Positions 1 through 45,677 of a DNA stretch of 45,677 bases are shown in pieces. Numbering within the stretch: the first letter of the stretch is position 1; every line of letters starts with the position of its first letter. Both the position numbers and the translations under genes were made by a program. The notes beneath the pieces are model-generated. The model did no database searches. It was not told the origin of the DNA and was given only the letters and a program-made list of their open reading frames with translations. Source of the stretch: Myxococcales bacterium (GTDB lineage: Bacteria; Lernaellota; Lernaellaia; Lernaellales; Lernaellaceae); NCBI GenBank assembly GCA_012517325.1, contig JAAYVF010000098.1:1-45677 (forward strand). Reading direction: 5' to 3'.

Positions 1-86
1 AAAGCCCGATGCAAAACGGAAAATCGAAAGGGAACAACCAACTGGACGTGGGTCTATCAGGCCTCGGCTCCGAACTCTACGTAACC

Positions 87-121
87 AAGGGGACATTTTT
101 GCTGCACAGTTAAGGGGACAT
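87..121 (+). repeat. Tandem AAGGGGACAT repeats
   Basis: Two exact copies of AAGGGGACAT lie at 87-96 and 112-121 in direct orientation, 25 bases apart. A third identical copy lies at 4150-4159, so the four-gene minus-strand operon between them is bracketed by the motif. Motifs of this kind are common near REP-associated (Y1) transposases in metagenomic genomes, but no transposase is visible here. The rest of 1-167 holds no gene I can support; short frames open at the left edge close by base 130. Confidence 0.5.
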
Positions 122-167
122 ATTGCCTAAGTATAAACAGTTTGGCGCCCCGCCGGAAGCAAGCGGA

Positions 168-1151
168 TTATTTCGTCTCGGCCGGCGTTTCCGCGGGACC
201 TTTCCAGAGCCAACCTTCGCTGAGCAGGCACCCCGCATCGTTGCAATCCATCACCATCAGCGTGGCGGTCATCGTTTCGCCGTCGATCGTCAGGGAATAG
301 CCGTGGGCGCTCGGTTGAACCTCTCCCTGGCCGAAGGCGCGCGTCATTTCCAACAGTCTCGCCTGGACGTCCGCCGGCGCCCGCCGCGCGCGCGACAGCC
401 TGGCGATGGCGGACAAGCCCCAGTCGGGTGAAAAGCCGAGCAACCATTCCCATTCGGGGTCGGCCTCGCGCCAGGAGAGGCATTCCAAGCCGGCGAAAAA
501 GTCGGACGGGCGCGCCGGGCCGGCGAGCAATCGCTCCGCTTGTTCCCGGGTGGCGCCGAAGCGCAGCCCGGCGGGGGCGAAGGCCTCGGCTGCCTTCAGC
601 TTCAACCGGCGGCGCGAGGTATCCATCGCGCGATAGGCCGCCTTGTCGACGAAGGCCACCGACAGGCTCTGGTCGCCGCCGCAAGACAGGTAGACCAGCA
701 TCGTGTCGGTTTCGTATTCGAGGAACAGCCGCTCGCCGCGCGACAGATCCGCGTTGAAGCGATAGCCCCGATCGAACGCGCGGCGAAAGCCCTGCGCTTT
801 TTCCAGATCCGCCGTGGGATAATGCAGCCGCACGCGAAACAGCCGCTCGTTCCAGAAACTGAGTCCGACCCGCTCGACGTTCGCGGTGAACCATTCGGGT
901 AGCGGCTTGTCGTCCGCGAAGGGATCGAGCACCGACCAGGACTGCCCGAGCTCCGTGTCGTAGGTATCGAGCTGCCGCGACCGCGCGGCGAACGCCTGTT
1001 CCATCTCGGCGACCGTCATTCCGAAACGCAGCGGGCCGAGCGCGAAATCTTTTTTTTGTCCCGGCAATTCGGTACAACCGGCGCCCAGAAGCGCCAGGAC
1101 GCCCAACAGCGCGGCCAGAATCGCCGCCGGAACTCGCCGCATCGCATTCAT
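168..1151 (-). CDS. Predicted lipoprotein with duplicated RFGxT motif
   Basis: This is a 327-residue predicted lipoprotein of unknown function. A basic, hydrophobic N-terminus ends in the lipobox LGAGC, with Cys26 as the likely lipidated residue. Two similar segments, GPLRFGMTVAEMEQAF (about 39-54) and AGLRFGATREQAERLL (about 194-209), suggest an internal duplication of a domain of roughly 150 residues, each copy starting with this strand-helix motif. Its ATG overlaps the rtcB stop in an ATGA junction, so it is the last gene of the operon and is probably translationally coupled to RtcB. I recognise no enzymatic motif. The export and lipid anchor are well supported; the role is unknown. Confidence 0.8.
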   Translation of the reverse strand: MNAMRRVPAAILAALLGVLALLGAGCTELPGQKKDFALGPLRFGMTVAEMEQAFAARSRQLDTYDTELGQSWSVLDPFADDKPLPEWFTANVERVGLSFWNERLFRVRLHYPTADLEKAQGFRRAFDRGYRFNADLSRGERLFLEYETDTMLVYLSCGGDQSLSVAFVDKAAYRAMDTSRRRLKLKAAEAFAPAGLRFGATREQAERLLAGPARPSDFFAGLECLSWREADPEWEWLLGFSPDWGLSAIARLSRARRAPADVQARLLEMTRAFGQGEVQPSAHGYSLTIDGETMTATLMVMDCNDAGCLLSEGWLWKGPAETPAETK

Positions 1152-2584
1152 CCTTTGATCACCGCCAGCGGCCGTAGTCGCGCCACCTTGCGGGCCAGGC
1201 CGGCGCCGTGTACGACTTCCACCACGGCGGCCACGTTTTTATAGGCTTCGGGCATTTCCTCGGCCAGGGTGCCGCGTTGCCGCGCCCGCACCAGGACGCC
1301 CGACCGGCGCAGTTCCTCGTCGATGACCCGGCCGCGCGCCTGTTTCATCGCCGCGTGCCGCGACAACAGCCGCCCCGCGCCGTGGCAGGTCGAGCCGAAG
1401 GTTTCGCGCCCCGCCTGTTCCGTCCCTACCAGCACGTAACTTTCCGAGCCCATGTCGCCGGGCACGAGCACCGGCTGGCCGACCTCGCGGTAACGCGCCG
1501 GGATGTCGGGCGAGCCCGGGCCGAAGGCGCGCGTCGCGCCCTTGCGGTGCACCACCAGCTTGCGCCGGACGCCTTCGACCTCGTGCGTTTCGATTTTCGC
1601 GATGTTGTGCGCCACGTCGTAGACGGTTCGCAGGCCCAGTTCGCGCGGGGCGAGGCGCAGCGCCGCCGACAAGATCCGGGCGGCGCGGGCCATCAGGATT
1701 TGCCGGTTGGCGAAGGCGTAATTCGCGGCGGCGGCCATGGCGGCCAGATATTCGCGGCCCGGGGCGCTGGCCCGCGGCGCGCAAGCCAATTGGCGGTCGG
1801 GCAGGTGCAGCGGATGCTGCCGGACGTGGCGGGCCATCGCCGCCAGGAAATCGTCGCAAACCTGGTAGCCCAGCCCGCGGCTGCCGCTGTGAATCAACAC
1901 CGTGATCTGCCCGGGGCGCAGGCCGAAAGCGTCCGCGGCGACGGCGTCGAAAATCTCTTCGACATAGCCGATTTCGGCGAAGTGGTTGCCGCTGCCCAGC
2001 GTGCCGAGCTGGTCCTTGCCGCGCTCCAGCGCCTTGTCGCTCACCGTATCAGGGTCGGCGTCGTCGATCGCGCCGCCGTCTTCGAGGTAGGCGAGTTCGT
2101 CCGCCTCGCCCCAGCCGGCGCGCACCGCCCAGGCCGCGCCGTCGCGCAGCACCCGCTTCAATTCTTTCGGACCGAGCGCGACATCCCCGCCGCGTCCGAC
2201 GCCGGCCGGAATCCCGGCATAAAACGCGTCGACCAGGGTCGGCAGCTCGGCTTCGATTTCCCGCCGGTCGAGCGCCGTGACCGCCAGACGCACGCCGCAG
2301 TTGATGTCGTAGCCGACGCCGCCCGGCGACACGACGCCCGCGTCGAAATCGAACGCCGCCACGCCGCCGATCGGAAAGCCGTAGCCCCAATGAATGTCGG
2401 GCATCGCCAGGCTCGCGCCGACGATTCCCGGCAGGTGGGCCACGTTGCGCACCTGCGCGGCCGCCTCGTCCTTGCCCAGTTCGCGTTCGAGGCGCTCATC
2501 GACGTAGATACGCCCCTCGACCCGCATCCCGCCCTGCTTCGGCAGGCGCAAGCGGAATTCGTCCAGGCGGATCCAGTCGCTCAT
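1148..2584 (-). CDS. rtcB: RNA-splicing ligase RtcB
   Basis: RtcB joins RNA 2',3'-cyclic phosphate (or 3'-phosphate) ends to 5'-OH ends using GTP and Mn2+, through a guanylated His. At 478 residues it matches the family length. The expected metal and active-site residues are present: Cys96 in GYDINCGVR, His201 in LGSGNHFAE, His232 in IHSGSRGLG, His326 in DVAHNIAK and the nucleophile His401 in STCHGAGR. MPDIHWGYGFPIGG (61-74) is also typical. No RtcA cyclase, archease or RtcR regulator is adjacent. The gene follows the AttH/CrtC-like gene by 3 bases and overlaps the downstream lipoprotein, so here it appears to be expressed as part of a mixed housekeeping/envelope operon. Confidence 0.96.
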   Translation of the reverse strand: MSDWIRLDEFRLRLPKQGGMRVEGRIYVDERLERELGKDEAAAQVRNVAHLPGIVGASLAMPDIHWGYGFPIGGVAAFDFDAGVVSPGGVGYDINCGVRLAVTALDRREIEAELPTLVDAFYAGIPAGVGRGGDVALGPKELKRVLRDGAAWAVRAGWGEADELAYLEDGGAIDDADPDTVSDKALERGKDQLGTLGSGNHFAEIGYVEEIFDAVAADAFGLRPGQITVLIHSGSRGLGYQVCDDFLAAMARHVRQHPLHLPDRQLACAPRASAPGREYLAAMAAAANYAFANRQILMARAARILSAALRLAPRELGLRTVYDVAHNIAKIETHEVEGVRRKLVVHRKGATRAFGPGSPDIPARYREVGQPVLVPGDMGSESYVLVGTEQAGRETFGSTCHGAGRLLSRHAAMKQARGRVIDEELRRSGVLVRARQRGTLAEEMPEAYKNVAAVVEVVHGAGLARKVARLRPLAVIKG

Positions 2585-2587
2585 GGC

Positions 2588-3658
2588 CTACTGCTCGAAA
2601 AAAAGCAAGTTGGCGATGCCCGGGAAGGTCTCGGTTTCGGTGACGCCGTTTTTCACGGTGCGGATCGTGGTGTCCATCCGGAGGCGGTACAGCATCGGAT
2701 CGGCGACCAGCAGGCGGACGATCTTCTGCTCGACGTAGGAACACGGGCCGAGCGGGTCGATGGTTTCGCCGTACCGGCCGTTGCGCGCCTCGACGAAGTA
2801 CTCGGTGTCGTCGATGCGGCCGTGCAGGTTGAACGCCACCGGGTGGCGGTATTTCTTCGTCGCCTGCCATTGCAGGATTTCCAGGTCGACGGCGTCGGTA
2901 TGGCGTGGTTGCTGGCCGTCGCGCACGGCCATCAGGCTGCGGACGATCTCCGCGCCGCGCTTTTGCAGTTTGACGATCTGGTGAAAATCGACCGTCCGCA
3001 CGGGCGTGGAAACGTGCAGGCTGAACCAGTTTTTCGAGAACGAAAAATACGCCTCGTTCGACCAGCAATGATCGGTGTAGCCCGTGCCCGTCACCTGGAA
3101 GGTCTGCCCGTCGGACGCGACCGTCCCGCTGACCCGGCCGCGCGGCGCGGTCATCAGCCAGTTCCAGGTGTCGTTGTTCTTGCCCAGCAACAGCCGGCCG
3201 GTGCCGTTGCGCCACAAGGGCGCGGTGGGCGTCAGGGTCATCTCGGCCGTCACCTTGCCTTCCTGGATCGAGAGGCGGTAATCGCGCCCGTCCTGCCAGA
3301 ATCGAGCCTTGCCAGCGTGGACGTCGAAGCGGTCGGTCGCCGCCTGGAAGCGGCTGTTGTCGATCCGCAATTCGTTGGAGTAAATCCGCCCGTTCGGGGC
3401 GTAATAAGAGACGTTGATGCCGGGATTGTTGTCGTAGAGGCCGGCGTTGCTGACCAGCACCACGGCGAAGAAGAAGCCGCCGTCGTCGGCCCGGGCGTGA
3501 AACGACCAGCTTTCCATGTAGGTTTCGTCGCTCATCGGATGCCAGCGGCCCGCCTCGCTCGGATTCAAGGCCGGCTGGCCGGAAAACTGCGAAACCGCCG
3601 CGCCGGCCAGCCCGGCGGCCGCGAGCAACAGCACGATCGTACCGATCACCCTACGCAT
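2588..3658 (-). CDS. Exported AttH/CrtC-like lipocalin-fold protein
   Basis: This 356-residue protein has an N-terminal signal segment (about 4-22, ending AGAAVS). The body resembles the AttH/CrtC (carotenoid 1,2-hydratase-like) family, which has a double lipocalin-like beta-barrel. The best marker is GTGYTDHCWSNE (191-202), matching the family's G-Y-x-D-H-x-W element, with flanking tryptophan- and glycine-rich strands. Family members bind or hydrate hydrophobic ligands, but many are uncharacterised and the substrate cannot be inferred. The start lies 8 bases inside the end of the upstream thioesterase gene, indicating coupled translation. No carotenoid genes are nearby, so a carotenoid hydratase role is not supported; a lipid-binding or lipid-modifying periplasmic role is possible. 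Confidence 0.65.
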   Translation of the reverse strand: MRRVIGTIVLLLAAAGLAGAAVSQFSGQPALNPSEAGRWHPMSDETYMESWSFHARADDGGFFFAVVLVSNAGLYDNNPGINVSYYAPNGRIYSNELRIDNSRFQAATDRFDVHAGKARFWQDGRDYRLSIQEGKVTAEMTLTPTAPLWRNGTGRLLLGKNNDTWNWLMTAPRGRVSGTVASDGQTFQVTGTGYTDHCWSNEAYFSFSKNWFSLHVSTPVRTVDFHQIVKLQKRGAEIVRSLMAVRDGQQPRHTDAVDLEILQWQATKKYRHPVAFNLHGRIDDTEYFVEARNGRYGETIDPLGPCSYVEQKIVRLLVADPMLYRLRMDTTIRTVKNGVTETETFPGIANLLFFEQ

Positions 3659-4088
3659 GATCCTTGTACTCCCGTTCCAGGGCCTGGTTCCGCAACGAAT
3701 CGAGGTAGTCGCGCGGCGGGCGTTTCAAAACGCCGGCCCGGTTGACGAACGCATGGCGCGTATAGCCCAGGACGCACACCTCGCCGTCCGCCCCGTAAAT
3801 CCGGTAATCGAACCGGATCGAGGCGTTTTTCACCCATTTGCGGTTCAGCCACAACTCGATGACCAACTCGTCGTCGAACCGCGCCGGGCGTTTGTGCTCC
3901 AGGTGCGTCTCGACGATCACGATGCAGTATTCCGCCTCCTCGAACATCGCCCGCGGCGCCAGGGAATATTTGCGAAACCACTCGGTGCGCCCGATATCGA
4001 GCAGGCGCAGGTAATTGGCGTAATACACAATGCCCAGGGCATCGGTATCGCCGAAGATGACCCGGTATGGTACACGCAACAAACCCAT
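3651..4088 (-). CDS. YbgC/4-hydroxybenzoyl-CoA-type thioesterase
   Basis: A hot-dog-fold acyl-CoA thioesterase of 145 residues, predicted cytoplasmic. The N-terminal signature YRVIFGDTDALGIVYYANY (about 8-26) contains the conserved active-site Asp of the D-T-D-x-x-G-x-V-Y-Y-A-N-Y motif. I chose the start at 4088 because GGAGT (complement of 4096-4100) sits seven bases upstream; a longer frame back to 4151 lacks such a site and adds non-conserved residues. It is the first gene of the minus operon with the AttH/CrtC-like protein and RtcB. In many Gram-negatives this family lies with tol-pal, which is not seen here. The substrate is unknown. Confidence 0.9.
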   Translation of the reverse strand: MGLLRVPYRVIFGDTDALGIVYYANYLRLLDIGRTEWFRKYSLAPRAMFEEAEYCIVIVETHLEHKRPARFDDELVIELWLNRKWVKNASIRFDYRIYGADGEVCVLGYTRHAFVNRAGVLKRPPRDYLDSLRNQALEREYKDHA

Positions 4089-4149
4089 CGCCGCACTCCT
4101 TGATGAATTCGCGAGCGAGCCTATTAACCGCGACCCCCGGCCGCAAATC

Positions 4150-4159
4150 AAGGGGACAT
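4150..4159 (+). repeat. Third AAGGGGACAT copy
   Basis: An exact AAGGGGACAT, identical to the two copies at 87-121 and in the same orientation. It lies in the 200-base divergent gap between the thioesterase and the DivIVA-domain gene, near where the minus-strand promoter should be. A weak minus-strand promoter-like pair (TTGATT, complement of 4146-4151, and TTAATA, complement of 4122-4127, 18 bases apart) overlaps it. Confidence 0.45.
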
Positions 4160-4227
4160 CGGAAAGAAAACAATCCAGGTTTTATTAAAACGGCCAATCG
4201 ATGCCGAGATCCAACGCTAAAAATGCG

Positions 4228-4255
4228 TTGCTTTTTCCGCAGTTTTTGCTACACT
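4228..4255 (+). promoter_or_regulatory. Candidate promoter for the DivIVA-domain operon
   Basis: TTGCTT (4228-4233) and TACACT (4250-4255) are separated by 16 bases, and a TG lies just before the -10, giving an extended -10 character. The segment is AT-richer than its surroundings and sits 40 bases before the ATG. It is a sigma70-like match only. Confidence 0.45.
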
Positions 4256-4294
4256 GTGGCCGCTTTCAATTGATTATTTTCGTGGAGCAAAATG

Positions 4295-4798
4295 ATGAAA
4301 ATTACGCCGCTGGACATCAAGCAGCAGCAGTTCAAGAAGATCCGCAGCCGTTATTACGACCTGGGCGAGGTCGACTCGTTCCTCAACATGGTCGCGATGG
4401 AGATGGAAGCGAACCTGCGCGAAAACGCCGAGATGAAAGAGGAGCTCAAGCGGGTCAAGAGCCGCCTGAACGAACTGGTCGAGAACGAGAAAATCCTCAA
4501 GGACGCCATCATTTCCACCCAGAAGGCCGTCGAGGACATCCTTTCCAACGCCCGCAAGGAACGCGAGATCATCGTCGCCCAGGCCCGGCTGGACGCGGAA
4601 AAGCTCATCGGCAACGCCCACGACCAGGTACGCAACCTGACCCAGGATGTTCAGGAACTGCGCCGCCAGCGCGTGCGCGTCGAGGCCGAGCTGACCGCCG
4701 TGCTGACCAGCCACCTCAAGCTGCTCGAAGCCGCCGCCGAGGAAACCGACCGCCACGAGGAAGAGGCCGACAAGGTGATGATCCTGGGCAAAAAGTGA
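4295..4798 (+). CDS. DivIVA-domain coiled-coil protein
   Basis: A 167-residue protein with the DivIVA N-terminal membrane-binding module (ITPLDIKQQQFKKI... then LGEVDSFLNMVAMEME, about residues 3-40), followed by a nearly continuous coiled coil to the C-terminus. DivIVA-type proteins bind curved membrane and recruit partners at poles or septa; in Gram-negatives their roles are poorly known. Two adjacent ATGs (4292, 4295) are possible; I prefer 4295 because GGAG at 4284-4287 is then 7 bases away. The stop overlaps the GTG of the DUF167 gene. It probably starts the three-gene operon with DUF167 and a membrane metallopeptidase, pointing to an envelope or growth-zone role, which is inference. Confidence 0.9.
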   Translation: MKITPLDIKQQQFKKIRSRYYDLGEVDSFLNMVAMEMEANLRENAEMKEELKRVKSRLNELVENEKILKDAIISTQKAVEDILSNARKEREIIVAQARLDAEKLIGNAHDQVRNLTQDVQELRRQRVRVEAELTAVLTSHLKLLEAAAEETDRHEEEADKVMILGKK

Positions 4799-5085
4799 GT
4801 TCCCTGCTCCGCCCGGCACCCGAGGGCGCGTTGCTGCAGGCGCGGGTCACCCCCAAGGCCTCGGCCGACCGCCTGGGCCCCCTGCACGACGACCGCCTGA
4901 AAATCGCCGTCACCTCGCCGCCCGACAAAGGCAAGGCCAACGAACACGTGGCGCGCCTGCTCGCCAAAAAGCTGGACTTGCCGAAAAGCGCCGTCGAGGT
5001 CGTCGCCGGCGCGACCGACCGCGCGAAAACCCTGCTGATCCGGGGCTTGTCGGTCGAACAGGTCCGCGACAAACTGGGTCTATGA
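4795..5085 (+). CDS. DUF167 (YggU-family) protein
   Basis: A 96-residue protein of the DUF167/YggU family. The family pattern is clear: ARVTPKASADRLG (about 17-29), LKIAVTSPPDKGKANEHVA (36-54) and VVAGATDRAKTLLIRGL near the C-terminus. Its biochemical role is not established. The start is GTG at 4795, overlapping the DivIVA-domain stop (GTGA), and its stop overlaps the next ATG (ATGA at 5082-5085), so all three genes are tightly coupled. YggU genes commonly sit beside YggT and DivIVA-like genes in bacteria, which supports the assignment. It is short and easily missed because a longer open frame reads through from 4201. Confidence 0.9.
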   Translation: MSSLLRPAPEGALLQARVTPKASADRLGPLHDDRLKIAVTSPPDKGKANEHVARLLAKKLDLPKSAVEVVAGATDRAKTLLIRGLSVEQVRDKLGL

Positions 5086-6062
5086 AGTTTTTCCGCCTCG
5101 CCCTGTTGCTGCTCCTGTTGCTGCCGGCGCCGCGGGCCCGGTGCGCCGAGCCCCGGTGGGTGCGCTTCGATACCGAGCATTTCGGCATTCAATTTCCCGA
5201 TCAGGAAGCCTCGGCGGGTGTGTCGTTCGGCAAGACGCTGGAAGCCCTGCGCGGCCGCGTGCTGGCGGTCATTCCGGCCGCCGGCGACGCGCCGAAGGTC
5301 AACGTCCTGCTGGCGCCCGATCGCGCGTCCTTCGACCAACTGCAGCCGGACGGCCGGGCGCCCGAGTGGGCGGTCGGCACAGCCAACGTCAAGACCCGGA
5401 CGATCATCGTTTATTCGCCGCGCGGCGCGCTCGACAAGAGGCTGAGCGACGAATACGAAAAAACCGTTTTGCACGAGTTGAGCCACGTTTACCTGAGCGA
5501 CGCCGTCCAGGGGCGGCACCTGCCGCGCTGGCTGAACGAGGGCGTGGCGCAACTGGTGGCCGGCCAGTGGACGAGTATGGACGCCGCGCGGCTGACCGTC
5601 ACGCTGCTCCTGGACCGGCTGATTCCGCTGAAGGATCTGATCAACCATTGGCCGGAAACCGAATCACGGGCCAAGCTGGCCTACGCCGAATCGCTGGCGC
5701 TGACGAATTACCTGCAGGAATCGGGGCGGCTGTCGCCGGTGCTTGAAAATATCCGCGCCGGCCAAACGTCATCGGAAGCCCTGAAGAGCGCGACCGGCGC
5801 GTCGCTCCAAACCTTCGAAAAACGCTGGCTGCGTTTTCTGCGGCAGAAATACACCTGGCTGTCGATTCTCAACCAGGGCTGTCTCTGGACGTTCATGGCG
5901 CTGCTGCTGGTGGTGGGGTGGTTTCTGGTCAAGCTGCGCCGGAAAAAGCAGTACGAACGCCTCGACGACGACCTGACCGGCCCGCCCCTGCCCCCGCTGC
6001 GCAAACTGCGCCCCCTCCGCCGCCGCGGCGACGGCGACCCGCCGATCCGGCGGGTGCATTGA
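5082..6062 (+). CDS. Membrane-anchored HExxH metallopeptidase
   Basis: A 326-residue exported zinc peptidase-like protein of the peptidase MA/gluzincin type. It has an N-terminal signal sequence (about 1-22), a metal site HELSH (131-135), and a likely third ligand Glu in LNEGVAQ (Glu153). One transmembrane helix (about 265-284) is followed by a very basic, Pro/Arg-rich tail, so the catalytic domain should face the periplasm and the tail the cytoplasm. The ATG overlaps the DUF167 stop. Its place behind a DivIVA-domain gene suggests action on envelope proteins at growth sites, but no substrate can be named. Confidence 0.85.
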   Translation: MKFFRLALLLLLLLPAPRARCAEPRWVRFDTEHFGIQFPDQEASAGVSFGKTLEALRGRVLAVIPAAGDAPKVNVLLAPDRASFDQLQPDGRAPEWAVGTANVKTRTIIVYSPRGALDKRLSDEYEKTVLHELSHVYLSDAVQGRHLPRWLNEGVAQLVAGQWTSMDAARLTVTLLLDRLIPLKDLINHWPETESRAKLAYAESLALTNYLQESGRLSPVLENIRAGQTSSEALKSATGASLQTFEKRWLRFLRQKYTWLSILNQGCLWTFMALLLVVGWFLVKLRRKKQYERLDDDLTGPPLPPLRKLRPLRRRGDGDPPIRRVH

Positions 6063-6143
6063 ACCCGGCTAGAAGAAAAAACCGTAATAGCGCCTATCGT
6101 CATTTCTTTACCTAGCGAGTCAGCCGACAGGTGAAATATTTGA

Positions 6144-6240
6144 TCCCTCACCCTTGGTCCTTCTCCCATTTAAGGGCGAGTGGAAAAGATGAATGGGCTC
6201 CCTTCATCCCCAGGTGGGAGAAGGGTCGGGAATTAGGGGA
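6144..6240. repeat. REP-like imperfect palindrome
   Basis: CCTTCTCCCA (6159-6168) and its exact reverse complement TGGGAGAAGG (6215-6224) flank about 46 bases; weaker complementarity continues outward through CCCTCACCC on the left and GGGAATTAGGG on the right. The layout matches the dispersed CCCTCACCC...TCTCCCA / TGGGAGA...GGG palindromes found between genes in many proteobacteria. It lies in the 293-base gap between convergent genes, which holds no gene I can support. Confidence 0.5.
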
Positions 6241-6303
6241 AAAAGTCCGGACTTTTGTGGAGCAGGCTCACGTAAAGAAATCACTAATCAATGATATTAA
6301 CGC

Positions 6304-6331
6304 CCGGCGGCGGCCGAGGGGCCGCCGCCGG
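6304..6331 (-). terminator. GC-rich hairpin after the thioredoxin lipoprotein gene
   Basis: A perfect 12-base-pair stem (6304-6315 with 6320-6331) around a GAGG loop lies 25 bases beyond the stop of the minus-strand gene. The tail on that strand (GGCGTTAATATC) is only moderately U-rich, so termination efficiency is uncertain. It could also limit read-through from the convergent peptidase operon. Confidence 0.55.
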
Positions 6332-6355
6332 AAGTATCGTTTGGAAAAGTGCGGT

Positions 6356-7543
6356 TTACTTCGTCATCAGGAAGTCGACCACGTCGGCCACGAGGCCCGA
6401 GCCGTAGCCGTGCCATTTGACGCGGATGACGTGATCGGCGTCGAGGATCATATTGAACGGGAACGCCGGCTGCCACCAATAGGCCTGTTGAACATGGTCG
6501 GTGGAGTCGTTCAGGTTCGGGATCAGGCCGGTCCAGCCGTGATCCGTAATCCAATCCTGCAACTCGGATTGATCGACCGAACCGCCCGTGTTGTCCTCGT
6601 ACATCAGGCCCAGAATGACCACGTCGTCGCCGTTGTCGAGGTATTCCTGCATCAGGTCGGCCAGTTCGTTGGCCTCCTGGCCGCAGTACACGCACCACTG
6701 CGCGTAGCCGTCGATCACCACGATCTGGTCCGCGTAATCGGCCAGCGAAACCGAATTGCCGTCCTGGTCGATCAGGGTGAAATCGGCCATCGTCGCGCCG
6801 ATCGCGGTGTCGCTGTCGGCCACCTCGTAGTGGTAGGTCTTTTCGTTGCTTTTGTTGCCGACGCTGTCGATGTAGTAGTACTTCAATTCGTGCGTACCCT
6901 CGGCCAGCGCGCCCTCGATGTCGGTGAAGTCGTAGCCGACGAGGTAGTTCAACTGGTCGCTGGTGCACTCGACGTAGCTGGGGATGTCGTCGTATTCGAC
7001 GATCTCGCCGCCGTCGAGCGCGTAGTACATTTTGCCGCCCGCCAGGTCGCAGGCTTCATCCTTGAAGGTCGGGAACAGGAAGGCTTTTTCCTGCGTGCCG
7101 ATGGTCTCCGGCAGCGTCGCCTGGGACCACAATTCGTAATCGAGCGCCGAGAGGAACAGTTGCGACCCCAACAGCAGGGGGATCGAGCTGACGGAGTCGT
7201 CGTCATCGTCGCCGGTATCGTCGTCGGTCGTGTCGTCATCGGCGGTGTCGTCGTCGCCGCCGGACAGGCAGTCGCTGACGGCCGCGCAATTGGCGGCGTT
7301 GAGCACGCATTGGCCGACCGCGGCGGTGGTATCGGTATCGCAGATGCGCTGGCAGTCGTCGGCCGTTTCGGCGCCGATCAAACCGCCCAGGCCGCATTGG
7401 CCGACGCGGTTGCAGAACGCATCGCAGGCCGAGGAGCCGCCGTCGTCGTTGTCGTCGTCGTCGCCGGTGCTGCACTGAGTGAGGAAAACCAAGGCCGAGC
7501 CCAGCATGAGCAGGAAAATCAACCCCAAAAGCGTTCTTTTCAT
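6356..7543 (-). CDS. Lipoprotein with Cys-rich module, Asp/Thr linker and thioredoxin-like domain
   Basis: This 395-residue lipoprotein has the lipobox LTQC (Cys24). An eight-Cys module spans about 40-92 (Cys40, 44, 50, 64, 68, 79, 86, 92). A linker of Asp/Thr repeats follows (about 96-117), then a middle domain, and a C-terminal TlpA/AhpC-TSA-like thioredoxin domain (about 250-395) with the redox motif WCVYC (Cys284, Cys287). Such domains reduce or exchange disulfides outside the cytoplasm. I chose ATG 7543 because AAGGAG (complement of 7551-7556) precedes it by 7 bases and a signal peptide follows directly; the frame extends further upstream without support. It is monocistronic, with its own promoter. 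The Cys module has no family I recognise. Confidence 0.88.
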   Translation of the reverse strand: MKRTLLGLIFLLMLGSALVFLTQCSTGDDDDNDDGGSSACDAFCNRVGQCGLGGLIGAETADDCQRICDTDTTAAVGQCVLNAANCAAVSDCLSGGDDDTADDDTTDDDTGDDDDDSVSSIPLLLGSQLFLSALDYELWSQATLPETIGTQEKAFLFPTFKDEACDLAGGKMYYALDGGEIVEYDDIPSYVECTSDQLNYLVGYDFTDIEGALAEGTHELKYYYIDSVGNKSNEKTYHYEVADSDTAIGATMADFTLIDQDGNSVSLADYADQIVVIDGYAQWCVYCGQEANELADLMQEYLDNGDDVVILGLMYEDNTGGSVDQSELQDWITDHGWTGLIPNLNDSTDHVQQAYWWQPAFPFNMILDADHVIRVKWHGYGSGLVADVVDFLMTK

Positions 7544-7550
7544 CGTTGTA

Positions 7551-7568
7551 CTCCTTCGAGTTCTCGAA
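7551..7568 (-). promoter_or_regulatory. Ribosome site overlapping an inverted repeat
   Basis: AAGGAG (complement of 7551-7556) fixes the lipoprotein start at 7543. The inverted repeat TTCGAG/CTCGAA (7555-7560 and 7563-7568) overlaps its edge and lies near the expected transcription start. It could act as an operator or an mRNA hairpin masking the site. The overlap is seen; the function is inferred. Confidence 0.4.
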
Positions 7569-7574
7569 ACGGCG

Positions 7575-7603
7575 ACGATAAAGGTCTTTGCGGCGCAAGT
7601 CAA
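7575..7603 (-). promoter_or_regulatory. Promoter of the thioredoxin-like lipoprotein gene
   Basis: On the minus strand TTGACT (complement of 7598-7603) and TATCGT (complement of 7575-7580) are 17 bases apart. This is a good sigma70-type match 32 bases upstream of the ATG. The opposite strand of the same gap must also carry the polysaccharide operon promoter; TTGACC at 7610-7615 is a possible -35 but its -10 (CAAACT) is poor. Confidence 0.6.
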
Positions 7604-7670
7604 TTTCGCTTGACCGGCCCGGAATCGTTGCGCAAACTGCATCCGAATATCAAGAAAGCGCGCGCGCCGC

Positions 7671-8567
7671 ATGGAAAATCCGAACCTCTCCGTCGTCATC
7701 GCCGCCTATCAAGCCGGCGCCACGATCGGCCGCACGGTCGATTCGGTCCGGGCCTGCTTGGGCGGCGAGCGGCTGCAGATCATCGTCGCCGACGACGGCA
7801 GCGACGACGACACCCGCGACCAGGCAGCGCGCCCGGGGGTCGAAATCCTCGCCCTCCCCCACGTCGGCCGGCCCGCCGCGCTCAACGCCGGCCTTGCCGC
7901 CGCCCGGGGCGAGATCGTGCTGTTCACCGATGCCGACTGCGTCGTGCCGTACTCCTGGATCGAGGATCTATTGGACGACCTCAAAGACGTCGACGGCGTC
8001 GGCGGCAACCTGCTGCCGAGCCGCCTGACCGCCGTCGAACTGGCGAAGGTGCTGCGCTACGTGCAGGAATTCGAGCGGAACTACGAACTGGCGGGCGAAT
8101 ACCCCGGCATCTGCCTCAACGGCAACAACATGGCCCTGCGCCTCGAAGCGTTGCGGAAGGTGGGCGGCTTCGACGAGACCTTTCTGCACGGCGCCGACGC
8201 CGACCTGACCCGGCGGCTCCTGGCGGCCGGCTGCCGGTTGCGGCGCACGGTCCAGGCGCAGGTCACTCACCTCAAGGTGGACGATTTCCGTTCGTTTCTG
8301 CGCACGATGTGGCGGCGCGGCAGCACGGTGAAATTCGGGCTGAAGAGCGGCGAGGAGAACTGGGGCACGATGTTGCGGGCCCTGTGTCTCTCGCCCTGGA
8401 AATGGTTGCTGATCGATTTCCGGCGCGCGCCGCGCCTGGCCATCCTGGGTCCGGAAGCGACCGGCGGGCGGGCCTGGTTGGCGCCGCTGGTCAATTTCGC
8501 GGGCGGCATCGTCAACGCGCTGGGGCGCATCCACTACTATCGGCGGTTTCGGCGGGGCGTTCGATGA
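7671..8567 (+). CDS. Family 2 glycosyltransferase
   Basis: A GT-A-fold glycosyltransferase of 298 residues that would transfer a sugar from a nucleotide donor to a growing lipid-linked glycan at the cytoplasmic membrane face. It shows the N-terminal LSVVIAAYQAG strand, VADDGSDDDT (39-48) and the metal-binding DxD at Asp87-Ala-Asp89 in LFTDADC. ICLNGNNMALR and the GADADLTRRL segment resemble the acceptor-side motifs of the family. It is the first gene of the 14-gene plus-strand operon, and its stop overlaps the wzx start (ATGA). No transmembrane helices are obvious. Donor and linkage cannot be read from sequence. Confidence 0.9.
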   Translation: MENPNLSVVIAAYQAGATIGRTVDSVRACLGGERLQIIVADDGSDDDTRDQAARPGVEILALPHVGRPAALNAGLAAARGEIVLFTDADCVVPYSWIEDLLDDLKDVDGVGGNLLPSRLTAVELAKVLRYVQEFERNYELAGEYPGICLNGNNMALRLEALRKVGGFDETFLHGADADLTRRLLAAGCRLRRTVQAQVTHLKVDDFRSFLRTMWRRGSTVKFGLKSGEENWGTMLRALCLSPWKWLLIDFRRAPRLAILGPEATGGRAWLAPLVNFAGGIVNALGRIHYYRRFRRGVR

Positions 8568-10009
8568 GCCTGGTCCGCAAAGCCGCCGGCGCCGCGTTCT
8601 GGGTCGCCTTCGCGACCTACGCCGGGCAGTTGATCACCTTCCTGGCCAACATCGCCCTGATGCGCCTAATCGCGCCCGAAGCGTTCGGCGTGCTGTCGCT
8701 GGCGACCTTTTTCTGCACCCTGGCCCGTAAGCTGGTTGGGTTCGGCTTCAATCACGCGCTGATCCACAAGCAGGACGACCTGGACACCGCCGCCGGGACG
8801 CACTTCGCGCTCAACCTCGCCAGCGCCGCCGTGGTAATGCTGACGGCCTTCGCGGCGTATCCGGCGGTCGCGCACTATTACGACCGGTTGACCGCCCTGG
8901 TGCTGATCGGCGTGTCGGTCGGCGCCGCCTTCGAAAGCGCCAGCTTCACGCCGCGGATCATGCTGGAAAAGCAGGTCGAGTTCCGCGGGCTGATGCTGCT
9001 CAACCTCGCTATCAACCTGACGGTCAACGGGCTGGCGGTCGGCGCCGCCTGGCTGTGGCCGAACGTGTGGGTGCTGGCGTTTCGCGTGGCCGGCGCCCAG
9101 GCGATCGAAGCGATCGGCTATTGGAAACTCAACGCCGGACTGAAGCTGCAACGGCCGACCCGCGACATGGCCCGGTGGTTTCTGCGCTTCGGGTCGCCGC
9201 TGTGGCTGGCGGGCCTGGCGACCTTCGCGGTGCTGCAGTTCGACGACTTCCTGGTCGGCACGATGATCGACGAAAAGGCGCTCGGTTTTTACAGTCGCGC
9301 TTACGCCCTGGCCGTGCTGCCCACGACGATGGTCGGCCACATCGTGGCGCGCGTCGCCTTTCCCATCTACAGCCAGTTGCAGCGCGACAAGAACAAGCTG
9401 TCGGAAGCCTTCACCCTGGTGATGCGGCTGATCGTGCTGTTTTCGGGGCCCGCCGCCCTGGGCCTGGCCTATTGCGCGCCGGAATTCGTGGCGGTGGTCT
9501 TCGGCGAAACCTGGCGGCCGATGGCCTCGCTGGTCCGTTACCTGCTGCTGTACGAGGTGCTGCGGCCGATGTTCGACGACGTGGGCGAACTGTTCACGGC
9601 GATCGGCGAGCCGCGCAAGATCAGCCGCATCCAGGTGGCCCAGGCGATCGCGGTGGTCGTTCTGACGCCGCCGCTGGTCTATTTTTTCGCGGCCAAGGGC
9701 GCGGCGCTGTCGGTCGGGCTGGTGATGCTGCTGGGCGTGATCCTGGCATACCGGGATCTGCGCCCGCATGTTATATTCGACTTCTGGGGCGTCCTGGTCC
9801 TACCGTTGGTGTTGTGCCTGGGAGCGGCGGGACTGTCGGCCCTGGTTTTGTCCCTCTGGCAACCGGCCGGCGAGGTGACCCGGCTGATCGCGAAAATCGT
9901 GTTGTTCGGCGGGTTCACCGTCTTGTTGCTCGGATTGGCGCAAGGCCGGCGGTTGCGGCGGGAATACGGCGAAATTAAAAATCGTTTAACGAAACGGGAA
10001 GCGGTTTGA
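8564..10009 (+). CDS. wzx: Wzx-type polysaccharide flippase
   Basis: A 481-residue polytopic membrane protein of the MOP/polysaccharide-transport superfamily, closest in character to WzxC-like exporters. It begins SLVRKAAGAAFWVAF and shows about 12-14 hydrophobic segments, with LMRLIAPEAFGVLSLATFF (about residues 27-45) typical of the family's first helices. It would flip lipid-linked repeat units to the periplasmic side. The ATG at 8564 overlaps the preceding stop; an open frame reaches far upstream but only this start yields a proper N-terminus. Its TGA overlaps the TTG of the next gene. Confidence 0.9.
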   Translation: MSLVRKAAGAAFWVAFATYAGQLITFLANIALMRLIAPEAFGVLSLATFFCTLARKLVGFGFNHALIHKQDDLDTAAGTHFALNLASAAVVMLTAFAAYPAVAHYYDRLTALVLIGVSVGAAFESASFTPRIMLEKQVEFRGLMLLNLAINLTVNGLAVGAAWLWPNVWVLAFRVAGAQAIEAIGYWKLNAGLKLQRPTRDMARWFLRFGSPLWLAGLATFAVLQFDDFLVGTMIDEKALGFYSRAYALAVLPTTMVGHIVARVAFPIYSQLQRDKNKLSEAFTLVMRLIVLFSGPAALGLAYCAPEFVAVVFGETWRPMASLVRYLLLYEVLRPMFDDVGELFTAIGEPRKISRIQVAQAIAVVVLTPPLVYFFAAKGAALSVGLVMLLGVILAYRDLRPHVIFDFWGVLVLPLVLCLGAAGLSALVLSLWQPAGEVTRLIAKIVLFGGFTVLLLGLAQGRRLRREYGEIKNRLTKREAV

Positions 10010-10584
10010 AAACGTTGGATGTCGGTTGCGGCGGCAATAAAACGCCCGGCGCGTTCGGGGTGGATCTTTATCCCTTTCCCGGCGTGGACCTGACGCACGA
10101 CCTGGACCGGACACCGTGGCCGCTCGCCGACAACCAGTTCGACCGGATCGTCGCGTCGCACGTCATCGAGCATCTGCAAGATCCCGTCGCGTTCATGAAC
10201 GAGATCCACCGCGTCGCCAAGCCCGGCGCCGTCGTCGAACTGGTGACACCGCACTTTTCCAACCGTTGCGCCTACGCCGACCCGACGCACCGGCGTGCCC
10301 TGAGCGCGCGGGCCTTCGACTTTTTCACCGGCACGCCGCCCCGCCGGCCGGGCCGCCTGGCGGTGCTGGGCAATTATCTGTTCGAACACCGCTACGAGTA
10401 CCCACGCCTGCCGAGCGTCGCGCCGTTCAGTCCCGTGCGCCTGCATTTGTCGTTCAGCCGGATCTTTCGCCTGACGGGCATCGCCTGGCTCGCCAACCGC
10501 TTCCTCGATTTTTACGAATTTTACGGCGCCTGGTTGCTGCCGGCCCGCGACCTTCACCTGACCCTGCGGGTGGAGAAATCCTGA
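10006..10584 (+). CDS. SAM-dependent methyltransferase
   Basis: A class I methyltransferase-like protein of 192 residues. The SAM-binding motif I is at the very N-terminus (LDVGCGGNK, about 4-12), followed by an acidic strand end (GVDLYPF) and HVIEHLQDPVAFMNEIHRV, typical of methyltransferase 11-like domains. The start is TTG at 10006, overlapping the wzx stop (TTGA); no better in-frame ATG exists before motif I. Within a glycan operon it probably methylates a sugar or caps a chain, but small-molecule targets cannot be excluded. The C-terminal 70 residues are rich in aromatic residues and have no motif I recognise. Confidence 0.85.
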   Translation: MKTLDVGCGGNKTPGAFGVDLYPFPGVDLTHDLDRTPWPLADNQFDRIVASHVIEHLQDPVAFMNEIHRVAKPGAVVELVTPHFSNRCAYADPTHRRALSARAFDFFTGTPPRRPGRLAVLGNYLFEHRYEYPRLPSVAPFSPVRLHLSFSRIFRLTGIAWLANRFLDFYEFYGAWLLPARDLHLTLRVEKS

Positions 10585-10586
10585 CC

Positions 10587-11621
10587 ATGGACCGGCGACG
10601 TTTCGGCTCCCAGGTCGTCTACTTTTCCGACACCACCGGCGGCGGCTGGGCGGGCCTTGCGCTGCGCCTGCGTCTGGCCGGCGACAAGGGACCGGTCCGG
10701 CTGGCGGCCGACGTCCGCCGCAAGTGGCACCGCCGTTTTCGCCCGCACGAACCGCTGCCGTTCGCGCAGGCGATTCACCTCGAGGTGACCAACGCCTGCA
10801 ATTTGCGCTGCGTCATGTGCCCGCGGCAGTTCATGGATCGTCCGGTGGGGCGGATGGACCGGGAGCGGTTCGGCGAGATCGCGCGGCAGTTGAAAACGCA
10901 ACGCGACTGGATCGAATCGGTCGCGCTGATGGGCCTGGGCGAACCCTTTTTGCACCCGGAGTTGCTCGACCTGGGCCGGATCGCCAAGGAAGCCGGCCTG
11001 CACCGGCTATACACGAGCACCAACGCGACGCTGCTGAGCGAAAGCCGCGTCGCGGAATTGCTCGCCGCCGACGTGTTCGACCAGCTCATCCTGTCGGTGG
11101 ACGGCGATCGGGCGACCTACGAGAAAGTCCGCCCCGGTTGCGCCTACGAGGTCGTCGAAGCCGGAGTCGAGCGGCTGCTCGCGGCGAAACGGCAGCGCGG
11201 CGCGCGGCGGCCGGCCATCGAACTGCAAATCCTGCTGATGGACCAGACCGAGGCGGAGATCGAAGACTTCTGCGCCCGCTGGGTGCCGCTGCTGGGCTCG
11301 CGCGACCGCATCCTCATCAAGGAAGTCGACACCTTCGGCGGCCAGGTCGACGACCGCCGCACCGCCGCGCACCGTCACCTCGAACCGGCGGAGCGTTTTG
11401 CCTGCCGCCAACTCTGGAAGGATCTGGCGGTTAGTTGGGACGGGCGCGTCACGGTGTGCTGCAAGGACGTGCTGTACAAGCTGGCGGTCGGCAACGTGAA
11501 CGAAACGCCGCTGGCCGAACTCTGGCGGTCAGCGCGTTGGGAAACCATCCGCCGCCTGCACCTGGAAAAACGCTGGGACGAACTGGACCCCTGCCGCGAT
11601 TGCCTGGAGTGGTGGATTTGA
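10587..11621 (+). CDS. Radical SAM protein with SPASM-like C-terminus
   Basis: A 344-residue radical SAM enzyme. The [4Fe-4S]/SAM motif is CNLRCVMC (Cys71, Cys75, Cys78), followed by the GLGEPFLHPEL segment (about 117-127). Further cysteines near the C-terminus (Cys273, the pair Cys291-292, Cys336 and Cys339) look like a SPASM or twitch region able to bind an auxiliary cluster. Proteins of this type modify peptides, sugars or other small molecules; which applies here is unknown. The ATG at 10587 is 2 bases after the methyltransferase stop. Placement between a methyltransferase and glycosyltransferases suggests a sugar or carrier modification in the same pathway (inference). Confidence 0.88.
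   Translation: MDRRRFGSQVVYFSDTTGGGWAGLALRLRLAGDKGPVRLAADVRRKWHRRFRPHEPLPFAQAIHLEVTNACNLRCVMCPRQFMDRPVGRMDRERFGEIARQLKTQRDWIESVALMGLGEPFLHPELLDLGRIAKEAGLHRLYTSTNATLLSESRVAELLAADVFDQLILSVDGDRATYEKVRPGCAYEVVEAGVERLLAAKRQRGARRPAIELQILLMDQTEAEIEDFCARWVPLLGSRDRILIKEVDTFGGQVDDRRTAAHRHLEPAERFACRQLWKDLAVSWDGRVTVCCKDVLYKLAVGNVNETPLAELWRSARWETIRRLHLEKRWDELDPCRDCLEWWI
11606..11620 (+). promoter_or_regulatory. Ribosome site supporting a TTG start
   Basis: GGAG at 11606-11609 lies 8 bases from TTG at 11618 but only 2 bases from the alternative in-frame GTG at 11612. The TTG also overlaps the preceding TGA, like the TTG at 10006, so TTG is the better start for the following glycosyltransferase. Confidence 0.5.
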
Positions 11622-12820
11622 ACGCGCCGATCCTGCACGTCACCGACGCCTTTCCGCCCGAACGGGGCGGCGTCGAACGCGTCGTCGAGGAACTGGCCGC
11701 CGCGCAGGTCCGCGCCGGCCGCCGCGTGCAGGTGCTGACCAAGGCAGTCGCCGGAGCCCCGGCGCGCGAGGTCCGCGCCGACGGCGTGGAGGTTTTTCGC
11801 TATCCGTTCGCGGCGCGGCCGACTCCCTGGAAATACCTGACCAGCATCCGCGCCAGTCGCCGGCTGGCGCGGCAAATCGACCGCGAATCGCCGCCGGCCC
11901 TGGTGCATTTTCACCTGACGCTCTCGGCCCAGGGGCCGCTCGACCTTTGGCGAGGACGCAAACCGCTGGTCTATAGTTTTTACGGGCCTTGGCACGCGGA
12001 ATTCGCCGTCGAGGCCGAGGAAATCCGGCGCGCCGCGGGCGGGCTTTACCGCGCCTATCTGGACGAGCAAATGGCCTGGCAGCGCCGCCGGCAAATCCGC
12101 CTGTTGCGCGCGGTCGATCGGGTCGCGGTGCTCAGCGAATTCAGTCGCGGCTGGGTCGGCCAACTGGCCCCCGAACGCGCGGCGGACGCGGTGCGGATTC
12201 CGGGCGGCATCGACCCGGATCGTTTCACCCCCGATGCGGTGCCGGCGATCGATTGGCGCTCCGGCGCGGATTTCGTGGTGTTGACGGTTCGCCGCCTGGC
12301 ACGCCGCATGGGGCTGGATCTTTTGCTGGCGGCGGTCGCCGAATTGAAAACCCGCGGCCTGGCGGTTCGCTGCCTGATCGCCGGCGGCGGGCCCTTGCGC
12401 CGCGAGTTGGAGGAGCAGGCCGAACAACTGGGCATCACCGCGCAGGTTTGCTTTTTGGGCTTCGTGCCGGACGAACAATTGCAGGGCCTGTACCGCGCGG
12501 CCGACCTGTTCGTCGTGCCGTCCCGCGCCGAGGAAAATTTCGGCCTCATCGTTTTGGAGGCCGCCGCTTGCGGCGTTCCGGTGGCGGCGACGCCGGTCGG
12601 TTCGCTGCCCGAAATGCTGGCGGCGGTCGCGTCGCCCTACCAGGCGCGCGAAACGACGGCCACGGCGCTGGCCGAGGTGATCGAACGCGCGGCGCGGGAA
12701 CGCGAACCGCAGGCGCGCACCTGCCGCGAAATCGTTTCGCCGCGACTTCGCCGCGAGTATTCCTGGCCGCGGATCGCCGCGGAATTCGACCGGGTTTACG
12801 CCGGCCTGGGGGTCGACTGA
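11618..12820 (+). CDS. Family 4-type glycosyltransferase
   Basis: A GT-B-fold retaining glycosyltransferase of 400 residues. The N-terminal acceptor domain opens with ILHVTDAFPPERGGVERVV, including the Gly-Gly-x-Glu element of GT4 enzymes. The C-terminal donor domain has LIAGGGPLRREL, the LGFVPDEQL loop and SRAEENFGLIVLEAAACG, with the E-x7-E motif typical of nucleotide-sugar binding. It is predicted to be cytoplasmic and peripheral. It overlaps its neighbours at both ends: TTGA at the start, and its last base A12820 is the first base of the next ATG. Donor sugar not identifiable. Confidence 0.92.
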   Translation: MNAPILHVTDAFPPERGGVERVVEELAAAQVRAGRRVQVLTKAVAGAPAREVRADGVEVFRYPFAARPTPWKYLTSIRASRRLARQIDRESPPALVHFHLTLSAQGPLDLWRGRKPLVYSFYGPWHAEFAVEAEEIRRAAGGLYRAYLDEQMAWQRRRQIRLLRAVDRVAVLSEFSRGWVGQLAPERAADAVRIPGGIDPDRFTPDAVPAIDWRSGADFVVLTVRRLARRMGLDLLLAAVAELKTRGLAVRCLIAGGGPLRRELEEQAEQLGITAQVCFLGFVPDEQLQGLYRAADLFVVPSRAEENFGLIVLEAAACGVPVAATPVGSLPEMLAAVASPYQARETTATALAEVIERAAREREPQARTCREIVSPRLRREYSWPRIAAEFDRVYAGLGVD

Positions 12821-13932
12821 TGCGCGTCGCCGTGCTGGGCCATACCTACATCGTCCGCGCCAATCGCGGCAAATATCGCGCGCTGGAGCGCCGCGGCCAT
12901 CAGGTGCTGCTGTGTTCGCCGCGCCTCTGGCGGGAGACCGATTTCGGCCTGCGCACGTTCGAGAGCGACGATCGCCTGGACGCCGCCGCCTTTTCCTGTC
13001 CGTTCCACGGCCGGGTGCGCCGTTATTGGTATCCGCGCGGCGAACTGCTGGCGGCGCTGCGCGGCTGGCGGCCCGACGCCCTCGTGGCGGAAACCGAGCC
13101 CGGCGGCTTGGCGGCGCTGGAAGCCGTGTGGGCGGCGACCCGCCTGGGGCTGCCTTTGCTGCCGTTCTCATGGGAGAATCTGCCGTTGACGGGTTGGTCG
13201 CGCCTGGCGGCGCTGCCGGTTTATCGCGCCGCGCGCCGGTTGCTCGTCGGTTCGGGGGGAGCGGCGCTAGTCGCCCGCCGCGCCGGGTATCGCGGTCCGC
13301 TCACCGTGATCCCGCAGGTCGGGGTGGATCCGGCGCGGATTCCGCCGCGCCGCGCCGCCGGCCCCGCGTCGCCGCCGACGGTGCTGTTTCTCGGCCGGTT
13401 GGATCGTAAAAAAGGCGCCGACCTGCTGCTCGACGCCCTGGCGGCGGCGCCGGCCTGGCGCGGCCTGATCATCGGCGACGGCGCCGAACGCGGCAATCTC
13501 GAAGCGCACGCCGCCCGCCTGCGGCTGGGCGATCGGGTGACTTTTCGCGCGGCCGTTTCCCACGAGGAGGTGCCGGCCGTGCTGACCGGCGCCGACGCCC
13601 TGGCGCTGCCCAGCCGCACCGTTCCCGGGTGGGCCGAGCAATTCGGCCACGTCCTGGCGTGGGCGATGGCGGCCGGGTTGCCGATCGTCGCCAGCCGTTG
13701 CGGCGCGATCCCGGAAGTGGTCGGCGACGCCGGCCTGCTCTGCGCCGAGAACGCGGCGCCGGAGCTGGCGGCGGCGCTCGAGCGGTTGACCGACGGCGCG
13801 ACGTGGCGCCAACTGGCGGAAAACGGCCGGCGCCGCGCGGCGGCGCGGTTTACCGATGAAGCCGTGGCGGCGCGGTTGGAACAAGCGCTGCGGCTGGCGT
13901 GGGAGAGGAACGATGCCGACTTCGGCCTCTGA
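12820..13932 (+). CDS. Family 4-type glycosyltransferase
   Basis: A 370-residue GT-B glycosyltransferase. The N-terminus MRVAVLGHTYIVRANRGK is characteristic of a group of GT4-like enzymes found in polysaccharide clusters. The donor domain shows VLFLGRLDRKKGADLLLDA, a glycine-rich LIIGDGAER turn and the EQFGHVLAWAMAAGLPIVAS stretch, in which the usual second Glu of the E-x7-E pair is replaced by a non-acidic residue. That variation is seen in subfamilies and does not by itself imply inactivity. The start shares a base with the preceding stop, and the C-terminus overlaps the wzy start by 20 bases. Confidence 0.88.
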   Translation: MRVAVLGHTYIVRANRGKYRALERRGHQVLLCSPRLWRETDFGLRTFESDDRLDAAAFSCPFHGRVRRYWYPRGELLAALRGWRPDALVAETEPGGLAALEAVWAATRLGLPLLPFSWENLPLTGWSRLAALPVYRAARRLLVGSGGAALVARRAGYRGPLTVIPQVGVDPARIPPRRAAGPASPPTVLFLGRLDRKKGADLLLDALAAAPAWRGLIIGDGAERGNLEAHAARLRLGDRVTFRAAVSHEEVPAVLTGADALALPSRTVPGWAEQFGHVLAWAMAAGLPIVASRCGAIPEVVGDAGLLCAENAAPELAAALERLTDGATWRQLAENGRRRAAARFTDEAVAARLEQALRLAWERNDADFGL

Positions 13933-15427
13933 AGACCTGATTCGCCGCATCGTCACGCATCGCAACACGCGCGAAGTGATGGGCGCGATGCTGGGCATCG
14001 CCCTGGCCTGGATTGTCGGCAAGAGCATCGCCGGCGAAAAATTCGGCTTTCTGATCGCCCTGCTGGGCGCCACCGTTTTCCTGCTGGCCTTCTTCAACCG
14101 CCATTCGATCGTCGTGCTTTTCCCGATCGCCATCGCGCTGCCGAACATCGGGCTGGACATCCCCGGCCCCTGGGCCATCACGGTGGAGGACGCCTTCGTC
14201 CTGCTGACCTTCAGCGGTTACCTGACGCGTTCGATCATCAACCGGCAGTTCATCATTCCGCGCGACGACCGCATCGCCCTGCCGTTTCTCTTGTTCGTCA
14301 TGATCGCCATCCTGTGCATCACCAAGGTCGCCTGGGTCAGCCCCAACAACATTTTGTTCAACAGCAAGGAGCTGATGCGGCTGACGATGCTCGCCCTGTT
14401 TTACATCATGCTGGTCGACGTGCTCGACAGCCCCGAGCAGATTTTGCGGCTGGTCAAATGGCTGCTGGTCTGGGCGCTGTGGATGGCCGGGATCAGCTAC
14501 TACATCTACTTCACGCATTCGCCCTTCTGGTATTACATCCTGACGATGAACCCGGCCTACATTTTCCTGCGCACGAAGATCCTGCGCATGATCAGCATCG
14601 CCGGATCAACCAGCTACACCGGCATCTACTACGCCTCGATCCTCTCGCTGGCGACCCACTATCTGCCGCTGTTCCGCGACAAGGGCCGCCGGGTCTGGGG
14701 CTGGCTGCTGTTGCTGCTGATCCTGTCGTGCATCGTTCTGACCTTCAACCGCGGCACCTGGGTCGGCATTCTTATCGGCCTCTCGGTGCTGTCCATGAAG
14801 GGCTACATCAGCCGCCGGCGGGTCGTCGTGATGACGCTGCTGCTGGCGGGCATCACCGTACTGATGACCACCTCGCTGTTCGGCCAGATCGACGTCGAAC
14901 AGCAAGTCGTCGATTTCGTCCACTACTCGCGCAGCAGCGCGGAATCGCGACTCGTGCGCTGGGTCAGCGCCATCAACGTGATCCTCGAACACCCGCTGAT
15001 GGGCGTGGGGTACAACAACTACGCCTTCGTTTACGGGCATTACTCGATGTACGAGGGCGTCAGTTCGATGTACGGCAGCCCGCACAACATGTTCGTCGAC
15101 GTCATCACCGGTACCGGCTTTCTGGGCTTCGGCGTCTTCATGACCCTGATCGTCCGCCTCTGGCGCCAGATGGCGGCCAACCTCCGGGCGGCGCTGACGC
15201 CCGACATGGCGCGGCTGTCGCGCGGGATTTTTCTGGCCTACCTGATCTTCCTGGGCAGCGGCCTGTTCGATTCCTTTTTATTCAAGCCGCACCACAGCTC
15301 GTACCTGATCGTCGCCATCTGGGCGATGAGTACCGCGATCCACCGCCTGCGCATCGGCTACTACCCCGAACATTCGATCGTCCTGGCCGCCGAGTCGCCG
15401 CCGGCCGCCGAGGAGCCGAAGCCGTGA
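13913..15427 (+). CDS. wzy: Wzy/O-antigen ligase-family membrane protein
   Basis: A 504-residue polytopic membrane protein of the Wzy_C (O-antigen ligase/polymerase) family. It has at least ten hydrophobic segments. The family motifs are LTFNRGTWVGILIGL before the large periplasmic loop, HPLMGVGYNNYAF after it, and SPHNMFVDVITGTGFLGFG further on. Such proteins polymerise lipid-linked repeats or ligate glycan to lipid A core; with a Wzx in the same operon, polymerase is the more likely role, but sequence alone cannot separate the two. GAGAGGA at 13903-13909 precedes the ATG, inside the end of the upstream gene. Confidence 0.88.
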   Translation: MPTSASEDLIRRIVTHRNTREVMGAMLGIALAWIVGKSIAGEKFGFLIALLGATVFLLAFFNRHSIVVLFPIAIALPNIGLDIPGPWAITVEDAFVLLTFSGYLTRSIINRQFIIPRDDRIALPFLLFVMIAILCITKVAWVSPNNILFNSKELMRLTMLALFYIMLVDVLDSPEQILRLVKWLLVWALWMAGISYYIYFTHSPFWYYILTMNPAYIFLRTKILRMISIAGSTSYTGIYYASILSLATHYLPLFRDKGRRVWGWLLLLLILSCIVLTFNRGTWVGILIGLSVLSMKGYISRRRVVVMTLLLAGITVLMTTSLFGQIDVEQQVVDFVHYSRSSAESRLVRWVSAINVILEHPLMGVGYNNYAFVYGHYSMYEGVSSMYGSPHNMFVDVITGTGFLGFGVFMTLIVRLWRQMAANLRAALTPDMARLSRGIFLAYLIFLGSGLFDSFLFKPHHSSYLIVAIWAMSTAIHRLRIGYYPEHSIVLAAESPPAAEEPKP

Positions 15428-16512
15428 GCGCGGGCTACCGGCTTTTTTCGCTGGCCGGCGCGCTGGCCGGGCCGCGGGTGCGCCGCCGCGCCGCCGGTTT
15501 TTCACCCGCCGCGATCCGGCGGATTTGGGTTCATAAGCCCGATCACCTGGGCGACGCCCTGCTGGCCAGGCCGGCGCTGGCCGCACTGCGCGCCGCTTAC
15601 CCGCAAGCGGAAATCGTTTTCGCCTGCCACCCGCCGGCCGCAGCGCTCCTCGCGGCCGACGTTCTCGGTTATCGCCTCGAGCCCTGGGACAGCCCGTTCC
15701 TGGGCGGCGGCGGCAGTTGGCTGAAGTACCGGGCCGCCGTCCGCCGCCGGTCGCCCGATTTGCTGATCAACCTGCGTCATGACGTGCGCGACATTCTGCT
15801 GTGCACCGCCTGCCGCCCGCGGTTTCTCGCGACCTACGATCACGAAGGCACCGGTCGGCTGGCGACGCATCCCGGCCGGCCGCCGGAAGAAGCAAAGCCC
15901 GAGGCCGACAACCACTTGTCCCTGCTGGCCGAAACGCTGCGGATCGCCCCGGCGACGGTGCCCCCGCTGCCGCTGACCCCGGCCGCCCAGACGGCCGCCG
16001 CGGTTTGGGATTCCCTGCCCGGCGACGGGCCGCGGATCGTTTTGCACGCGGCGGCGCGCACGCCCGCCAAGCTGTGGCCGGCTGCCCATTGGCGCGCCCT
16101 GCTCGGCCTGCTGGCCGAGCGCACCCGCGCCCGGCTGGCGTTCATCGGCGGCGGCGACGACCGGCCTTTCAATCAAATCATTCTTCACGGCCAGAACGGC
16201 CGCGCGGCCGATTGGGCCGGGCGGTTCGACCTCGCCCAGACCGCCGGGATCGTCGCGGCGGCCGATCTGCTGATCGGCGTCGATTCCGGACCGGGCCACC
16301 TGGCGAAAGCGGTCGGCACGCCGGTCGTCACGCTGATGAGCGGCACCAACGTGGCGCCGCGGTGGGCGCCCGACCCAGCGCGGGCGCTGGCCCACCCGGT
16401 CGCCTGCGCGCCGTGCCGGAAGGAACGTTGCCCGGTCGCCGGCCATCCCTGCCTGCGCGACCTGACGCCCGCCGAGGTGTTGGGGGCGGTGGAACGGTGG
16501 TGGCGCACATGA
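15424..16512 (+). CDS. Family 9 glycosyltransferase (heptosyltransferase-like)
   Basis: A GT9-family protein of 362 residues, related to heptosyltransferases such as WaaC/WaaF. Marker segments are IWVHKPDHLGDALLARPAL near the N-terminus, LLIGVDSGPGHLAKAVGTP in the donor domain, and a C-terminal cysteine group (ACAPCRKERCPV...PCLRDL) typical of many GT9 proteins. The start is GTG at 15424 overlapping the wzy stop (GTGA). In an O-antigen/exopolysaccharide operon it could add heptose or another sugar; GT9 specificity is not predictable here. It overlaps the next ATG by 4 bases. Confidence 0.9.
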   Translation: MSAGYRLFSLAGALAGPRVRRRAAGFSPAAIRRIWVHKPDHLGDALLARPALAALRAAYPQAEIVFACHPPAAALLAADVLGYRLEPWDSPFLGGGGSWLKYRAAVRRRSPDLLINLRHDVRDILLCTACRPRFLATYDHEGTGRLATHPGRPPEEAKPEADNHLSLLAETLRIAPATVPPLPLTPAAQTAAAVWDSLPGDGPRIVLHAAARTPAKLWPAAHWRALLGLLAERTRARLAFIGGGDDRPFNQIILHGQNGRAADWAGRFDLAQTAGIVAAADLLIGVDSGPGHLAKAVGTPVVTLMSGTNVAPRWAPDPARALAHPVACAPCRKERCPVAGHPCLRDLTPAEVLGAVERWWRT

Positions 16513-17660
16513 AGACGATCCTGTTCGACGCGACTCCCTTTACTCCCGAGCACCTGACCGGCGCGGGCCGCCTGGTTCAGGAAATGATCCGGCATCTGGC
16601 GTCGTGGGACCGCGAATACCGCTATTTGCTGTTCGGCTTCGCGCCGCGGATCTGGGAGCCCGAAACCCTGCCTGGCAATTTCCGGTACGAAACGATCAAG
16701 CCCTGGCGCTTTCTGGGGCCGCTGGCGCTGGAAGCCGCGCGCCGGCAACACATCGGGGCGCTGGTTTCGACGCGGCACATCGACCTGGTGCATTGCACGC
16801 TCGAAATGACGCCCGTTTACGAGGAAAACACGCCGGTCCTGTTTTCGCTCTACGATCTGGCCCGGCTGTCGCCGCATTTTTTGTATTCCACGCCGCAGAA
16901 CCTGCGTTCGCTCCTCCGCACCCGGCTGCGTTACCGGTCGGCGAAACGCGCCGATTTCATCCACACCATCAGCCATTACAGCGCCGAGCGGATCGCCGAA
17001 CTGCTGCGTTTCGACCCGCGGCGTATCCGCGTGATTTATCCGGGCGCGAATCCGCTGTTTTGTCCGGGCGACCCCGATCCGGCGACGCTGGCGCGTCATG
17101 GCTTGACGGCCGGCGCGTATTTTCTGTTCGTCGGCCAGTTCGGCCGCCAGAAAAACGAGGACGGCCTGATCAAGGCCTTCTACGAGGCCCGGCGCGCCGA
17201 CGCGCTGCCCGCCGACTACCAACTGGCGCTGGTCGGCGACGTCACCGCCCTGCGCGAATCAACCCGGCACCTGCTGCATGGCGAAAAGGAGGGGGATCGG
17301 GTTAAACTGTTGCCGGGCATCGGCGACGCGGATCTGTTGCACCTGTACCGGGGGGCGACGGCCCTGGTGCTGCCCAGTTTTTACGAAGGTTTCGGCCTGC
17401 CCGTTCTGGAGGCGATGTCGTGCGGCGTCCTGCCGATCGTCAGCAACGCGACGAGCCTGCCCGAGGTGGTCGGCGCGGCGGGGCTGATCGTCACGGCGGG
17501 CCGGCACGAACAGTTGACCGAGGCGCTGATCCGCGCGGCCACCGACGCCGCCTGGCGGCAACGGCGGCGCGAAGCGATTCTCGCGCAAGCCGCCCGGTTT
17601 ACCTATGCCGCCATGGCGAAGGAAATGCGGGCGTTGTACGACGAGATGACCCATGACTAG
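16509..17660 (+). CDS. Family 4-type glycosyltransferase
   Basis: A 383-residue GT-B glycosyltransferase with mannosyltransferase-like features. The N-terminus KTILFDATPFTPEHLTGAGR is a GT4 acceptor-domain start. ISHYSAERIAELL, YPGANPLFCPG and FLFVGQFGRQKNEDGLIKAF mark the inter-domain and donor regions. LPSFYEGFGLPVLEAMSCG carries the E-x7-E motif, followed by SLPEVVGAAG. It overlaps the upstream stop (ATGA) and the following gene by 8 bases. No transmembrane segment is evident, so it should act at the cytoplasmic face on a lipid-linked acceptor. Confidence 0.93.
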   Translation: MKTILFDATPFTPEHLTGAGRLVQEMIRHLASWDREYRYLLFGFAPRIWEPETLPGNFRYETIKPWRFLGPLALEAARRQHIGALVSTRHIDLVHCTLEMTPVYEENTPVLFSLYDLARLSPHFLYSTPQNLRSLLRTRLRYRSAKRADFIHTISHYSAERIAELLRFDPRRIRVIYPGANPLFCPGDPDPATLARHGLTAGAYFLFVGQFGRQKNEDGLIKAFYEARRADALPADYQLALVGDVTALRESTRHLLHGEKEGDRVKLLPGIGDADLLHLYRGATALVLPSFYEGFGLPVLEAMSCGVLPIVSNATSLPEVVGAAGLIVTAGRHEQLTEALIRAATDAAWRQRRREAILAQAARFTYAAMAKEMRALYDEMTHD

Positions 17661-18696
17661 CCGGACCCTGATCGTCAGCCTGCAAGGCATCGGCAACTCG
17701 CTGCTGGCCTTGCCGCTGGCCCGCGCCCTGTACGAAAACGGCGAACCGGCCACCCTGCTGACGCTGTCGCCGCGCGCCCTGCCGCTGCTCGAACGCGTCC
17801 CCTTTCTCGCCGCCGCGCTGGCCGCGGGCGAAGCCGATTACCAGGGGCTCGCCGGCCGCGCCCGCCTGTGGCGCGAACTCCGGCGCCGGCGTTTCTCGCG
17901 CGCGATTTTTTCGTATCCCTCGGGCGCCAACGCCTATCGTTTCATCCGGCTCGCGGGCATCCCCGAACGCCTCGGCCACCGCTACCCGGAAGCCGGCGGC
18001 GCCTGGCGCCACCTGACCCTCGCCGTCCCAGCGCCGGCCCGGACCCACGACCTGGATCAAAACCGGCAACTGCTCGCCGCGCTGGGTTTGCCGGCCGCAC
18101 CGGCCGATTGCTGGCCGGTACTGTCGGTTCCCGACGAGTTGCGCGCCAAGGCCCGCGCCTATCTGGCCGGGCAGGGACTCGATCCCGAGGCGCGCTACCT
18201 GGGACTGCACACCGGATGCGACGGCCTGTGGGTCGAGAAGCGTTGGCCGGAAGAACATTTCGCCGTCCTCGCCGAGGAGATTTTTCGGCGCCACGGACTA
18301 CCGGCGATCGTTTTCGACGGCCCCGCCGAACCCGGCACGGGCCGGCGGGTGGTCCGGCTGGCGAAAACTCCGGTGCACGCGCTGGACGGTTTCGGCGAGC
18401 TGACCGACGCCTGGGGTTTGCTGAGCGTTTGCGACCTGTTTGTCGCGAACGATTCGGGGCTGATGAACCTGGCGGCCGCCAGCGGCATCCCGACGGTCGC
18501 GGTTTTCGGGCCCAGCGAACCGCACCGGACCCGGCCGTACGGTCCGCGCGGCCGCGCCGTGGTCACCGAACGGACTTGCGCGCCCTGTTACGGCCTGGGG
18601 CCGTACCCGGGTTGTCCGCACGCTTACGCTCATTGCCTCGCCGGGTTGCCGCCCGGGCGAGTGCTGGCCGCGGCCGAGGATTTGTTGCGCCGATGA
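17653..18696 (+). CDS. Family 9 glycosyltransferase
   Basis: A second GT9-family protein (347 residues) in the operon, clearly diverged from the one at 15424. It shows LIVSLQGIGNSLLALPLARA at the N-terminus, FVANDSGLMNLAAASGIPT and VFGPSEPHRTRPYG in the donor domain, and a C-terminal TCAPCYGLGPYPGCPH cysteine group. The N-terminal Gly-Ile-Gly-Asn loop replaces the Gly-Asp usual in heptosyltransferases, which hints at a different donor or acceptor. Its stop overlaps the ATG of the fusion gene (ATGA at 18693). Two GT9 genes within a Wzx/Wzy operon are more than usual. Confidence 0.88.
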   Translation: MTSRTLIVSLQGIGNSLLALPLARALYENGEPATLLTLSPRALPLLERVPFLAAALAAGEADYQGLAGRARLWRELRRRRFSRAIFSYPSGANAYRFIRLAGIPERLGHRYPEAGGAWRHLTLAVPAPARTHDLDQNRQLLAALGLPAAPADCWPVLSVPDELRAKARAYLAGQGLDPEARYLGLHTGCDGLWVEKRWPEEHFAVLAEEIFRRHGLPAIVFDGPAEPGTGRRVVRLAKTPVHALDGFGELTDAWGLLSVCDLFVANDSGLMNLAAASGIPTVAVFGPSEPHRTRPYGPRGRAVVTERTCAPCYGLGPYPGCPHAYAHCLAGLPPGRVLAAAEDLLRR

Positions 18697-20555
18697 AAAT
18701 CCTTTACCTCGATCAATATTTTTCCACCCGCGAAGGGATCAGCGGTACGCGCGCCTACGAATTCGCCCGCCGGTGGGTCGCGCAGGGGCACCGGGTGACG
18801 GTTCTCACCAGCGCCAGCCGGTACAGCGATCTCGATGGCCGGGCCCAACAGCGTCTCGTCGAACGCCGCGACATCGAAGGCATCCGCGTATTGTGCATCC
18901 GCTCCTATTACTCCCAGCAAATGAGCCGCGCGGCCCGCTTGCGCGCGTTTTTCCACTACATGATCTGGGCGGCGTTGATCGGCATTCAGCTTTCCCGCCA
19001 CGACGTCGTGTTCGCCAGTTCGACGCCGCTGACCATCGGCGTGCCGGCGGTCTGGATCAGCCGCTGGCGCGGCACGCCCTTCGTTTTCGAGGTGCGCGAT
19101 CTTTGGCCGCAGGCGCCGATCGAAATGGGCTTTTTGCGTAATCCGCTGGCGATCGCCGTCGCGCGCCTCGCCGAACGGCTTTTCTACCGGCTGGCGGCGC
19201 GAATCGTCACGCTCAGCCCCGGCATGACCGACGGCGTGGTCCGGGCCGGCGTGTCCGCCGGGAAAATCGTCATGGTCCCCAACGCCTGCGACCCGGATTT
19301 GTTCGGCGCCGCCGATCCGGCCGGGGTGCGCGAAAAACTCGGCGTCGCGCCGGACGAGATACTGATCATCCACGCGGGCAACCTCGGGCCGTCCAACGAC
19401 GGCGACTGGTTGCTGAACCTGGCCGGCGCGCTGGCGCGGACCGAGGCGCGCTATCGCATTCTGCTGCTGGGCGAAGGCAGCGAACGCGAACGCCTGGAAC
19501 GACGCGCCGCCGAGGAAGGCATCACGAACATCCTGTTCGCCGGGCCCGTCAGCCGTCGCGAAACGGCGCCGTATCTGCACGCCGCCGACTGGGGCATCGT
19601 CTCCTTCGCCGACAAGCCGGTACTGGCCACCAACAGCCCGAACAAGTTTTTCGATTACCTCGCCGCCGGGCTGCCCGTGCTGGTCAATACTCCCGGCTGG
19701 ACCGCCGCGCTCTTGCAGGAAGGCGGCGCCGGTCTCGCCCTGCCGCGCGAAATTAAAAAAGCCGCCGGGCTCGTCGCCGCGACCGACCGCGAGGGCACGC
19801 GCCGCGCCGCCATGGCCGCCGCCGCCCGCCGGTTGTCGTCGCGGTTCGCGCGCGACGAACTGGCCGGCACGGTTTTACATACGCTGCGCGACGTCCGCGA
19901 CCAGCGCCCGTTCGCCCTGGAGCCGCTGTTGAAGCGGGCAACCGACCTGCTGCTGGCCGGCGCGGCAACGGTGGTGCTTTCGCCGTTTCTGCTCGCCGTC
20001 GCCGTCGCGATCAAATGGGATTCGCCGGGGCCGGTCTTCTTCCGGCAGGATCGCATCGGGCGGGACGGCCGGCGGTTCCGGTTGTGGAAATTCCGGACCA
20101 TGGTCGAGGACGCAGCGTCCCTGGGCGACGGGCTCAACGTCGGCGCGCACGATTCGCGGATCACCCGGGTCGGCCGCTTTCTGCGCGAGTGGTCGCTCGA
20201 CGAGCTGCCGCAACTGTTCAACATGATCCGGGGCGACATGGCGATCGTCGGCCCCCGGCCCGCGCTGGCGGAACACGTCGCGCAGTACGACGAGACACAA
20301 CGGGAACGCTTGCGCGTACGCCCGGGGCTGACGGGACTGGCCCAGATCAACGGCCGCAACGCCCTGACCTGGGCCGAAAAACTGGCCTTCGACGTGCGCT
20401 ACGCCCGCGCCTGGTCGTACCTCGGCGATTGGCGCATTATTTTAAAAACCATTCCGGTGGTGCTGCGGCGCGAGGGTTTGTACGAAACCGACGCCGGCAA
20501 GCAGGACCGGTTCAACCGGTTTGACGATGGCGACGATCGAACTACTCGGCCTTGA
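18693..20555 (+). CDS. Bifunctional glycosyltransferase-phosphoglycosyl transferase fusion
   Basis: A 620-residue fusion. Residues 1 to about 405 are a WbuB-like GT4 enzyme (KILYLDQYFSTREGISGTR, EVRDLWPQAPIEMGFL, SPNKFFDYLAAGLPVLVN). Residues about 420-600 are a monotopic bacterial sugar transferase: re-entrant hydrophobic helix TDLLLAGAATVVLSPFLLA, WDSPGPVFFRQDRIG, LWKFRTM, the catalytic Asp-Glu dyad in SLDELPQLFNMIRGDM, VGPRPA and RPGLTGLAQINGRN. The C-terminal half would transfer a sugar-1-phosphate to undecaprenyl phosphate and the N-terminal half could add the next sugar. There is no stop or frameshift between them. It overlaps its neighbours at both ends. Sugar identities are unknown. 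Confidence 0.93.
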   Translation: MKILYLDQYFSTREGISGTRAYEFARRWVAQGHRVTVLTSASRYSDLDGRAQQRLVERRDIEGIRVLCIRSYYSQQMSRAARLRAFFHYMIWAALIGIQLSRHDVVFASSTPLTIGVPAVWISRWRGTPFVFEVRDLWPQAPIEMGFLRNPLAIAVARLAERLFYRLAARIVTLSPGMTDGVVRAGVSAGKIVMVPNACDPDLFGAADPAGVREKLGVAPDEILIIHAGNLGPSNDGDWLLNLAGALARTEARYRILLLGEGSERERLERRAAEEGITNILFAGPVSRRETAPYLHAADWGIVSFADKPVLATNSPNKFFDYLAAGLPVLVNTPGWTAALLQEGGAGLALPREIKKAAGLVAATDREGTRRAAMAAAARRLSSRFARDELAGTVLHTLRDVRDQRPFALEPLLKRATDLLLAGAATVVLSPFLLAVAVAIKWDSPGPVFFRQDRIGRDGRRFRLWKFRTMVEDAASLGDGLNVGAHDSRITRVGRFLREWSLDELPQLFNMIRGDMAIVGPRPALAEHVAQYDETQRERLRVRPGLTGLAQINGRNALTWAEKLAFDVRYARAWSYLGDWRIILKTIPVVLRREGLYETDAGKQDRFNRFDDGDDRTTRP

Positions 20556-21564
20556 CCGGGCCGACCGCTGGCGAAGCCTGCTGGAAGAATCCGGCCTCGG
20601 GGACGTTTATCATCATCCGGGCTATTTGGCGGCGCTGGCGGCCAACGGCGACGGCGAACCGCGGCTGTTTTACTTCCGCGACGCCGGCTGCACGGCGCTG
20701 CACGTCGCCCTCTGGCGGCCGTTGAGCGCCCTGCCCTTCGCCCATCCCTACGCTGATCGCTTCGACGCCGTCTCACCTTACGGTTACGCCGGCCCGGTGA
20801 CCGACGCGCCGGCCAGGGCCGCCGATGTCTGGCGCGCCTGGGCCGAAACCGCCCGCGCCAACGGCCTCGTCGCCGAGTTCATCCGCTTTCATCCGTTGCT
20901 GCAAAACCACCGCGCGTTCGCCGATCAGATCGAGGTGCTCGCCGCCGGCCGCACGATCTGGATGGACCTGACCGCCCCGATCGAAACCGGCATTTCGAAG
21001 TCGCGGTTGCGCGACGCGCGCTGGGCGACGCGGGAAAACGTGCGGGTCGAGTCGTCCGCCCACGACCGCCTGCCGGCCTTTTTCGAAATGTACCAGGCGA
21101 CCATGCGGCGAAAGGGCGCCGAGGCGTACTATTTTTTCCCGTGGGAATATTTCGCCCGGCTGCGCGACGGGCTGGGCGGCGATTTCTGGCTGATGCGCGC
21201 CCATCGCGGCGATCGCGACTGCGCCTACGCCATCTGCCTGCGGCACCGCGACCGCCTGCACTACCACCTGAGCTGTTCGGACGAAGACCTGGCCCAGTAT
21301 CGCGCGGTCACGCAACTGCTGGTGGAAACGGCCCGGCTGGGCCGCGATGTCGGGCTGACTTCTTTCCACCTGGGCGGCGGCTACCGCGGCGAGGATTCGC
21401 TGTTTCAATTCAAGAGCCATTTTTCGCCCCACCAGGCGCCGTTTTTCGTCGGCCGCGCGCGGCATGACCCGGAGGCCATCGCGCACCTGGCCCGGTTGGC
21501 GGCGGCGGCGGGCCAGGCGGCGGTCGATCCGAACTTCTTTCCGCCCTACCGGAGCCGGCGATGA
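20527..21564 (+). CDS. FemAB/GNAT-like acyltransferase
   Basis: A 345-residue protein resembling the FemAB-like GNAT group (acetyltransferase 6 type). Supporting segments are DVYHHPGYLAALAAN near the N-terminus, LHYHLSCSDEDLAQYRA and GLTSFHLGGGYRGEDSLFQF, a pattern seen in aminoacyl/acyl transferases that sit in polysaccharide clusters. A likely role is N-acylation of an amino sugar or transfer of an amino acid, which would pair with the DegT aminotransferase two genes downstream. I prefer ATG 20527; a TTG at 20521 is an alternative, and neither has a strong ribosome site. It overlaps the end of the fusion gene and the next start. Confidence 0.8.
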   Translation: MATIELLGLDRADRWRSLLEESGLGDVYHHPGYLAALAANGDGEPRLFYFRDAGCTALHVALWRPLSALPFAHPYADRFDAVSPYGYAGPVTDAPARAADVWRAWAETARANGLVAEFIRFHPLLQNHRAFADQIEVLAAGRTIWMDLTAPIETGISKSRLRDARWATRENVRVESSAHDRLPAFFEMYQATMRRKGAEAYYFFPWEYFARLRDGLGGDFWLMRAHRGDRDCAYAICLRHRDRLHYHLSCSDEDLAQYRAVTQLLVETARLGRDVGLTSFHLGGGYRGEDSLFQFKSHFSPHQAPFFVGRARHDPEAIAHLARLAAAAGQAAVDPNFFPPYRSRR

Positions 21565-22298
21565 CGGGCGATATGCGCACCTTTTACGAGAACGAGGCGG
21601 AACGCCGCAAATGGGGCGAGGCGCTGGCGGGCGAAGGGCTGTTCCCGACCGAATTGCAACTGGTCCGCGAGGCGTTCGTTCCCGGCGGCCGGGTGCTGGA
21701 CGTCGGCTGCGGCGGCGGCCGCGAGGCGTTCGGCCTGGCGGCGCTGGGTTTTCAGGTCACCGCGGTGGATTACCTGCCGGCGTTCGTCGCGGCGTGCCGG
21801 CAAGGCGCCGCCGCGCGCGGTCTATCGCTGGACGTGCGGCAGGCCGACGCGGCGGAACTGCCGTTCGCGGACGGCGCGTTCGATCACGTGATGATGGTCG
21901 GGCAATTGCTCGGCCACGTGCGCCCGCGCGAACGGCGCCGGCAGGTGTTGCGGGAAATCGGCCGGGTGATGCGGCCCGGCACCGCGATCGTCTCGACCAA
22001 CGCCATTGAACGCCGTCGCTGGTACGGGGCATACTTTTGGCTGCTCAACGGCTGGCGCCGCGTTTACAATCCGCTGGGGCTCGAACCCGACGACGCCTTC
22101 GTGCGTCGCATCGGCGGCGAGAAGTCGGCCTCCGGCGAGCGGCCGCTGTTTCATTGGTATCGCACGCCGGAATTCCGGCGCGACGCCGCCGCGGCCGGCT
22201 GGCGCGTCGAGCGCTGGCTGCGCCGCTACGAGCAGGAGCGGGCCCTGGCCGACCCCTCGACCAGCGGCGAGACGTTTTACGTGCTACGAAAGGAATAA
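21561..22298 (+). CDS. SAM-dependent methyltransferase
   Basis: A 245-residue class I methyltransferase. Motif I is VLDVGCGGGREAFGLAALG (about 45-63), followed by the acidic VTAVDYLPAFV strand end and the ADAAELPFADGAFDHVMMVG motif region. The C-terminal third is basic and aromatic-rich, likely contributing acceptor binding. It is unrelated in layout to the small methyltransferase at 10006. The ATG overlaps the FemAB-like gene stop. It probably O- or N-methylates a sugar of the repeat unit or a terminal residue (inference from context). Confidence 0.88.
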   Translation: MTGDMRTFYENEAERRKWGEALAGEGLFPTELQLVREAFVPGGRVLDVGCGGGREAFGLAALGFQVTAVDYLPAFVAACRQGAAARGLSLDVRQADAAELPFADGAFDHVMMVGQLLGHVRPRERRRQVLREIGRVMRPGTAIVSTNAIERRRWYGAYFWLLNGWRRVYNPLGLEPDDAFVRRIGGEKSASGERPLFHWYRTPEFRRDAAAAGWRVERWLRRYEQERALADPSTSGETFYVLRKE

Positions 22299-22305
22299 TC
22301 CCTTG
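22290..22305 (+). promoter_or_regulatory. Ribosome site supporting a TTG start
   Basis: AAGGA at 22290-22294 lies 8 bases before TTG at 22303. No ATG or GTG occurs in frame between the upstream stop and conserved aminotransferase sequence, so the DegT-family gene very likely starts with TTG. Confidence 0.6.
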
Positions 22306-23424
22306 GACGAAAAATTCATCGATCTGGTTCAGCCTACTCTCGTACCGTGGGAAGAAGTCGAGCCGCTGTTCGCCGCGGTTTGGCGCAGCGGGCGGCTGAC
22401 GGTCGGGCCGCATACCGAAAAATTCGAACGCGCCGCGTCGGCCCTGATGGGCGTCGAGCACGCTGTGGCGCTCAACAGTTGCACCAGCGGCCTGATGCTG
22501 GCCTACCGCGCGCTGGGGCTGACCGGCGAGGTCATCCTGCCCAGCTTCACCTGGACGAGCACCGGCCACGCGTTGATCTGGAACGGCCTGACGCCGGTTT
22601 TCGCCGATATCGAAGAAGGAACCTGCACCCTCGACCCGCGCGACGTCGAACGCCGGATCACTCCGGCGACCAGCGCGATCATCGCCACCAACGTCTTCGG
22701 CCTTTACCCGGACCTTGATGCCCTGCAACGCGTGGCGGATGCGGCCGGCGTCGTTCTGCTGTGCGACAGCGCGCAAGCCATCGGCGCCACTTATAAGGGA
22801 CGCCGGGGCGGCGGGCTGTGCCGCGCGGAGATTTTTTCGTTTTCGCCGACCAAGGTGGTGACCGCCGTCGAGGGCGGCCTGCTGACCACCAACGACGCGG
22901 AACTCGCCCGCAAGGTGCGCCGGATGCGCGACTACGGCAAAACCGCCGACGGCAGCGACATCGAAAGTTTCGGCCTCTCGGCCCGGATCAGCGAATTTCA
23001 CAGCATCGTCGGCCTGGCCAATCTGGAGCGGATCGAGACCCTGCTCGCCGCGCGCGAGAAGCTGGTGGCCGCGTATCGGGCCGCCCTCGCCGACGTGCCG
23101 GGCCTGACGTTCCAGACCCTTCCCGCCGCTTGCCGCTCGAGCCACAACTACTTCGTCACCTTCCTCGACGCGCGGCAATACGACCGCGACGAGGTCTGGA
23201 ACGGCATGACCGATGCCAAGGTACACACCAAGCGGTACTTCTATCCGCCGTTGCATTGGCAGGCGGCCTATCACGGGTTCCCGCCGCCATCGCCGCCGCT
23301 GACCGTCACGGAACGCGTCTCCGTCAGCGCCCTGGCCCTGCCCCTGTTCTCGCACCTGACCGCCGCCGACGTGGCGGAGGTTTGCGAGCGCTACAAGCAA
23401 GTGCTGCGCGCCGCGAAAAAATAG
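22303..23424 (+). CDS. DegT/DnrJ/EryC1-family aminotransferase
   Basis: A PLP-dependent sugar aminotransferase of 373 residues, which converts a nucleotide-linked keto sugar to an amino sugar. Family landmarks are VALNSCTSGLMLAYRALGL, ILPSFTWTSTGHALIWNG, LLCDSAQAIGATYKG and the PLP-lysine segment FSFSPTKVVTAVEGG, in which the Lys after Ser-Pro-Thr forms the internal aldimine. SSHNYFVTF and KRYFYPPLH match the C-terminal domain. The gene starts with TTG and is the last member of the polysaccharide operon; the next gene has its own promoter-like sequence. Together with the FemAB-like protein it suggests an N-acylated amino sugar in the glycan. Confidence 0.93.
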   Translation: MDEKFIDLVQPTLVPWEEVEPLFAAVWRSGRLTVGPHTEKFERAASALMGVEHAVALNSCTSGLMLAYRALGLTGEVILPSFTWTSTGHALIWNGLTPVFADIEEGTCTLDPRDVERRITPATSAIIATNVFGLYPDLDALQRVADAAGVVLLCDSAQAIGATYKGRRGGGLCRAEIFSFSPTKVVTAVEGGLLTTNDAELARKVRRMRDYGKTADGSDIESFGLSARISEFHSIVGLANLERIETLLAAREKLVAAYRAALADVPGLTFQTLPAACRSSHNYFVTFLDARQYDRDEVWNGMTDAKVHTKRYFYPPLHWQAAYHGFPPPSPPLTVTERVSVSALALPLFSHLTAADVAEVCERYKQVLRAAKK

Positions 23425-23435
23425 GCCATTTAAGG

Positions 23436-23465
23436 TTTACAGACGCCGCCGCGGGCGTTTATTCT
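23436..23465 (+). promoter_or_regulatory. Promoter with a dyad in its spacer, upstream of the EIIA gene
   Basis: TTTACA (23436-23441) and TATTCT (23460-23465) are 18 bases apart, a good sigma70-like pair. The spacer contains the inverted repeat ACGCC/GGCGT (23443-23447 and 23454-23458). The dyad may be an operator; alternatively, with the following TTTATT, it could be a weak terminator for the polysaccharide operon. Confidence 0.5.
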
Positions 23466-23488
23466 GATCCTTGGGAGGAGCCGAGGAT

Positions 23489-23962
23489 ATGGTGAATCTC
23501 ATCGATTTGGTCCGCCGACAGTGCATCTACCTCGACCTGGTCGCGGCCGACCAGAATCAAGCGCTGGCCGCCGTCACGCGACGGATGGTCGCCGGCGGCG
23601 TGCTGTCGGCCGCCGACCAACCGGAACTGTTGCGCCGGCTGACGGAACGCGAATCGTTGTGCTCCACCGCGGTCGGACACGGCGCGGCGATTCCGCACTG
23701 CTACTACGACAAACTGACCACGCCGCTGATCGTCATCGGCCGGTTGTCGTCGCCGATCCACTATTGCAGCCCCGACGAGCGGCAGGTCGATTTGATCTTT
23801 TTGCTGCTGGGGCCCGAACGCGTTCCCGCGATGCACATCCAGATTCTAAGCCGGATCGTCCGCCTGCTGAAGGACGAACGCTTCGACGAGGAATTGCGCC
23901 GCGCCGACAGCCCGGAAGCCGTGTTGGCGGCCTTGCGGGAAGTGGAGAGCCGCCATCACTGA
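23489..23962 (+). CDS. PtsN-like PTS EIIA domain protein
   Basis: A 157-residue single-domain EIIA of the nitrogen/fructose type. The phospho-acceptor His70 lies in VGHGAAIPHCYYDKL, matching the family G-x-A-I-P-H motif; DLIFLLLGPERVPAMHIQIL and IVRLLKDERFDEELR are also typical. EIIA-Ntr proteins take phosphate from PEP via EI-Ntr and NPr and regulate partners, including K+ systems in E. coli. No EIIB/EIIC permease is near, so a regulatory role is likely. GGGAGGAG (23473-23480) sits 8 bases before ATG 23489; an earlier TTG at 23471 lies in that ribosome site and is rejected. It leads a four-gene cassette with a PII-like protein and two antiporters. Confidence 0.9.
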   Translation: MVNLIDLVRRQCIYLDLVAADQNQALAAVTRRMVAGGVLSAADQPELLRRLTERESLCSTAVGHGAAIPHCYYDKLTTPLIVIGRLSSPIHYCSPDERQVDLIFLLLGPERVPAMHIQILSRIVRLLKDERFDEELRRADSPEAVLAALREVESRHH

Positions 23963-23990
23963 AGCACGCGCCGGCAAGCATTGCCTGATC

Positions 23991-24314
23991 ATGGTCATCA
24001 ACGACCAGCAGATGGTGTACGACGTCCTCGCGGCGCTGATGGAGGCGGGCATCACCACCGCGACGCTTATCGAAAGCCAGGGCATGGGCAAAATCGTCGC
24101 CGAACAGATGCCGATCTTCGCCGGGTTCCGCAATCTATGGGGCGGCGGCAGCGCTTACAGCACCACCGTTTTCACGGTGGTCGACGACGCGCGACTGCCC
24201 GAAGCCGCGGAACTCGTGCGGACCGTGATGTTCGAGGAAGCCGAAAAACCGGGCGGCGTATTTTTTACTTTGCCGGTCGATCATTTTTATGCCCGTCCCG
24301 CGTCCGACAAATAG
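23991..24314 (+). CDS. PII-like signalling protein
   Basis: A small protein of 107 residues from ATG 23991, resembling the PII/GlnB-like fold: a first strand, helix DQQMVYDVLAALMEAGI, strand TTATLIESQGMGK, a loop region, strand TTVFTVVDDARL and helix PEAAELVRTVMFE. It is too divergent for the PII signature and lacks an obvious uridylylation Tyr in a T-loop. The open frame runs upstream without another ATG, GTG or TTG back into the EIIA gene; sequence encoding KHCLI just before ATG 23991 looks like the missing start of the first strand. A non-standard start (CTG 23985 or ATC 23955) is possible. Its position between EIIA and antiporter genes suggests control of transport. Confidence 0.65.
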   Translation: MVINDQQMVYDVLAALMEAGITTATLIESQGMGKIVAEQMPIFAGFRNLWGGGSAYSTTVFTVVDDARLPEAAELVRTVMFEEAEKPGGVFFTLPVDHFYARPASDK

Positions 24315-24348
24315 CCCCCGCTTCCGCCGCACCGCCGAGGAGTGAAAC

Positions 24349-25572
24349 GTGCGCCTGATCGCCGCCCTGCTTTTTCTGGGCCTGCTGACCCTGATCGGTT
24401 CGCGGTTCGCGACGCGCCGCTGGACGCCGCCCCGGTGGATCAAGCAATTCTTCGACTCGGGCCTGGCGTTCGTCTTTCTCGGTCTGACCGTCGGCCCGGC
24501 CGGCCTGAGCATCCTCGACGAAGCGGTCCTCGAACAACTGCGGCCGATCGTGCTGATCTGCCTGGGCTGGATCGGCTTTCTGTTCGGCATCCACCTCGAA
24601 GGCAAACGACTGGTGCGGATTCCGGCCCGTCTGTGGCTGGTCATTCTCGGCGAATCGTCGCTGACCCTGCTGCTGGTGCTGACGGCGATGTTCCTTTTCT
24701 TTATCCCGACGTTTATTCACGAATCCTTTTACGACCAACGGTGGCCCGCGCTGCTGACCATAGCGGTTTGTGCGGCGGGCACCGCGCCGGGAGCCGTCTT
24801 TCTGTTCACTTCGCGCCCCGGATTTCCCCGCCCGCTCGGCCGGGCCCTGCGCCTCGTCGCCACCCTGGACGATCTTCCCGGCCTGTTGGTTTTCGGCCTG
24901 CTCTTCGCCTGGTGGCCAACCCGGCCGCTCGGCCCGTTCGAAACGGCCGCCGGATTACTCTGGACGCTGCTTTACCTGCCGCTCGGTCTGTTGTTGGGTT
25001 TTCTGTTGAAAAGCACGGCCGCGCTCGCGCGCCGGGAACAGACCCATTTTCTCGCCGTGCTGGGAACGATCGCCTTCGGCGCCGGACTGGCGGCGCGGCT
25101 GCAACTCTCGCCGCTCGTGCTGGGCGCGGTCGCCGGCGCCGCCTTCGCCAATACGGCCGGCAAGAAAGAAGCGATTTACGCGTTGCTGGTCAGGTCGGAA
25201 CATCCGATCTTCGTGCTGTTCATGATCCTGGTCGGTTGCCAGTGGACTTTTGCATCCGGCCATCTGATCGGCCTGACGGCGCTGTACCTGACGGCGCGCC
25301 TGCTCGGCAAGGCGCTCGGCGGCGCGGGTGTCGCGTGGGTCATGGCCGCCCCCGAACGGCGGTATTACCTCAGCGGCCTGGGGTTGCTCGGCCAGGGCGG
25401 CATGGCCGTCGCGATGGCGATCGATTACGCCCGCGCCTATCCCTCGGCGATTTCGGCGACCCTCGTCACGGTACTGTTGCTCGGCGTTCTGGGCAACGAG
25501 CTTTTCGCGTCGCTCGCGACGCTCTTGCCGTTCGGCCGCCAGTCGGATGCTGAAGCGCGGAGCCGTCGATGA
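24349..25572 (+). CDS. CPA-type cation/proton antiporter with Asp-Asp core
   Basis: A 407-residue membrane protein with about 12 hydrophobic segments, of the monovalent cation:proton antiporter (CPA2-like, Na+/H+ exchanger) superfamily. The core motif of the ion-binding unwound helix is ATLDDLPGL with Asp174-Asp175, preceded by the conserved CAAGTAPGAV segment. GQGGMAVAMAIDYARAYP near the C-terminus fits the second crossing-helix region. There is no TrkA-N or other cytoplasmic domain, so regulation may come from the co-encoded PII-like and EIIA proteins. The start is GTG at 24349 with GAGGAG (24337-24342) upstream. The stop overlaps the start of the second antiporter. Confidence 0.85.
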   Translation: MRLIAALLFLGLLTLIGSRFATRRWTPPRWIKQFFDSGLAFVFLGLTVGPAGLSILDEAVLEQLRPIVLICLGWIGFLFGIHLEGKRLVRIPARLWLVILGESSLTLLLVLTAMFLFFIPTFIHESFYDQRWPALLTIAVCAAGTAPGAVFLFTSRPGFPRPLGRALRLVATLDDLPGLLVFGLLFAWWPTRPLGPFETAAGLLWTLLYLPLGLLLGFLLKSTAALARREQTHFLAVLGTIAFGAGLAARLQLSPLVLGAVAGAAFANTAGKKEAIYALLVRSEHPIFVLFMILVGCQWTFASGHLIGLTALYLTARLLGKALGGAGVAWVMAAPERRYYLSGLGLLGQGGMAVAMAIDYARAYPSAISATLVTVLLLGVLGNELFASLATLLPFGRQSDAEARSRR

Positions 25573-26870
25573 ACGTCGCCGTCCTGCTCGTCCTGCTCTT
25601 TCTGGGTTGGTTCCTCAACCTGATGGCCGCCCGGACACCCGCCGGTTACGGCGATCAGGCCGTGCTGGTGCTCGGTTTCGTCCTGCTCGGCGCCGCCGCC
25701 GTCGGGCGGTTGGTGCGCCGTGGCCGCCTGCCGATGATCACCGGTTACCTGCTGGCGGGCCTGGCGTTCGGTCCGCACCTCGCCGGCCGACTTTCGCCGC
25801 AGCTCACTCTTTTCACCCCCGAGGTTTTGCAGCAACTGCGGCTGATCGACGACCTGGCTTTGGGTTTGATCGCCTTTACCGCCGGCGGCGAGTTGAAAAT
25901 GGCGACGCTACGGCCCCGCCTGCGCGCCATCCTGGCCGTGTCCGGCGTCCAGGTTCCTGTCGTCACGCTGGGGGTCGGTCTGGTCGCGTTCGCCCTGGGG
26001 CCGCACCTTTCCTTCCTGGCCGGAAAGCCGCCGACATTCTGGCTGGCCGCCGCGATGGTGCTGGGCATTACGGCGCTGGCGCCCTCGCCTGCCACGACGA
26101 TCGCCGTCATCAACGAAAGCGAGGCGCGCGGGCCGTTCGCCACGGTGGCGATGGGCACCACCGTCACCAACGACGTGCTAAGCCTGCTGCTTTTTTCGGG
26201 CAGCCTGATGTTCGTCAACAAACTGTTGCAGCCGGAAACCGCGGTTGACCTGGCCATGCTCGGACTGGTGGTCTGGGAAGTGCTCGGTTCGCTGATCGCC
26301 GGCCTGCTCTTGGGTTTGGCCCTGCGCGGGTACATCCGCCACATCGGCCGCGAGTTGCCGCTGTTGATCCTGACGCTGGCTTTCGTTTCGATGCAGGCGG
26401 CCGCGGCGCTGCACCTGTCGGGCATCCTGGTCTGTCTGGCCGCCGGGTTTTACGTGGAAAACTTCACCGATCACGGCGAGGCGATGATCGCGGCGGTGGA
26501 CCGCTACAGCCTGCCGGTATACATCGTTTTTTTCACGCTGGCCGGGGCGAAGATCAATCTGCCGGTTTTGCGGCAGATGTGGGCGGCGACCCTGATCCTG
26601 GTGCTGGCGCGCGGGGCGTTCCTCTTCGCCGGGGCCCGCCTGGGCAGCCGTCTGGGCCGGTCCGAGCCGACGGTCCGCCGGGAAATCTGGAAAGTGCTGG
26701 TCGGCCAGGCGGGAATTTCCCTCGGCCTGGCGATGATCGTCGGCCGAAGCGTTCCCGAAATCGGCCCGGCGCTGCAAACGCTGCTGGTCGCGCTCATCGC
26801 CGTCAACCAGTTGATCGGCCCCATCCTGCTGCGGCAGGCCCTGGCGCGCTCCGGCGAGGCGAAGCCTTAG
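25569..26870 (+). CDS. CPA-type cation/proton antiporter with Asn-Asp core
   Basis: A second antiporter of the same superfamily, 433 residues and about 12-13 transmembrane segments. The core is APSPATTIAVINES followed by GTTVTNDVLSLLLF with Asn201-Asp202, where the neighbour has Asp-Asp. GRLPMITGYLLAGLAFGPH (about 52-70) is the typical CPA2 first-repeat motif. In characterised antiporters Asp-Asp is often associated with electrogenic and Asn-Asp with electroneutral exchange, though exceptions are known. ATGA overlap with the upstream gene makes co-translation likely, and a two-subunit or paired-function system is possible. No soluble regulatory domain is attached. Confidence 0.86.
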   Translation: MNVAVLLVLLFLGWFLNLMAARTPAGYGDQAVLVLGFVLLGAAAVGRLVRRGRLPMITGYLLAGLAFGPHLAGRLSPQLTLFTPEVLQQLRLIDDLALGLIAFTAGGELKMATLRPRLRAILAVSGVQVPVVTLGVGLVAFALGPHLSFLAGKPPTFWLAAAMVLGITALAPSPATTIAVINESEARGPFATVAMGTTVTNDVLSLLLFSGSLMFVNKLLQPETAVDLAMLGLVVWEVLGSLIAGLLLGLALRGYIRHIGRELPLLILTLAFVSMQAAAALHLSGILVCLAAGFYVENFTDHGEAMIAAVDRYSLPVYIVFFTLAGAKINLPVLRQMWAATLILVLARGAFLFAGARLGSRLGRSEPTVRREIWKVLVGQAGISLGLAMIVGRSVPEIGPALQTLLVALIAVNQLIGPILLRQALARSGEAKP

Positions 26871-26878
26871 CCGTCGCT

Positions 26879-26906
26879 TTGCTTCCCGTCGCCGGTTTGG
26901 TACTGT
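26879..26906 (+). promoter_or_regulatory. Weak candidate promoter for the TPR protein gene
   Basis: TTGCTT (26879-26884) and TACTGT (26901-26906) are 16 bases apart. The -35 sequence and spacer length match those of the candidate promoter at 4228-4255. The match to consensus is modest. Confidence 0.3.
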
Positions 26907-26937
26907 TGGGCAAAACATCAAGTGGGTATGACGTCTC

Positions 26938-27693
26938 ATGATGGGCACACTGTATTCGCTGCCGGGCTGGCTGGGCATCGTGCTGATGATCGTTGCGCTG
27001 GTTCACTATTTCCGCACCCGGCCGGAAACCTACTGGTTCTACATCATTCTCTTCCTGGGTCCGCTGGGTTCGCTGGCCTATCTCGTTATTCACCTCGTGT
27101 TGCCGCTCGTGGGCACGAGCGGCGGCGCAATTGAAGGCAAATTCGCGCTGACCCTGGAGCAACGCCGGCGCATCCGCGAACTGGAAATCAAGATCGACGA
27201 AATGGGCCTGCCGGCCGACCGGGTGGAACTCGGCGAGCTGCTTTACCGGCGCGGCGATTATCCGCGCGCCGAGGCGCTGCTGCGCGAGGCGATCGTCCGG
27301 CTGGACGACGAACCCGAGCCGCGCTACTGGCTGGCCCGCACCCTGGAAAAGCGACAGCGGTTTCAGGAAGCGGCGGATCTGCTGGCGCCGCTCATCCGCC
27401 GGGATCCGCGTTTGAAGTTCGGCGATGCTTACCTGGCTTATGCCCGGTGCCTGGCCGGGGCGAATCGCGCCCCGGAGGCGTTGGCGGCCTTTCGGGAAGT
27501 GTTGAAACAGTCGTCGCTCACCGAGGCGCGCGTGCGCTACGGCCTGTTGCTGGCCGAGACCGGCGATCGCGCGGGCGCGCGCGAGCAACTGGAGACCGCG
27601 GTTCGCGAGGCGCGCGGCCTGCCGCGGTTCAACCTGCGCGTGGCGCGGCCGTACGTTCGCCAGGCCCGGCTCTGGCTGGCCGCCAACCGCTAG
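26938..27693 (+). CDS. Membrane-anchored TPR protein
   Basis: A 251-residue protein with two N-terminal transmembrane helices (about 9-23 and 35-58) joined by a short loop, then a soluble region of tetratricopeptide repeats: VELGELLYRRGDYPRAEALL, PRYWLARTLEKRQRFQEAA, DAYLAYARCLAGANRAPEALAAF and VRYGLLLAETGDRAGAREQL each fit the TPR helix-turn-helix pattern. TPR arrays mediate protein-protein contacts; here they should lie in the cytoplasm if both termini are inside. Two adjacent ATGs (26938, 26941) have no clear ribosome site. It may be a scaffold for the following two glycosyltransferases, 35 bases downstream, but that is context only. Confidence 0.8.
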   Translation: MMGTLYSLPGWLGIVLMIVALVHYFRTRPETYWFYIILFLGPLGSLAYLVIHLVLPLVGTSGGAIEGKFALTLEQRRRIRELEIKIDEMGLPADRVELGELLYRRGDYPRAEALLREAIVRLDDEPEPRYWLARTLEKRQRFQEAADLLAPLIRRDPRLKFGDAYLAYARCLAGANRAPEALAAFREVLKQSSLTEARVRYGLLLAETGDRAGAREQLETAVREARGLPRFNLRVARPYVRQARLWLAANR

Positions 27694-27728
27694 GCGCGCG
27701 CACCGGCCAATTTAGGATTGGTTTGACG

Positions 27729-28943
27729 ATGCGAATCGCCTACGTCGTTCACCAGGATCCGCGCGGCCGTTTCGGCGGCGCGGAGATCTACGCCCGGCAC
27801 CTGGCCGTCGCGGCCGCCCGGCAGGGACACGAAACACTTGTGCTGACCAGCGCCGCGCCGGGTTCGGGCACGCGCGACGAATCGTCCGACGGCGTCGGCT
27901 ATCACTTGATGGACACGGCGCCGCCGCGACCACGCTGTTTTTCTTTTCGCGCTTCCTTCGACGATCCGCGGGCGTTCGCCCTGGCCACCCAGCGGCTCCA
28001 AGACTTTCGCCCCGAGCATCTGCACGTGCATCATTTTCTGCTGGGAAGCGCGCGGCTGGCGATCTGGGCGGCAACCCGGCGCATTCCGGCCACCGCGACG
28101 GTCCATGACTACTGGGCGTTTTGCCATCGCATCACCTGGCAGCTGCCCGGCGGCGCGGATTGCCCGGGGCCGCTCGGCGGCTGGCGTTGCCGCGGCTGCG
28201 GGCATCCCGCTTACAACCGCTGGCCCGGCTTGCTGTTGCAGCCCGCGCACATCCTGGGATTTCTTTATCGCAATTCGCTGTTGCGCCAGGCTTATACGGC
28301 GATGAGCGGGGTTTTCTGTCCCAGCCGCGCGGTGCTGGAGGCGCATCGCGTCAACGGGTTCGCCCACGCCAAGCTGATTCACCGGCCTTACGGCCTGCCG
28401 GCCGCCGAAAAACTGCCGCCGTTCAAACCCGGTACCCCCTTGAGGGTCGGTTACCTCGGCCGCCTGGCCCCCGAAAAGGGAATCGAACTATTGCTCGACG
28501 CCGCCCGGCAACGCGCCAGCATTCACCTGTCGATTTTCGGCGCCGGCGATCCGGATTACACCGCCGCCTTGCGCGACCGGGCCGACCTGGCGCGAGTCGA
28601 TTTCGCGGGGTCATTCGCCCACGAAACCCTGCGCGACGTCTGGCGCCGGATCGATGTGCTGGCCGTACCGAGCGTCTGGCGCGAAAACCAGCCGCTCGTC
28701 GCCCTGGAGGCGGCGCAGGCCGGGATCCCGGTGCTGGCGGCCGACCGCGGCGGCCTGGCGGAACTGCCCGAACTGTGCGGCGCGGTTCTCGTGCGCCCCA
28801 ACTCCGCCGCCGCCTGGGCCGAAGCGCTCGCCGGCCTGGCCGAACGGCCCGCCGAATGGCACCGGCTACGCGACGGCCTGCGCTTCGAGCGGCGAATCGA
28901 GGACGACGTGACCGCCCACTTGAACGCGGGAGCGACGCCATGA
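27729..28943 (+). CDS. Family 4-type glycosyltransferase
   Basis: A 404-residue GT-B glycosyltransferase. The N-terminus RIAYVVHQDPRGRFGGAEIY carries the Gly-Gly-Ala-Glu element. A Cys-containing insertion around 138-160 (WRCRGCGHP) follows the HDYWAFCHR stretch; this HDYW...C...C pattern occurs in a subgroup of GT4 enzymes and may bind metal or be structural. The donor domain shows VGYLGRLAPEKGIELLLDA and VPSVWRENQPLVALEAAQAG with a version of the E-x7-E motif. The start is ATG 27729. It forms a small glycosylation unit with the GT2 gene that overlaps its stop. Confidence 0.9.
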   Translation: MRIAYVVHQDPRGRFGGAEIYARHLAVAAARQGHETLVLTSAAPGSGTRDESSDGVGYHLMDTAPPRPRCFSFRASFDDPRAFALATQRLQDFRPEHLHVHHFLLGSARLAIWAATRRIPATATVHDYWAFCHRITWQLPGGADCPGPLGGWRCRGCGHPAYNRWPGLLLQPAHILGFLYRNSLLRQAYTAMSGVFCPSRAVLEAHRVNGFAHAKLIHRPYGLPAAEKLPPFKPGTPLRVGYLGRLAPEKGIELLLDAARQRASIHLSIFGAGDPDYTAALRDRADLARVDFAGSFAHETLRDVWRRIDVLAVPSVWRENQPLVALEAAQAGIPVLAADRGGLAELPELCGAVLVRPNSAAAWAEALAGLAERPAEWHRLRDGLRFERRIEDDVTAHLNAGATP

Positions 28944-29779
28944 CCGCGTACACCGTGGCCATCCCGGCGCGCGACGCCGCCGCGACGATCGCCGCGGTCG
29001 TGCGCGCCGCCGCCGCCCAACAACCCGCCCCCGCGCGAGTGCTCGTCGGCGACGACGGCAGCCGGGACGACACCGCCGAACTGGCGCGGGCCGCCGGCGC
29101 GTCCATCATCGCCGCCGGCGGCGGTGGACTGGCCGCCAACCGCAACCGCCTCTGGCGCGCCAGCCAGACCGAAATCGTGATGTTTTTCGACGCCGACGCC
29201 GTGCCGCGGCCCGGCTGCGCGGCGGCCCTGCTGGACGGATTCGCGGACGACCGGGTCGGGGCGACCGGCGGACGCTGCGTCGAAGCCGCCGCCGCGACCT
29301 TCGCCGACCGCTGGCGGGCGACCCATACGCCGCAATCGCACGGCGACAAGCCGCTCGCCGACGACTGGATGGTGATGGGCCTCTGCGGCGCTTTCCGCCG
29401 CGCCGCGCTGGAAGCTGTGGGCGGTTTCGACGAACGATTCGCGACCTGCGGCGAGGACGTGGAAATCTCGTGGCGCCTGCGCCGGGCCGGCTGGCGGCTG
29501 TCCTACCGTCCGGACGCGATCGTGGACCACGCGCGGAGCGACGGCCTCGGCGGGTTGTTGCGTCAGGCCTGGCGGCACTCCCGGGAAACGGGCCGCGCCC
29601 TGACGGCGCACGGTCAGCCCCTGCAGCCGCTGTTCGCGCTCACCTGGCGGGCGCTGTCGCCGGCGTTGCGGCGGGAAATCCTTCACCTCGACGCGCCGGC
29701 CGCCGGCGTGACCGCCGCCAATCTCCTCGTACGGTTGGCGGGCCTGACCGCCGGCGCCGGGCGACAACAATCCGATTGA
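28940..29779 (+). CDS. Family 2 glycosyltransferase
   Basis: A 279-residue GT-A glycosyltransferase. It has TVAIPARDAAATIAAV at the N-terminus, VGDDGSRDDTAEL (37-49), the DxD Asp84-Ala-Asp86 in MFFDADAVPRPG, GLCGAFRRAALEAVGGF and the catalytic-base-like CGEDVEISWRLRRAGWRL. There is no transmembrane helix, so it is a cytoplasmic, likely peripheral, enzyme. It overlaps the preceding GT4 by ATGA. The pair lies 4 kb beyond the main polysaccharide operon and could add side branches or glycosylate a different acceptor. Substrate unknown. Confidence 0.9.
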   Translation: MTAYTVAIPARDAAATIAAVVRAAAAQQPAPARVLVGDDGSRDDTAELARAAGASIIAAGGGGLAANRNRLWRASQTEIVMFFDADAVPRPGCAAALLDGFADDRVGATGGRCVEAAAATFADRWRATHTPQSHGDKPLADDWMVMGLCGAFRRAALEAVGGFDERFATCGEDVEISWRLRRAGWRLSYRPDAIVDHARSDGLGGLLRQAWRHSRETGRALTAHGQPLQPLFALTWRALSPALRREILHLDAPAAGVTAANLLVRLAGLTAGAGRQQSD

Positions 29780-29823
29780 TTGCCGGGCGCTTTCTGCGCT
29801 ATGAATAATCAACCGCAGGCGCA

Positions 29824-29836
29824 GGAGGGTAAATTG
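29824..29836 (+). promoter_or_regulatory. Ribosome site fixing proC at a TTG start
   Basis: GGAGG at 29824-29828 lies 5 bases before TTG at 29834, directly before the conserved ProC N-terminus. The ATG at 29801 has no such site and would add a non-conserved, Gln-rich leader. Confidence 0.6.
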
Positions 29837-30661
29837 GTCGGTAAAACAATCGGGATCATCGGCGCGGGCAATATGGGCGAAGTGATGATGCGCGGTCTGC
29901 TGACCGCGGACACCGTGGATCGCCCTCACTTGTTGGCTTCGGAAATTCAGGACGACCGGCGCACGTTCATCCAGGAGACGTACGGCATCGAGATGGCCGA
30001 AAACAACGCCGAGCTGTCGCGGCGCAGCGATATCGTCGTGCTCGCCATCAAGCCGCAAAACATCGACAAGGTGCTGCTGGAAATCTGCGAGGCGCTCGAA
30101 GAGCGGACGCTGCTGATCTCGATCGTCGCGGGCATCACCACCGACTACATCGCCTCGTTTTTCCCCGATCGGGAAATGCACATCATCCGGGTCATGCCCA
30201 ACGCGCCGTCCCTGGTGCTGGCCGGCGCCAGCGCGCTTTGCCCGGGCCGGCACGCCACCGAGGAAGACCTCGACCTGGCGCAGAAAATTTTCAACACGAC
30301 CGGCAAATCCGTCATCGTGCAGCCCGAGGAACTGATGGACGTGGTGACCGGCCTTTCGGGATCGGGACCGGCCTTCGTCTTCATGATGATCGAAGCGCTG
30401 TCCGACGCGGGCGTGCAACTGGGCTTGTCGCGCAAGATCAGCAACCTACTGGCGGCGCAGACGGTTTACGGCGCCGGTAAAATGTTTCTGGAAACCGGGC
30501 GGCATGCCGGCTACCTGCGCGATCTGGTGGCGACGCCGGGCGGCACGACCTTCGCCGGCCTGAAGGTGCTCGAACGCGGAATTTTCCGCAGCACCGTCAT
30601 GGACGCGGTGGAAGAGGCGGCGAAAAAGAGCGCCGAACTGGGCCGGAAAAAGCTCACCTGA
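29834..30661 (+). CDS. proC: Pyrroline-5-carboxylate reductase
   Basis: ProC reduces 1-pyrroline-5-carboxylate to proline with NAD(P)H, the last step of proline synthesis. From TTG 29834 it is 275 residues, close to the family's usual 270. The Rossmann motif IGIIGAGNMGEVMMRGL is at the N-terminus, VVLAIKPQNIDKVL follows, and the C-terminal dimerisation domain has VTGLSGSGPAFVFMMIEAL and LRDLVATPGGTTFAGL, the P5C-binding signature. All key segments are intact. An alternative start at ATG 29801 would add 11 residues. It is followed 37 bases later by a nitroreductase gene in the same direction. Confidence 0.95.
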   Translation: MVGKTIGIIGAGNMGEVMMRGLLTADTVDRPHLLASEIQDDRRTFIQETYGIEMAENNAELSRRSDIVVLAIKPQNIDKVLLEICEALEERTLLISIVAGITTDYIASFFPDREMHIIRVMPNAPSLVLAGASALCPGRHATEEDLDLAQKIFNTTGKSVIVQPEELMDVVTGLSGSGPAFVFMMIEALSDAGVQLGLSRKISNLLAAQTVYGAGKMFLETGRHAGYLRDLVATPGGTTFAGLKVLERGIFRSTVMDAVEEAAKKSAELGRKKLT

Positions 30662-30698
30662 CCCCGCCGGCGCCGGGAAACGTCGAAAGGGAATCGCC

Positions 30699-31202
30699 AT
30701 GATGGACATTCTGCTGGGGCGGCGCAGCATCCGCAAATATACCCGCCAACCAGTGCCCGACGCCTGGATCCTGGCGCTCCTGCGCGCGGCCATGGCCGCG
30801 CCGTCCGCCGGCAATCAACAGCCCTGGGAGTTCGTGGTCATTCGCGATTCGTCGGTGACTAAGCACATCCCTTCCTTCCACCCGCACGCCCAGATGGCCC
30901 CGGAAGCGCCGGTGGTGATCGCGGTCTGCGGCAACCTGCACAACGAAAAACACGCCGGCATGTGGGTGCAGGACTGTGCGGCGGCGACCGAGAACCTGCT
31001 GCTGGCGGCGCACGCCAAAGGTTTGGGCGCGGTCTGGCTGGGCATCTATCCGCGCGAGTCGCGCCTGGCCGGAATGAAAAAACTGCTGCAACTGCCGGAC
31101 CACATCGTGCCGTTCGCCGTCATCCCGGTGGGTTTCCCGGGCGAACAGAAACCGCCCGCCGAACGCTTCGACGAAACCAAGATCCACTACAACCGCTGGT
31201 AA
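30699..31202 (+). CDS. Nitroreductase-family flavoprotein
   Basis: A 167-residue FMN-dependent nitroreductase-fold protein. RRSIRKYTRQPV near the N-terminus and PSAGNQQPWEFVVI (about 35-48) are the classic phosphate- and flavin-contacting segments; LLLAAHAKGLGAVWLGIYP and VIPVGFPGEQKPP complete the domain. Such enzymes reduce quinones, nitro compounds or flavins with NAD(P)H; the natural substrate is unknown. AAAGGGA (30686-30692) precedes ATG 30699 by 6 bases. Its stop is only 18 bases from the stop of the convergent hydrolase gene. Confidence 0.93.
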   Translation: MMDILLGRRSIRKYTRQPVPDAWILALLRAAMAAPSAGNQQPWEFVVIRDSSVTKHIPSFHPHAQMAPEAPVVIAVCGNLHNEKHAGMWVQDCAAATENLLLAAHAKGLGAVWLGIYPRESRLAGMKKLLQLPDHIVPFAVIPVGFPGEQKPPAERFDETKIHYNRW

Positions 31203-31220
31203 TCGCCGGCCACCGAAAAT

Positions 31221-32537
31221 TCAGCGTCCGCCCGCCGCGGAAAAATCGCGGTAATAGGTCACTTCTTCCGGATGCAGGTCCGCCGACAGGTACGGCGCCA
31301 TGGCCGGCTGGCCCTTGACGAACAGGCCGAACCACGCGGTCACGTAGGTGTTGACGAGCGACATCGCCAGGTCGTGCTCGATGAAGGTGAATTCCTCGCC
31401 GGTATCGAATCGCCTGCTGGTGCCGCAACCGTCGCCCGCGCCGAACAGCGTCGGCACGATCAGGCAGGCGTCGGTGAACGAGTAGTGGCCGCCGTTGACG
31501 AAGCCCAGCATGATTTTCGGGCTCGGCCGCTGCGTGTAATTGAACCGGATCAGGAATTCCCAATCGTGCATCGTGTGATCCTCCATCCCGAACATCGTCA
31601 GGATGGGCGTTTGAAAATCGTCGGGCAGCAGCGGAATCTGCGGGCCGGCGTAGGCCACGGCGGCGCGGAAGCGCCGGTCCCATTTGACGACCTCCTGCGC
31701 GGTGTTCGCGCCGAACGAGTGGCCGAAGACGCCGATCTTGTCCATCGCCAGCCGGCCGGTGAAAAACGAGTCGGGATCGTCGCGGTTCAGCGCGGTGAAG
31801 CGATCGACCAGGAAATGGATGTCCTTCTGCCGGTCGAGATACGAAAGCGGCATCCATAGCGGGTTGAAGATGATCAGGTCGTCGGGATAGGTGACGAAAA
31901 CCGCGTTTTCCACGTGATCCGGCGCGACCACCACGTAACCGTGGCTGGCCAGGTATTCGCACTGCGTGAAATTCTGGAAACGGATCGCCGCGTTGCCGTG
32001 CGAGAAAAACAGCACCGGATACGGCGCCCGGTCGGCCCGCAGCGGCGCGTTGCGGGCCGATCCCGTTTCACGCTGCAGGTTGGCCAGTTCATCCGGCGGC
32101 ACGCCGAGCAGTTCGAAAACGCTGAGGATCAGCTCGTCCCAGCCGTTGAGAAAATTGGCGAGGCTGTCGCGCGGCAGGTTTTCCGCCCAATCCTCGGTCG
32201 GGTACCAGACCTCCACCAGCACCGGCCGCCAGGAGCGCAGGTACGGATCCCACCGGTTTTCGTCGATCAACAGCAGCGTACGATTGCCGACCGGGTAAGG
32301 TCCCGGCGCGTCGGGGTCGAACGGCTCGGGCGGCGGCGCGACGTAGGTGTCGTCGTCGATCGGGTCGCCCTCGCCGCGGTCGGGGAAATCGTCGTCGAAC
32401 GGTTCGTCGCCGCCGGCGGCGGCCGGCGTCGTTTCATCGCCGGAAGAATTTTTTTCGCCGGAACAACCCAGGAGGCAAATCAACAGCAGCAAACCGGCAA
32501 GCCACCACAGCCGCCACGCCAGACGGTACGGTTTCAT
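31221..32537 (-). CDS. Lipoprotein alpha/beta hydrolase (PAF-acetylhydrolase-like)
   Basis: A 438-residue lipoprotein with lipobox LLGC (Cys25), an acidic, proline-rich linker (about 30-85) and an alpha/beta hydrolase domain. The oxyanion-region motif PVLFFSHGNAAIRF (about 174-187) and nucleophile elbow GHSFGAN (Ser274) resemble platelet-activating-factor acetylhydrolase/dienelactone-hydrolase relatives. A late His in VNGGHYSFTD fits the triad. It should act on an ester at the outer face of the cell or in the periplasm. It is transcribed alone; a short inverted repeat ATTTTC/GAAAAT (32568-32582) lies just upstream. The linker style matches the lipoprotein at 6356. Confidence 0.88.
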   Translation of the reverse strand: MKPYRLAWRLWWLAGLLLLICLLGCSGEKNSSGDETTPAAAGGDEPFDDDFPDRGEGDPIDDDTYVAPPPEPFDPDAPGPYPVGNRTLLLIDENRWDPYLRSWRPVLVEVWYPTEDWAENLPRDSLANFLNGWDELILSVFELLGVPPDELANLQRETGSARNAPLRADRAPYPVLFFSHGNAAIRFQNFTQCEYLASHGYVVVAPDHVENAVFVTYPDDLIIFNPLWMPLSYLDRQKDIHFLVDRFTALNRDDPDSFFTGRLAMDKIGVFGHSFGANTAQEVVKWDRRFRAAVAYAGPQIPLLPDDFQTPILTMFGMEDHTMHDWEFLIRFNYTQRPSPKIMLGFVNGGHYSFTDACLIVPTLFGAGDGCGTSRRFDTGEEFTFIEHDLAMSLVNTYVTAWFGLFVKGQPAMAPYLSADLHPEEVTYYRDFSAAGGR

Positions 32538-32637
32538 GGCCCGGCCCTCCCAAGCCCCTTAGAATCAATTTTCGAAGAAAATGCAAGAGGGGCTCAACCG
32601 GGCGGACCCGGCGACCGGCGATGCGACGGAAAACGGA

Positions 32638-33465
32638 TCAGTTGGCTTCGGCGTCCGGACCGGCGACGAATTTTTCGCCGTGCTGTTCCAATTCCTTCTT
32701 GCGCTTGGCCAGCACCTCGCGGGCCAGTTGCATGTAGGCCTTGGCGACCTCGGCGTCCGGATCCTGACTGATGATCGGCCGGCCGACGGCGAAGGCGCTG
32801 GAGAATTCCTCCATGCGCGGGATGACGTTGCGAAACACCACTTCCTCGGGGAACGAGGCCCAGACCTGCTGGCAGACCTCGCGCGCGATGCGGTAGTTTT
32901 CGTCGTACATCGTCATCAGCAAGCCCTCGATGACCAGGTCGGGGTTGATCTGGCGGCGGACCTTGCGGATGATTTTCAGGATTTGGGTCAGGGTTTTGAG
33001 CGACAGCGGTTCGCACTGCATCGGCACCAGGACGCTGTCGGTGGCGCTCAGGGCGTAGATCGTCAGATCGCCCATGCCCGGCGGGCAGTCGATGAGAATG
33101 AAATCGCAGCTCTTGCGCAGGGCGTTGACGTATTTTTTCAGCAGGGGGGCGCTGCCCTTTTGCCGGACGAATTTTTCGAACTCGTCGGTGAGAGTGCCCT
33201 TGCCGTAGGGAATTGCCTTGAGGTAGGGCAGGACGGTGCCGTGAATCACCTCGCCCAGCTTTTTCCGACCGAGAAACACGTCGTAGAGACCGTTTTCCAT
33301 CTGCTGGCGCGACAAACCCAACCCGAAACTGACGGCATTCTGCTCATCGAGATCGAGAACGAGCGTGCGTTGCTTGAGCGTCGCCAGACTCGCGGCCAGA
33401 TTGACCGTGGTCGTGGTTTTACCGACGCCGCCTTTTTGACTGGCAATGGCGATCACCTTGCCCAT
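32638..33465 (-). CDS. parA: ParA/Soj-family ATPase
   Basis: A 275-residue ParA-type P-loop ATPase. The deviant Walker A motif KGGVGKTTTTVNLA (about 11-24), LVLDLDEQNAVSFGL (switch I region) and FILIDCPPGMGDLTIYAL (Walker B/switch II) are intact. Soj/ParA proteins use nucleoid-bound gradients to place DNA or protein cargo. No parB, parS-like site or origin genes are visible next to it, so it may be an orphan that positions another cargo. GGGAG precedes the ATG at 33465. It has its own promoter about 120 bases upstream, separating it from ruvX. Confidence 0.92.
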   Translation of the reverse strand: MGKVIAIASQKGGVGKTTTTVNLAASLATLKQRTLVLDLDEQNAVSFGLGLSRQQMENGLYDVFLGRKKLGEVIHGTVLPYLKAIPYGKGTLTDEFEKFVRQKGSAPLLKKYVNALRKSCDFILIDCPPGMGDLTIYALSATDSVLVPMQCEPLSLKTLTQILKIIRKVRRQINPDLVIEGLLMTMYDENYRIAREVCQQVWASFPEEVVFRNVIPRMEEFSSAFAVGRPIISQDPDAEVAKAYMQLAREVLAKRKKELEQHGEKFVAGPDAEAN

Positions 33466-33481
33466 CGAGAACTCCCATAAT

Positions 33482-33511
33482 TTCGCCGGTTGTCGTGCCG
33501 CCGCCGGCGAA
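33482..33511 (-). promoter_or_regulatory. Leader hairpin upstream of parA
   Basis: TTCGCCGG (33482-33489) and CCGGCGAA (33504-33511) form a perfect 8-base-pair stem with a 14-base loop. The stem ends 17 bases before the parA ATG, close to its ribosome site. The predicted transcript has a leader of about 120 bases, so the hairpin could act in RNA or be an operator dyad. Confidence 0.4.
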
Positions 33512-33591
33512 GCGAATGACTCGCGGACTTCGTTGGCATACTTTTCGAGGGTCTGTCGGTCCTCGCGGTGCCCACGAAAAAAGTTTGGGTA

Positions 33592-33620
33592 AGCATAACC
33601 AGATCGCCGGGCGGAGACAA
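33592..33620 (-). promoter_or_regulatory. Promoter of parA
   Basis: On the minus strand TTGTCT (complement of 33615-33620) and TATGCT (complement of 33592-33597) are 17 bases apart, a good sigma70-type match. Transcription would start near 33585. Confidence 0.6.
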
Positions 33621-33669
33621 GAGGCTTTTCACGTCCGGTACCGATCTTCTTCGCCGCCGAGCCGGGCTT

Positions 33670-34116
33670 TTAAACCCAGGCCGTCCGACCCCGCCGATCC
33701 AGCCACGCCTGTAAAATAATGGTCGCCGCGATCTTGTCCCGAACTTCCTTGCGATCCGCCCGCCGCAAATCGGCGGAGAGCAGGACCGATTCGGCCATGA
33801 CCGTCGACAGCCGCTCGTCCACAAACTCGATCGGCAGGTTCAGCGGTTCCAATAACTTCCCGAAGGCGCGCGCCGCCTCGGCCGCCGGGCCCTCGCTGCC
33901 GTCCATGTTGAACGGCAGGCCCAGCACGAGAACGTCGATTTCCCGTTCCGCGACGACTTTCCGGATCGCCTCCAGATCCTTCGCCGGGCCGGAGCGGCGC
34001 ACCACCGCCAGCGGCTGCGCGGTCAGGCCGAGCGGATCGGACACCGCCAGCCCCAGCCGCACCGAGCCGACGTCGATGGCCAGCGCCCGCACCAACGGCC
34101 GTCCGGATTCCGTCAT
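33670..34116 (-). CDS. ruvX: RuvX/YqgF Holliday-junction resolvase-like protein
   Basis: A 148-residue YqgF-family protein with an RNase H-like fold. ALAIDVGSVRLGLAVSD (with the first catalytic Asp), VLGLPFNMDGSEGPAA and FVDERLSTVMAE are the family hallmarks, and a final conserved Asp lies in VRDKIAATIILQAWLD. YqgF acts in rRNA 5'-end processing in E. coli and has been shown to resolve junctions in some bacteria. It is the terminal gene of the minus operon after rmlA (16-base gap). Confidence 0.94.
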   Translation of the reverse strand: MTESGRPLVRALAIDVGSVRLGLAVSDPLGLTAQPLAVVRRSGPAKDLEAIRKVVAEREIDVLVLGLPFNMDGSEGPAAEAARAFGKLLEPLNLPIEFVDERLSTVMAESVLLSADLRRADRKEVRDKIAATIILQAWLDRRGRTAWV

Positions 34117-34132
34117 GTCGCCGTGCCGCCTT

Positions 34133-35206
34133 TCAAAACAGCCGCACGTCGGACGAATCGCCGAGCATGAGGCGAATGGCCCGCGGTTTCAGTTGGCTGG
34201 GCGCGACCGTCACGTCGCGGCCGATCAGGCTGTCGCAGATACGGCCGTCAATATCCGACAGGCGGCTGTTTTCCAGAATGATCGAATGCTCGATTTCGCA
34301 ATGGCGAATGGTGCAATCGTGGTAGACGGCGGTGAACGGCCCGATGTAGCTGTTTTCGACGACCGTATTGCGCCCGATGATCGCCGGCCCGCGAACCGTG
34401 GAATTGACGATCCGCGCCCCTGACTGGACGACCACCTTGAATTCCAGCGTGGAATCGACCACTTGCCCGCGCACGTCGGTTTCGAACGAATCGAGCACCA
34501 TCCGGTTGGCCTCGAGCATGTCCTCGAGCTTGCCGGTATCTTTCCACCAACCGGTCACCATGTGGCTGCGCACCTCCTTGCCGGCGTCGACCAGCCACTG
34601 GATGGCGTCGGTGATCTCCAGTTCGCCGCGCGCCGACGGCTTGATGCCGCGCACGGCGTCCCAGATCGCCCGCCGGAACATGTAGACGCCGACGAGCGCG
34701 AGGTTGCTTTTGGGCTGGGCCGGTTTTTCCTCGAGCCGGGTCACGCGGCCGTTGGCGTCGAGCATCGCCACGCCGAAGGAACTGGGATTGGGCACGGCGG
34801 CCAGCATGATCTGGGCGTCGGCCTGACCATGGCGGAATTCGGCGACCAGTTCCTTGATGCCGTGCAGGATGAGGTTGTCGCCGAGGTACATGACGAACGG
34901 CGTGTCGCCGAGAAAATCCCGCGCTTCGAGCACGGCGTGCGCCAGGCCCAGCGGCGCGCTCTGGTGGATGTAGGTCACCTTGACGCCGAAGGCCGAGCCA
35001 TCGCCCACGGCGGCCTCGATTTCCCGCGCGGTGTCGCCCACGACGATGCCCAGGTCCGTGATGCCCGCGTCGCGGATCGCGCGAATGCCGTAGAACAGCA
35101 CCGGCTCGTTGGCCACCGGCACCAACTGCTTGGCGCTGGTGTGAGTGATCGGCCGCAGCCGCGTGCCCTTGCCGCCGGAAAGAATCAGCCCCTTCAATTC
35201 GCTCAT
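34133..35206 (-). CDS. rmlA: Glucose-1-phosphate thymidylyltransferase, long form
   Basis: A 357-residue sugar-nucleotidyltransferase. GLILSGGKGTRLRPITHTSA (about 6-25) is the nucleotide-binding signature, with LGDNLILHGI, FGVAMLD and RLEEKPAQPKSN later in the domain. After about residue 240 the sequence becomes hexapeptide-like (VVDSTLEF..., GPAIIGRNTVVENSYIG), a left-handed beta-helix. This N+C architecture is the 'long' RmlA type (about 355 residues) rather than the 290-residue RmlA. It would make dTDP-glucose for deoxysugar pathways; rmlBCD are not in the window. GGAGGAAAG precedes the ATG. It may supply the polysaccharide operon. Confidence 0.9.
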   Translation of the reverse strand: MSELKGLILSGGKGTRLRPITHTSAKQLVPVANEPVLFYGIRAIRDAGITDLGIVVGDTAREIEAAVGDGSAFGVKVTYIHQSAPLGLAHAVLEARDFLGDTPFVMYLGDNLILHGIKELVAEFRHGQADAQIMLAAVPNPSSFGVAMLDANGRVTRLEEKPAQPKSNLALVGVYMFRRAIWDAVRGIKPSARGELEITDAIQWLVDAGKEVRSHMVTGWWKDTGKLEDMLEANRMVLDSFETDVRGQVVDSTLEFKVVVQSGARIVNSTVRGPAIIGRNTVVENSYIGPFTAVYHDCTIRHCEIEHSIILENSRLSDIDGRICDSLIGRDVTVAPSQLKPRAIRLMLGDSSDVRLF

Positions 35207-35225
35207 CCGCTTTCCTCCGCCCGGT

Positions 35226-35888
35226 TCAGGGCACGTAGCGCACCCAGGTGTCCAGGCCTTCGCGCTCGCGCATCGCCGAGGCCATGGCCCGCGCGCCGGC
35301 TTCCGTGGCGTACTGGCCGATGCTGACGCGGTACCAGGTGCCGCGCTCGCCGAGGTCGGCTTGCTCGACCGCCGAGACGTTGCCGGAGGAGACCATGCGG
35401 TTGTACATCGCCATGGCTTCCTCGCGCGTCGGATACGAGCCGATCTGCACGGTCCAGTAATCGCCGCCCTTCGGGGGCGCGGGGAGCGAGCCGATCGGCA
35501 CCTGCGCTTTCGTGGGATCGATCGCCGGCGCCAGGTCGGCGGCGGTCGGCGGCGGGGTCATGGTGGGCGGCGGCAATTCGGCCGGCGGCGGGGTGAGCGC
35601 CGCGGGAGTCGCCGCGGGCGGCGTCAGCCCGGCGTCGTTGTGCAGCAGCGCATCGATGCCGACGGCGGCGTTGTTACCGGCGGCCAGGTCGACCGGCGCG
35701 GGCGTCGGCGACGCGGCCGGCGCGCCGGTTTGCGCCGCCATTTCCAGTTGGCCCATGCCTTTGCCCACGACCACGCCCAGGCTGAACATGATCGCCACGA
35801 CGAGCAGTTCGCCGGCCAGCAGGTAGGCGATGTGGCGGTTGTCCAGCTTGATCTCGTACTTGGTCCGCAGCTTGCGCAGATCCCTCAT
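35226..35888 (-). CDS. SPOR-domain membrane protein
   Basis: A 220-residue bitopic membrane protein. A short basic N-terminus (1-19) is followed by one transmembrane helix (about 20-43), a long Pro/Ala/Thr-rich linker (about 55-135) and a C-terminal SPOR domain (DYWTVQIGSYPTREEA to the end). SPOR domains bind peptidoglycan stripped of stem peptides at the division septum, so the protein probably localises to midcell in the periplasm. It overlaps the end of the nitrilase-fold gene by 4 bases and lies 19 bases ahead of rmlA. No catalytic domain is present. Confidence 0.92.
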   Translation of the reverse strand: MRDLRKLRTKYEIKLDNRHIAYLLAGELLVVAIMFSLGVVVGKGMGQLEMAAQTGAPAASPTPAPVDLAAGNNAAVGIDALLHNDAGLTPPAATPAALTPPPAELPPPTMTPPPTAADLAPAIDPTKAQVPIGSLPAPPKGGDYWTVQIGSYPTREEAMAMYNRMVSSGNVSAVEQADLGERGTWYRVSIGQYATEAGARAMASAMREREGLDTWVRYVP

Positions 35889-36772
35889 GTCGCGCTTTCT
35901 CCTTCCTCCCCGGACGGTTCGGCGGCCGGCGCGGGCTCAACCACCGCTTCCGTCAAGCGCCCGTATTGATCGGGTCGCCGGCCCGGCAACAACGGCCAGT
36001 CGCGGCGAATGATCGGCACCACCCGCCGATCCACTTCCCACAGCGAAACCCCTTCGGCGTCGGCCGCCGGATCGTCGAGCAGGTCGCCGGTCGGCGTCGC
36101 GCACAGCGAACCGCCCGCGAACTCGAAGTCGTTTTCCCGGCCGACGCGACCGACGCGGCAGACCCACAGGCCGTTGGTGAACGCGCCGGCCAGCGCCACG
36201 CGCTGCCAGAGGTCGTCGTTGGCGGCCGTGACGGCCATCGGCGCCGCGACGATTTCCGCGCCGGCGAGCGCCAGCAGCCGCAGCCCCTCGGGATACAGCA
36301 TGTCCCACCCGAGTTGGATGCCGAGCTTGCCCAGCGGCGTCTCGAAAACCGGGAATCCCTTGTCGCCGGGTGCGAAATAATGCCGCTCTTCCCAGCCGGG
36401 CAACTGCGGCACGTGAATCTTGCGATATAGGCCCGCGGTCTCACCGTCGTCTTTCAGCAAAACCGCCGAGTTGTAGAGCAGGCCCGACGCCTCGTCCTTC
36501 TCGAAAAACGGCACGACCAGATACAGCTTGTGCTCCCGGGCTTTTTCCCGCATCGCCGCGATCAGCGGCCCGTCGCTCGGCTGGGCGAGTTCCTTCGCCT
36601 CGTCGCCGAGTTGGTGGACGAACCACGGATAGGCCCACAGTTCCGGCAGAATCGCCAGCTTCGCATGATTGGCGGCCGCGACGGCGATCATCTCGCCCGC
36701 GCGGCGCAGATTGCGTTCGCGATCGTCCGAGCCGGCGATCTGGATGCCGGCGACTTTCATTTTCGGCTTCAT
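35885..36772 (-). CDS. Nitrilase-superfamily protein lacking the catalytic Cys
   Basis: A 295-residue carbon-nitrogen hydrolase-fold protein. Glu44 (ILPELWAYPW), Lys118 (LYRKIHVPQ) and the second Glu region (WEERHYFAPGD) are conserved. At the nucleophile position, where the family has Cys in a G-x-x-x-C-x-D-x-x-x-P-E motif, the sequence reads GIQLGWDMLYPEG: Gly155 replaces Cys, from a GGG codon. Classical amidase or nitrilase catalysis is therefore not expected. The frame is otherwise intact to the end, so this looks like a pseudoenzyme rather than a decaying gene. The ATG at 36772 overlaps the upstream hydrolase stop (ATGA). Confidence 0.88.
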   Translation of the reverse strand: MKPKMKVAGIQIAGSDDRERNLRRAGEMIAVAAANHAKLAILPELWAYPWFVHQLGDEAKELAQPSDGPLIAAMREKAREHKLYLVVPFFEKDEASGLLYNSAVLLKDDGETAGLYRKIHVPQLPGWEERHYFAPGDKGFPVFETPLGKLGIQLGWDMLYPEGLRLLALAGAEIVAAPMAVTAANDDLWQRVALAGAFTNGLWVCRVGRVGRENDFEFAGGSLCATPTGDLLDDPAADAEGVSLWEVDRRVVPIIRRDWPLLPGRRPDQYGRLTEAVVEPAPAAEPSGEEGESAT

Positions 36773-37539
36773 TGACTTGCGTTGACTCCCTGGATGTTCT
36801 GCTTCAACCACGAAACGATTTCCGCGTTGGCCTCGGGTTTCGCCGTCAGAATATTCGTGCCGTGCGCGTCGCCTTGCTCCAGTGTCCGCACGACGGCGCG
36901 ATCCTTGGCCGCCGCCGCCAGCGCCGCGCATGAATCGAACGAATACCGGTCGCCGCGCGAGGCGTAGAAAAACATTTTACCCGCGAAACGGTTCACGTCC
37001 GCGTCGATTTTCACGCTCCGGTAATCGCGGCCCGGACTGAGCAGCACCACCGCGCGGATCGCGCCCGGATGCGCCGCGGCGAATTTCACCGCCAGATTCG
37101 CGCCGATGCTCGCGCCAACGATGCCGATGCGCCCGGGATCGACGTTTTTCTCCTTGATCAGGTAGTTGTACGCGGCTTCCACGTCGCGGATCATGCCTTG
37201 AAACTCGACGTCCTTGAACTGATGCCAATCGAGCTTCTTCCCGCCGGGGCCTTGAGTGGATTCGCCGTGCCCGCGCAGGTCGATCGCGACCGAACAGAAA
37301 TTTTCCTTTGCCGCCAGCGCGGAAAAATCGCGCCAGTCGGCCCGCGTCCGGTTCATCATGTGCAAGAGCACCAGGCCGCCGCTGCCGGCCGCGCCGCTGT
37401 CGCGATAGGTCGCGGCGACGCGCACGCCGTCGCTGGCGGTCAGGGTAAAATCCCGCGCCGACCCCTCGCCGGCCGCGACGATGCCGGTCAGGGCCGCCGC
37501 GAGCGCGACGACCGCGACGATCCAACCCAGCGATTTCAT
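36769..37539 (-). CDS. Exported alpha/beta hydrolase
   Basis: A 256-residue alpha/beta hydrolase with an N-terminal signal sequence (about 1-24). The strand-loop LVLLHMMNRTRADWRDF, VAIDLRGHGES and the nucleophile elbow VGASIGANLA (Ser144) are typical; SRGDRYSF and GDAHGTNIL provide plausible Asp and His. It should be a periplasmic esterase or lipase-like enzyme; the substrate is unknown. I chose ATG 37539 because GGAG precedes it and the signal peptide starts there. It heads the minus operon running through the nitrilase-like, SPOR, rmlA and ruvX genes. Confidence 0.88.
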   Translation of the reverse strand: MKSLGWIVAVVALAAALTGIVAAGEGSARDFTLTASDGVRVAATYRDSGAAGSGGLVLLHMMNRTRADWRDFSALAAKENFCSVAIDLRGHGESTQGPGGKKLDWHQFKDVEFQGMIRDVEAAYNYLIKEKNVDPGRIGIVGASIGANLAVKFAAAHPGAIRAVVLLSPGRDYRSVKIDADVNRFAGKMFFYASRGDRYSFDSCAALAAAAKDRAVVRTLEQGDAHGTNILTAKPEANAEIVSWLKQNIQGVNASQ

Positions 37540-37635
37540 GATCTCCACCCCAAATAGTACGAATGTATTGTTTCTTTTATCAGGGGTGCCTTGGGGACGG
37601 CAAGTGGCAGCCGGGCCCCAGGTCGTCGAAAAGCG

Positions 37636-37686
37636 AAAAAACGCCGGCCCGAAACCCGCTTCAGCGAGTCTCGGACCGGCGCGTTT
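37636..37686 (-). terminator. Rho-independent terminator of ppdK
   Basis: On the minus strand AAACGC/GCGTTT and CGG..CCGA/TCGG..CCG pairings give a long, slightly bulged stem (left arm from 37639, right arm to 37686). It is followed by six T residues (complement of 37636-37641). It begins about 20 bases beyond the ppdK stop and separates ppdK from the hydrolase operon. Confidence 0.8.
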
Positions 37687-37705
37687 CAAGCACAAATAGA
37701 GAGAA

Positions 37706-40426
<2,721 letters not shown>

Positions 40427-40455
40427 CATTCGCACTCCTTTTCAGCGGTCAATTG

Positions 40456-40498
40456 TGGCCAAGTCAATAGAAAGTAAGCCGTTTATTGGCCATGTCAA
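40456..40498 (-). promoter_or_regulatory. Paired 12-base direct repeats upstream of ppdK
   Basis: On the minus strand TTGACATGGCCA (complement of 40487-40498) and TTGACTTGGCCA (complement of 40456-40467) are 31 bases apart start to start, about three helical turns. The first includes a consensus -35 (TTGACA) with TACTTT at 16 bases as possible -10. The pattern suggests a dimeric activator or repressor site at the ppdK promoter. Confidence 0.5.
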
Positions 40499-40557
40499 CG
40501 GTTTCACCCGGTTACGCCTCGCCGCGTCCGGCCCCCGCGTTCCCGGGCGGGATAGAA

Positions 40558-43500
40558 TTATTTTTTCTCCGCGTCCACGCCGCGGGAGATGACTCCGATG
40601 CCTTTACGTCCATCCACCAACGCCGTCAAGGGCCCCGACAGCCGAACGTGCCGCAAAAACTCCGTTTCGGCCACCGCCTCGTGCCCGTCCAGCCATTGCC
40701 AATCGACGAACCCGGCCGCGCTCGTCGCTTTGTCCGCCCCCGGCGGAATCGTGAAATACCCGACGCCCAGGCTGGTGATATTGTGGAAGAAATGGCTGCC
40801 CTGTGAGGGATCGACGGTGAAAGAGGCCGGCGAGGCTTCGATGATGATCTTGGCGTTGGAAATCTGCGACCAGGTGACGGGAATGCCCAGCCAATGATCG
40901 CTGCTGCCCCAACGGCCGGGGCCGATCAGGACGTAGCTGCGTTTTTCCTCGTACAGCCGATGGTTCATCGCCCCGACCTGCCGCGCGATTTCGGCGGAGC
41001 GGGCCGGATCGAACTCGCCGTGCTTGACGTAAACGATGTCCCGCAGTTCCGGGTAGCTGCCGTGCCCCATCGCCGACAGCGAACGGCAGAGAACCCGATC
41101 GCCGTTCATTTCCTCGGTGTCCACCGCCGTCAGTTCCGATTTGGTGACGATCGGCCGCAGTTGCAACGGATACAACGTCGGCGGCCGCGGCACGGCGCCG
41201 CGCGGCAACCGGCGGCCGAAGTCGCCCAGGTCGCAGGCGAATTCGACCTCGACGGCGCAACTCATTCCGGCCGAGGTCAGCGCCAGCAATTCGTCGAGCG
41301 CCTTGTCGAGCGGAATCGCGCCGTATTTCAGGATGTTGTTGAAGGTCACGACCCAGGGGCCGGCGGCGTCCGGGCCGTCGACAATCGCGTCGACGCCGGG
41401 ATCGTAATGGCTGGCGACCCGCGCCAGGGTGCCGTCGGCCTCGGCCTCGGAGAGCGGATAGCTGCGGATGTGCCCCAATCCCGTGCCCAGGCCGTCGTCG
41501 CTGCCGGCGCTCAGATCGAGGCTGTAAAAGCGGTTTTGCGAATTTTTCAGAAACATCGTCGGCACCGCGAATTGCGGCGTGACCCGGGGATGGCGCGGGC
41601 TGAACCGGAACGTGTGGCCGCCCTCGACCACCATCCGCCCCAGGCCGAACGCCAGTTGCGCCACGCCGTCCTCCGCTTTTTGCGGCCCGATCGGATAGTA
41701 GTTGTACGACTGCGCCACGCCGGCGAAATGCGGATAGAATCGGCCGCCGTAAGGCTGCCCGACCACCCGCTCGATCACCACCGCCATCTTTTCCTGCTCG
41801 ATCCGGTGGCCGGTGTTTTCGATGTAGGCCTTGGCGTCGGCGTGGAACGTCGAGGCGTAAACGAGCTTGACGGCGTTGCTCAGTTGCATCAACCGTTTCA
41901 TGGGATTGGTCGAATTGTTCGCCAGCATGATCGTCTGGTAGATGCCCGCGAAGGGGTGCGACATGTCGTCCTCGAGCAGGCTCGACGACCGCACCGCCAA
42001 CGGACAATGCAAATGATCCAGAATGATCTGCAGACATTCCATCACCCGCGCCGGCAGCCGCGACTGCAGGAATCGGTGATTGATCTGGGCGTCGTCCTCG
42101 CAGGTGAAGGCGAACCGGTGCAGCTCGTTCTCCGCGAGAAACTGGTCGAAATAATCGGTCGCGATGGCGAAGCTTTGCGGAATCTTGGCGGCCATGCCGC
42201 CCAACATTCCCCGATACGGGTGGCTGGTCATGAGCAGGTTGATGAAGGCCAACCCGCGCGCCTTGCCGCCCAGCGAGCCCGTGCCGATCCGCTGAAACAG
42301 GCTGTCAATGTCGAAGTGGTCGACCGAAAAGTCGGTGATGATGCCCTCGCCCTCGAACCGGCGCAGTTCGCGCAGCGCCTGCAGCACGTGCCCGCGCACG
42401 TCCTCGATCGTCTTGAAGTCGCTGACCTTCCGCGGCCGCAGGCGGGCGGCGGTTTCGAATTCGCTGCGGGCCATCAGCCAGTTGGAAATGTGATTGCGCA
42501 GCGCGTGGTATTCGAGCGACTCGGCGGGGATGGTCTCGATGATCTGTTCCAGTTCGCGCATGTCGGTGGCGCGGGCGATTTCCTCGCCGTGCGGCAGGCG
42601 AAAAACGAAATCGCCGAAGCCCAGGTGATTCTGCAGGAACTGGTTGATTTCGTGCAGCAGCGAGGAGGAATTTTTGTTGAGGAACCGCGCGCCGAGGCGA
42701 TGGGCCGGCGCGGCGAATTCCTCGTTGGCCGATTGAAAGAGAATCGGCAGGTCCGGCATCCGGCCGCGGACCCATTCGGTCAACCGCAACCCGGCGTCCT
42801 TTTCGTGGCGGCCGGCGCGCTCGAATCCGGCGTCGGTGATCAGGGCGATCAGGTTGTCGCGGTATTTTTCGATCAGCTCGATGGCCGATTCGTAGTGGGT
42901 GGCGGCCAGCACCTTGGGCCGGGTGCGCATGCGCATCAGCTTTTGCAGTTGGTTAAGGCCCTCGGAAAAAAGGCGCTGCGACTGCTTCATCATTTCCGGG
43001 TACAGGTCGGCCAGATATTCGGAAAAGAAGCGGATGGAATCCTCGACCAGCAGAATGACCCGGACGTCGGCGATCTCGATGTCGTGGTCGACGTTCTCGC
43101 GGTCCTCGATGTACTTGATGATGGCCAGCAGGATCGCCGCGTTGCCGTTCCAACTGAACACCGCGTCGATGTAAGGCGAATCGTTGAGCGACCGCAGGCT
43201 TTCCAATTCGTGGTTGTCGAACGCCAGCACCACCAGCGGTTTGCCCGGACGCAGTTCCTTCACCCGCCGGCCGAATTCCAGCAGATCGGTGTCCGCCAGC
43301 CGCGGCATCACCAGCACCAGATCGAAACGCCGTTTTTCGAGCGCCTGGATCGCCTCCTCGCCGGTCCGCACGTGGGTGAACCGCGGCGCGCTGGACAGCG
43401 CCAGGGATTTGTATTCGAGAAACACCTGCTCGGTGAGGTGGCCGTCTTCCTGCAGAATGAACGCGTCGTAAAGCGAGGAAACCAGGAGCACCTCGCGGAC

Positions 43501-43563
43501 GCGATGCGGCATCAGGTGATGGTATTGCCGATAACGCAACGAAGCGGTCGGTTGTCCGGCCAT
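40558..43563 (-). CDS. Double-receiver protein with PPDK-type ATP-grasp domain
   Basis: A 1001-residue protein. Residues about 22-150 are receiver-like but lack the phospho-acceptor Asp (FDLVLVMPRL) and the conserved Lys. Residues about 168-310 form a second receiver with Glu174-Asp175, Asp244 (LITDAG) and Lys297 (FLNK) in the expected places. After a helical region, residues about 425-870 match the PEP-synthase/PPDK N-terminal ATP-binding domain: GTGSLGGKARGLAF, LAVRSSSLLEDDMSHPFAG and later GPGRWGSSDHWLGIPV. No swivelling phosphohistidine domain or PEP barrel follows. The ATG at 43563 has GGGGAAGG upstream. It lies between gdhA and ppdK. Function unknown; a phosphorylation-controlled ATP-dependent enzyme or sensor is plausible. 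Confidence 0.85.
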   Translation of the reverse strand: MAGQPTASLRYRQYHHLMPHRVREVLLVSSLYDAFILQEDGHLTEQVFLEYKSLALSSAPRFTHVRTGEEAIQALEKRRFDLVLVMPRLADTDLLEFGRRVKELRPGKPLVVLAFDNHELESLRSLNDSPYIDAVFSWNGNAAILLAIIKYIEDRENVDHDIEIADVRVILLVEDSIRFFSEYLADLYPEMMKQSQRLFSEGLNQLQKLMRMRTRPKVLAATHYESAIELIEKYRDNLIALITDAGFERAGRHEKDAGLRLTEWVRGRMPDLPILFQSANEEFAAPAHRLGARFLNKNSSSLLHEINQFLQNHLGFGDFVFRLPHGEEIARATDMRELEQIIETIPAESLEYHALRNHISNWLMARSEFETAARLRPRKVSDFKTIEDVRGHVLQALRELRRFEGEGIITDFSVDHFDIDSLFQRIGTGSLGGKARGLAFINLLMTSHPYRGMLGGMAAKIPQSFAIATDYFDQFLAENELHRFAFTCEDDAQINHRFLQSRLPARVMECLQIILDHLHCPLAVRSSSLLEDDMSHPFAGIYQTIMLANNSTNPMKRLMQLSNAVKLVYASTFHADAKAYIENTGHRIEQEKMAVVIERVVGQPYGGRFYPHFAGVAQSYNYYPIGPQKAEDGVAQLAFGLGRMVVEGGHTFRFSPRHPRVTPQFAVPTMFLKNSQNRFYSLDLSAGSDDGLGTGLGHIRSYPLSEAEADGTLARVASHYDPGVDAIVDGPDAAGPWVVTFNNILKYGAIPLDKALDELLALTSAGMSCAVEVEFACDLGDFGRRLPRGAVPRPPTLYPLQLRPIVTKSELTAVDTEEMNGDRVLCRSLSAMGHGSYPELRDIVYVKHGEFDPARSAEIARQVGAMNHRLYEEKRSYVLIGPGRWGSSDHWLGIPVTWSQISNAKIIIEASPASFTVDPSQGSHFFHNITSLGVGYFTIPPGADKATSAAGFVDWQWLDGHEAVAETEFLRHVRLSGPLTALVDGRKGIGVISRGVDAEKK

Positions 43564-43583
43564 CGCCCCTTCCCCCACGTGTT

Positions 43584-43620
43584 AAAAAGGCGGGAGTATT
43601 CTAAAGAGAATACCCCCGCC
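43584..43620 (-). terminator. Rho-independent terminator of gdhA
   Basis: GGCGGG-A-GTATTCT (43589-43602) pairs with AGAATAC-C-CCCGCC (43607-43620) around an AAAG loop, with a single mismatch. It is followed on the minus strand by five T residues (complement of 43584-43588). It starts 20 bases after the gdhA stop and ends about 20 bases before the next start codon. Confidence 0.85.
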
Positions 43621-43640
43621 ACGCTATCCCGACCATTGGC

Positions 43641-45677
<2,037 letters not shown>

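Follow-up and report, generated by a model that had tools for sequence, protein, structure and literature searches.

What role do two small signalling genes play when they stand directly upstream of two antiporter genes? This question is raised by a 45,677-nt stretch of DNA, hereafter called the window (contig JAAYVF010000098.1, assembly GCA_012517325.1, forward strand; all positions in window numbering), for which an earlier note had proposed an ion/pH transporter gated by PEP status and by a PII-type ligand. The cassette lies on the plus strand in the order EIIA, PII-like, AP1, AP2, and the presence of all four gene types was confirmed, each product scoring above its Pfam cut-off. Its features are:

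23473-23479: GGGAGGA, a Shine-Dalgarno-like motif before the EIIA gene.
23489..23962, plus strand: EIIA protein (PTS_EIIA_2) of 157 aa (PF00359, 98.8 bits).
23696..23698, plus strand: codon for His70 of EIIA, the predicted phosphorylation site (AIPHCY); His in 118/121 EIIA neighbours.
23985..24314, plus strand: PII-like protein of ~109 aa, start uncertain (PF00543, AlphaFold2, Foldseek).
24108..24131, plus strand: MPIFAGFR, family motif of the PII-like protein at the PII T-loop position (alignment A4).
24349..25572, plus strand: AP1, an antiporter of the CPA superfamily, 407 aa, without a C-terminal regulatory domain (PF00999; profile aligned to NapA 5bz2).
24868..24873, plus strand: Asp174-Asp175 of AP1, equivalent to NapA Asp156-Asp157.
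25569..26870, plus strand: AP2, an antiporter of the CPA superfamily, 433 aa (PF00999, 98.9 bits).
26169..26174, plus strand: Asn201-Asp202 of AP2; Asp202 is invariant in 15/15 AP2 proteins.
25569-25572: ATGA, a 4-base overlap of the AP1 stop with the AP2 start.

The EIIA protein clearly exceeded the Pfam cut-off of its family (27 bits) and matched the PtsN structures 3urr/4gqx in a phmmer search (~6e-14). Its NCBIfam scores for fruA (76.8 bits, cut-off 103.5) and PtsN (76.0 bits, cut-off 138.7) both fell below threshold and were about equal, so that the two types, Ntr and fructose, are not separable by score; the previously used label EIIA-Ntr-like is thus not specific, and an EIIA-Ntr in the strict sense is not supported. 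The description as a phospho-His EIIA stood, the predicted site His70 being present in an IPH motif. The site could be read in 121 EIIA neighbours, of which only three lacked the phosphorylatable histidine, carrying Asn (G224), Gln (L150) or Tyr (L163) instead.

The PII-like protein scored 29.7-30 bits against P-II (PF00543, cut-off 25; frame 23955-24314). Its start may be CTG 23985 or ATG 23991, with the open frame extending to 23955 and beyond; a start at ATG 23991 would truncate the first strand of the protein, while in the relative L012 the codon corresponding to CTG 23985 is ATG, and in L013 an ATG stands three codons further upstream. An AlphaFold2 model displayed the PII arrangement (pLDDT 87.6, pTM 0.74), and the best 50 Foldseek matches in the PDB were all PII/GlnK proteins with TM of about 0.6-0.67, the best being GlnZ 4co0 (E 2.7e-5, probability 1.00) and the rest weaker. 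The family profile likewise retrieved PII sequences from the PDB; ribosomal protein matches, the only ones returned by a single-sequence phmmer search, were discarded as noise. By sequence profile and by its beta-alpha-beta repeat fold, the protein is a member of the PII superfamily. Gln39 and Lys90 bind ligand in GlnB. In alignment A4, the former position is occupied by I/F/V/L (Gln kept in 0/56) and the latter by I/L/V (Lys kept in 2/56), which makes canonical ligand binding doubtful; the proposed PII-type ligand, if meant canonically, therefore found no support. At the T-loop position the family shares a new motif, [DE][IV]P[IL]FAG[LF][RK], with P in 56/56, F in 55/56 and A in 55/56 sequences. 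No NCBIfam model covered the window protein, and the cassette provides this subfamily, which has no model of its own there, with a putative function and a genetic handle.

Both antiporters belong to the Na_H_Exchanger family (PF00999, cut-off 26.2 bits), AP1 with 40.9 bits and AP2 with 98.9 bits, and as this was the sole Pfam domain on either protein, the claim of overlapping antiporters without a regulatory domain was borne out. Positions were assigned by alignment to NapA, whose ion-binding Asp157 has a counterpart in both window antiporters. In AP2 this aspartate occurred in 15/15 tandem pairs, preceded by N, K, G, S or M. In AP1, by contrast, it was kept in just 4/15 aligned proteins, all four from the window's class, and lost in 11/15; outside that class we read Asp-Gly, Asp-Ala, Asp-Pro, Asp-Leu, Asp-Asn, Arg-Ser or Asn-Asn. 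Judged by alignment, AP1 and AP2 are hence asymmetric rather than equivalent, a point absent from the earlier note. Single antiporters adjoining an EIIA/PII-like pair mostly retained Asp-Asp. Lone AP1-type genes in Gemmatimonadota, which carry Asp-Ala, make it less likely that AP1 is a silent partner of AP2 in every case.

A search for the four-gene order across genomes revealed that it is not unique to the window's genome (G000) but recurs in three relatives (G001, G002 and G006), all of the window's class, so that the uniqueness named as a refutation in the earlier note did not apply. In G006 the cassette EIIA is split over two frames (L014:9066-9577; G006:C23:665128-665558), either by an assembly frameshift or in a broken gene. 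G004 and G005, of the same class, lacked the PII-like gene and the cassette; the absence of the cassette from G003 was rejected as evidence, since the contig ends inside AP1.

For a broader view, a profile of ten PII-like proteins was run against 386 genomes, 68 of which contained the family. We mapped the surroundings of nearly all PII-like places found (70 loci) and counted partners within 3 kb on the same strand by profiles made for this analysis. EIIA was present in 47/70 loci, an antiporter in 49/70, both in 39/70 and neither in 13/70; loci of related genomes are not independent, but many families are represented in the sample. ORFs taken as controls at a distance of five genes yielded CPA in 1/65 and EIIA in 0/65 cases, and canonical PII loci showed EIIA/antiporter linkage within 1.5 kb in 0/24. 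Among 47 other neighbours of PII-like loci examined with Pfam, no family appeared more than three times, and there was no other recurrent partner. The genes might in principle have unrelated roles and have come together by chance among densely packed genes for polysaccharides and housekeeping functions, and indeed all of them lie on one strand of a dense stretch. Linkage kept across many families and phyla, together with the negative controls, refutes this explanation, to which we assign a very low probability. A scan of IMG/VR for the PII-like protein returned a single weak locus.

Gene fusions and co-occurrence pointed in the same direction. EIIA and the PII-like protein were fused in 11/70 loci (the EIIA half of the L019 fusion was also checked with Pfam), and two genomes of the window's class encode CPA-EIIA fusions, of 619 aa in G005 and of 571 aa in G006. 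At E<1e-80, antiporters of the AP1 type occurred in 15 genomes, 15/15 of them positive for the PII-like protein compared with 68/386 overall (Fisher p 1.2e-12); after removal of the genomes used for profile training, the count was 7/7 (p 1.9e-6), both p values being approximate owing to phylogenetic non-independence. AP2 at E<1e-100 occurred in 22 genomes, 17/22 of them PII-like positive. In several AP1-positive genomes, AP1 and the PII-like gene lay on different contigs. Conservation, fusions and the phylogenetic profile strongly support a single functional cassette of four genes, in which EIIA and the PII-like protein would act as antiporter regulators. As a whole, the earlier reading was thus supported for the regulatory cassette, but not for a canonical PII ligand or a strict EIIA-Ntr, given the family residues and NCBIfam scores described above.

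A GTDB genome scan with the tighter PII-like alignment A3 gave 80 loci, with lineage names as in the record titles. EIIA stood beside 68 of these and an antiporter beside 43 (23 CPA, 20 Mrp). Gemmatimonadota exhibited the order EIIA-PII-CPA and Aminicenantia mostly CPA-CPA-EIIA-PII, while PII-EIIA headed Mrp operons in Spirochaetota, Aerophobota, one Chitinispirillum and one deltaproteobacterial record. For instance, the subunits in L141, identified by Pfam, follow as PII-EIIA-MnhE-MrpF-MnhG and then MnhB-MrpC-MrpD. Mrp is an antiporter type unrelated to CPA, and recurrence with two unrelated families points to the regulators, not the pump, as the conserved core. Since the pair stands beside sodium or potassium/proton pumps across many bacterial lineages that are not related to one another, salt and pH balance may be tied to the energy status of the cell by a widespread mechanism that has no name as yet.

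In all 15 loci of Calditrichota, EIIA-PII occurred without an adjacent antiporter. A gene of ~490 aa following the pair there was considered as an antiporter and rejected: it encodes a Ser/Thr kinase, and other neighbours encode HisS. Two records (L121:5492-7824 and L120:4152-6458, from Calditrichia and Caldisericaceae) have a Ser/Thr kinase with a PEGA domain after EIIA-PII; in other records it is HisS. Pairs without an adjacent antiporter and the 13/70 loci without either partner indicate that antiporters may not be the sole targets. This leads to the alternative that EIIA and the PII-like protein make up a signalling pair of general use that acts on several targets, adjacency to antiporters reflecting a shared need under pH or energy stress instead of direct gating. 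Such a pair would account for the loci without an adjacent antiporter in Calditrichota, KSB1, Caldisericota, Cloacimonadota and Deferribacteres; however, genomes with unlinked pairs often encode AP1/AP2-type antiporters elsewhere (antiporter genes were seen at a distance from the EIIA-PII pair, or from the PII-like gene, in G079, G198, G220, G246, G337, G349 and G360), two unrelated antiporter superfamilies recur beside the pair, and EIIA-CPA fusions exist. We therefore regard this alternative as unlikely.

Less probable still is that EIIA alone regulates the antiporter, as PtsN does for YcgO, with the PII-like protein modulating EIIA or its phosphorylation. EIIA-PII fusions, the tight pairing in both gene orders and EIIA-CPA fusions without PII would all be in line with such an arrangement. 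It is opposed by about ten loci in which a PII-like gene accompanies CPA and EIIA was not called alongside (one of them has a split EIIA), and by the way in which PII-family proteins generally act, namely by direct target binding.

We favour the assumption, at a probability of roughly two in three, that the cassette exemplifies a widespread regulatory module with two inputs, whose targets are monovalent cation/proton antiporters. EI and HPr would phosphorylate EIIA on His70, which would make EIIA a reporter of the cell's PEP state. Like other PII proteins, the PII-like protein is presumably a trimer; it would bind a small ligand, probably other than the canonical ATP/2-oxoglutarate pair. Both proteins would act together on the membrane part of the antiporters, probably as one complex because they are fused in about one sixth of the sampled loci. 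In the likeliest scheme, the AP1/AP2 pair would be kept shut by unphosphorylated EIIA acting with the PII-like protein in one of its ligand states, and would be released by phosphorylation or by an exchange of ligand. Counting against the module are the loci where the pair has no antiporter beside it, the three EIIA sites without histidine, the absence from AP1 and AP2 of a CorC domain such as the one through which YcgO is bound, and the lack of the cassette in G004 and G005. We infer the physical binding, the direction of control, the ligand and the transported ion from what is directly observed, namely gene identities, conserved linkage, fusions, active-site conservation and co-occurrence.

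The first of the two inputs was followed through the phosphorelay. HPr was found in 28/30 genomes tested and EI in 29/30; in the window's genome the two are grouped on C97, where there is also a second EIIA in the vicinity. PTS_EIIC (PF02378, the sole EIIC family searched) was found in none of 15 genomes including the window's, so that the PTS there looks regulatory. Gating by PEP status would be consistent with the conserved histidine and with the finding of both EI and HPr. Among the three loci without the histidine, the check for EI and HPr covered G224, whose cassette EIIA reads GIPN in place of AIPH; in this genome, a single case of 86% completeness, HPr, EI and EIIC were all undetected, a pattern one would expect if the phosphorelay had been lost and the site had drifted.

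A more specific version holds that EIIA and the ligand-altered PII-like protein jointly gate heteromeric antiporters, in which AP2 would be catalytic and AP1, a paralogue without the ion-binding aspartate in many lineages, would serve for docking or sensing, the pair being attached to Mrp as well, in a new, broadly distributed system. Taken as one joint claim, this version is tentative, with the odds rather against it. Should the two-input module be correct, homeostasis of sodium, potassium and pH would be linked to PEP status and to a second ligand in many phyla that have received little study, and dual control of antiporters becomes open to direct tests.

The individual elements have precedents. 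In E. coli, YcgO, a CPA1 antiporter, is inhibited when unphosphorylated PtsN binds to its CorC domain (PMC11808508). That system resembles the cassette in its EIIA_2-family protein with a conserved histidine, its CPA antiporter target and its regulatory, not sugar-transporting, PTS branch. It differs in that control is mediated by RCK and CorC domains of YcgO, which are missing from AP1 and AP2 (PF00999 only, by Pfam), and in the absence of a PII-like partner. In GlnK-AmtB and SbtB-SbtA, a small PII-fold protein is likewise encoded beside a membrane transporter on which it is presumed to act, but the transporters are others, and the cassette protein has Gln39 and Lys90 replaced and an EIIA partner. 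PII genes also stand at the end of YbcC/NuoL-type operons (COGNAT, PMC5700660), again a PII-family gene in the operon of a cation-linked membrane complex; here the protein is a COG0347 PII, EIIA is not mentioned and the complex is a different one. LacS carries a fused EIIA domain which, phosphorylated by HPr, sets transporter activity (reviewed in PMC10710835), although it is a sugar transporter with EIIA of the Glc type. A CPA antiporter controlled by EIIA and transporters controlled by PII-like proteins are thus each known; for EIIA, PII-like protein and antiporter together we found no report in the open-access papers searched, subscription papers and preprints lying outside the search, and the closest finding was the PII gene of the YbcC/NuoL operons.

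Several further arrangements were observed. In G005 (C144; L204:1462-2979), a protein that looks CorC/HlyC-like when read by eye carries a C-terminal EIIA domain; CorC is the domain type through which YcgO binds PtsN in E. coli. Directly upstream of the window's cassette (20521-23424) lie a FemAB/GNAT-like gene, a methyltransferase gene and a DegT-type aminotransferase gene, which resemble the end of a polysaccharide locus; a DegT-like gene adjoins the cassette in G001 and G002 too. On the Subdoligranulum variabile plasmid OY725837.1 (Clostridia; L254, 3839-5544), a PII-like gene is immediately followed by a CPA antiporter gene, with EIIA not detected nearby. Locus L067 (G213:C74) contains two PII-CPA units side by side in opposite orientation, with one EIIA detected between them. 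Finally, in a 9-Mb genome (L241, G034:C46, 3999-6902), a very diverged PII-like gene lies immediately upstream of a region in which a match to AP1 is followed by one to AP2.
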